From positions 1 through 33,290 of IMG/VR virus record IMGVR_UViG_3300033143_003383: a stretch of 33,290 nt of DNA; one strand, given 5' to 3'. Under the pieces are notes generated by a model that saw only the letters and a list, made by a program, of their open reading frames with translations, was not told where the DNA came from and did not search any database. Both the position numbers and the translations under genes were made by a program. Source of the DNA: a virus. Below are positions 1-33,290 of this stretch, piece after piece. How positions within the stretch are numbered: position 1 is the stretch's first letter; each line of letters begins with the position of its first letter.

Positions 1-1
1 G

Positions 2-400
2 ATGGTATCCATTTCAGCATCCATGTGCACAGCATTCTTTAATCAACAAATTATCGATACGGTAACCGACAATATGTGGGCGTTCTTTGACGCGCGCGTG
101 TACAACCTCCCCGTAGACGAAGTAGCGAACTATTTTGTTTGGCGCCAACAAGACGCGACCAGAAATAGCATAAATATGTTGGGGCAGTTTTACTTTTCCC
201 ACAAAGAATTACAAGCCAAGAATACTGACCAAGTTCAAGAAATGCTTTTTAGTAAGCACGGCGTGAACTGGAATGATATTCCTACGTGGCAAAAACGTGG
301 GTATTGTGCTAATGCTGTTGGGATGGATAATGAAATCCCAATCTTTACACAAGACCGCGACTATATCGAGCAACACCTGCGCGCGGATAACGAGTGGTAA
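2..400 (+). CDS. Thg1-like tRNA(His) guanylyltransferase family protein, C-terminal part (cut by window edge)
   Basis: The visible 132 residues match the C-terminal half of the Thg1 / Thg1-like (TLP) family, which adds nucleotides to tRNA 5' ends in the 3'-5' direction: G-1 on tRNA(His), or 5'-end repair in TLPs. Seen: a run like ARVYNLP followed by NYFVWRQQDATRNS (about 31-56), then FSHKEL, GVNWNDIP and the KRGYC segment (about 65-102), all in family order. The catalytic N-terminal metal-binding part lies upstream of the window. The reading frame is open to the left edge, so the ATG at 2 is probably internal. Family membership is fairly sure; whether it acts on tRNA(His), damaged tRNAs or the tmRNA encoded 4 kb downstream cannot be told from this fragment. 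Confidence 0.85.
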   Translation: MVSISASMCTAFFNQQIIDTVTDNMWAFFDARVYNLPVDEVANYFVWRQQDATRNSINMLGQFYFSHKELQAKNTDQVQEMLFSKHGVNWNDIPTWQKRGYCANAVGMDNEIPIFTQDRDYIEQHLRADNEW

Positions 401-402
401 AT

Positions 403-615
403 ATGACAGACGGGGAAACAAATATGGAAGAGTCGTCGGAGCAGGAACAGACATTTTTGCATGAAGATGTAGAAGTTAGAAAAACAGGAAGGATAGCTTC
501 AAGAGCGTTGCGAAGAGGTAAGACTGACGAACGTGTGGAAATAACTCCCGTTAATAAAATAGATGGCGCATGGCAAAAGTGGGTGCGACATACAGACTTA
601 TATGAGATAGAATAA
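403..615 (+). CDS. Hypothetical protein, acidic N-terminus and basic middle
   Basis: Not recognised. About 70 residues from the ATG at 403; the frame also allows a GTG at 394 that overlaps the upstream stop codon. The N-terminal third is rich in Glu and Gln, followed by a basic patch (KTGRIASRALRRGK) and a C-terminus containing WQKWVRHTDLYEI. The stop codon overlaps the next ATG (TAATG), indicating translational coupling. No signal peptide or membrane segment is seen. Confidence 0.6.
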   Translation: MTDGETNMEESSEQEQTFLHEDVEVRKTGRIASRALRRGKTDERVEITPVNKIDGAWQKWVRHTDLYEIE

Positions 616-908
616 TGAATGAAAATGAATTAGAAAGTGAAAAAATTGTAGTGGAATTAACTGACGATAACTATGATGCGTTAATGCGCATGTTCGTTGA
701 ACAGTTCTTACGTGAAGAATCCTTAGCAACGTTTCATGATTACATCAACGATGGTGCCGATACTACTACTGCATTGTCGAAAGCTGTTATAAATGAAATG
801 GTTATCCGCGCTCTTATAGATAAAATTGAACGTGAAGAATTCGCAGCGGTACTTAAAAATAATCATAACAAAGAAGCCAACAATGACGACACTGAAGACT
901 CACGATAG
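615..908 (+). CDS. Hypothetical acidic protein
   Basis: Not recognised. 97 residues, strongly acidic, predicted mostly helical, no cysteines and no membrane segment. Its ATG shares a base with the preceding stop codon. Its last 26 bases overlap the start of thymidylate synthase (ATG at 883), so the two are probably translationally coupled. A small unknown early protein of the nucleotide-metabolism operon is the most that can be said. Confidence 0.6.
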   Translation: MNENELESEKIVVELTDDNYDALMRMFVEQFLREESLATFHDYINDGADTTTALSKAVINEMVIRALIDKIEREEFAAVLKNNHNKEANNDDTEDSR

Positions 909-1857
909 CGAATACATCGCCTTAGTAAAAAACATTTTAGAAAATGGTATTAAGAAAACCGACCGCACGGGTACGGGAACCATTAGTTTACCGTTCCAAC
1001 AAATGCGCTTCGACTTATCGGACGATAGTATACCATTATTAACAACCAAGAAAATGCATACCAGAAGTATCATTTATGAAATACTGTGGTACTTGCGTGG
1101 CGACACAAACACCAAATTTCTTAACGATAACGGTGTAAAAATTTGGGATGAGTGGGCGGACGAAAACGGTAACCTTGGACCCGTCTATGGTAAGCAATGG
1201 CGCGATTGGGGTGGTCACAATAAGCTACCTACAGCAACAGGGGCACCACTATATGATGATATAGAAGGCGTTGACCAAATTGCACGTGTCATTGACCAGT
1301 TAACAAATAATCCCGATGACAGACGTATTATCGTTAATGCTTGGAACGTTGGCGAAATTGAACTTATGGCTTTGCCACCATGTCACGCCATGTTCCAGTT
1401 CTGGTCAGCGGAACTTTCATTAGAACAGCGCGAAGAATGGTTGGTTGCTTCCAAAAAACCACAGCAATATGATTGTCCAATGACGGACGAAGGCAAACAC
1501 GAAAGGTACGACAGACATGATGTTCCACGCAGACAACTGCGTTGTCATCTTTATCAGCGTTCTTGTGACGTAGGCTTAGGCGTCCCATTCAATATCGTAC
1601 AATATAGTATCCTTACACACATGATTGCTAAAGTGACAAACCATGTCGCAACAGAATTTGTATGGACTGGTGGTGACGTTCACATATACAGTAACCATAT
1701 AGAACAATTAAACGAACAGATTAAACGAACCTATTTCCCATCACCAACATTAAAGCTGGAACGGGACATAGAAAGCATTGATGATTTTACCTACGAAGAC
1801 TTTGTCATAGAAGGGTATGATTATCATCCCATAATAAAAATGCCAGTGGCGGTGTAA
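883..1857 (+). CDS. thyA: Thymidylate synthase (ThyA type)
   Basis: Converts dUMP to dTMP using methylene-tetrahydrofolate. The start at 883 (MTTLKTHDSEY) is chosen because the family begins there; an upstream in-frame extension has no family match. Motifs in order: DRTGTGT (27-33), WYLRGDTN (69-76), GPVYGKQWRDWG (99-110), the active-site segment LPPCHAMFQF with nucleophile Cys167, YQRSCD (214-219), GVPFNI, and GGDVHIYSNH. At 325 residues it is longer than E. coli ThyA (264). Much of the excess is a hydrophilic insertion of about 29 residues between Cys167 and YQRSCD (about 174-210). Followed by two unknown genes and DHFR, which regenerates the folate oxidised by this enzyme; together they form the phage dTMP-supply module. 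Confidence 0.97.
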   Translation: MTTLKTHDSEYIALVKNILENGIKKTDRTGTGTISLPFQQMRFDLSDDSIPLLTTKKMHTRSIIYEILWYLRGDTNTKFLNDNGVKIWDEWADENGNLGPVYGKQWRDWGGHNKLPTATGAPLYDDIEGVDQIARVIDQLTNNPDDRRIIVNAWNVGEIELMALPPCHAMFQFWSAELSLEQREEWLVASKKPQQYDCPMTDEGKHERYDRHDVPRRQLRCHLYQRSCDVGLGVPFNIVQYSILTHMIAKVTNHVATEFVWTGGDVHIYSNHIEQLNEQIKRTYFPSPTLKLERDIESIDDFTYEDFVIEGYDYHPIIKMPVAV

Positions 1858-1858
1858 A

Positions 1859-2188
1859 ATGAATTCATTCACATTAAAATCAAAAGGTATAGCCTCAAAA
1901 TTCCTTCATAAAACGGTAACGGAATTCATCAACGAAATAATTGATGAATTTTCAATACTATATGCACACGATGTCCATCGTGATGCTATCCTTGAAGTTA
2001 TTGATGAATTTTTTGAAGAGCTTGCAGAAGAAGGAAAAATATCACAATACAACGTTATCTGTGATAATCGCAATAACAATGAAGTGCTGGCAGATGCTGG
2101 CATTACAAACCTTGAAATTCGATATTTGCAAGACAATTGCTACGGCATGACAGTATTGAATTATGTAATAATTTCGGACAAAGAATAA
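1859..2188 (+). CDS. Hypothetical protein in the thyA-DHFR operon
   Basis: Not recognised. 109 residues, starting 1 base after the thyA stop. Helical and acidic in the middle (FINEIIDEFSILYAHDV, then a Glu-rich stretch). No cofactor or catalytic motif is visible and there is no membrane segment. Its stop overlaps the start of the next gene (TAATG), so it is part of a coupled run between thymidylate synthase and DHFR. Confidence 0.6.
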   Translation: MNSFTLKSKGIASKFLHKTVTEFINEIIDEFSILYAHDVHRDAILEVIDEFFEELAEEGKISQYNVICDNRNNNEVLADAGITNLEIRYLQDNCYGMTVLNYVIISDKE

Positions 2189-2397
2189 TGCACTCACCAT
2201 ATTTAACAGATAAAGCAATAGAAGAAATGCACGAACGTTCCAAATTGGAAATTGAGGCATTCGAATTACTCGCACTAATTGTTGCAGAATTTGAATCTGA
2301 CCCGATGTCGGTACAATGTTTTGACCTTCGTATTGTTGAACGCGCAAAGCGTGTTGTTGCAAAATTAAAAACCACAGACCCGGTGTGGTTGCGGTGA
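2188..2397 (+). CDS. Small hypothetical helical protein
   Basis: Not recognised. The frame extends upstream to a TTG at 2137, but the ATG at 2188 overlaps the previous stop codon and is the likely start, giving 69 residues (MHSPYLTDKAIEEMHERSK). Amphipathic helical character, no motif. It ends 3 bases before the DHFR start, so it belongs to the same operon. Confidence 0.55.
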   Translation: MHSPYLTDKAIEEMHERSKLEIEAFELLALIVAEFESDPMSVQCFDLRIVERAKRVVAKLKTTDPVWLR

Positions 2398-2400
2398 TGT

Positions 2401-2949
2401 ATGAGTTTTAAGGAAAGAATACCACCATTAACAATAATAGTCGCTGTAGACGAAGCAGGTGGGTTTGGAAAAGATGGTAAAATTCCATGGTTCTTTCCCG
2501 AAGACCTAAAGCATTTTCAGACCACTACCACTGGCGGGGTTTGTATAATGGGCAGGCACACCTACACCGATATGTTCGAGATGATACAATCGAAACGCAA
2601 AGACCCTGAAGGGCAAATTGATGACCCTATCCTGAAGGGCAGGGAATCATATGTCGTTACAAGCAATCCAGATTATGAAGCGCATGGCGCCACGGCAGTA
2701 AGTGGAATTCATCAAGCAATTCAATGCCTTGAAATAGGCGACAACAGACCAGTATTCATCCTTGGTGGATGGCGGATGTTCCAAGAGGCACTCGCTTTTA
2801 CAGAAACGATATATATGACTGTAGTCAAAGGAAAAACATATGACTGCGACAAGTTCTTCCCTATTGATGTTTTGAACAAAAACTTCGAAATAAAAGGGGG
2901 AACAGAGACAGATGATTTATCTTTTATAACTTACAAAAGGAAAAAATGA
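2401..2949 (+). CDS. folA: Dihydrofolate reductase
   Basis: Reduces dihydrofolate to tetrahydrofolate with NADPH, recycling the folate oxidised by the neighbouring thymidylate synthase. Seen: TIIVAVDEAGGFGKDGKIPW (11-30), the substrate-binding acidic residue Asp35 in FPEDLKHF (equivalent to Asp27 of E. coli), the NADPH-site segment CIMGRHTY (48-55), a second nucleotide segment near SYVVTSNP, and FILGGWRMFQEAL near residue 120. 182 residues, close to phage and bacterial type I DHFRs. The stop overlaps the next ATG (ATGA). Same order as in many T4-like phages, where td and frd are neighbours. Confidence 0.95.
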   Translation: MSFKERIPPLTIIVAVDEAGGFGKDGKIPWFFPEDLKHFQTTTTGGVCIMGRHTYTDMFEMIQSKRKDPEGQIDDPILKGRESYVVTSNPDYEAHGATAVSGIHQAIQCLEIGDNRPVFILGGWRMFQEALAFTETIYMTVVKGKTYDCDKFFPIDVLNKNFEIKGGTETDDLSFITYKRKK

Positions 2950-3158
2950 CTATGGGAATTGTTTGCATTGGAGGTATAGAAAAGGATATAACATACACAA
3001 TATATGAAGATGAAGAAGGCGATTATATAGCAACGGTAAAGAACCATAACGAATTAAAAACAGAAACATTTCATAAATCCACCCCGGCGAAGAAGTGGAT
3101 TAATAGAATGTTAGACATATGCAATAGTGAACAAAATGAAATTGATAGATTTAGTTGA
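2946..3158 (+). CDS. Small hypothetical protein
   Basis: Not recognised. 70 residues with an N-terminal beta-rich part (GIVCIGGIEKDITYTIYEDEEG, paraphrased as two strands with an acidic turn) and a C-terminal helix. ATGA overlap with DHFR upstream; its 3' end overlaps the acb1-like gene by 23 bases. Probably a small early protein of unknown role. Confidence 0.6.
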   Translation: MTMGIVCIGGIEKDITYTIYEDEEGDYIATVKNHNELKTETFHKSTPAKKWINRMLDICNSEQNEIDRFS

Positions 3159-3666
3159 AGAAAAAGACGATAGCAAAAAAGGAACATACGCGGGTGTGCG
3201 GTTTAGTAAAGAAACCATTGATGGTATAAAAGAATACATCAAAGATAACGATATTCCAAACCACACAAAATTTCACAAGATGCACACCACGCTGTTGTAC
3301 AGCCGCGAGTATTGTCCCGATTACGTGCCTGCGGGTAAGTTTGAAGAAGCGATGCACGGCAAACCAGAAGAATTTGAAGTATGGGATTCACAACCAGACG
3401 ATGACGACCATGTTGCAAAGTGTTTGGTTATGAGGTATACTTGTCCTGAATTGGTTAAACGTCACAAAACCTTGATGGATGAACACAACGCAACTTACGA
3501 TTTTGATGAATACAAACCACACGTCACATTTTCGTATGACATTGGTGACATGAAAATCAAAGACTTACCAAAATTTAAAGGTAAGATTGAACTTGTGGAA
3601 GAATATGGCGAGGACCTGAACCTTGATTGGGCGAAGGATAATTCGGATATTACCGAAAAAGATTAA
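3136..3666 (+). CDS. acb1: Acb1-type anti-CBASS phosphodiesterase (T4 57B family)
   Basis: A 2H-phosphoesterase-like protein that closely follows the T4 gene 57B product, known as Acb1, which hydrolyses cyclic oligonucleotide messengers and so blocks CBASS abortive defence. From the ATG at 3136 (a GTG at 3127 is also in frame) it has 176 residues. The two HxT catalytic motifs are H50-T-T52 in MHTTLLYSR and H129-V-T131 in KPHVTFSYD. The family framework is present too: GTYAGVRF, an IP segment before the first motif, CPDYVP after it, and PELVKRHK...EHNATYDFDEY before the second motif. Its location among early metabolic genes fits early anti-defence expression. Family knowledge gives the function; substrate range here is inferred. 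Confidence 0.88.
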   Translation: MKLIDLVEEKDDSKKGTYAGVRFSKETIDGIKEYIKDNDIPNHTKFHKMHTTLLYSREYCPDYVPAGKFEEAMHGKPEEFEVWDSQPDDDDHVAKCLVMRYTCPELVKRHKTLMDEHNATYDFDEYKPHVTFSYDIGDMKIKDLPKFKGKIELVEEYGEDLNLDWAKDNSDITEKD

Positions 3667-4337
3667 CCTTTTCGTTTACGCCTATTACGCTCTATTTGGT
3701 ATGCCCGGCTTTTCCTTGTTTTATAACCTGCACTAAGAACATATCCTTCGGGTTGTTCGCCGGGACGACAAACACACCGTTTTTCCGTCACGGGGTCAAT
3801 ATACCATTTCTTTCCAAACTGCGGATTTTTTGAACCCTTTATTGATTCACTGTGGGTTTTGTTCGCTCGCTCGCGCTGTTCCCTTGTATGCCCCACACTA
3901 CCACGCATTAGAGCTGATGTGCAATTCATCTTCTCACTGTCACTTGCACCATTATACCAATTTTTGTATTTTTTAACACGCTCGTCTTGTACTTCTTTAG
4001 TTCTTGCTTTTTCTAATGCGGCTTGTTTTGTCGCCGGGTCGTTGTTGATGTGATTCCATCCACCCCTGCCACCAATGCGGATATTATACGTATCTTTGCG
4101 CACTACGAAGTCTTCATTGACTATTTCACACTCAAGAGAATACATATGTTCGTCATTATCGACAATATGCAATATTTCCTTTTTGAAGTTTTCAACTCCA
4201 TACTTTGCCATAGCAGCTTCCAATATTTTACTAGAACCCATATAGCCATCATTTGAGTCGGCTGTCTGATGCGCACCTACGTAAATTTTATTGTTGACAA
4301 TATTTGTTATTTGATATATAGTATATAAAGTAGTCAT
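3663..4337 (-). CDS. GIY-YIG homing endonuclease (Seg-like, freestanding)
   Basis: One of two genes on the minus strand. The N-terminal nuclease domain shows the GIY-YIG signature in variant form: YTIYQITN (5-12) and NKIYVGAHQT (16-25). It continues with DGYMGSS, KYGVENFKKEIL, the catalytic-Glu segment SLECEIVN, and YNIRIGGRGG. The C-terminal part is basic and contains KNPQFGKKWYID and a PEGYVLSAGYK element like the DNA-binding tails of T4 Seg enzymes. 224 residues. Its stop codon overlaps the convergent acb1-like gene by 4 bases. Its 5' end overlaps the presumed promoter of the tmRNA gene on the other strand. Such enzymes cut intron-less or gene-less alleles and spread their own flanks, so the adjacent tmRNA may travel with it. 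Confidence 0.88.
   Translation of the reverse strand: MTTLYTIYQITNIVNNKIYVGAHQTADSNDGYMGSSKILEAAMAKYGVENFKKEILHIVDNDEHMYSLECEIVNEDFVVRKDTYNIRIGGRGGWNHINNDPATKQAALEKARTKEVQDERVKKYKNWYNGASDSEKMNCTSALMRGSVGHTREQRERANKTHSESIKGSKNPQFGKKWYIDPVTEKRCVCRPGEQPEGYVLSAGYKTRKSRAYQIERNRRKRKG
4294..4322 (+). promoter_or_regulatory. Sigma70-type promoter for the tmRNA
   Basis: TTGACA (4294-4299), a 17-base spacer, and TATAGT (4317-4322). The predicted start near 4329 is just ahead of the permuted tmRNA. It lies inside the 5' end of the antisense homing endonuclease gene. Confidence 0.7.
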
Positions 4338-4605
4338 ATGACTATTTATCGCTGTAATAAACGGTTGACAATAAGCAATCTTGGACGCGGCTTCGAAGCC
4401 GCCACTTACACTAATTGTGCTACAAATGAACTTTGTGGGTGAATTGGATTCGACAGGGTGTAGACGATAAACCCACAGCGCGGTTAAGCAATCACCCGTA
4501 ATTGAAAGAAACTTAAAATAAATGCAGCTAATGACTCATTTTATGGTGATTTCGCTATAGCAGCGTAAACCATGCGGGGGTAACGCCTTGTAACCCAATA
4601 GTTTT
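4329..4605 (+). ncRNA. ssrA: Circularly permuted (two-piece) tmRNA gene
   Basis: Transfer-messenger RNA rescues stalled ribosomes and tags the nascent peptide. The acceptor half comes first: GGACGCGG followed by a T-arm (GCGGC-TTCGAA-GCCGC, 4387-4402), the 3' acceptor strand CACTTAC (4403-4409) and A73 (4410). After a 24-base intervening stretch comes the coding half: the 5' acceptor strand GTGGGTG (4435-4441), then TTGGATTCGAC (4444-4454), the tmRNA 5' hallmark, then the tag frame. GTGGGTG and CACTTAC form a full 7-bp stem with a G3-U70 wobble and A73, the alanine identity elements. CGATAAA (4465-4471) can pair with TTTATCG (4345-4351) as part of helix P2. This order is that of alphaproteobacterial permuted tmRNAs. 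Oddities: CTA rather than CCA follows A73, and the T-loop has 6 rather than 7 bases. Piece ends are estimates. Confidence 0.88.
4524..4568 (+). other. tmRNA tag-peptide reading frame
   Basis: The codons GCA GCT AAT GAC TCA TTT TAT GGT GAT TTC GCT ATA GCA GCG TAA encode AANDSFYGDFAIAA and stop. The Caulobacter tag AANDNFAEEFAVAA has the same length and ends the same way, and the E. coli tag also ends in LAA. The resume codon may be GCA at 4524 or GCT at 4527; if it is GCT, the first Ala of the 14-residue tag comes from the charged tmRNA. The C-terminal hydrophobic-Ala-Ala end is the known recognition element for ClpXP. Confidence 0.88.
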
Positions 4606-4650
4606 GAAGGGACAACCGATATGCACAAATTCTTCGGTTGTCCCTTCTTA
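4606..4650 (+). terminator. Rho-independent-type terminator after the tmRNA
   Basis: Perfect 14-bp inverted repeat: GAAGGGACAACCGA (4606-4619) and its complement (4634-4647), with a 14-base loop, followed by TTATTTCT. It closes the tmRNA transcript before the late promoter of the ClpP-like gene. The U-run is weak, so termination may be partial or the hairpin may be a processing signal. Confidence 0.65.
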
Positions 4651-4660
4651 TTTCTGGCTT

Positions 4661-4668
4661 TATAAATA
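4661..4668 (+). promoter_or_regulatory. T4-type late promoter (TATAAATA)
   Basis: Exact TATAAATA, the T4 late -10-like core read by gp55-programmed RNA polymerase, 26 bases before the ATG of the ClpP-like gene. No -35 element is needed for this class. Confidence 0.65.
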
Positions 4669-4694
4669 TCAGTATATAAATTATAGGAAATAAT

Positions 4695-5297
4695 ATGACT
4701 GATATTAAAAACGCAAGAAATTGTGAAGAAGTAGAAGAAGAAGTTAAGGCGTTTGAATACTTTGAACAGCCCCTTATTTCAAAAGTACATCATTTTTATC
4801 TAAGCGGTATAATATTAGAACCTGCGGCATACGTTAAGATGATTCATATCATCAACATCGCACAACCACAAGATACGATTTATATTCATTTAAACACACC
4901 CGGTGGTTACTTACATACTGGTATTCAGATTGTTAACGCTATGAAAAACTCCGAAGCCACTGTTGTATGTAGCTTAGAAGGCGAAGCAAAATCTTTAGGT
5001 TCATTAATATTCCTCGCAGCAGACCAATTTTTCGTTCACGACAACAGTCTTATGATGATTCATAACTTTAGTGGTGGCATTTACGGTAAGGGTAAGGAAG
5101 CTGAAATGGAAATGATAGCCTCACTGGAATGGTTTGCAGACATCGGCGATAAGTATTATATCCCATTTTTAACCAAAAAGGAATTTGAGGGAATTGTAAA
5201 TGATAGTGATATTTGGTTACACGCGCCAGAAATTCGCACCCGCCTCGATAAAATGGTTAAGATAAAAGAAAAAGAATTAAAGAAAACTATGGGTTGA
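4695..5297 (+). CDS. ClpP-like ATP-dependent protease proteolytic subunit
   Basis: 200-residue serine protease of the ClpP fold (E. coli ClpP precursor 207). Seen: LNTPGGYLHTGIQIVNAM (66-83), the catalytic Ser100 in GEAKSLGSLIFLAAD, the catalytic His123 in LMMIHNFSGG, and a likely catalytic Asp162 in NDSDIWLHAPE, aligning with the Asp of the RDRFLSAPEA segment of ClpP. A short acidic N-terminus precedes the domain and a Lys-rich tail ends it. No ATPase partner is visible in the window, so it would need host ClpX/ClpA or act alone. It lies directly after the tmRNA gene and carries its own late-type promoter. Possible roles are degradation of tmRNA-tagged proteins, altered host ClpP specificity, or late proteolysis such as head maturation; the sequence cannot decide between these. 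Confidence 0.85.
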   Translation: MTDIKNARNCEEVEEEVKAFEYFEQPLISKVHHFYLSGIILEPAAYVKMIHIINIAQPQDTIYIHLNTPGGYLHTGIQIVNAMKNSEATVVCSLEGEAKSLGSLIFLAADQFFVHDNSLMMIHNFSGGIYGKGKEAEMEMIASLEWFADIGDKYYIPFLTKKEFEGIVNDSDIWLHAPEIRTRLDKMVKIKEKELKKTMG

Positions 5298-5328
5298 TGT
5301 TTTGTTTGTTGTGTGATAATATTCCTCG

Positions 5329-6348
5329 ATGGATAATACATTAGAAAAAATAATAAATCAACATGTCCAGCTTCAACCTAAAAGCCAAAAGGGCTGGCAA
5401 GCAGTAAGATGTCACGTATGTAACGACCACACGCGCAAGGGGCTTCGTGGCGCGTTTAAATTTGAAAATGGTATCACTGACTACAAATGTTGGAACTGTG
5501 GTCATTCGTCCCGCTACGACCCCGAAGTAAACGAATATTATTCTAAAAACATGATAACAACGCTTGATGCGTTTGGAATACCCGATGATGAATATAAAGA
5601 GATTATCTTATCATCCCCTGCGTGGCAGAACGGTGGTAATACAAAGAAGGATGAAGTTCGTAAGGCGAATGTATCGATTGAGCCGAAATCAATTGCGGTT
5701 CCCGAACACTTCTATTACTTAAAAAATGCAAAACCCGACGACTACGTTGCAGATGCTGCTAATGAATACTTAGAAGAACGCGGGATTGACCCAAACACAT
5801 ACCCATTTATGTTATCGCATAAAGCAGACAATCCACGCTTGCATAAATGGTTGGGGCGTGTTATAATTCCAATATATAAGAATAATAATTTAATATATTA
5901 CATCGGTCGGGCGTTATATGACGCTACAAAGAAATATGAAACCCCCGCCATATCAAAAGAAAGAATTCTATATGGATTTGATAAATTATTTGACTATGAA
6001 GATAAATCCCCACTGTTTGTAATTGAAGGGTGGTTCGATGCGCATGCAATCGATGGTGTTGCAGTAATGGGTAACATAATAACCGAATCGCAGCGCCAGT
6101 GGCTCGATAAGAGTCCACGCAAAAAGATTTATATACCAGACACCGAAGGTGATGGTATGCGTGCTGCAATGCAAGCATTAGACTACGGCTGGAGTATATC
6201 CACCCCAGATTTGGGTTTAAATGCAAAAGACATGGATGAAGCGGTGCTGAAATATGGAAAGATGTTCGTTATCCAAAAAATATTGGCAGCAGAAACATCA
6301 GATAAAGTTGATGCAGAAACCTTCTTAGGTAACTACTGCACATCTTAA
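5329..6348 (+). CDS. DNA primase, T4 gp61-like
   Basis: Makes RNA primers for lagging-strand synthesis together with the replicative helicase. 339 residues, almost exactly the length of T4 gp61 (342). The N-terminal zinc-binding domain has C28-x2-C31 and C54-x2-C57, the latter in the CWNCGH segment. A central linker is followed by the catalytic TOPRIM domain: RVIIPIY and YIGRAL lead into FVIEGWFDAHAI, with the key acidic residues Glu233 and Asp237, then IPDTEGDGM with Asp271 and Asp275. Start ATG at 5329; a TGTGATAAT sequence just upstream (5312-5320) could be a weak promoter. It is followed by the recombination genes uvsY-like and uvsW. Confidence 0.93.
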   Translation: MDNTLEKIINQHVQLQPKSQKGWQAVRCHVCNDHTRKGLRGAFKFENGITDYKCWNCGHSSRYDPEVNEYYSKNMITTLDAFGIPDDEYKEIILSSPAWQNGGNTKKDEVRKANVSIEPKSIAVPEHFYYLKNAKPDDYVADAANEYLEERGIDPNTYPFMLSHKADNPRLHKWLGRVIIPIYKNNNLIYYIGRALYDATKKYETPAISKERILYGFDKLFDYEDKSPLFVIEGWFDAHAIDGVAVMGNIITESQRQWLDKSPRKKIYIPDTEGDGMRAAMQALDYGWSISTPDLGLNAKDMDEAVLKYGKMFVIQKILAAETSDKVDAETFLGNYCTS

Positions 6349-6377
6349 AATAATAATAACAACAATAAGGTATAAAA

Positions 6378-6869
6378 ATGGAACACTTAAAAGCACTATT
6401 CAAAGTGCGCGACGAACATTTCACTACACATTCGACTAAAATCCTTAATGAAATTAGAACCACGTTGGAATGCGTCACAAACTTCTTAGCCGATGTTGAC
6501 GATAGTATATCCCAAGGTGCTATAACGTGGGAAGAAGCGACGTTAATGGACGACTTAATGATTGTTCTTGGTAGTGTCAATTATAAACCCGGCACCACCC
6601 CTTATGTTAATGGTGTACAGGTTCCCATTACAGAAGAAAATTGCGCAGAAATTCAACAACTAGTTCATATGTCATTACCACTTGAATTGGTTATTTCGAA
6701 CGATAGGGAAGAAATAATGAAGTATCTGTATTCAGAAATCGAAGGGTTTGAAAATATGGAAGATATGGTGGAAGCCGTAACACAATCCGATGTAGAATTT
6801 GACTTATCAGATTTAACCGAAGAACAAAGACAGGCGCTAAAATTTTCAACTGTTAAAGGTGGACATTAA
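6378..6869 (+). CDS. Hypothetical protein between primase and UvsY-like genes
   Basis: Not recognised. 163 residues, acidic, mainly helical, with a central loop rich in Gly, Pro and Thr (YKPGTTPYVNG). No cysteine cluster, P-loop or membrane segment. The ATG at 6378 follows AAGG with good spacing. Its position in a replication-recombination operon suggests a DNA-metabolism accessory role, but this is context only. Confidence 0.7.
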   Translation: MEHLKALFKVRDEHFTTHSTKILNEIRTTLECVTNFLADVDDSISQGAITWEEATLMDDLMIVLGSVNYKPGTTPYVNGVQVPITEENCAEIQQLVHMSLPLELVISNDREEIMKYLYSEIEGFENMEDMVEAVTQSDVEFDLSDLTEEQRQALKFSTVKGGH

Positions 6870-6872
6870 ACT

Positions 6873-7331
6873 ATGAGTTTGGTACCGCAACTTGGCAAGG
6901 ACTATGTAAAACTACCAGATATATTGGACCAGTTCACCAACGACTTGATGCCCGCCAAGGAACAATACAGTAACGAAGGAAAACTTTTGGAAAATTGTCT
7001 TAGTAAAAATTCTGCACAGATGCATTATTACGACGAACGAAGAATTAGGTTACATTCATTAGTGAAGTTCTTTCGGATGGAGGTTGACCGTGTTCGTGGC
7101 GTATGGTACACAAAGTATAATGAGAACTATTCCCGCACACTATCAATCCAAATGATTAACAAATACATTGATGCCGAACCCGAATACCTTAATGTATATA
7201 AAATATTAATTGAAGTTGAAGAAGTATACGAAGACTATATATCTGTCGTGGATACTTTTAAGCAACGTCACTACGAGTTAACGAATATGTCGAAACTCCG
7301 AATCGCTAATTTGGAATTTTCCGAAATATGA
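6873..7331 (+). CDS. uvsY: UvsY-like recombination mediator
   Basis: T4 UvsY loads the recombinase UvsX onto single strands covered by gp32. This 152-residue helical protein has the size and arrangement of UvsY (137): an N-terminal helical segment, LLENCLSKNSAQMHYYDERRIRL in the position of the T4 YSKWLNKHSSIKKEM region, a YYxxR-like linker with YTKYNENYSRT, and an acidic helical C-terminus. The clearest argument is context: it overlaps the uvsW gene by 4 bases, and uvsY and uvsW are neighbours in T4-like phages. Sequence similarity to T4 UvsY is only weak by eye; a profile comparison would settle it. Confidence 0.6.
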   Translation: MSLVPQLGKDYVKLPDILDQFTNDLMPAKEQYSNEGKLLENCLSKNSAQMHYYDERRIRLHSLVKFFRMEVDRVRGVWYTKYNENYSRTLSIQMINKYIDAEPEYLNVYKILIEVEEVYEDYISVVDTFKQRHYELTNMSKLRIANLEFSEI

Positions 7332-8821
7332 CAAAAATATGTAAGATAGTATTAGTAGATGAAGTTAATTGTGCATGCCTTGGGTTGTCCCGCGACCATA
7401 TGGCTTACTTTTATGAAAAATATGGAATTCATACTGAAGGTTATTTCTTCAGCCCCAAATTCCAATTAGGTTCTTGGGACGGTAAGATAAGATATTTCCA
7501 TAAAACTGGAAAGACCTTTATAACCTTGTTGGATGAAATAGTACCAAGCATTGTTGATTTGGGCTATGAGATAGAACTACAAGATAAAAGAAAATCACTA
7601 CCTGTTACACCAAAGCCCATAGATGAAAAATTCTTTTCGCATATTAACGACGACGATGGCAAACCATGGAAAGTTCGCGACTATCAGGTCGATATGGTTA
7701 ACGCGTTGTTGTCCGCAGGTAATGGTATAGGTATCGCAGGCACGGGCGCAGGTAAAACTTCTATGTGTGCTGCTTTGGCACTTACGTATGAACAGACGGG
7801 CAATCTCCGCTCCATAATTATTGTACCAGATACAACACTGACAGACCAAACTAGAAAAAGCTACGAGGCATTCGGTTTAGATGTTGGTGAATATAGCGGC
7901 GCACAAAAAGATTTAAAACATAAACACGTGGTTGCTACATGGCAAACGCTTCAAAATAACCCACAAGTTATCACCGAATTCCAAATGGTCATCGTAGATG
8001 AGTGTCAGGGCTTACGTGGTCCTGTGCTAACGAAGTTATTGAATGACCACGGCAAGCATATATCCTATCGTTTTGGTGTCACAGGAACGCTGCCAGAAGG
8101 CGAGAGTGATGCAATTGCAGTAAGAATCGCAGTCGGTAGTGTACGATATGAAATACCAGCCCACGAATTGATAAAAGCAGGGCACTTATCTACGCTTGAT
8201 ATTGATATTGTAGAATTGCACGTAGATTTAAGAAAGGAATATGACTTGTTTAAGGAACAAGTGAAAGATGACCCCGAATTAAGTAAAACGACGTATGCGA
8301 AGTTTAAAAGTTCATACTTTCCCAATTTTACGTCCGAAAAGAAGTTTTTACACTCACAACCCTCACGCCTAGATTGGATTGCGAACGACTTAGTTAATAG
8401 GTCGATGTTGTCCGGCAACGTCTTATGTTTAGTTAACGGTGTACCCTTCGGTAAGAAACTTGCAGCGAAAATTGACAACGCGGTTTTCTTACATGGTCCA
8501 GACGGAACAGAAGTCCGCCAAGAAATCTATTCACGGTTTAAAGATAATGATAACCTAATTGTAATTGCAACAGTAAACATTGCAGGTACAGGTTTGGACA
8601 TAACACGCATATTCAATTTGGTATTGGTCGATATTGGTAAATCATTTATCCGTGTTATACAAGCGATTGGTAGAGGGTTGCGTAAAGGTGGCGATAAAGA
8701 CCATGTGTTTGTGGCGGACATCTGCTCCGATTTAAAATACAGCAAACGCCACAGTACAAAACGTATATCGCACTATAAAAATGCTAAGTACCCGTATAAG
8801 AAAAGAAGTGTTGACTATTGA
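7328..8821 (+). CDS. uvsW: UvsW-type DNA/RNA helicase (SF2)
   Basis: Recombination helicase that unwinds R-loops and migrates branched DNA, helping the switch from origin- to recombination-dependent replication. 497 residues against 503 in T4 UvsW. The N-terminal substrate-recognition domain includes FSPKFQLGSWDGKIR (41-55), a UvsW hallmark. The motor follows: RDYQ (Q motif, 117-120), Walker A GTGAGKTS (138-145), DECQ (224-227), VTGT (251-254), and the motif VI region QAIGRGLRKG (445-454). Start ATG at 7328 overlaps the upstream stop. The end of the gene contains a sigma70-type promoter for the next gene. Confidence 0.95.
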   Translation: MTKICKIVLVDEVNCACLGLSRDHMAYFYEKYGIHTEGYFFSPKFQLGSWDGKIRYFHKTGKTFITLLDEIVPSIVDLGYEIELQDKRKSLPVTPKPIDEKFFSHINDDDGKPWKVRDYQVDMVNALLSAGNGIGIAGTGAGKTSMCAALALTYEQTGNLRSIIIVPDTTLTDQTRKSYEAFGLDVGEYSGAQKDLKHKHVVATWQTLQNNPQVITEFQMVIVDECQGLRGPVLTKLLNDHGKHISYRFGVTGTLPEGESDAIAVRIAVGSVRYEIPAHELIKAGHLSTLDIDIVELHVDLRKEYDLFKEQVKDDPELSKTTYAKFKSSYFPNFTSEKKFLHSQPSRLDWIANDLVNRSMLSGNVLCLVNGVPFGKKLAAKIDNAVFLHGPDGTEVRQEIYSRFKDNDNLIVIATVNIAGTGLDITRIFNLVLVDIGKSFIRVIQAIGRGLRKGGDKDHVFVADICSDLKYSKRHSTKRISHYKNAKYPYKKRSVDY

Positions 8822-8839
8822 TTAATAATGGTCTATAAT
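8811..8839 (+). promoter_or_regulatory. Sigma70-type promoter
   Basis: TTGACT (8811-8816), a 17-base spacer, and the consensus TATAAT (8834-8839). The -35 lies in the last codons of uvsW. Predicted start near 8846, giving a short A-rich leader before the ATG at 8869. It carries no TTAGGTTA motif, unlike the promoters at 26-30 kb. Confidence 0.8.
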
Positions 8840-8868
8840 ACACAAATAACAATAATAATAAAAATAAT

Positions 8869-9354
8869 ATGCTAATATTTGACGAAAACAACGACGCAAT
8901 ATTGCTGGACTGTATACAAGGTCCAGTATTATCCCAATACATGTATGTCCTCGATTTAAATATGATGGACTTTACACTTTCCCCGCTTTTAGTATTTGAG
9001 GAAGTTATCTGCCCGACGATTACGCTTCGCGTGCGCGGGTTTACTTTCGACTTACCCGCCAACTGGAATATTCTTATATCCGATGAGGAAACTTATCAAC
9101 TGGATGTAGTAGAGATATCCGAACTGGCAGGTAAGGAATTTAAGGCGCTTGTGTATGGCATGGACATGGTGAACGTAGAATTGGAACCAATCCAAGTAAT
9201 TGACTATAAAATAAATCATCAAAATGTGGGACCGTCTTTGAACAAGTATCAAATGCTTTGCCACCCAATAGACCCAACCTCTTGGGTTAATGTCGCGCCG
9301 TCCGATGCGTATAATAAATACCTTAAAGACAAAGTCGTTGGCGATATAATATAA
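8869..9354 (+). CDS. Hypothetical protein under its own promoter
   Basis: Not recognised. 161 residues, rich in beta-forming hydrophobic residues: an acidic N-terminus (FDENNDAILLD), alternating hydrophobics to about 70, a segment with RVRGFTFDLPANWNILI, and a C-terminal part with WVNVAPSDAYNKYLK. No catalytic motif. The leader is A/T-rich with no clear ribosome binding site. A consensus sigma70-type promoter directly upstream suggests early, strong expression. Confidence 0.7.
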   Translation: MLIFDENNDAILLDCIQGPVLSQYMYVLDLNMMDFTLSPLLVFEEVICPTITLRVRGFTFDLPANWNILISDEETYQLDVVEISELAGKEFKALVYGMDMVNVELEPIQVIDYKINHQNVGPSLNKYQMLCHPIDPTSWVNVAPSDAYNKYLKDKVVGDII

Positions 9355-9364
9355 GGAGAACCAA

Positions 9365-9955
9365 ATGAACAAAAATGTTGAAGAAAAAGAAACAATAACC
9401 GTTGAAGAATATCAAGCTTGGATTACAGGCTTATATCGTGGTATCGGTAGTGCTGAACCAAGCAAAGAAAGTTTGGACTTGATTGCAGAAATGGCAAGTA
9501 AAATCGCGCCTGATGTACAATACCCATCGATTCCTTGGACTATACCTACACCAACCTATGAACAACCAGACGAAACACCGTGGTGGGAAAATCAACCTAT
9601 GTGTGGCACTGTCGGACAAGATGGCGGCAATATAACAATAGGCGACAATACAACAATCGGCTTCACTGATGTAAATGGTATCGCACCATCTAGTATTGCT
9701 ATAGGTGATTTCGCCTCTGGCTGTGGCGACTATGGTGCATCGCCTATTGGTACGTATGCGCCATACCCAGTCCAAACATACGGCGGTAAAACGCCTGAAG
9801 TAAATAATGCAGTAGTTGAGCAATATTGTGCGGAAGATATATTAGCTAAAATTCGTGAACGGTCTGTAAAGAACGAAGTCAGCATAGACAACACTCCTTC
9901 TACAAAAGATAGACTTGTCGCAATCAAAAAGAAATTAATGAAAGGAAATAAGTAA
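9365..9955 (+). CDS. Hypothetical protein with an AWI/AWL-type N-terminal domain, paralogue of the next gene
   Basis: 196 residues of unknown function. The N-terminal 45 residues (EEYQAWITGLYRGIG... then PSKESLDLIAEMASKI) align with the N-terminus of the next gene (AEFRAWLSGVEELQ... PSADQWKLIREKIDGI), so the two share a domain. The middle is rich in Pro, Gly, Thr and Trp and probably disordered or beta-structured (GGNITIGDNTTIGF), and the C-terminus is basic and helical. AAGGAG precedes the ATG at 9365 with good spacing. The role is unknown; the shared domain followed by a low-complexity linker suggests a binding module plus tail. Confidence 0.75.
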   Translation: MNKNVEEKETITVEEYQAWITGLYRGIGSAEPSKESLDLIAEMASKIAPDVQYPSIPWTIPTPTYEQPDETPWWENQPMCGTVGQDGGNITIGDNTTIGFTDVNGIAPSSIAIGDFASGCGDYGASPIGTYAPYPVQTYGGKTPEVNNAVVEQYCAEDILAKIRERSVKNEVSIDNTPSTKDRLVAIKKKLMKGNK

Positions 9956-10398
9956 TGGCTGGTAGGAGAAGAGTAAAAAAACAAACACTGGCGGAATTCC
10001 GCGCATGGCTTAGTGGTGTGGAAGAATTGCAACCAGAAGCTTGGGCACCGTCTGCCGACCAATGGAAATTAATACGCGAAAAGATTGATGGTATAATTGA
10101 GCCAAAGTCTGCGGTAGATGCATCCGCATTGGCAAAGATGCTTGAAGGCTATATTAAACCTACAAGTAACCCCGCATTTAATGTTATGCCAGTACAAGGA
10201 AACCCACATCAAATGACCGCTGCGCATATTCCACCGCCACCACCACCTGCGGGTGGGGTTCCTGCTGGTCAAGTTATGACGGCGCAAGATAAGCCGCCAG
10301 TGCCAGTAATGCCAGTACAACCGCCAGTAGACCTTAGTGGTCCTGCTACGCCAAATTTGGACACTAGTGATGGAAGTTACGACAGCAGCTTCTCTTAA
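9955..10398 (+). CDS. Hypothetical protein with N-terminal paralogous domain and proline-rich tail
   Basis: 147 residues. N-terminus basic (RRRVKK), then the domain shared with the preceding gene: AEFRAWLSGVEELQPEAW followed by PSADQWKLIREKIDGI (about 14-48). From residue 75 the chain is proline-rich, including a run of six prolines (PPPPPPAGG) and repeated PVMPVQ/PVQPP, so probably disordered. The ATG overlaps the previous stop. The last 29 bases overlap the start of the DnaE-like N-terminal gene. Confidence 0.75.
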   Translation: MAGRRRVKKQTLAEFRAWLSGVEELQPEAWAPSADQWKLIREKIDGIIEPKSAVDASALAKMLEGYIKPTSNPAFNVMPVQGNPHQMTAAHIPPPPPPAGGVPAGQVMTAQDKPPVPVMPVQPPVDLSGPATPNLDTSDGSYDSSFS

Positions 10399-10930
10399 TA
10401 CTGAACTTACTGAAAGGCTTCTTTGGTACGATGGCGATTCGACGGTTAACGCCGATGAACTTTTACATGCTATATTGAATCGTAAAAGTACTAAAGGACT
10501 TTATGTAAGTGAATTAACACCAGACATTGAACAATACAATAGAAGCGTAACGTTAAAGTCGGAAAGGATTGGTATAAAAGAGAACATACGTCCATTATCA
10601 TACGACTGGCGCATACCCGATGAATATAAGAACATCAATATTACAGAATACGTTGTGGCAAAATTAATGGAACAATCCCCAAACGATGATAAATTAGCAC
10701 TTCGTGCGCAACGCGTAGCTGACGAATTGGAATTATATAAAAAGCTTGAATTAATGGATGTGTTACGTACTTTAATTTTTGTTATAAATACCCTTATAGA
10801 AAATAATGTGGTTTGGGGAGTTGGACGCGGAAGCAGCGTTTCTTCTTATGTTTTATACTTGATGGGCGTGCACGACGTGGACAGCTTTAAGTATGGACTA
10901 AATATAGAAGAATTCTTAAGAACCGAATAA
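10370..10930 (+). CDS. DnaE-like (family C) DNA polymerase alpha, N-terminal palm fragment
   Basis: 186 residues from the ATG at 10370, which overlaps the upstream gene. The C-terminal half aligns with the palm entry of bacterial Pol III alpha: the QRVADELELYKKL helix, then VVWGVGRGSSVSSYVLYLMGVHDVD (GRGS loop at 142-145), then KYGLNIEEFLRTE. In DnaE this is followed at once by the PDxDxDF catalytic strand. Here the protein ends at that point, and the continuation (MDIDIDF...) is encoded 9.3 kb downstream at 20197. No PHP domain is present in the N-terminal half, which is unlike DnaE. Alone it lacks all three catalytic Asp residues, so any polymerase function would need the second fragment in trans. 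Confidence 0.8.
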   Translation: MEVTTAASLNTELTERLLWYDGDSTVNADELLHAILNRKSTKGLYVSELTPDIEQYNRSVTLKSERIGIKENIRPLSYDWRIPDEYKNINITEYVVAKLMEQSPNDDKLALRAQRVADELELYKKLELMDVLRTLIFVINTLIENNVVWGVGRGSSVSSYVLYLMGVHDVDSFKYGLNIEEFLRTE

Positions 10931-10947
10931 TATATGTGGAGATTATA

Positions 10948-11331
10948 ATGGGTAAAAAAGTACGAAGTGCAAAAGGAGCGATTGTAGATTTTGACTTAAT
11001 GCAAATTAAGAAACAAATTGCATCATCACCAGCGCCACTTGAAGTAAAAGCTCGCCAAGATTTTATTGAAAACAGATTAAAGCGCAGAATAAAAAAAGCA
11101 CAGAATGTAGTTGACGAAACCAACAAAGACGTTGCCCCTGAATTACCAGAGCCAGCTGCCACTGTTGACGAATCGCACATCGAAGAAGATACTAAGGAAG
11201 TTGTATCAGAAGCACTTGCAGCTGTAGAAGAAAGTGTTGAACCTGTCAAGGAAGAGAAAAAGAAAGTAGTTAAAAGAAAAACGACTAAACAAGTCGCTCG
11301 ACCTAAAAAAGAACCACAGGAATCAGAATGA
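10948..11331 (+). CDS. Conserved-looking basic/acidic small protein
   Basis: Function unknown. The ATG at 10948 is preceded by GGAG at 6-7 bases, so the GTG at 10936 is rejected. 127 residues. The N-terminal 55 (GKKVRSAKGAIVDFDLMQIKKQIASS... then ARQDFIENRLKRRIKK) form a compact-looking segment. The rest is alternating acidic and Lys/Arg-rich low complexity (DVAPELPEPAAT... EEKKKVVKRKTTK) and is probably disordered. I have the impression that this N-terminal pattern is widespread in T4-like phages of marine bacteria, but could not check. The stop overlaps the next ATG. Confidence 0.7.
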   Translation: MGKKVRSAKGAIVDFDLMQIKKQIASSPAPLEVKARQDFIENRLKRRIKKAQNVVDETNKDVAPELPEPAATVDESHIEEDTKEVVSEALAAVEESVEPVKEEKKKVVKRKTTKQVARPKKEPQESE

Positions 11332-11639
11332 TATTAAAACCTCTAGGAATACGATTTACATTTAAGTTTGTAGACAAAGTTGTCATCCGCACAGACTTAG
11401 AAAAACGCAGAACGCAATTCGAAGAAACCACAGAATTTGGTTTCACCATGTCAAGTTATGACGAAAGCGCCAAACAACCACGCTGGGTTATCGTTGAAAA
11501 TTGCGGTCCTGATATTACAGAATTCAAATCTGGCGATAAAGTACTCATCGAATCATTAAAATGGTCAGAAGCTGTCGAATTTGATAATGATACATTCTGG
11601 TATAGTGATGAAACTGTTGTTATGGCGGTAGAAGACTAA
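11328..11639 (+). CDS. GroES-like co-chaperonin (gp31-like), tentative
   Basis: 103 residues, the size of GroES (97) and T4 gp31 (111). The pattern fits the GroES fold: ILKPLGIRFTFKFVDKVVI at the start (compare IRPLHDRVIVKR), a central polar stretch where the mobile loop would be (TQFEETTEFGFT), then WVIVENCGPDITEFKSGDKVLIESL, which resembles the VGxG...VKVGDKVLF core. It ends with an FWYSDETVVMAVED strand like the C-terminal ESDILAIVE. T4 gp31 works with host GroEL to fold the capsid protein, a plausible role here. The match is by pattern only and could be a different small beta-barrel. Confidence 0.5.
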   Translation: MILKPLGIRFTFKFVDKVVIRTDLEKRRTQFEETTEFGFTMSSYDESAKQPRWVIVENCGPDITEFKSGDKVLIESLKWSEAVEFDNDTFWYSDETVVMAVED

Positions 11640-11651
11640 TCTTCTAAGATT

Positions 11652-11659
11652 GATAAATA
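11652..11659 (+). promoter_or_regulatory. T4-type late promoter (GATAAATA)
   Basis: GATAAATA, one mismatch from TATAAATA, 22 bases before the ATG at 11682, with a GGAG ribosome binding site between them. Confidence 0.55.
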
Positions 11660-11681
11660 CTATTTCAAATGGAGATTTGTT

Positions 11682-12572
11682 ATGGGATTTGTTTTCTTTC
11701 TGGCGACTAGCGCAGCATTACTGGCTACGGTCGCAGGTTACTTTAGTATATATGGATTAGCATCTATTTTTTCTGGTTGGTTTTGGGAAATTATTGCTAT
11801 GGGTATTGCTATTGAATATGGTAAGTTGGTTGCAGTATCGTACATATATCGGTATTCGTTTTTAGAATCACGGGGAAGTAAAGCATACGGGTACATTGGT
11901 ATTGGCATTATGATGTTGATAACCTCCGCAGGCATATTCGGCTTCTTATCGCAAGGCTATCAACAAGATACGCTTGGTCTTAAACAACAAGAGCAACAAA
12001 TTGAACTACTTACATCCGAACAAGAAGAACTGATTGCGTTTAAGAATGAAAATATTCTACGTAAAAAGCAAATCGACGACGATATTGCGTCACTACCAAA
12101 CAACTATATTACGGGTCGCCAACGGCTACAGAAGTCGTATGGTCCAGAATTAGAAACCATTCGTACTGATATTGCTTCATATACGAAACAGATAAGTAAC
12201 AAGACCTTAGCGGTATCGAAACTAAAACAAGAAAAGTTAATCACTGAAGTTCATATCGGACCAATCATCTTTATCGCCGGTGCGTTTGACACCGATACTG
12301 ACGAAGCCGTTAAGTGGTTAATCCTTATGTTAATCTTCGTGTTCGACCCACTAGCTGTTTGGTTAACACTTGGAACTAATAAGGTTCTTGTGTATAACGC
12401 AGGCGGTGTTAAAAAACATCTACATGAAAATCATGATAAGATTGTCGCGTCCCCTCCGAAACAGCCGAAGTCGAAACCAGTAGTTAAAGCTAAAGCGGCT
12501 GTGCATGGTCATAGTGATACAGATACAGCATCAAATAAACTACCAGCTCATTCATTGCGGAAGAATAAATAA
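11682..12572 (+). CDS. Membrane protein with central coiled coil
   Basis: 296 residues, function unknown. Hydrophobic segments at about 2-28 and 33-52, a third at about 70-88 (YIGIGIMMLITSAGIFGFL), then a long Gln/Glu/Lys-rich coiled-coil region (about 95-190). Two further hydrophobic stretches follow at about 195-206 and 216-238 (LILMLIFVFDPLAVWLTL), then a basic, Lys/Ser/His-rich tail. The arrangement suggests an inner-membrane protein with a large helical loop. Late-type promoter and GGAG upstream. Candidate roles such as lysis timing, envelope remodelling or superinfection exclusion are guesses. Confidence 0.75.
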   Translation: MGFVFFLATSAALLATVAGYFSIYGLASIFSGWFWEIIAMGIAIEYGKLVAVSYIYRYSFLESRGSKAYGYIGIGIMMLITSAGIFGFLSQGYQQDTLGLKQQEQQIELLTSEQEELIAFKNENILRKKQIDDDIASLPNNYITGRQRLQKSYGPELETIRTDIASYTKQISNKTLAVSKLKQEKLITEVHIGPIIFIAGAFDTDTDEAVKWLILMLIFVFDPLAVWLTLGTNKVLVYNAGGVKKHLHENHDKIVASPPKQPKSKPVVKAKAAVHGHSDTDTASNKLPAHSLRKNK

Positions 12573-12585
12573 CCTTTTAAAGTAG

Positions 12586-12614
12586 TTGACAACAGCTTAC
12601 TGATGTAGTATTAT
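12586..12614 (+). promoter_or_regulatory. Sigma70-type promoter for the clamp loader operon
   Basis: TTGACA (12586-12591), a 17-base spacer, and TATTAT (12609-12614). Start near 12621; the leader carries TTGGAG 9 bases before the ATG at 12642. Confidence 0.75.
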
Positions 12615-12641
12615 TCTTCGATAAATTGGAGAATAATAATA

Positions 12642-13577
12642 ATGATAAACAGTTCCAAGCATCTTCTATGGTGCGAAAAGTACAGACCAACCACGCTTGA
12701 TGAATACGTATTCCACGATGAAGGGCATAAAAAAGCATTCAGTCAGATGGTCGCGGATAAAACAATCCCTCACCTTTTACTATCCGGTGTTCAGGGTTCA
12801 GGCAAAACAACAATAGCGCAGATATTAATTGATGAAATTGGATTTGAATCCGCAGACGTTTTAGTAATCAACGCTTCCGATGAAAACTCCGTTGACCACA
12901 TGCGCGATGTAATTAAGGGTTTCATTAGCACATTCGCCATGGGTGGTTTCAAAATCATATTGATGGAAGAAGCAGATTACTTATCACAACCCGCACAGGC
13001 GGTTCTTCGTAAGTACATGGAAGACCCAATATCACAAGCGCGTTTTATATTGACATGTAACTATGACCATAAAATAATGCCTGCTTTAAAATCGCGGTCA
13101 CAACACTATAGATTCAAAGCTGGCAACAAAAACGACATCACTGAATTTTGTGCAAAGATTCTAATTAGTGAAGACATAACTTTCGACCTTGATAAACTCG
13201 ACAAGTATATCGCCGTTGGATATCCAGACATCCGCAAGATTGTAAATTTATTACAACAGAATTCTATTTCTGGACAGTTGATGTCCTTCGTGGGTGCAGC
13301 AGAAGCAGGCGACTATAAGTTCGCCCTATTAGATTTAATAGCTGCTGATAAGTGGGACGACGCCCGCCACCTCGCGTGCACCAATGTAGCACCAGAAGAA
13401 TGGACAGCAGTATACCGCTTCCTATACGAAAACTTAGACAAGTCATCTAAGTTCAAGAATAAAGAAAATTGGGAAGTGGGTATGATAACCATCGCTAACC
13501 ATCTATACAAAAACAGTATTGTTGCAGACCCAGAAATCAATGCAGCAGCAATGTTTATTGAACTGTCGCAGGTGTAA
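12642..13577 (+). CDS. Sliding-clamp loader large subunit, T4 gp44-like
   Basis: AAA+ ATPase that loads the gp45 clamp, which serves both DNA polymerase and late transcription in T4. 311 residues against 319 in gp44. Seen: WCEKYRPTTLDEYV near the N-terminus (RFC box II type), Walker A GVQGSGKTT (49-57), Walker B IILMEEAD (105-112), sensor 1 FILTCNY (135-141), and the SRS clamp-loader motif (151-153, usually SRC, with the Arg finger). The C-terminal helical collar follows. Its own sigma70-type promoter precedes it. It is separated from the gp62-like gene by one small gene. Confidence 0.95.
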   Translation: MINSSKHLLWCEKYRPTTLDEYVFHDEGHKKAFSQMVADKTIPHLLLSGVQGSGKTTIAQILIDEIGFESADVLVINASDENSVDHMRDVIKGFISTFAMGGFKIILMEEADYLSQPAQAVLRKYMEDPISQARFILTCNYDHKIMPALKSRSQHYRFKAGNKNDITEFCAKILISEDITFDLDKLDKYIAVGYPDIRKIVNLLQQNSISGQLMSFVGAAEAGDYKFALLDLIAADKWDDARHLACTNVAPEEWTAVYRFLYENLDKSSKFKNKENWEVGMITIANHLYKNSIVADPEINAAAMFIELSQV

Positions 13578-13579
13578 TC

Positions 13580-13918
13580 ATGGCTAGACGTAAGAAACCC
13601 GAAAATGAAACCGAAGAACAAGCAGACCTTCGGTTACAATTAGAATCAATCGCAAACCATGCCAACCGCAGTGAAAAAACTGCGTGGAAGCGTAAGCTTA
13701 AAAACATGGAAGCTTTGTTAGAACAATTACACCCGATAGAAGAAAAGATTCTTACTATCATAGCAGAAGAAAAACAACCTATGCTTGATAAGATTGCAGA
13801 CCTTCGTGGTGTTATGGTTAAGGAATGCATTCACCCATACGAACACCTTATTAAAAAGGATGGTTATGTTGAATGTAAATTTTGCGGTAAGAAGATGAGA
13901 ACGCCTGATGGTAGCTAA
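13580..13918 (+). CDS. Small coiled-coil protein with C-terminal zinc-ribbon-like motif
   Basis: 112 residues, not recognised. The first 80 are highly charged and helical (coiled-coil pattern LRLQLESIANHANR, LKNMEALLEQLHPIEEKIL). The C-terminus has CIHPYEHL, then YVECKFCGKKM, giving Cys/His ligands followed by C-x2-C that could bind zinc. It starts 2 bases after gp44 and overlaps the gp62-like gene by 11 bases, so it is made with the clamp loader. Possibly a nucleic-acid-binding accessory protein; a function is not assigned. Confidence 0.7.
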   Translation: MARRKKPENETEEQADLRLQLESIANHANRSEKTAWKRKLKNMEALLEQLHPIEEKILTIIAEEKQPMLDKIADLRGVMVKECIHPYEHLIKKDGYVECKFCGKKMRTPDGS

Positions 13919-14399
13919 AAAGAAAACATACAAGATAGACCTTTTCCCGATGTTAAGTAATATCAGCACCAAAAACGTTGGATACTACGATACGCTGTCT
14001 GAAGAAAACTTAAAAGAATTTGCACCGATTGTGTTCTTGCGCTGGCTGTCTGGTTGTAAGGGTGACGCCCGCCAGATATTTTTCTTAAATGAAATGGTTA
14101 ATCCATATGTATTTCACCTACATAAGCATAAGAGATTATTATTTAACCTTATGACAGCGTCCACTTCGGGTAAAGCGCATAGGTACCAGTACATTAAAAC
14201 TAAACCAAAACTTTCGAGCACTACACCACTCGCGGTTCAAATTGTTGTTGAAATATTTGACTATAGTAAAAAGGAAGCACAAGAAGCCATTAATATATTA
14301 ACAGATGCAGACATAATTGACCTTGCGGAACAACTTGGCAGGCAGGACGCTGAAATAAAAGCCATTAAAAAAGAACTTAAAACTAAAAGAAAACGGTGA
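13908..14399 (+). CDS. Clamp loader small subunit, T4 gp62-like
   Basis: 163 residues against 187 in T4 gp62. A central segment, NEMVNPYVFHLHKHKRLLFNLMTASTSGKAHRYQYIK, resembles the gp62 region [29 protein letters not shown] in pattern and spacing. It is followed by a helical region (VVEIFDYSKKEAQEAINIL compare LLAKRYQVNTNDAINYKSIL). The Lys-rich C-terminus also fits. Location one gene after gp44 supports this, since gp44 and gp62 form the clamp-loader complex. The similarity is moderate by eye. Confidence 0.65.
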   Translation: MVAKKKTYKIDLFPMLSNISTKNVGYYDTLSEENLKEFAPIVFLRWLSGCKGDARQIFFLNEMVNPYVFHLHKHKRLLFNLMTASTSGKAHRYQYIKTKPKLSSTTPLAVQIVVEIFDYSKKEAQEAINILTDADIIDLAEQLGRQDAEIKAIKKELKTKRKR

Positions 14400-15082
14400 C
14401 TTTAGAAAACAAATATCAATGTGATTATTGCCATGCACATTTAAAAACCGAAAAAGGGTTTATTAAACATCACTGCAAAGCAATGAAACGAGATGAAGAC
14501 ATTAGGTCTTTGGAAGGACAAGCAGCGCATTTGTTTTACAAGGCGTGGATGAAACATAAGCACCATACAACAATTACGCACCCGAATGCTTTTAGGGATT
14601 CGAAATATTTCATAGCATTTATGAAATTTGTTGACTTCGTTCGCAGAACCCAACTCCCCGACACCAACGCATTCATAGAACTCATGGTTAAGCAACGCAT
14701 AGAACCACCGCTGTGGACAGACGACCGTGCCTACGCCAAATATTTGGAATGGGTTACTAGAATCATGTCTACGGAAAAGCTGATAGAAGTCACAGTCAAA
14801 ACAATATTTGAAATCGTCGATGAGGGTGGTGTAGGGACGGGTGATATATTTACTATCGTGGCACCGAACGACATCATTCAGTTATTATACCAACGCAGGC
14901 TATCACCGTGGATACTCCTCAATAGCAAAAAATTCACCGAATTCTTTCGCGATAATACCAATTCAGAAGAACGTGTTATCATGGAAAGAATCATCAATCC
15001 AGAATATTGGATGAAACGCTTTAAAGCCCACCCCGACGATTTGAAATTGGCGAAGGACTGTGTTGCAGCATTAGAACTTTAA
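14396..15082 (+). CDS. C2H2-type zinc-finger protein of the replication operon
   Basis: 228 residues. GTG start at 14396 overlapping the upstream stop (GTGA); no other start keeps the N-terminal finger. Residues about 9-27 (CDYCHAHLKTEKGFIKHHC) form a C-x2-C...H-x3/4-C finger. The rest is an alpha-helical domain with YFIAFMKFVDFVRR, PPLWTDDRAYAKYLEW, and IIQLLYQRRLSPWILLNS. The helical pattern and position next to the clamp loader make a gp59-like helicase loader one possibility, but the similarity is too weak to claim. It ends the operon; the next 77 bases hold a late-type promoter. Confidence 0.75.
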   Translation: MTLENKYQCDYCHAHLKTEKGFIKHHCKAMKRDEDIRSLEGQAAHLFYKAWMKHKHHTTITHPNAFRDSKYFIAFMKFVDFVRRTQLPDTNAFIELMVKQRIEPPLWTDDRAYAKYLEWVTRIMSTEKLIEVTVKTIFEIVDEGGVGTGDIFTIVAPNDIIQLLYQRRLSPWILLNSKKFTEFFRDNTNSEERVIMERIINPEYWMKRFKAHPDDLKLAKDCVAALEL

Positions 15083-15118
15083 GATTCGCCAGCCTATATT
15101 TTTGGTTAATATATATAT

Positions 15119-15126
15119 GATAAATA
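15119..15126 (+). promoter_or_regulatory. T4-type late promoter (GATAAATA)
   Basis: GATAAATA 34 bases before the ATG of the first fibre gene, in an A/T-rich gap (15083-15159) between the replication operon and the structural genes. Confidence 0.6.
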
Positions 15127-15159
15127 GATATATAATTAAAAATTACATAGGTAAATGGG

Positions 15160-16761
15160 ATGTCCGAAACATTTTATATCAAAAAGACCGCTTTTGATGA
15201 CAATAACTTTGATTTAGCACAACGCGAAGTAGACTCGTTCATAATTGGTCCGGGTGAATTAAATGGCCCGGGTGGTTTGGCGCAAGATAGTGACCTCGAA
15301 TTGTATGGCTTCGGTGCTATCAAATGGGGCGAAGGTGTAAACCAAAACCAATATCGCCAGTTGGAAAGCAATGCATGTCCAGAAAAAGTAGCTGGCGATT
15401 TCTTGAAGGGTACAGACGACCCCGATGGTTTTGTTGCTGGAACAGGAAGCTTTGTTCCAAATGCTGGCTCACCAAGAAATGGTGCCGTTCCAAAAGACAT
15501 GTATGACCTTGGTATCGGTAATGGTATCACCGAAGCACTTATAGGACAACTTTGGTATAATACCACACAACAAGTTTTATACAACTTTGAACCCGCTGGT
15601 TGGACAACTGTTTTCCGTGATCCATTATCATTACAATCGGATGACGTTAATAGACTTATCGGTATGAGTAGTATCTCTGGCGTGACTACAGTTCAAGGAC
15701 AATTGGATTTGATGGTTCTGCGTACTGGCGATACTATGACTGGTAATTTATCCATTGTTAACTCTACAGACGATGCTATATTAACACTACGTGCTCCAAG
15801 CAGCACAATTACGAGCCTCGAACTTCGCAGTTCAACTGATATATTACGTTCACAATTAACATTTAATGAAACATCAGGCGATGTATCTTGGGATAGACGC
15901 AACGCTGTCGGTTTGGCTGATTCTACATTGACACTTGAATTGTCTGGTAATGTTTCATTGACAGGCACAGCGTCAATACCAACAGACGATGCACATTTAA
16001 CCCGCAGAGATTTTATAACAGATAACTACGCACCTCTTGTCAGTCCACCATTAACAGGCACGCCGACAGCCCCAACCCCAACTACGAGCGATAATAGTAC
16101 AAGAATTGCAACTACTGCATTTGTTCAAGCCCAAGTAGATAATAATGGCGTAGGTAGCCACTCTGGTGCAGCAGGCTCCATAGTAGTTCCAGCTGGTGTT
16201 AATATGATTGAATTTTTAATAATTGGTGGTGGTGGTGGTGGTGCTGGTGGTGGTGATGGCGGAGACTTTACTGGTCATGAAGGCCAAGATGGCGGTACTA
16301 CTACTATAACCATTCCCGCTGTCGGTTCCTATTCTGTTTTGGGTGGTGTCGGTGGAAGAGGAACGCAGGGCGCAACAATCACCGTAAACAATGAACGTCG
16401 CGGTGGTCTCGGTTTAAGTAACCCCGGCGCAAGCGGCAAGCCCGGAAATCCGGGTGCAGGTGGGCATGGCGGCGGCTCATTGGCTGGACGTGGTGGTACA
16501 GGTAGTGCAGCCTTTCCCGCTCAAGCGGAATCTGGTACTTTCGGAGGCGGTGGCGCAGGTGGATGGGGTCAAGATAATGCTGCTGGTGAAGGCGGCTCAT
16601 CTGGAAATCATCTACAATTCATGGCAAATTGCACTCCCGGTACCACTGTAACGTGGTCGGTAGGTGCTGGTGGTGCTGGTGGAACATATGCAGGCAGCAC
16701 GAGACGAGGCGGCACGGGCGGTAACGGTTATGTCAAGGTTCGCTTCTCGACATGGGCATAA
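15160..16761 (+). CDS. Tail-fibre-like protein with glycine-rich adhesin tip
   Basis: 533 residues. The N-terminal part (to about 160) has GPGELNGPGGLAQDSDLELYGFG and ALIGQLWYNTTQQ, a pattern shared with the next gene's N-terminus (SIEGQLWYNN), probably the virion-attachment domain. The middle carries typical fibre elements: RTGDTMTGNLSI, then the fibre repeat PPLTGTPTAPTPTTSDNSTRIATTAFVQAQV (about 292-322). The C-terminal 200 residues are extremely Gly-rich (a run of seven Gly, then GAGG and GGTG blocks), like polyglycine-II sandwich adhesins of gp38/gp37-type tips that bind receptors. Ends in VKVRFSTWA. A receptor-binding role is inferred. Late-type promoter upstream. Confidence 0.85.
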   Translation: MSETFYIKKTAFDDNNFDLAQREVDSFIIGPGELNGPGGLAQDSDLELYGFGAIKWGEGVNQNQYRQLESNACPEKVAGDFLKGTDDPDGFVAGTGSFVPNAGSPRNGAVPKDMYDLGIGNGITEALIGQLWYNTTQQVLYNFEPAGWTTVFRDPLSLQSDDVNRLIGMSSISGVTTVQGQLDLMVLRTGDTMTGNLSIVNSTDDAILTLRAPSSTITSLELRSSTDILRSQLTFNETSGDVSWDRRNAVGLADSTLTLELSGNVSLTGTASIPTDDAHLTRRDFITDNYAPLVSPPLTGTPTAPTPTTSDNSTRIATTAFVQAQVDNNGVGSHSGAAGSIVVPAGVNMIEFLIIGGGGGGAGGGDGGDFTGHEGQDGGTTTITIPAVGSYSVLGGVGGRGTQGATITVNNERRGGLGLSNPGASGKPGNPGAGGHGGGSLAGRGGTGSAAFPAQAESGTFGGGGAGGWGQDNAAGEGGSSGNHLQFMANCTPGTTVTWSVGAGGAGGTYAGSTRRGGTGGNGYVKVRFSTWA

Positions 16762-16770
16762 CCCAATAAC

Positions 16771-16778
16771 GATAAATA
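16771..16778 (+). promoter_or_regulatory. T4-type late promoter (GATAAATA)
   Basis: GATAAATA 28 bases before the ATG at 16806, with TAAGGA in the leader. Confidence 0.6.
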
Positions 16779-16805
16779 TTAAACGTAAGATTTAAGGAAC
16801 TGCAC

Positions 16806-18566
16806 ATGGCAACAAAATACACATTACACTTTTCGGATACGGGCAAAACTCCGTTTGAGTTGCAATCGTATACTACAAATGGTCCGGTAAGTCCATCTGA
16901 CCCATCACCAACCGCAGGGTCGAGTGGTAATATAGAAACTACACTTAAGCTTTACGGTAAGGGTAATAAGGACTACGGCGAACCAGTTTTTCAAGATTTA
17001 CTATACATGCTTGAAAATTTTTCAAACACTACCCGACCAGTTTTTTCAATAGAAGGTCAACTGTGGTATAACAACAGAACATTTGTTGCTGGTAGTCCAC
17101 CAACTCAACCAGAATTGTTTATACGTAATGCCAATGCTGCCGATACATTTGGTGGTTCACCATTTACTGCTGATGGGTGGGATGCAGTTATTTTAGCAAC
17201 CGGCGCCTCCGCGATGCAAACTGGTGCCGAATTAATATTAGGTACAAACCCAACATCGCCGCTTGGTGCAGTAACAAAACAATACGCCGACGTACATATA
17301 AATTCCACAGATTTACACCTATCACCGGACCAAAATATATTCTTAGACGGATTAACGTTAGGTAGTCCTTTGTTGACTTCATCTGACGTTAATCAATTAA
17401 TAGGGATTAGTCACGCACAAACTGTCCAAACACAATTGGACGATAAGCTTAGTCGTAGTGTTAATGAAAATATGAATTTGAATATCGACTTAACGTTCAA
17501 CGGTGGTGAACCCCGTGGACTACCTACTGTACCAACAGCACCCGACTCTGCAACTTCTATGCAGTATGTTGATGACCAAATAGCATTGGGTGTGGCAGCA
17601 TCGGGGGATGGGGTATTGACAAGCACCTCATGGCAAAATACTGGATTGGGTTCTCCGTTACCGAATACCAGCGAAACCACGCTACGATTAACGATAACCA
17701 ACGCAGGTTCACCAGTAACGACAACAGACATAGATGTACTCGGAATATCGCGCTATGGACACTTACATCAAGCAACAGAGGTTTTTATTGATAACTCCTT
17801 TGATGTTACTTACGGAGCAAATGTCCAAACTGCAATTGAACAAGCCGCTGCCGAAATTGATTTACTTAAAACAGGCGGTGCCGCACCAACTGCTACAATT
17901 GCGGTTCAAAGAATATTCGAAATTTTGGCTGCGCCTCTAACCGTTGCAGGTTCACCAATTGATATATTTGCAACACAAAACCACACCACAGATGATAATC
18001 GCGTTGCGTTAACTATCAATGGTGTAAAACAATACGCCCATACTCGTGGCACGCAGGGAATAAACTATTCCACGACAATAGATGCAGCAGCAACAACAGG
18101 ATTGGACGGTGGTACGATATACGATTTTAATATTGCAGTAGATGGTGGCAGCATAACAACAATTACAGTTAATCCCGCAGGTTCACCAGCGGTGGATATT
18201 TCTACCCATGGCGCGCTTGTAATCGCAATAAATGCACAACTTGCAGGAAGCCCTGTGGTAGCTGCAACATTCAGCATTGATAGTCTTCTTAGTGAAATTT
18301 TTACATCACATACATCGTCAACGGGTAGCGCAATTAGTATAACAGACCCCGGTGGTTCGCCGAATGTATATTTATTTGCAGCAGGCTCCCCTCTTGGTCT
18401 TGATAACCTTGATTCGGTCGGAACACCTGTTACTGGCGTGGATGGTGACTATATGGAAACTGATAATCTTGGGATTCAGGCATTACCCGCCGACCCCACA
18501 AGCTATGTTGTATTCAATTATGACATAATTACGGGTAGTAAAATAGAAAGCTTATTATATGTATAA
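16806..18566 (+). CDS. Tail-fibre or virion structural protein with recurrent GSP motifs
   Basis: 586 residues. The N-terminal domain (YTLHFSDTGKTPFEL... TLKLYGKGNKDYGEPVFQDLLYMLENFSN... IEGQLWYNNRTF) matches in pattern the N-terminus of the preceding fibre. A later segment (SSDVNQLIGISHAQTVQTQLDDKL) parallels QSDDVNRLIGMSSISGVTTVQGQLDLMV there, so the two genes are partial paralogues. The rest is Ser/Thr/Ala/Gly-rich beta structure. The tripeptide Gly-Ser-Pro occurs ten times (from about residue 98 to 530), encoded with many different codons. No membrane segment. Late-type promoter upstream; the 3' end is 13 bases from the next structural gene, which would share its transcript. Confidence 0.75.
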   Translation: MATKYTLHFSDTGKTPFELQSYTTNGPVSPSDPSPTAGSSGNIETTLKLYGKGNKDYGEPVFQDLLYMLENFSNTTRPVFSIEGQLWYNNRTFVAGSPPTQPELFIRNANAADTFGGSPFTADGWDAVILATGASAMQTGAELILGTNPTSPLGAVTKQYADVHINSTDLHLSPDQNIFLDGLTLGSPLLTSSDVNQLIGISHAQTVQTQLDDKLSRSVNENMNLNIDLTFNGGEPRGLPTVPTAPDSATSMQYVDDQIALGVAASGDGVLTSTSWQNTGLGSPLPNTSETTLRLTITNAGSPVTTTDIDVLGISRYGHLHQATEVFIDNSFDVTYGANVQTAIEQAAAEIDLLKTGGAAPTATIAVQRIFEILAAPLTVAGSPIDIFATQNHTTDDNRVALTINGVKQYAHTRGTQGINYSTTIDAAATTGLDGGTIYDFNIAVDGGSITTITVNPAGSPAVDISTHGALVIAINAQLAGSPVVAATFSIDSLLSEIFTSHTSSTGSAISITDPGGSPNVYLFAAGSPLGLDNLDSVGTPVTGVDGDYMETDNLGIQALPADPTSYVVFNYDIITGSKIESLLYV

Positions 18567-18579
18567 CGGAGAAAAATAA

Positions 18580-20160
18580 ATGTCAATTAAAGGATTTCAA
18601 ACAGACATAAGCATGCTAGAGTTAAATGATGTAGATGTTTCTGGCTCACCCGGATTAGTAACAGGTGACGCATTAATATATAATGCAAGCACACAAAAAT
18701 TTCAACATGTACCAACACCAGAATTTTCTGGTATTGACGCATTAGCAGATGTTACACTCACCCCAATAGTAGGTTCACCTTTAACTCATGCAGAGAATGA
18801 ATTATTATCGTATGACACAGGCACCGACCAATGGATTAATAAGACACCACCAGCCGCTGGCGTACAAGCTTTATCCACAGGTTCTTTTGACGGTGGTGAA
18901 ATTCAATTTGGAACATTGAGTGGTTCACCACTATCGACAGCATTGTTTACGGTGACCGCAGGCTCAGGTATTATTGTTGATAATCATACTGACCCAGAAC
19001 ACCCTGTGTTTGCGCGTCTATCATGGACGGAATTTACAGACCAAACATTGGACGCTCTGTTAACGCATGCCATAACATATATTGCTATTGATGAAAATGG
19101 TAATATAGTACAATCAACATCACCATATTCGCCAGAAGAACATCGCGATTATATTGTTTTGGGTCGTGTCGGCCATGTAGACAATGCCACCGTGGCAGCA
19201 GTACGTAGTAATGCGCATGGTGTTTTCGATACTTCTGCACGATTAGGAGATTTGGCGGAAGCTATTGGTTCATTTAATGTTAATGGAAATCTTTATAGTA
19301 ATCCAAACAGTAACCTTACTATAGATAAATCGGAGGGACAGTCATATCGTTTAGGTAATAATTTCCAAACATCTAAGAAATCACCAGACATAACAGTTGA
19401 TGCCGCTGATGCAGTAGCGACGTTTAAATATAGTTATCAAGACACCACCCCTCCAAACTTTATTGTCACGGCAGATACTATTACAATCGACCCCGGTAAT
19501 TACGATGATGGTAGTGGTACATTGGCAACAATGCCAGCAAATGACTGGCAGGTTCAGGTAATTAAATTCTTCCCCGGCCCAACTCCAATACATCGTATAG
19601 AATATGGTCAAACCAAATACGGTACGAAAGATGCTGCTATTGCTGGCATCCCCGATATTAACCACGACCACAATCCAATATTTGCAGAAGGAATTGTCCG
19701 TAGTTATTTGGTTCTCAAAGGTGATGCTACCGACTTAAATGATTTAGCAGATGCAGAATTCCTCGAAGCTGGACGATTCGGTTCTTCTGGTGCTGTTGGT
19801 TCTACGGTTCCTAGTGTCTTTACATCTTCATTTGAATCCGCAGAACTTGGTAATCCTATTGTAGTAAACACCGATTATAGTGTTGCTCATGGACTGGGCG
19901 CAAAACCAAGCGGTATGCAAGCATTCCTTATTTGTAAAACGGCAGAATTGGGATATGCGACTGGTGATGAAACGGAATTCTTAAACGGCGACTCAGGCTC
20001 CCCAACTACAATGCATTATAAAGGGCTATATTCAAATAATACAGCTGACGAAATTGGCTGGCATACGGGTGGCGCGGTTACTATAACCTCCCGCATCGAT
20101 GGCACAGCTGCGAATGTAACTTTGGCTAATTGGGCAATCATCCTCCGAGCTTACGTGTAA
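18580..20160 (+). CDS. Tail-fibre-like structural protein
   Basis: 526 residues, preceded by CGGAG. The N-terminus has LNDVDVSGSPGLVTGDALIYN and the segment ALADVTLTPIVGSPLTHAENELLSYD, phage-fibre style linkers. The central part includes HREYIVLGRVGH-like repeats (HRDYIVLGRVGHVDN) and ITIDPGNYDDGSG. The C-terminus (DYSVAHGLGAKPSGMQAFLICKTAELGYATGDE, then WAIILRAYV) resembles C-terminal domains of phage fibre or baseplate-associated proteins. Four GSP tripeptides continue the pattern of the previous gene. The gene after it is a polymerase fragment with its own promoter. Confidence 0.75.
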   Translation: MSIKGFQTDISMLELNDVDVSGSPGLVTGDALIYNASTQKFQHVPTPEFSGIDALADVTLTPIVGSPLTHAENELLSYDTGTDQWINKTPPAAGVQALSTGSFDGGEIQFGTLSGSPLSTALFTVTAGSGIIVDNHTDPEHPVFARLSWTEFTDQTLDALLTHAITYIAIDENGNIVQSTSPYSPEEHRDYIVLGRVGHVDNATVAAVRSNAHGVFDTSARLGDLAEAIGSFNVNGNLYSNPNSNLTIDKSEGQSYRLGNNFQTSKKSPDITVDAADAVATFKYSYQDTTPPNFIVTADTITIDPGNYDDGSGTLATMPANDWQVQVIKFFPGPTPIHRIEYGQTKYGTKDAAIAGIPDINHDHNPIFAEGIVRSYLVLKGDATDLNDLADAEFLEAGRFGSSGAVGSTVPSVFTSSFESAELGNPIVVNTDYSVAHGLGAKPSGMQAFLICKTAELGYATGDETEFLNGDSGSPTTMHYKGLYSNNTADEIGWHTGGAVTITSRIDGTAANVTLANWAIILRAYV

Positions 20161-20161
20161 G

Positions 20162-20191
20162 TTGACATAATATCTATATCCATGTTAATAT
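20162..20191 (+). promoter_or_regulatory. Sigma70-type promoter inside a palindrome
   Basis: TTGACA (20162-20167) with TAATAT (20186-20191) at 18 bases, next to a TG. The predicted start falls within a base or two of the ATG at 20197, implying a leaderless message. The -10 lies in the loop of the inverted repeat at 20170-20210. Confidence 0.55.
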
Positions 20192-20210
20192 AACGCATGG
20201 ATATAGATAT
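20170..20210. repeat. Perfect 15-bp inverted repeat over promoter and start codon
   Basis: ATATCTATATCCATG (20170-20184) and its exact complement CATGGATATAGATAT (20196-20210), separated by 11 bases. The right arm contains the start codon and first four codons of the DnaE-like C-terminal gene. As DNA it could be an operator; as RNA from upstream read-through it would bury the start codon. Confidence 0.9.
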
Positions 20211-20775
20211 CGACTTCAAAACAAACTTCGACCCCTTAGATTACTTTAAAGATGCTGTGCGCGCTTCGCGCGTGGAGAAGGGTGAATTGCGTAAGCATCC
20301 CGCTGGCGCATATCTACAATCAATTCCGAAAGACCCAATAACCGAATTAGCCGCAATACCATTTGAGGAAGCGGAAGAATTAGGTTACTTTAAAATAGAC
20401 TTCCTTCACATTGCCCTATTGGACGATTTTGAATCCAAAGAAGAGATACGGGCACTACTTGCTATGGAACCAGACTGGTCTATCTTGGACGAACAGAAAA
20501 ACGTAGAAAAACTATTCCAAATTGGAAGACAGTTTGATGTTGTCCAAATAATTAAACCTAAATCGATAGAAGATTTGTGTGACGTTGTTGCCATATTCCG
20601 CCCCGGTAAAAAACATTTACTGCAACATTACAAAGCCAACAAGGAATTTATCCGTAAAGAACTTTTCAGAAAACCCGAAGACCACGACAAGTATTACTTT
20701 AAGAAATCACACGCGACCGCTTACGCGATGAATATCGTGTTACAAATGCATTTAATTAAAGCAGGAATATTATAA
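20197..20775 (+). CDS. DnaE-like (family C) DNA polymerase alpha, C-terminal palm fragment
   Basis: 192 residues that begin exactly at the catalytic strand of Pol III alpha. MDIDIDF matches PDFDVDF, with D2 and D4 at the positions of E. coli D401 and D403. KHPAG (33-37) follows, then LGYFKIDFL with D68 at the position of D555, then QFDVVQII (GVFQ region), IEDLCDVVAIFRPG (DLxAxxAxxRPG), and FKKSHATAYAMNIVLQMHLIKAG (FNKSHAAAYAL...LKA). All three catalytic Asp are kept, but the fingers and thumb are much shortened, and the GRGS part is in the other gene (10370-10930). The ATG at 20197 is required to keep the Asp residues. It may be active as a complex, or a regulatory relic. It is flanked by structural genes. 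Confidence 0.82.
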   Translation: MDIDIDFKTNFDPLDYFKDAVRASRVEKGELRKHPAGAYLQSIPKDPITELAAIPFEEAEELGYFKIDFLHIALLDDFESKEEIRALLAMEPDWSILDEQKNVEKLFQIGRQFDVVQIIKPKSIEDLCDVVAIFRPGKKHLLQHYKANKEFIRKELFRKPEDHDKYYFKKSHATAYAMNIVLQMHLIKAGIL

Positions 20776-20779
20776 TTTT

Positions 20780-20787
20780 AATAAATA
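20780..20787 (+). promoter_or_regulatory. Possible late promoter (AATAAATA)
   Basis: TAATAAATA, 5 bases before the ATG at 20793. This is too close for a normal leader, so either the ATG at 20814 is the true start or the match is fortuitous. Confidence 0.35.
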
Positions 20788-20792
20788 CCCGT

Positions 20793-21320
20793 ATGAATAT
20801 TATAAATGAAGTCATGCACGACGAGTCTATTGCGCTATCCGCCGCAGAAAAATTTGTATTAACTAAGTTAATAGCAGCCGAAACCCCACAGAACGCATTC
20901 CAAGAAGTCACTAGGGGTGATAATGTTGTCGCCGCGCGCGATAAGTTAACTAAATTGCAGTTAATGACAACTACAAACGATACTGCTCAAATTACCGAAC
21001 AAGGACAGGAAGTATTACGTAAAGAAGCGCTTATAGATGAATCTGGTCAACTTACAGAAGAAGGACAGATGTACGGCTTCGCACAAACGCCCGAAGATGC
21101 GGCAAAAGCAGACCACGACCTAAAAGGTAAGCCAGAAGCTCCTATGCAACCGACTGCCGAACAACCACCAATGAGTGGGGCTTCGCCTACGGATTCAACC
21201 GGCGCAGCGTCACAGCAATCAGGCGAACCCGACGCGTTCTCGATAGAGTCTTTGGAAATGTTGCAGGGGTTCAATGAAGTTCTTAAAGAATCAAAATTCT
21301 GGAAGAAAATCAAATCATAA
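20793..21320 (+). CDS. Hypothetical protein with winged-helix-like N-terminus
   Basis: 175 residues from 20793; a start at 20814 (MHDESIALSAAEKF) would leave room for a leader after the late-type promoter. Residues about 15-80 (SAAEKFVLTKLIAAETPQNAFQEV... AARDKLTKLQLMTTTND... AQITEQGQEVL) have the helix-helix-wing look of a small winged-helix domain. This is followed by an acidic, Pro/Gln/Ser-rich disordered tail and a C-terminal helix (ESLEMLQGFNEVLKESKFWKKIK). Function unknown; it converges with and overlaps the minus-strand gene by 6 bases. Confidence 0.7.
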   Translation: MNIINEVMHDESIALSAAEKFVLTKLIAAETPQNAFQEVTRGDNVVAARDKLTKLQLMTTTNDTAQITEQGQEVLRKEALIDESGQLTEEGQMYGFAQTPEDAAKADHDLKGKPEAPMQPTAEQPPMSGASPTDSTGAASQQSGEPDAFSIESLEMLQGFNEVLKESKFWKKIKS

Positions 21321-21770
21321 TTTAACTATTTTGTTATGAATTTCAATATTTGGTGGTAATGGCTTCTTCCTACGGCGTTTAATACTTTTAACTTCCGACA
21401 TTTCGAATTTAGGTAACGGTCCGATTATCCGTGTCACAAACCCAATAGCAAATGACTTATAGATAGATTTTACACTTTCTGCCACGCCCCTTTTGGAAAA
21501 TTCAAACGATATGGGATATCTATCTTTAGAATCCCTGTACCATTCAGCCGCCACCTTAATTACAAATTCTTCGTTGACGGATGTTGGTCCACACAAATCA
21601 AGTACGTATGCCTTAATCATTTTATCTGTGGCGTTGTCTATTATCCCTAATAGGTGTTTATCCCTATATTCAATTAACGTAATAAACGGGTATCCTTTAT
21701 AATCCGCAGGATGCGCCTCTACAATAAGGGGCAATGGGTTTCCACGAATGCGTTTTTTGGCTGTTGTCAT
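21315..21770 (-). CDS. Hypothetical basic protein, minus strand
   Basis: 151 residues, function not recognised. N-terminus TTAKKRIRGNPLPLIVEAHPADYKGYPF, a central part with LLGIIDNATDKMIKAYVLDLCGP and EFVIKVAAEWY, then PISFEFSKRGVAESVKSIYKSFAIGFVTRIIGP. The basic C-terminus KSIKRRRKK could bind nucleic acid. No cysteine cluster or membrane segment. A late-type promoter in the divergent intergenic region drives it away from the next gene, so it is probably a late, perhaps structural, protein. Confidence 0.75.
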   Translation of the reverse strand: MTTAKKRIRGNPLPLIVEAHPADYKGYPFITLIEYRDKHLLGIIDNATDKMIKAYVLDLCGPTSVNEEFVIKVAAEWYRDSKDRYPISFEFSKRGVAESVKSIYKSFAIGFVTRIIGPLPKFEMSEVKSIKRRRKKPLPPNIEIHNKIVKL

Positions 21771-21792
21771 AACTTTCCTCTTGATTTGATAG

Positions 21793-21800
21793 TATTTATA
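21793..21800 (-). promoter_or_regulatory. T4-type late promoter, minus strand (TATAAATA)
   Basis: Exact TATAAATA on the minus strand, 22 bases upstream of the minus-strand ATG at 21770. Forms a divergent pair with the motif at 21831. Confidence 0.65.
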
Positions 21801-21830
21801 ACAGTAAAAATCCCCCTTGTTTCAACTTGT

Positions 21831-21838
21831 TATAAATA
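21831..21838 (+). promoter_or_regulatory. T4-type late promoter, plus strand (TATAAATA)
   Basis: Exact TATAAATA 23 bases before the ATG at 21862; the leader has a GAGGAAA ribosome binding site. Back-to-back with the minus-strand copy at 21793-21800. Confidence 0.7.
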
Positions 21839-21861
21839 TAGATAGTTAACGAGGAAACAAA

Positions 21862-22779
21862 ATGATTGACGGAAAAATAGCTTTTAGAGACTTTATGAAT
21901 GACGATGTAATACTCGAAAAGAAAAAGTCCAAGAAAAAGTCCAAGAAGAAGAAAAAACGTGGTGGTATTGCCGACAGTTGGTACAGCAGCGGCATCCCCG
22001 CAGGCACGAGTGGCATGGGTGGAGACGGCGGCGGCGGTGGTGAAAGTTTTTGTCAAACTGGCAGTAAGAGCATTCTTTCCGAAATATTTGCTGGCATGGG
22101 TCCAGCAGCGACAGCCGATACGGTAAACACCGCAGTTGCCATGGGCAAAATGACCAACGACCCCGAAGCAGGCTTATCTACATTACCACAGATAGACATA
22201 CCGGCAGAAGAAGAACCAGAAGTTAACTTGGTTGACCAAGCCCGTCAACTATTCCAAACGCTTGTACATCATCCAGATAGTAACCGCGCTTCTATATTGA
22301 ATTCGTTCATTGAAGATGTGGGTGTTACACAATCAACCGCTGTTAGTTATTACACACGTTTCATGGACGAATTTGGTTTATCCGACGAAGACGTTGGTCA
22401 GCCTCACCCTACAGGCGGACAAGGCGGAGGCATGGGTGATGTGGAACCACAAAGTCAAACACCATATGGCGAACCAGAGCCAATGCCAGATGACGAACCA
22501 TTAGAGGAACCAGACAATCCTGACCGCGCGGGATTCATTCGTGTAGTAGATAACGCACACTTAATATACAAACGCCGTGCAGAGAATGGAACCTACGAAG
22601 AATTATGGATATATAATTTACAAAGTGATACAAACGATGAATTGAAAATTCGCCGTGCGATATTAGCGGGTACTGATGTTCCAGTACAGAAAACTAAATC
22701 ACCAGATGGCGTCCAATCCTATACTTCTACAACCATGGGTAACGCTCAATTATTAAAGATTGTAGGATTGCCAAACTAA
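21862..22779 (+). CDS. Hypothetical late protein with Lys-rich N-terminus and HTH-like domain
   Basis: 305 residues. After a short amphipathic start (GKIAFRDFMNDD) comes a dense Lys cluster (KKKSKKKSKKKKKR, about 21-34) and a Gly-rich linker. A middle helical domain (about 127-178: LFQTLVHHPDSNRASILNSF, then VGVTQSTAVSYYTRFMDEFGL) looks like a helix-turn-helix. A Pro/Glu/Gly-rich linker and a C-terminal alpha/beta domain (GFIRVVDNAHLIYKRR... EELWIYNLQ... LKIRRAILAGTDVP) follow. DNA or head-core association is suggested by the Lys cluster, HTH-like region and late promoter; this is inference. Confidence 0.75.
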   Translation: MIDGKIAFRDFMNDDVILEKKKSKKKSKKKKKRGGIADSWYSSGIPAGTSGMGGDGGGGGESFCQTGSKSILSEIFAGMGPAATADTVNTAVAMGKMTNDPEAGLSTLPQIDIPAEEEPEVNLVDQARQLFQTLVHHPDSNRASILNSFIEDVGVTQSTAVSYYTRFMDEFGLSDEDVGQPHPTGGQGGGMGDVEPQSQTPYGEPEPMPDDEPLEEPDNPDRAGFIRVVDNAHLIYKRRAENGTYEELWIYNLQSDTNDELKIRRAILAGTDVPVQKTKSPDGVQSYTSTTMGNAQLLKIVGLPN

Positions 22780-23048
22780 TGGCAGATGTAAATACACATA
22801 CACCATCTGGTGTAGAAGTAGAAATAGTATCAGCAGACGACTGGATGGATATGTCAATTACTGACTTATTCGACCAGCGCATAATATTAAGTAATAGATT
22901 AGGCGCATGCGTGCAATTTGGTAACCCAAACATGTTAAAACAAATACAAGCTGGCATAAACCAGATTGATATGATACTACGACATAAAGAAAAAACAAAA
23001 AGAAAAAATACAGATAAAAGACAAAGAGACATAGTAGGCTTAATATGA
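22779..23048 (+). CDS. Small hypothetical protein
   Basis: 89 residues, start overlapping the previous stop (TAATGG). N-terminal acidic beta-like part, then a helical hairpin (ITDLFDQRIILSNRLGACVQFGN, MLKQIQAGINQIDMILRHKEK) and a strongly basic C-terminus (KTKRKNTDKRQR). Not recognised. Its stop overlaps the next ATG, so the three genes from 21862 form a coupled late operon. Confidence 0.65.
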   Translation: MADVNTHTPSGVEVEIVSADDWMDMSITDLFDQRIILSNRLGACVQFGNPNMLKQIQAGINQIDMILRHKEKTKRKNTDKRQRDIVGLI

Positions 23049-23302
23049 GCATTGTAAGAGAAGCATTAATAGAAGAAATAAATGAGCTGTCCGACCTTAG
23101 CCAAGATTATTATAACATAATTCAAACAGCAAAAACTGCGATTAAAAAACGCACTTATCGTAAGAAATTGTCAACACACAATAATAAATTGGCTGATTTG
23201 CTGATTTCGCTTGACAAACTAGACAAATCCAAATATAATTCCCAAGATACTAACTATGGGGATGAAGAGAATGCCAGCAACATCACAACTGAGCAAAATT
23301 AA
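23045..23302 (+). CDS. Small coiled-coil hypothetical protein
   Basis: 85 residues, predicted nearly all helical (EALIEEINELSDLSQDYYNII, KLADLLISLDKLDK) with a basic centre (KKRTYRKK) and an acidic, Asn-rich tail. Not recognised. ATGA-type overlap with the previous gene and a 47-base overlap with the nucleotidyltransferase gene. Confidence 0.6.
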   Translation: MSIVREALIEEINELSDLSQDYYNIIQTAKTAIKKRTYRKKLSTHNNKLADLLISLDKLDKSKYNSQDTNYGDEENASNITTEQN

Positions 23303-23903
23303 CGAGCCGATTATAATCCTTAAAAAATTCCAAATGGTCGCGTCGGATGCTATCATTGCTGGTGGTTATACGCGCGACAGATTTAACAATATCCCTTATA
23401 GCGACATCGACGTCTATCTAAACATCCCAACATCAATGTTCGGTAGAACTCAATTTTGTGATATGGAGTTCTGGAAAGATTATTTCGAATTAAAAGCCAC
23501 CGACTGGCGGTCAATGGATGATATCACAGACCTGTGTGATACCGACCAAGAATATGACGTGGCTAACAACAACGCCATTGACGCAGTATTTGAAATGACA
23601 AAAAATGAATTAAAGTATAATATCATCGTAATCAATATGCCGCCAGTTCAATATATCGAAGAAGTGTTTGACTTTGGTATATGTAAGACGTATTGTGATG
23701 GTAAGAAGATGACATTTTCAAAAGAATTTATGTCTGATGTTGAACACAAAACATTGACATTTACAGACAAAAAGGTGTCTGATGCGAACTTTAACCACGC
23801 AATAAATGTCCATCTTCCAAAGCTCCAAAAAAAATATCCTACACATTCCATAATAATACCACCTAAATATCAACAGAAATATAAAGACTACAAACCAAAA
23901 TAA
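23256..23903 (+). CDS. Pol-beta superfamily nucleotidyltransferase
   Basis: Up to 215 residues; ATGs at 23256, 23262 and 23271 are all possible starts. The head of the nucleotidyltransferase fold is clear: AIIAGGYTRDRF (GG-x-x-RD, 33-43) followed by PYSDIDVYL with the metal-binding pair D50 and D52, as in CCA-adding enzymes and poly(A) polymerases. Later, YNIIVINMPP, VFDFGICKTYCDGKKM and DVEHKTLTF match a pattern I associate with stand-alone phage and bacterial nucleotidyltransferases. No tRNA-binding tail domains are present, so it is not a standard CCA enzyme. Substrate unknown; tRNA, tmRNA, protein or a small molecule are all possible. Confidence 0.65.
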   Translation: MGMKRMPATSQLSKINEPIIILKKFQMVASDAIIAGGYTRDRFNNIPYSDIDVYLNIPTSMFGRTQFCDMEFWKDYFELKATDWRSMDDITDLCDTDQEYDVANNNAIDAVFEMTKNELKYNIIVINMPPVQYIEEVFDFGICKTYCDGKKMTFSKEFMSDVEHKTLTFTDKKVSDANFNHAINVHLPKLQKKYPTHSIIIPPKYQQKYKDYKPK

Positions 23904-23904
23904 T

Positions 23905-24474
23905 ATGCTTATATCAATCGCAGGGTCGCAAGGCTCAGGAAAATCTACAGTACTTAAAGCCTTACGTAAAGAAGGGTTCAATATCGTGGACCGCAAAACA
24001 GCGCGTTCTATTATAGATGAGTGGGGTGTAACCTTAGACGCCATTAACCAAGACCCCGATTTGAAGATGGCATTTCAAATGGAATTAGTTGACCGCAAAT
24101 TCAAAGACGAAATTGAATTCGCATATGCGGAAGAATTGTATTTTACAGAACGTACCTTCGCAGATTTATTCACATACGCACTAATCGCCTTTGGTCAATA
24201 CAACCGCTACGACGAATGGATAGATACATATTATAATACATGCAAGGACGCCTGTGTTAATTATTCGCAGGTATATTACCTTGAACCATGTTTTTCGCAC
24301 AACATAGAAGACGACGGTGTACGTAGTGTAAACGAACATTACAGTAGAATGGTTGACGTTGTTATGTTAGATGTAACACAGGCTATGATACACAAGAATA
24401 ATCTTAACATCGTCGAAGGTGCCGACCTTGACGAAAGGGTTGAGCAAGTAGTTAATAGGATACAACACTTATGA
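23905..24474 (+). CDS. P-loop kinase/NTPase (AAA_28 / nucleotide-kinase-like)
   Basis: 189 residues. Walker A GSQGSGKST at 7-15 right at the N-terminus, followed by VLKALRKEGFNIVDRK. In the middle, YFTERTFADLFTYALIAFGQ, where the ERT/D segment could be the substrate or Mg site, then YSQVYYLEPCFS and DDGVRSVNEHYSRMVD. The C-terminus reads out NIVEGADLDERVEQVVNRI. This order fits small kinases of the NadR / deoxynucleoside-kinase-like P-loop group. A role in nucleotide or NAD metabolism is likely but the substrate is not known. Starts 1 base after the nucleotidyltransferase gene and overlaps the next by 4. Confidence 0.75.
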   Translation: MLISIAGSQGSGKSTVLKALRKEGFNIVDRKTARSIIDEWGVTLDAINQDPDLKMAFQMELVDRKFKDEIEFAYAEELYFTERTFADLFTYALIAFGQYNRYDEWIDTYYNTCKDACVNYSQVYYLEPCFSHNIEDDGVRSVNEHYSRMVDVVMLDVTQAMIHKNNLNIVEGADLDERVEQVVNRIQHL

Positions 24475-24767
24475 CAGATACAAAGGATGTATACTTCTCA
24501 ATCGCAGAAGAAGAAATGATTGCAAGCCTGCAAGAAATATATAATGTTACGGAAGCACAGGCAGTGACATCTGTTATAAGTAACAAAAAACAAAATGCTT
24601 GGATGTACCAACAGCGTGGCAACCTTGAACTAGCTGAAGTACTATTGCGTGAGCTTGGAGAATGGAATAGTACTTGGGAAGAAACGTTTGCTGAACTGCG
24701 CGAACAAGGTAAGGAATATAAAAAGATTGTTTTACTGGACGATAAAGAACATGATACATTTGACTGA
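24471..24767 (+). CDS. Small hypothetical protein
   Basis: 98 residues, acidic and helical, not recognised: an N-terminal part with YFSIAEEEMIASLQEIYNVTEAQAV, then a Leu/Glu-rich helix (LELAEVLLRELGEW), then KEYKKIVLLDDKEHD. It overlaps the kinase upstream by 4 bases and the Fe-S carrier downstream by 17, so it is part of one coupled operon. Confidence 0.65.
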   Translation: MTDTKDVYFSIAEEEMIASLQEIYNVTEAQAVTSVISNKKQNAWMYQQRGNLELAEVLLRELGEWNSTWEETFAELREQGKEYKKIVLLDDKEHDTFD

Positions 24768-25071
24768 AGCAGCACAAGAACAAATAATTAAACTTAGCCA
24801 CAGTCCGTTGGATATTGGCATACGAATGGAAGTAGTATCTGGCGGTTGTTCAGGATATCAATACAAGTTTAGTGCGGCGGGTTTAATAACCGAAGACGCA
24901 GAAAAAGAAGTTATTATCGGCGACGCGGGTGCGGGATTATTTATTAGCCATGAAGATGCGAAAAAGATTGATGGTGCAACAGTAGATTACGTCGTAGAAT
25001 TAATGTCTGAAAAATTTGTAGTTAGTAACCCAAATTCAGCCTGTTGTGGCTGCGGCAAAAGCTTTACATAA
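24751..25071 (+). CDS. A-type iron-sulfur cluster carrier (IscA/ErpA/HesB family)
   Basis: Carries and delivers Fe-S clusters to target proteins. Start ATG at 24751 gives 106 residues, the length of E. coli IscA (107); the longer upstream frame runs antisense to family size. The three conserved ligands are present: Cys33 in VVSGGCSGYQYKF, and Cys99 and Cys101 in NPNSACCGCGKSF. An extra Cys98 precedes them. Between them, GLFISHEDAKKIDGATVDYV matches the family core. It overlaps the preceding gene by 17 bases. Phage copies could serve a phage enzyme with a cluster, such as a ribonucleotide reductase activase or a host target; no such client is seen in this window. Confidence 0.95.
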   Translation: MIHLTEAAQEQIIKLSHSPLDIGIRMEVVSGGCSGYQYKFSAAGLITEDAEKEVIIGDAGAGLFISHEDAKKIDGATVDYVVELMSEKFVVSNPNSACCGCGKSFT

Positions 25072-25097
25072 ACAATAACAATATAAGGTAAAAGAAA

Positions 25098-25745
25098 ATG
25101 GCAGATGATTACAAACGTCCACCAGCTGGATATCACAAGTACATATTGGCTTTCGATAGCGAAACCACAGGTTTAACATGGGGCGCAGATGACCCATCGG
25201 AGGGGCATCAGGCAATATCTTGGGGATTTGTAGTTGCTGATGCACATACACTTATACCAATCGAAAAGCTTTATTTGGAAGTTAAGTGGAATGATGAAAG
25301 TAAAGCCACGCGTGCATCCGACCCAACATTTAGTGTAAAGGCATCTGAAATTCACGGATTAACTTTTGAATATCTCGAAGAACATGGTGTTTCGGAAGAG
25401 GCAGCTGTTATTGCTATTTTGGAATTAATTTTAAAATACTGGGGACCGGCGAACCAAATTCATTGTTTAGGACATAATGTTCGTTCATTCGACATTCAAT
25501 TCCTTCGCTCTACGTTACGCCGATATGGTGCTGAAATCAAAATCAGTAGCAGGTGCATAGATTCACATTCTGTAGGCGAAGCCCTGCTCGAATCATATAC
25601 CTCTGACCAATTCTTCAGCACTATGGGCTTCACTGACCGTAGTGGGCATAATGCGTTAGAAGATGCAGAACAAGCACTTGAATCGGTTCGGTTGTGTCGG
25701 GTTTTATGGAATGACTTCGTAGGGCTAAAAGCTAATGAAGCTTGA
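25098..25745 (+). CDS. DEDDh 3'-5' exonuclease (DnaQ/RNase T type)
   Basis: 215 residues. The four acidic and one His catalytic positions are visible: D20 and E22 in LAFDSETTGL, D132 in LGHNVRSFDIQFL, and H184 plus D189 in SGHNALEDAEQAL. The region between (GFVVADAHTLIPIEKLYLEVKW, IHGLTFEYLEEHG) follows the usual exonuclease fold. DnaQ-type enzymes proofread for DnaE polymerases and RNase T trims RNA 3' ends. In this genome, which also has split DnaE-like fragments and a tmRNA, either role is imaginable. AAGGTAAAAG precedes the ATG. Overlaps the next gene by 11 bases. Confidence 0.9.
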   Translation: MADDYKRPPAGYHKYILAFDSETTGLTWGADDPSEGHQAISWGFVVADAHTLIPIEKLYLEVKWNDESKATRASDPTFSVKASEIHGLTFEYLEEHGVSEEAAVIAILELILKYWGPANQIHCLGHNVRSFDIQFLRSTLRRYGAEIKISSRCIDSHSVGEALLESYTSDQFFSTMGFTDRSGHNALEDAEQALESVRLCRVLWNDFVGLKANEA

Positions 25746-26211
25746 TGACAATGACAACAGGCTCCTACACATTTCGTGGGAGAATATTAATAGCGGAACA
25801 CAGGCGATAGCAAACAATATTTCCGAAGCAGAAAAGCCTGATGTAATAATTACAACACAAGAAGATGTCATCCCCGCAGCACTCGTATGCAACATAATAG
25901 ATGTGCCGTTGTGTATAGCACACTTAAACAGTAGACAAAATGGAATTGTTATTGAATGCTTACCGAAAATTGATACGCTTATCCGTTCTGGTTGCGGCGA
26001 CCAACCGCCGTTACCAACCATAGGAATAATTTCTTCGCTCATCGACGACCGTCGAAATGTTGACGAATTGGTATCATATTACCAAAACCGTGGACATAAA
26101 GTTAAAACGTTTTGTATATACAGCCGTAAAGTTGTAGATAAACCAGCAGATTATCATTGGGCTACTTTAATCAAGACCATTAAGTGTAGTTTCCCGTGGG
26201 AAGACAAATAA
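25735..26211 (+). CDS. Phosphoribosyltransferase-like protein, degenerate PRPP loop
   Basis: 158 residues with the layout of small type I phosphoribosyltransferases: an early SWENI helix, PDVIITTQEDVIPAALVCNIIDVPLCI (about 35-61) in place of the usual pyrophosphate loop and following helix, then IISSLIDDRRNVDELVSYYQNRGHKVK (98-124). The latter replaces the PRPP motif (usually VDDVxxTGxT). It ends in FPWE (153-156), as do many PRTases. The Asp-Asp pair is kept but the Thr-Gly-x-Thr part is changed to RRNVDE, so PRPP binding may be lost or altered. A PRPP synthetase is encoded at 32 kb. Family assignment is moderately sure; activity is uncertain. Confidence 0.6.
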   Translation: MKLDDNDNRLLHISWENINSGTQAIANNISEAEKPDVIITTQEDVIPAALVCNIIDVPLCIAHLNSRQNGIVIECLPKIDTLIRSGCGDQPPLPTIGIISSLIDDRRNVDELVSYYQNRGHKVKTFCIYSRKVVDKPADYHWATLIKTIKCSFPWEDK

Positions 26212-26221
26212 CATATATTAC

Positions 26222-26251
26222 TTGACATTTCCTATTAGGTTATGGTATACT
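26222..26251 (+). promoter_or_regulatory. Sigma70-type promoter with TTAGGTTA in spacer
   Basis: TTGACA (26222-26227), an 18-base spacer, and TATACT (26246-26251). TTAGGTTA occupies 26235-26242 between them. Drives the AT-hook-like gene at 26288. Confidence 0.8.
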
Positions 26252-26287
26252 ATCACCCTATAAGATTAATATATTGAGGAAATGAAG

Positions 26288-26638
26288 ATGACAGACGAAA
26301 ATTCTACTACCCATTCATATAATGATATGGACTTGGCGTTACCAAAAACTGCGACCAAACCTATCGTTCTGCCGAAGAAACGCGGCAGACCCGGCAACCA
26401 AATTGCTACTGCTTTCAAAGACATACCAGAACATAAGGTGGACTTTGTTAAATATTGCGCTAAGTATGACGTTAAGCCGACTGTACTTCGTCAGGTCAAA
26501 CGCCACGACTCTTGTCCAGAAACTGGTAGGGTGTATGTCCAAAAGGACAAAAACGACAAATCCCCAACATATGGTACCATGCGCATCTGGCGCGACAAAA
26601 CACAAGTGTCGCCATGGCTCGCTCCTAAAGACGATTAA
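26288..26638 (+). CDS. Small AT-hook-like DNA-binding protein
   Basis: 116 residues from the ATG at 26288, which has GAGGAAATGAAG spacing to the ribosome binding site; an ATG at 26282 is too close to it. The segment LPKKRGRPGNQI (about 26-37) is a canonical AT-hook core (RGRP flanked by Lys), followed by FKDIPEHKVDFVKYCAKYDVKPTVLRQVKRHD, which could be a helical DNA-binding unit. The rest is polar (VYVQKDKNDKSPTYGTMRIWRDK). Under a strong promoter with the TTAGGTTA operator-like element. It could be the regulator of that regulon or a host-chromatin-binding takeover protein; both are guesses. Confidence 0.7.
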   Translation: MTDENSTTHSYNDMDLALPKTATKPIVLPKKRGRPGNQIATAFKDIPEHKVDFVKYCAKYDVKPTVLRQVKRHDSCPETGRVYVQKDKNDKSPTYGTMRIWRDKTQVSPWLAPKDD

Positions 26639-26667
26639 CGCATTGAGTTTTATACCTTTTCATAGTT

Positions 26668-26675
26668 GATAAATA
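26668..26675 (+). promoter_or_regulatory. T4-type late promoter (GATAAATA)
   Basis: GATAAATA 30 bases before the Nudix ATG at 26705. The leader also contains ATAGGTTA (26692-26699), one mismatch from the TTAGGTTA element. Confidence 0.6.
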
Positions 26676-26704
26676 TAATTAAATGTTAAGAATAGGTTAA
26701 CGAA

Positions 26705-27121
26705 ATGTCAAAAGAAATAATATACCGCGCGGGTGTAATCCCGTATTACATGGACAATGGCGAAATAAAGATGTTGTTTATGAAACCATCTAAGAAGAAG
26801 TTTGGTGGTTCCGAATTTCAAATAGCAAAGGGTAAGCAAGAGAAGGGTGAGAGCGACGAAGAAACAGCATTCCGCGAAGCGGGAGAAGAGCTTGGGCTGT
26901 TTTCTGGTAACGTAACTAAACGTACAGACTTGGGAACCTTCCTTGGGCGCACGCGCGTATTCCTCGCTAAGATTGAAGACCCTGATAAATTTGGTGACCC
27001 TTGTGATGAAACGGGGGAAGTCAACTGGATGACACCTAATGAGTTCAAAGATAAAGGTAGAAGCATTCACAGACCTGTTGTAAAAGCCGCCGTCAGAAAA
27101 ATTAAAAAACTGGAAAAGTAA
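26705..27121 (+). CDS. Nudix hydrolase
   Basis: 138 residues. Complete Nudix box G-x5-E-x7-R-E-U-x-E-E-x-G-U at 43-65 (G43, E49, R57, E58, E61, E62, G64), which binds the metal and nucleoside diphosphate. The surrounding fold matches: YRAGVIPYYMDNGEIKMLFMK at the start and RVFLAKIEDP after the box, with VNWMTPNEF near the end. T4-like phages carry NudE, which hydrolyses ADP-ribose and Ap3A-type dinucleotides; NAD-linked or RNA-cap substrates are possible here, but the sequence does not show which. Late-type promoter upstream. Confidence 0.93.
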   Translation: MSKEIIYRAGVIPYYMDNGEIKMLFMKPSKKKFGGSEFQIAKGKQEKGESDEETAFREAGEELGLFSGNVTKRTDLGTFLGRTRVFLAKIEDPDKFGDPCDETGEVNWMTPNEFKDKGRSIHRPVVKAAVRKIKKLEK

Positions 27122-27128
27122 TAATTGC

Positions 27129-27136
27129 TATAAATA
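27129..27136 (+). promoter_or_regulatory. T4-type late promoter (TATAAATA)
   Basis: Exact TATAAATA 23 bases before the ATG at 27160, with ATGAGG as a ribosome binding site between them. Confidence 0.65.
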
Positions 27137-27159
27137 CAGTATCATATATGAGGTATGGC

Positions 27160-27393
27160 ATGAAGTTAATTCAGCAATTATTAGAGATGGCAAAGAGCAG
27201 CACAAAGCGGGCGAAGCAGAAAAAGCGTCGCAAATTGAAAAAATCAGAAACTGGTGGGCTAAACGCCGTCGGCAATCCTGTCGCGCATGCTATGCAAACA
27301 TCTGGCGCTGGTGGTCATGGAACCCAAAAAACAAAAGACAAGCGTGGGCGTGCATCCCGCCGTGAAGGCAAGCAACAAACAAGGGATTATTAA
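27160..27393 (+). CDS. Small very basic late protein, possible internal (head) protein
   Basis: 77 residues from 27160 (GAGG lies 7 bases before; the ATG at 27148 has no such site). It opens with MKLIQQLLEMAK, which resembles the short amphipathic capsid-targeting starts of T4 internal proteins (such as MKTYQEFIAEA). A Lys/Arg-rich stretch (KRAKQKKRRKLKK), a Gly/Thr-rich linker and a second basic region (KDKRGRASRREGKQQ) follow. Very high charge suggests DNA or RNA binding. A late promoter supports expression with the virion genes. The targeting-sequence idea is inference from pattern. Confidence 0.6.
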   Translation: MKLIQQLLEMAKSSTKRAKQKKRRKLKKSETGGLNAVGNPVAHAMQTSGAGGHGTQKTKDKRGRASRREGKQQTRDY

Positions 27394-27394
27394 A

Positions 27395-27589
27395 ATGGAA
27401 TTAATGAAAGAAATCAACACATTAGCTAACGACTACACCCCACCTGAACCACAAGTACAGGAAGATATTCGCACCGAAAGAATGTTGAAATCAATGACAC
27501 CGCCTACTAAGGATAAAAGGGAAGACAAACCCAAAGCCTCAAAACCTGCTGGAATATCAATTAAGAACCTTTTCCATTCAAAAAAATAA
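27395..27589 (+). CDS. Small hypothetical protein, Lys/Pro-rich
   Basis: 64 residues from 27395 (MELMKEINTLANDYTPP); an upstream frame extends into the previous gene without support. Polar, with PPEPQVQED and TPPTKDKREDKPK segments and a basic C-terminus ending near FHSKK. It starts one base after the previous stop, in the same transcript. Not recognised. Confidence 0.5.
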   Translation: MELMKEINTLANDYTPPEPQVQEDIRTERMLKSMTPPTKDKREDKPKASKPAGISIKNLFHSKK

Positions 27590-27608
27590 CCTAATTCCCA
27601 ATTAGGTT
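27588..27608. repeat. 9-bp inverted repeat built from the TTAGGTTA element
   Basis: AACCTAATT (27588-27596), CCC, AATTAGGTT (27600-27608). It holds two divergent copies of the promoter-spacer element just upstream of the promoter at 27619. No T-run follows, so it looks like an operator rather than a terminator. Confidence 0.8.
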
Positions 27609-27618
27609 TAAAAAGTAC

Positions 27619-27647
27619 TTGACTTTTAACCTAATTCCTGTTATGAT
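27619..27647 (+). promoter_or_regulatory. Sigma70-type promoter with TAACCTAA in spacer
   Basis: TTGACT (27619-27624), a 17-base spacer, and TATGAT (27642-27647). TAACCTAA lies at 27627-27634. Two more copies form the palindrome 11-32 bases upstream. Drives the SF2 helicase gene. Confidence 0.85.
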
Positions 27648-27680
27648 AGCCGTATTGTAAATCAATGAAGGTTATCAAAC

Positions 27681-28802
27681 ATGTCAACAAACGAAGAAAA
27701 CTACGAAGAATTAATGTTCGGCGCGAAAAAATCGCGCTGGTATCAAATTGCTGCTCTGCATGGTGTGGAAGAAGCACTTGAAAATGCAATCACCCGCATC
27801 TTGGTCGTTCATCCTACGGGCGCAGGTAAAACAATGACGTCTGGTTTAATATTCTCGTCCATGCGCGTGCGCAAGGCATTGAACATTCCAGCTATCCGCA
27901 AACTGCGTTTACTATTCATTACACATAAAGGTCGTCTATTAACACAAGCCGAACGTGTTTACGCCGACGCCGCTAATATTGAGTTTATTCCACAGTCCGC
28001 ATTTAAAGCTATTCCCGCAGATTTAGAATGGGATATTTCTTGTATCGACGAAGCACATCATGAAGCAATGATGACAATTCAGTATCATTTAGATAAGCTT
28101 GGTAACAAACCAATTATAGGTCTGACAGCAACACCAGACCGCGCCGACGGCATGCTTATCAAATTCGAAAGTATCATCGAACCTATTAGCCGCGAAGAAG
28201 CAGTAGCACAAGGCTACCTTGCTAAGACCTATATTAATAGTATCTTAGACGCACCATCAAAATTCAAAATAGATGTTACTAAACGTATCATCAATGAATT
28301 TGGTAGCGAATTTGGACAAACAATGATGTTCTTCCGTACCAAACAAGAGGTCGCCGAAATTAATGACTATCTAATTTCTTTAGGTTATGATTCAGTTGCT
28401 ATATTGAACCAAACCGAAAAGGAATTGGATAGAATACTCGACGACTTTAGTGCAGGCAAACATCAGTTTGTTATTAACTGCAACCGCATCAATGAAGGTG
28501 TTGACGTGGTTGGATGTACTGACATTTACTTAGGTCGGCAATTTGGTTCTTACCCTCAACTCAATCAGGTTATCGGCCGCGCCTCGCGACCAGATTCTAA
28601 GTGTATTGTTTGGGAACTTATTAATCCAATTTCGAAGAACTTAGATACCACAGTTGTTGTAGGTACACCTGAGCGCCATCGCTTAATTAGTAAGCGCGGA
28701 ACAGAATGGCATACACAAAAGTTTAACTACACTTCTACGCAAGGTAATGACCAAATGTGGAACGGTAACGCAAGTGCGCAATCAACTGGTGGAATGATAT
28801 AA
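27681..28802 (+). CDS. SF2 DEAH-box helicase
   Basis: 373 residues, a compact two-domain RecA-like motor. WYQIAAL (Q-motif region, about 20-26), Walker A HPTGAGKT (44-51), FITHKGRLL (motif Ia), DEAH (123-126), LTATPDR (148-154), then in domain 2 MMFFRTKQEV, CNRINEGVDV (motif V) and QVIGRASRPD (296-305, motif VI). No extra N- or C-terminal domain apart from a polar tail. Similar in type to the DEAD/DEAH helicases of restriction and repair systems and of phages, but distinct from the UvsW gene at 7.3 kb. Promoter with TTAGGTTA-type operator upstream; coupled with the next small gene (TAATG). Confidence 0.92.
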   Translation: MSTNEENYEELMFGAKKSRWYQIAALHGVEEALENAITRILVVHPTGAGKTMTSGLIFSSMRVRKALNIPAIRKLRLLFITHKGRLLTQAERVYADAANIEFIPQSAFKAIPADLEWDISCIDEAHHEAMMTIQYHLDKLGNKPIIGLTATPDRADGMLIKFESIIEPISREEAVAQGYLAKTYINSILDAPSKFKIDVTKRIINEFGSEFGQTMMFFRTKQEVAEINDYLISLGYDSVAILNQTEKELDRILDDFSAGKHQFVINCNRINEGVDVVGCTDIYLGRQFGSYPQLNQVIGRASRPDSKCIVWELINPISKNLDTTVVVGTPERHRLISKRGTEWHTQKFNYTSTQGNDQMWNGNASAQSTGGMI

Positions 28803-29098
28803 TGGGTGAACGTGAATTTAACCTGAAGTACAATGAAGCAATTGTTAAGATTGCTATCGGGTTTTATATCTTGGATACAGCTGGTAGTGAATTAGATTTC
28901 ACACCAGTTGTTATTGAAAGTAATAAGTGTCAACTATGTGACATACTAGCTCAAGGTATAACCCTGCCCGCTACGACTATCAGGGAAGACGTTAACCACA
29001 CACGCGCTAACCTATCAGCAAGCTACATAGATACACTACATCGTTCTGGAATAATGAACGATTTGGTTGTTGAAATGCGCACCTTAAAATTAATTTAA
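28802..29098 (+). CDS. Hypothetical protein coupled to the helicase
   Basis: 98 residues, start overlapping the helicase stop. Alpha/beta character: FNLKYNEAIVKIAIGFYILD, then CQLCDILAQGITLPATTI containing a C-x2-C pair, then a helical C-terminus ending in VVEMRTLKLI. Not recognised. Translational coupling suggests a helicase partner or loader, without other evidence. Confidence 0.65.
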   Translation: MGEREFNLKYNEAIVKIAIGFYILDTAGSELDFTPVVIESNKCQLCDILAQGITLPATTIREDVNHTRANLSASYIDTLHRSGIMNDLVVEMRTLKLI

Positions 29099-29101
29099 TA
29101 T

Positions 29102-29109
29102 TTAGGTTA
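29102..29109 (+). promoter_or_regulatory. TTAGGTTA element upstream of a promoter
   Basis: TTAGGTTA, 22 bases (about two helical turns) upstream of the second copy at 29124-29131 inside the following promoter. Confidence 0.7.
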
Positions 29110-29116
29110 CAAACAC

Positions 29117-29145
29117 TTGACAATTAGGTTACAATTTGTTATACT
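29117..29145 (+). promoter_or_regulatory. Sigma70-type promoter with TTAGGTTA in spacer
   Basis: TTGACA (29117-29122), a 17-base spacer with TTAGGTTA at 29124-29131, and TATACT (29140-29145). Drives the gene at 29181. Confidence 0.85.
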
Positions 29146-29180
29146 AGCCACACTACTTAATAAAGCGTCGGGAACAAACA

Positions 29181-30308
29181 ATGATTAAATTCGATATTTC
29201 AAAATTCACGGTTAAAAATGTATACCTTAAACTAATCACAAAATCGTCAGGTGGTACTATGCGTATATTAGATACTGCTAATAGTACGGACGATGAAGAA
29301 GCGTTTATTAATCTTCCAGTACCTGCTCATGTTGTGGATAGTTATAAACAAACTTACATGACAAAATACATTAAGCCTATCTTAACATCAGTGTGTTATT
29401 ACGACGGCATTGTTGTGGCGTTACACCCACACCCAAACGGTAACCTTGGTCAAGAAAAAGTTGAAACGCTTTTCGGTACCAGATACTGGCAATCGGCTAT
29501 TGCCATTAACATAGAAAAAACTCTTATTTCGGCAACAGCCGCCGACCAGTGGTATATCGACGGTTGTGTTATCTATCGGTTCGACAATGAAAAGTCACCG
29601 ACGAATCTTACCAAAGACGGTAAGTTCCAAGCGTTAGAAGTTGTATCGTATCGTTTAACTGACCTCGCGTTCCGTACTATGGATACTTCACAACGCATGT
29701 GTATTGCTTACGTTGCTAATACTGGTCAAAATATTATTTCACCCCCAGTTTGGAGAACCCTTACCACTATTGGTAAAAGAAAAATGGATGCTTCAAGTGA
29801 CGACGACGCTGTTATATTAGGTATGGAAGAACATACCTTCGACAAAATTGACAGGGTAATGGCACCAAATTTAAACTTTGCATTACATGCAAGTAAAGTG
29901 CTTATTGAAAATTTTGGTTACGATGCGATTGAACCACTACGTCTGGATGACTTAATGGTTAGCTTAATGACTGTTAACCTACCCAAAATTGACCAAAGCA
30001 TTAAGAACACACACGAAATTGGTTTGAAGTTCACGCACGCAATGGCATGGTTAATCGGTCTGGGCGCGCGCAAAATGACATTAGAATCTTCTACTGCGCT
30101 TCGTAGCATGCTTCGTTACCTGACTACCCGTGGTATTGTACATAAGCACGCGTTAGCCAAAGATAGTGTATTTCACAAAGGCAAGGACATGGCTTCTGTT
30201 GAATTAATGACAGTAGAAAATATCAAAGAAGTGGCAAAGCAAAAGGAACGCGACCTACTGGATATCGCCCCGCTGGAAACTGCATGGCTTTCACGAAATG
30301 CTGCTTGA
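29181..30308 (+). CDS. Hypothetical protein of 375 residues, early-type promoter
   Basis: Not recognised. Mixed alpha/beta, no membrane segment or classic catalytic motif. Segments that stand out: DEEAFINLPVPAHVVDSY, an ALHPHPNGNLGQEKVETLFGT loop, ALEVVSYRLTDLAFRTMDTSQRM, and a C-terminal helical region with EIGLKFTHAMAWLIGLGARKMTLESSTALRSML. It is driven by its own TTAGGTTA-type promoter and is separate from neighbours, so likely an important early protein. Its stop codon TGA is part of the next promoter's -35 (TTGACA). Confidence 0.75.
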   Translation: MIKFDISKFTVKNVYLKLITKSSGGTMRILDTANSTDDEEAFINLPVPAHVVDSYKQTYMTKYIKPILTSVCYYDGIVVALHPHPNGNLGQEKVETLFGTRYWQSAIAINIEKTLISATAADQWYIDGCVIYRFDNEKSPTNLTKDGKFQALEVVSYRLTDLAFRTMDTSQRMCIAYVANTGQNIISPPVWRTLTTIGKRKMDASSDDDAVILGMEEHTFDKIDRVMAPNLNFALHASKVLIENFGYDAIEPLRLDDLMVSLMTVNLPKIDQSIKNTHEIGLKFTHAMAWLIGLGARKMTLESSTALRSMLRYLTTRGIVHKHALAKDSVFHKGKDMASVELMTVENIKEVAKQKERDLLDIAPLETAWLSRNAA

Positions 30309-30333
30309 CATTTGTAACCTAACGTGTTATAGT
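30305..30333 (+). promoter_or_regulatory. Sigma70-type promoter with TAACCTAA in spacer
   Basis: TTGACA (30305-30310), a 17-base spacer with TAACCTAA at 30315-30322, and TATAGT (30328-30333). Start near 30340. The 72-base leader holds two small hairpins before the ribosome binding site. Confidence 0.85.
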
Positions 30334-30340
30334 AGCACGC

Positions 30341-30399
30341 ATATGTTAAGAACATATAAGAAGTAACCCTTATCAATTAACCAATATGTCATAGACATA
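30341..30399 (+). promoter_or_regulatory. Structured leader: two short hairpins in the 5' UTR
   Basis: ATATGTT-AAG-AACATAT (30341-30357) right at the predicted RNA 5' end, and TATGTC-ATA-GACATA (30385-30399) just before the ribosome binding site CGGAG. The first may protect the message; the second may affect initiation. Both are weak A/T-rich stems. Confidence 0.5.
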
Positions 30400-30412
30400 A
30401 CGGAGAAGAATC

Positions 30413-31480
30413 ATGAAACACGATTTTATAAAAAATGCTAAAGTTGAAGTTGAACAAAGCACCGACGGCAAAGGTCGCAACACCGCAGTCGTAACCATCG
30501 GTAACGACTCTGGTGAAAAATATCAACACACATTCCCACACTCATCGCGCAATTCAAAAGCGTTGGATGTAATGACACCATCACAACTTGCTGAACAGTT
30601 ATCTGGTGGCAGTTTTTTTATGGTAGAAGACACATTGTATGACTACCGTGACGGTAACTATAAAGGTCATATTCAAACTGACGAAACTATCTTACAATTA
30701 AAAGACTTGCTTGGTATGCATCACTATAGCCAAGGTAATGACTTACGCGTACACGAGAACGTTACGTCTGGTCGTGTTAAGCTCGGTCGTAAGTGGTCAG
30801 ACAACCCTATCGACATTAAAGCCTTTAAAGAAGGCGGTGAGTTTCGTTCTGAACTTCACTTCGGTTGGTCACCATTCATGGCAACTATTAACAGCGCGTT
30901 CAAACTTGAACGTTTAATCTGTACTAATGGTATGCGCGGTCTTCGCACTTTCATGAATACAAAAATCCCATTAGTCAATCGTTGGGAAGAACATCTGGAT
31001 ATGGCAAGTATTCAAATCCAAAACAAAGTTGACGGTATCGTTCAACGTCGTTTTCTGGAAATGTCTACTGAACGCGCATCTGTCGCAGAACTTATGGCAT
31101 TAAATAAGCACGCAGAGGAACGTATTCGCCAAGGTCAAGAATACGTGGCGACCAATAACATGCTTCGGAATATTCAAAGCATCGTTAACCCACGCATTCA
31201 CTTAAGCGACGTGTATCAAGCAAATGTATTTGGACAAAACAGTCCAGCTTCGGCACAGTATCCCGGTCACCTGACTACAATGGATGCTTATAACGTCGCT
31301 ACTGAGATTCGTTCACATACGCGTCCAGCACAGAAGTCTACAGAACGAGCGCTGGATATGATTGCCAACGACTTGGTATTCGACCATAAGAATATCATCC
31401 TGCCAGCTTCTGGTAAAGTGTCGCGCAGAACTAGCGCGTTCTCTGACCCCGACGCTGCTTTCTTTGGTCAAATGAGCTAA
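30413..31480 (+). CDS. Hypothetical protein, possibly DUF932-like
   Basis: 355 residues. The central segment (ELHFGWSPFMATINSAFKLERLICTNGMRGLRTF, about 143-176) resembles the fRxVCxNGM-type core of DUF932 phage/plasmid proteins, whose function is unknown; by eye only. N-terminal domain with VEVEQSTDGKGRNTAVVTIGND, then SGGSFFMVEDTLYDYRDGNYKGHI. Helical C-terminal half (MASIQIQNKVDGIVQRRF, ASVAELMALNKHAEERIRQGQEY). Strong TTAGGTTA-type promoter and a structured leader suggest high, regulated expression. Ends in an Asp/Ser/Ala tail. Confidence 0.7.
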   Translation: MKHDFIKNAKVEVEQSTDGKGRNTAVVTIGNDSGEKYQHTFPHSSRNSKALDVMTPSQLAEQLSGGSFFMVEDTLYDYRDGNYKGHIQTDETILQLKDLLGMHHYSQGNDLRVHENVTSGRVKLGRKWSDNPIDIKAFKEGGEFRSELHFGWSPFMATINSAFKLERLICTNGMRGLRTFMNTKIPLVNRWEEHLDMASIQIQNKVDGIVQRRFLEMSTERASVAELMALNKHAEERIRQGQEYVATNNMLRNIQSIVNPRIHLSDVYQANVFGQNSPASAQYPGHLTTMDAYNVATEIRSHTRPAQKSTERALDMIANDLVFDHKNIILPASGKVSRRTSAFSDPDAAFFGQMS

Positions 31481-31483
31481 CCC

Positions 31484-32038
31484 ATGGAAGTACCATACAT
31501 CTTCGCCATACTCAACACCCTGCTTGGTGGGGTGTATGTGTACATCCATCAAGCATTTAACTTTACTGACAGGGCAGCTGGTTATCTATCTTCGCTTTCG
31601 GATGCCCCCGAAAAGTTTGGCAACGCCCCTAAAGTTTTAGACGTGTTGAGAAACCGCGACCTTCCCAACACAAAACTTTTTTCTGCACAGCGTAACAGAT
31701 TCAAGTCGTTACTTGCGGTTACAATTATTGTAAATTTAGTCAATTATGTATTATACCCATATGATAACTTGCTTTATTGGTGGATGCAGTATATACTAAT
31801 TGGTGCATGTGCTATCGCAAATTTTGATTCATTGCGAATATTCTTGACTGTCCGCTTCAATCGACAAATGATAGACAGCACCTGCATGGCATATTCTGAA
31901 TTGGTGCGAGCACACGAAGACGATAAAATGATTGAAAAAACCGTTATCTCACTGAATGTTGCATTCGAAGAAATGATGGAAGACTTAAATAAAGCATTCA
32001 TAGAGGATAATAATAAAAATGAAGACGATGAAAAATAA
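31484..32038 (+). CDS. Small membrane protein
   Basis: 184 residues, function unknown. Hydrophobic stretches at about 4-22 (PYIFAILNTLLGGVYVYIH), 74-92 (LAVTIIVNLVNYVLYP) and 95-115 (LYWWMQYILIGACAIANF), then a soluble acidic C-terminus with a helical region (VISLNVAFEEMMEDLNKAFIED). It lies 3 bases after the previous stop and overlaps the PRPP synthetase gene by 20 bases. Possibly expressed from the 30305 promoter. The layout is compatible with an inner-membrane or superinfection-type protein, but no family is recognised. Confidence 0.7.
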   Translation: MEVPYIFAILNTLLGGVYVYIHQAFNFTDRAAGYLSSLSDAPEKFGNAPKVLDVLRNRDLPNTKLFSAQRNRFKSLLAVTIIVNLVNYVLYPYDNLLYWWMQYILIGACAIANFDSLRIFLTVRFNRQMIDSTCMAYSELVRAHEDDKMIEKTVISLNVAFEEMMEDLNKAFIEDNNKNEDDEK

Positions 32039-32981
32039 TGCTAAGATATTTACGGGGAACTCAAACAAAGATTTAGCACTTCATATTAGTCACATTCTTA
32101 AACAACGATTAGGTGATATTGATATTGAACGCTTTAGTGATGGCGAAATACGTTGTGAAATTAATGAAACCATTCGTGAATGTAATATTCATATAATTCA
32201 GTCCACTTGTGCACCTACCAATGATAACTTAATGGAACTGCTTATTATGGCAGATGCATTCAAGCGTTCTGCCGCGTTAAAGGTTATCGCCATCGTTCCC
32301 TATTATGGCTACGCACGACAAGACCGCAGACCACAATATACACGCACACCAATTACATCCAGACTTGTAGCTGATATGATTCAATCAGCAGGCATCCAAC
32401 AACTTGTTGTTGTTGATTTACATTCAGAACAACAACAGGGATTCTTTAAAATTCCAACAACAAACGTTTCCGCCGCCCCTGTCATTATAGGTGATATCTG
32501 GAAAAAATATAAACAGGATATGAGCAACATTGTAGTGGTGTCCCCTGATACTGGCGGCGTCGCGCGTGCGCGTGCGATAGCCAAGAAACTAAACGATGCT
32601 GACTTAGCTATCATCGACAAACGCCGCCCTAAAGCCAACCAGTCGCAAGTGATGCACATCATCGGTGACGTTGAAGGTAAGCGATGTATCATAGTGGATG
32701 ATATGATAGACACCGCTGGTACTTTGTGTAAGGCAGCAGATGCTTTGAAAGAACAGGGCGCAGCGACAGTCGCCGCATATGCCACCCATGCTGTCTTTTC
32801 TGGAAAGGCATACGATAATATTTTAGAATCAGCCTTAGATGAGGTGGTGGTAACAGATACAATACCATTACCCGCAGGTCAATTTTGTCATAAAGTGCGT
32901 GTCATTTCTATCGCCAGTTTAATAGCAGAAACAATGAGACGAATTAACGATGGTCAATCAGTGAGTGAAATTTATGTCTGA
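32019..32981 (+). CDS. prs: Ribose-phosphate pyrophosphokinase (PRPP synthetase)
   Basis: Makes PRPP from ribose-5-phosphate and ATP, the donor for purine, pyrimidine and NAD salvage. 320 residues from 32019 (ATG at 32028 also possible), close to E. coli Prs (315). Seen: KIFTGNSNKDLA (9-20), FSDGEIRCEINE (39-50), AIVPYYGYARQDRRPQ (91-106, the ATP/catalytic flap region), VVDLHSEQQQGFF (131-143), VSPDTGGVARARAIAKKL (164-181), and the PRPP loop IIVDDMIDTAGT (214-225). Complete, not truncated. Together with the degenerate PRTase at 25.7 kb and the Nudix enzyme it may support nucleotide or NAD supply, as in phages such as KVP40 that carry prs and a nicotinamide salvage enzyme. Confidence 0.97.
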   Translation: MKTMKNNAKIFTGNSNKDLALHISHILKQRLGDIDIERFSDGEIRCEINETIRECNIHIIQSTCAPTNDNLMELLIMADAFKRSAALKVIAIVPYYGYARQDRRPQYTRTPITSRLVADMIQSAGIQQLVVVDLHSEQQQGFFKIPTTNVSAAPVIIGDIWKKYKQDMSNIVVVSPDTGGVARARAIAKKLNDADLAIIDKRRPKANQSQVMHIIGDVEGKRCIIVDDMIDTAGTLCKAADALKEQGAATVAAYATHAVFSGKAYDNILESALDEVVVTDTIPLPAGQFCHKVRVISIASLIAETMRRINDGQSVSEIYV

Positions 32982-33290
32982 TGTAAAATTTGTAATCGGA
33001 ATTAAAAATTCTGAACCAGCTCCACCAGAATTTGTTTATTTTTGTGATCCTAAACCCCCAGTGAATTCTTTATCGGCTTGTGTTGTTGAAAGCGAAGTTG
33101 TATGGGACGCCGACCCTGATTGCGCGGAAGTCTTCCGTTCAACACCCGCCGTTGCTGATGCACTTGGTTGTTTAATGAAATTATTTCCACATGATACATT
33201 ATTCATCGACAAGCGGGTAGTATCATACGAACGCATGGACACAAAAATATTTCTTAAGCTTGTACAAACGAATCGGATTGCTGATATTTT
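32974..33290 (+). CDS. Hypothetical protein, cut by right window edge
   Basis: Open frame from ATG 32974, overlapping the PRPP synthetase stop by 8 bases, running to the window end without a stop (105 codons seen). Begins MSDVKFVIGIKNSEPAPPEFVYFCDPK and contains WDADPDCAEVFRSTPAVADALGCLMKLFPHD. No family recognised from this part. The tight overlap indicates coupling with prs. Confidence 0.65.
   Translation, partial: MSDVKFVIGIKNSEPAPPEFVYFCDPKPPVNSLSACVVESEVVWDADPDCAEVFRSTPAVADALGCLMKLFPHDTLFIDKRVVSYERMDTKIFLKLVQTNRIADI

Follow-up and report, generated by a model that had tools for sequence, protein, structure and literature searches.

A short asymmetric word in the core promoters of an uncultured jumbo phage is probably the operator of a multi-promoter regulon

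Between 26 and 31.5 kb of a virus record, four strong sigma70 promoters carry the same 8-bp word, TTAGGTTA, between their -35 and -10 elements, which raises the question of what the word does there and what might bind it. The window, by which we mean the whole 33.3-kb stretch analysed, encodes thymidylate synthase, primase, a UvsW-type helicase, a clamp loader, tail fibres and PRPP synthetase, and is part of the genome of an uncultured jumbo phage. The jumbo phages XacN1 and PA5oct are among those with related clamp loaders; the relatives of the window as a whole are uncultured viral contigs of 35–395 kb, referred to here by G numbers. The closest, G011, is a 363.5-kb contig (carrying locus L097) that is collinear with the window in reverse, from 238 to 189 kb, with ~70% protein identity for the clamp loader, PRPP synthetase and NUDIX protein. 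Among 50,697 phage records, a search found nothing directly related, by nucleotide or protein sequence, to the 118-, 375- and 355-aa proteins described below. Two window ORFs separated by ~10 kb (10337–10930 and 20197–20775) match DNA polymerase and flank clamp loader and tail fibre genes; their sequences read as a split polymerase. A lone minus-strand gene for a 151-aa protein (21315–21770, phrog_11637) is present in all relatives except G008, at 42–75% identity.

The four promoters and the genes that they drive are on the plus strand, and each promoter has a TG-extended -10 element. P1 (26222–26251, TTGACA-18-TATACT) has the operator word in its spacer at 26235–26242 (plus strand) and drives the gene for a 118-aa protein (26282–26638), a candidate operator-binding protein with an RGRPGN arm and a predicted winged helix (residues 40–105). 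P2 (27619–27647, TTGACT-17-TATGAT) carries the word on the minus strand at 27627–27634, where it reads TAACCTAA, and drives an SF2 helicase of the ResIII/Helicase_C type (27681–28802) in one operon with a 98-aa protein (28802–29098) to which no function is assigned. P3 (29117–29145, TTGACA-17-TATACT; word at 29124–29131, plus strand) and P4 (30305–30333, TTGACA-17-TATAGT; word at 30315–30322, minus strand, again reading TAACCTAA) drive the genes for a 375-aa protein (29181–30308) and a 355-aa protein (30413–31480), neither assigned to a family and both kept in relatives. Auxiliary copies lie upstream of two of the promoters: before P2, a minus-strand TTAGGTTA at 27587–27594 forms an inverted repeat with the operator-like plus-strand TTAGGTTT at 27602–27609, and before P3 a plus-strand copy at 29102–29109 precedes the spacer copy by 22 bp. 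Immediately ahead of the NUDIX gene, a plus-strand copy with one mismatch, ATAGGTTA (26693–26700), is doubtful.

All four promoters and all three extra copies are thus found where the original prediction had placed them. Two of its gene labels need changing: what it called an SF2 helicase pair is one SF2 helicase followed by the 98-aa protein, and the product of the first gene, which it listed at 26288 and described as AT-hook-like, is better described by an RGR arm and a predicted winged helix. A comparison of the 375-aa and 355-aa proteins with each other found no relationship. Assignment of the 355-aa protein to DUF932 was rejected, the likeness being limited to a short RxxC.NG stretch with an hhalign probability of 3.5%. 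We also rejected the inverted repeat at 27587–27609 as an intrinsic terminator. A terminator there would stop minus-strand transcription, yet no gene on that strand runs into the repeat, and the stem contains just four G-C pairs.

The word occurs 10 times in the window against 1.27 expected from dinucleotide shuffles, and no single shuffle attained the observed count. Six of the 10 copies are intergenic, all at 26–30 kb, in a window of which intergenic DNA makes up 4.0% (p = 8e-7). Spacers of the four strong TG-extended promoters account for four copies, so that 4 of the 13 TTGAC-type promoters in the window carry a spacer copy, compared with 0.02 under a Markov null. The strongest enrichment of any k-mer tested in the promoter spacers of the window is that of TAGGTTA (5 of 13, p = 2.8e-9), whose fifth case is the doubtful promoter at 26693. 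The promoters at 4294, 8811, 12586 and 20162 lack the word, as had been predicted, and so does the one at 23211. The earlier list of sites was correct in what it contained but left out four genic copies, at 7045, 8551, 20380 and 28380; three of these four read as Leu-Gly-Tyr codons, and the four look like coding chance.

By its own terms, the original prediction would be refuted if genes throughout the genome contained the word just as often, and G011 allows this comparison over 363.5 kb. The total there is indeed close to chance, with 45 copies against 40 for the reversed word, and coding DNA has chance-like copies; the placement is extreme. TTAGGTTA ranks first among the 2,315 8-mers of G011 promoter spacers, which contain 13 of the 45 genome copies where 0.33 are expected (p = 1e-17), and a Markov null gives 0.18 spacer copies with a maximum of 3. 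About 30 G011 promoters carry the core, and in a further set the site overlaps the -10 element (ATTAGGTTATAAT). A column profile of 31 promoter-associated G011 sites and 7 window sites gives the consensus AAWTAGGTTAYAA, which is asymmetric and has the core TAGGTTA.

These sites are free in orientation and offset. The two orientations occur 13 and 9 times in G011 promoters, both are used in the window as well, and the G011 sites stand at several distances from -35. Downstream of -10, up to +80 of -35, no exact copies were present in 22 G011 promoters. Direct pairs of sites 22 bp apart, about two turns of the helix, occur in both phages (window 29102/29124; G011 299936/299958). The P1 operator lies in the spacer, while that of the counterpart promoter in G011 lies just upstream of -35, and the sites therefore turn over while the association with the promoter stays.

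In G011, the genes behind operator promoters include those for a DNA methyltransferase, a T4-type RNA ligase 1, an HNH endonuclease, a Cas3-like HD/helicase protein, a DUF932 protein and many small ORFs, functions typical of host takeover or accessory genes. The Cas3-like protein (L230:5332; G011:145332, minus strand) is a stand-alone protein of 861 aa with HD and helicase domains. The cluster encoding the helicase and the 98-, 375- and 355-aa proteins (window 27.6–31.5 kb) is missing from G011 between conserved flanks (L232, G011:189–196 kb); between the 81-aa gene and the PRPP synthetase gene, G011 has kept an operator promoter with other cargo behind it. The first product behind the operator promoter at this position is a 770-aa protein, which looks like phage RIIA on visual inspection and has no Pfam hit.

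Related operators are found in more distant relatives, partly at the same genes. TTAGGGT, one base apart from the window word, occurs in promoter spacers of G001, G004 and G009, in part before the same helicase or 375-aa genes. In either orientation, ACCCTA/TTAGGGT is present in the promoter spacers of helicase orthologues at L007, L009 and L011 and of 375-aa orthologues at L001, L004, L009 and L011. GGGTAAA and TTAGGGT are the top spacer 7-mers of G004, where about nine promoters share TTAGGGTMAAA. G012 and G013 have only a few ACCCT/TTAGGGT spacers, and the TTAGGKT word does not rank first in contigs G007, G008 and G014. In G003 the operator is a different one: the palindrome TGAACAAAGTTYA directly follows -35, at a fixed place, in about 13 promoters at 350–379 and 1–21 kb. 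Spacer-located, lineage-specific operators therefore recur in this clade, drifted in the TTAGGGT phages and replaced in G003. A scan of viral contigs for TTGACW-N-TTAGGTTA-N-TATAMT returned at least 119 stretches, mostly as single matches, and is uninformative alone.

The prediction that the word is the operator of a regulator with a regulon is thus strongly supported, by its first rank in G011 spacers and by the variant operators of distant relatives. In our preferred reading, AAWTAGGTTAYAA is probably bound by a sequence-specific regulator. This would most likely be a repressor encoded by the phage, which covers the core of host-type sigma70 promoters and silences a probably early gene set as a unit. 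Because their -35 and -10 elements and 17-bp spacing are near consensus, the operator promoters would be fired immediately by host RNA polymerase. As the regulator accumulates, it would occupy the interval between the two elements, in some promoters joined by a second molecule a short way upstream, and block polymerase binding; the word lies between these elements or immediately beside them, which is where polymerase would be blocked. From the variable offset and either orientation between -35 and -10, we infer repression rather than activation; nor would a core promoter element or a copied cassette be expected to show this freedom of placement. The early timing of the genes is suggested by promoter type and gene content, and these two considerations only. 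The regulator is likely encoded by the phage, since the operator drifts or is swapped between phage lineages and the exact-pattern scan described below found no shared bacterial promoter.

An alternative is that the word is an activator or alternative specificity site, through which a phage factor recruits host RNA polymerase. Its occurrence in the promoters of one gene set and its retention among relatives would fit such a role, and in this respect the word resembles the MotA boxes of T4 middle promoters, where a short phage-specific word likewise marks the host-RNA-polymerase promoters of a gene class. MotA boxes, however, are located at about -30 and replace the -35 element, whereas the present promoters have a consensus -35 and the word has no fixed place, varying in orientation and offset and often overlapping the -35/-10 interval. 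The promoters already have near-consensus elements, 17-bp spacing and a TG extension and therefore need no activator. We consider a site for activation unlikely.

Similarly improbable is a site for a regulator of the host, whether exploited by the phage or acting upon it. Promoters read by host RNA polymerase are where such regulators would naturally act. However, a search of 84,980 bacterial and archaeal genomes for the exact P3-like operator-promoter pattern gave four scattered matches with no gene in common, one of them on a phage-like contig, and the operator differs by phage lineage and is replaced in G003. To our knowledge, none of the host boxes for BirA, PurR, ArgR, LexA, NrdR and similar regulators fits the word. 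The phage-like contig among the four matches, 4.2 kb long and from a gammaproteobacterial bin (L264), has a perfect operator promoter, phage-like small genes and weak similarity to G011, which hints at a gammaproteobacterial host.

The promoters could also be recently duplicated cassettes that inherited the word without function, as near-identical copies do make up other promoter classes of these phages (G001, 234–247 kb). This is very unlikely for the promoters carrying the word, whose flanks, spacer remainders, offsets and orientations all differ, and the same word occurs in unrelated G011 spacers. Chance in an AT-rich window, to which the four genic copies and the near-control total in G011 might point, is refuted by the spacer enrichment in an independent genome (p ~1e-17) and can be dismissed.

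If a repressor occupies the operator, its best candidate is the 118-aa winged-helix family, an assignment that we regard as possible and put forward tentatively. The protein is conserved in G001, G003, G004, G008, G009 and G011, and its gene stands behind operator-type promoters in the window, G011, G004 (variant TTTAACCCAAAC) and G013 (variant TTACCCT). An operator before the candidate gene is weak evidence, because every regulon gene has one; were the family the binder, its own gene would be repressed. Pfam, PHROG and NCBIfam gave no match for the window protein. Its RGR[PK]GN arm is followed by a confidently predicted winged helix (AlphaFold2 pLDDT 84–92, residues 41–90), with the elements H40–46, H55–62, H66–75, E83–88 and E100–105, that is, a helix-turn-helix and then a beta wing. 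The best structural matches are mostly winged-helix regulators and are weak, with a best Foldseek E of 0.04 and a Z of about 5, values to be expected when a fold is small and widespread. Long homologues of about 175 aa add an N-terminal tri-helical domain and have two predicted DNA-binding domains, where the window protein has one. Recognition helices split by operator type, with VLRQ[VI]KRHD accompanying TTAGGTTA and VLRQS[KR]RFD accompanying TTAGGGT, a pattern that is suggestive only, because the two TTAGGTTA phages are sisters. Against the assignment, the family also occurs in G003, which mainly uses a palindromic operator of unrelated sequence, and in G001 and G009, which have fewer copies of the operator.

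Among known systems, the closest working parallel is that of mycobacteriophage L5/TipsytheTRex, in which a monomeric repressor with two DNA-binding domains binds asymmetric sites repeated through the genome (PMC9283540, PMC6550527). As in the L5 system, one phage has many asymmetric sites of ~13 bp, related phages have drifted versions, and the 31 promoter-associated AAWTAGGTTAYAA sites in G011 compare with a threshold of at least 20 copies for such systems. The long form of the candidate, at about 175 aa, may also parallel the 183-aa L5 repressor, which has two DNA-binding domains, since two are predicted for it; the candidate in the window has only one winged helix, and no sequence relationship to the L5 protein was detected. 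Unlike the L5 sites, most of which lie in transcribed DNA between genes and point one way, those described here are inside core promoters in either orientation, and the phages are jumbo phages without known lysogeny. Since a single orientation and a location away from promoters are the hallmarks of stoperators, we do not class this as a stoperator system; it is probably better described as an operator regulon that spans many promoters of uncultured jumbo phages. As for lambda CI/Cro, putative repressor sites overlap strong, probably early sigma70 promoters, but lambda operators are few and palindromic, while the window and G011 sites are asymmetric and spread over many promoters; the palindromy has a counterpart in TGAACAAAGTTYA of G003. 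The predicted helix-turn-helix and two-stranded wing of the 118-aa protein are like those of bacterial MarR/ArsR/PurR-type winged helices, from which it differs in its weak fold match and its distinct RGR arm.

Little is known about gene timing in jumbo phages that use host RNA polymerase; a review of the subject covers phage RNA polymerases and sigma factors and does not mention the word 'repressor'. A genome-wide operator that can be read from sequence and drifts by lineage, together with a named candidate binder, makes the timing question testable. Should these operators, specific to each lineage, confer immunity, the coexistence of giant phages in one cell would be predictable from them in part. 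In a bolder and rather doubtful extension, the 118-aa family would form a new class of small phage repressors, combining an RGR minor-groove arm and a winged helix, in some members joined by a second helix-turn-helix, which silence dozens of early promoters through asymmetric spacer operators in presumably virulent jumbo phages; joint drift of recognition helix and operator would then separate immunity groups. Such a class, if real, would be a superinfection-exclusion system outside temperate phages.

Several other promoter classes were observed in the relatives. The TGAACAAAGTTYA promoters of G003 are found at L027, L028, L044 and L045, and a third promoter class, with TAACTTAGTT, is present at 376–379 kb of the same contig. 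In G001, twelve near-identical promoters (TTGTCTTTAAATATAAATGTAGTATAATAGCTTTATTGATT) precede small genes at 234–247 kb (L057–L058) and represent a second promoter class. About 20 closely spaced promoters with an inverted repeat around -10 are found at L246–L247 (G013:55–71 kb) and L068 (G009:147–157 kb), for example GATGGGGC-TATAAT-GGCCCCATC in G013 and GATGGGAG-TATTAT-ACTCCCATC in G009. The repeat arms vary from promoter to promoter, with pairing within promoters of 0.425 compared with at most 0.411 in re-paired controls.
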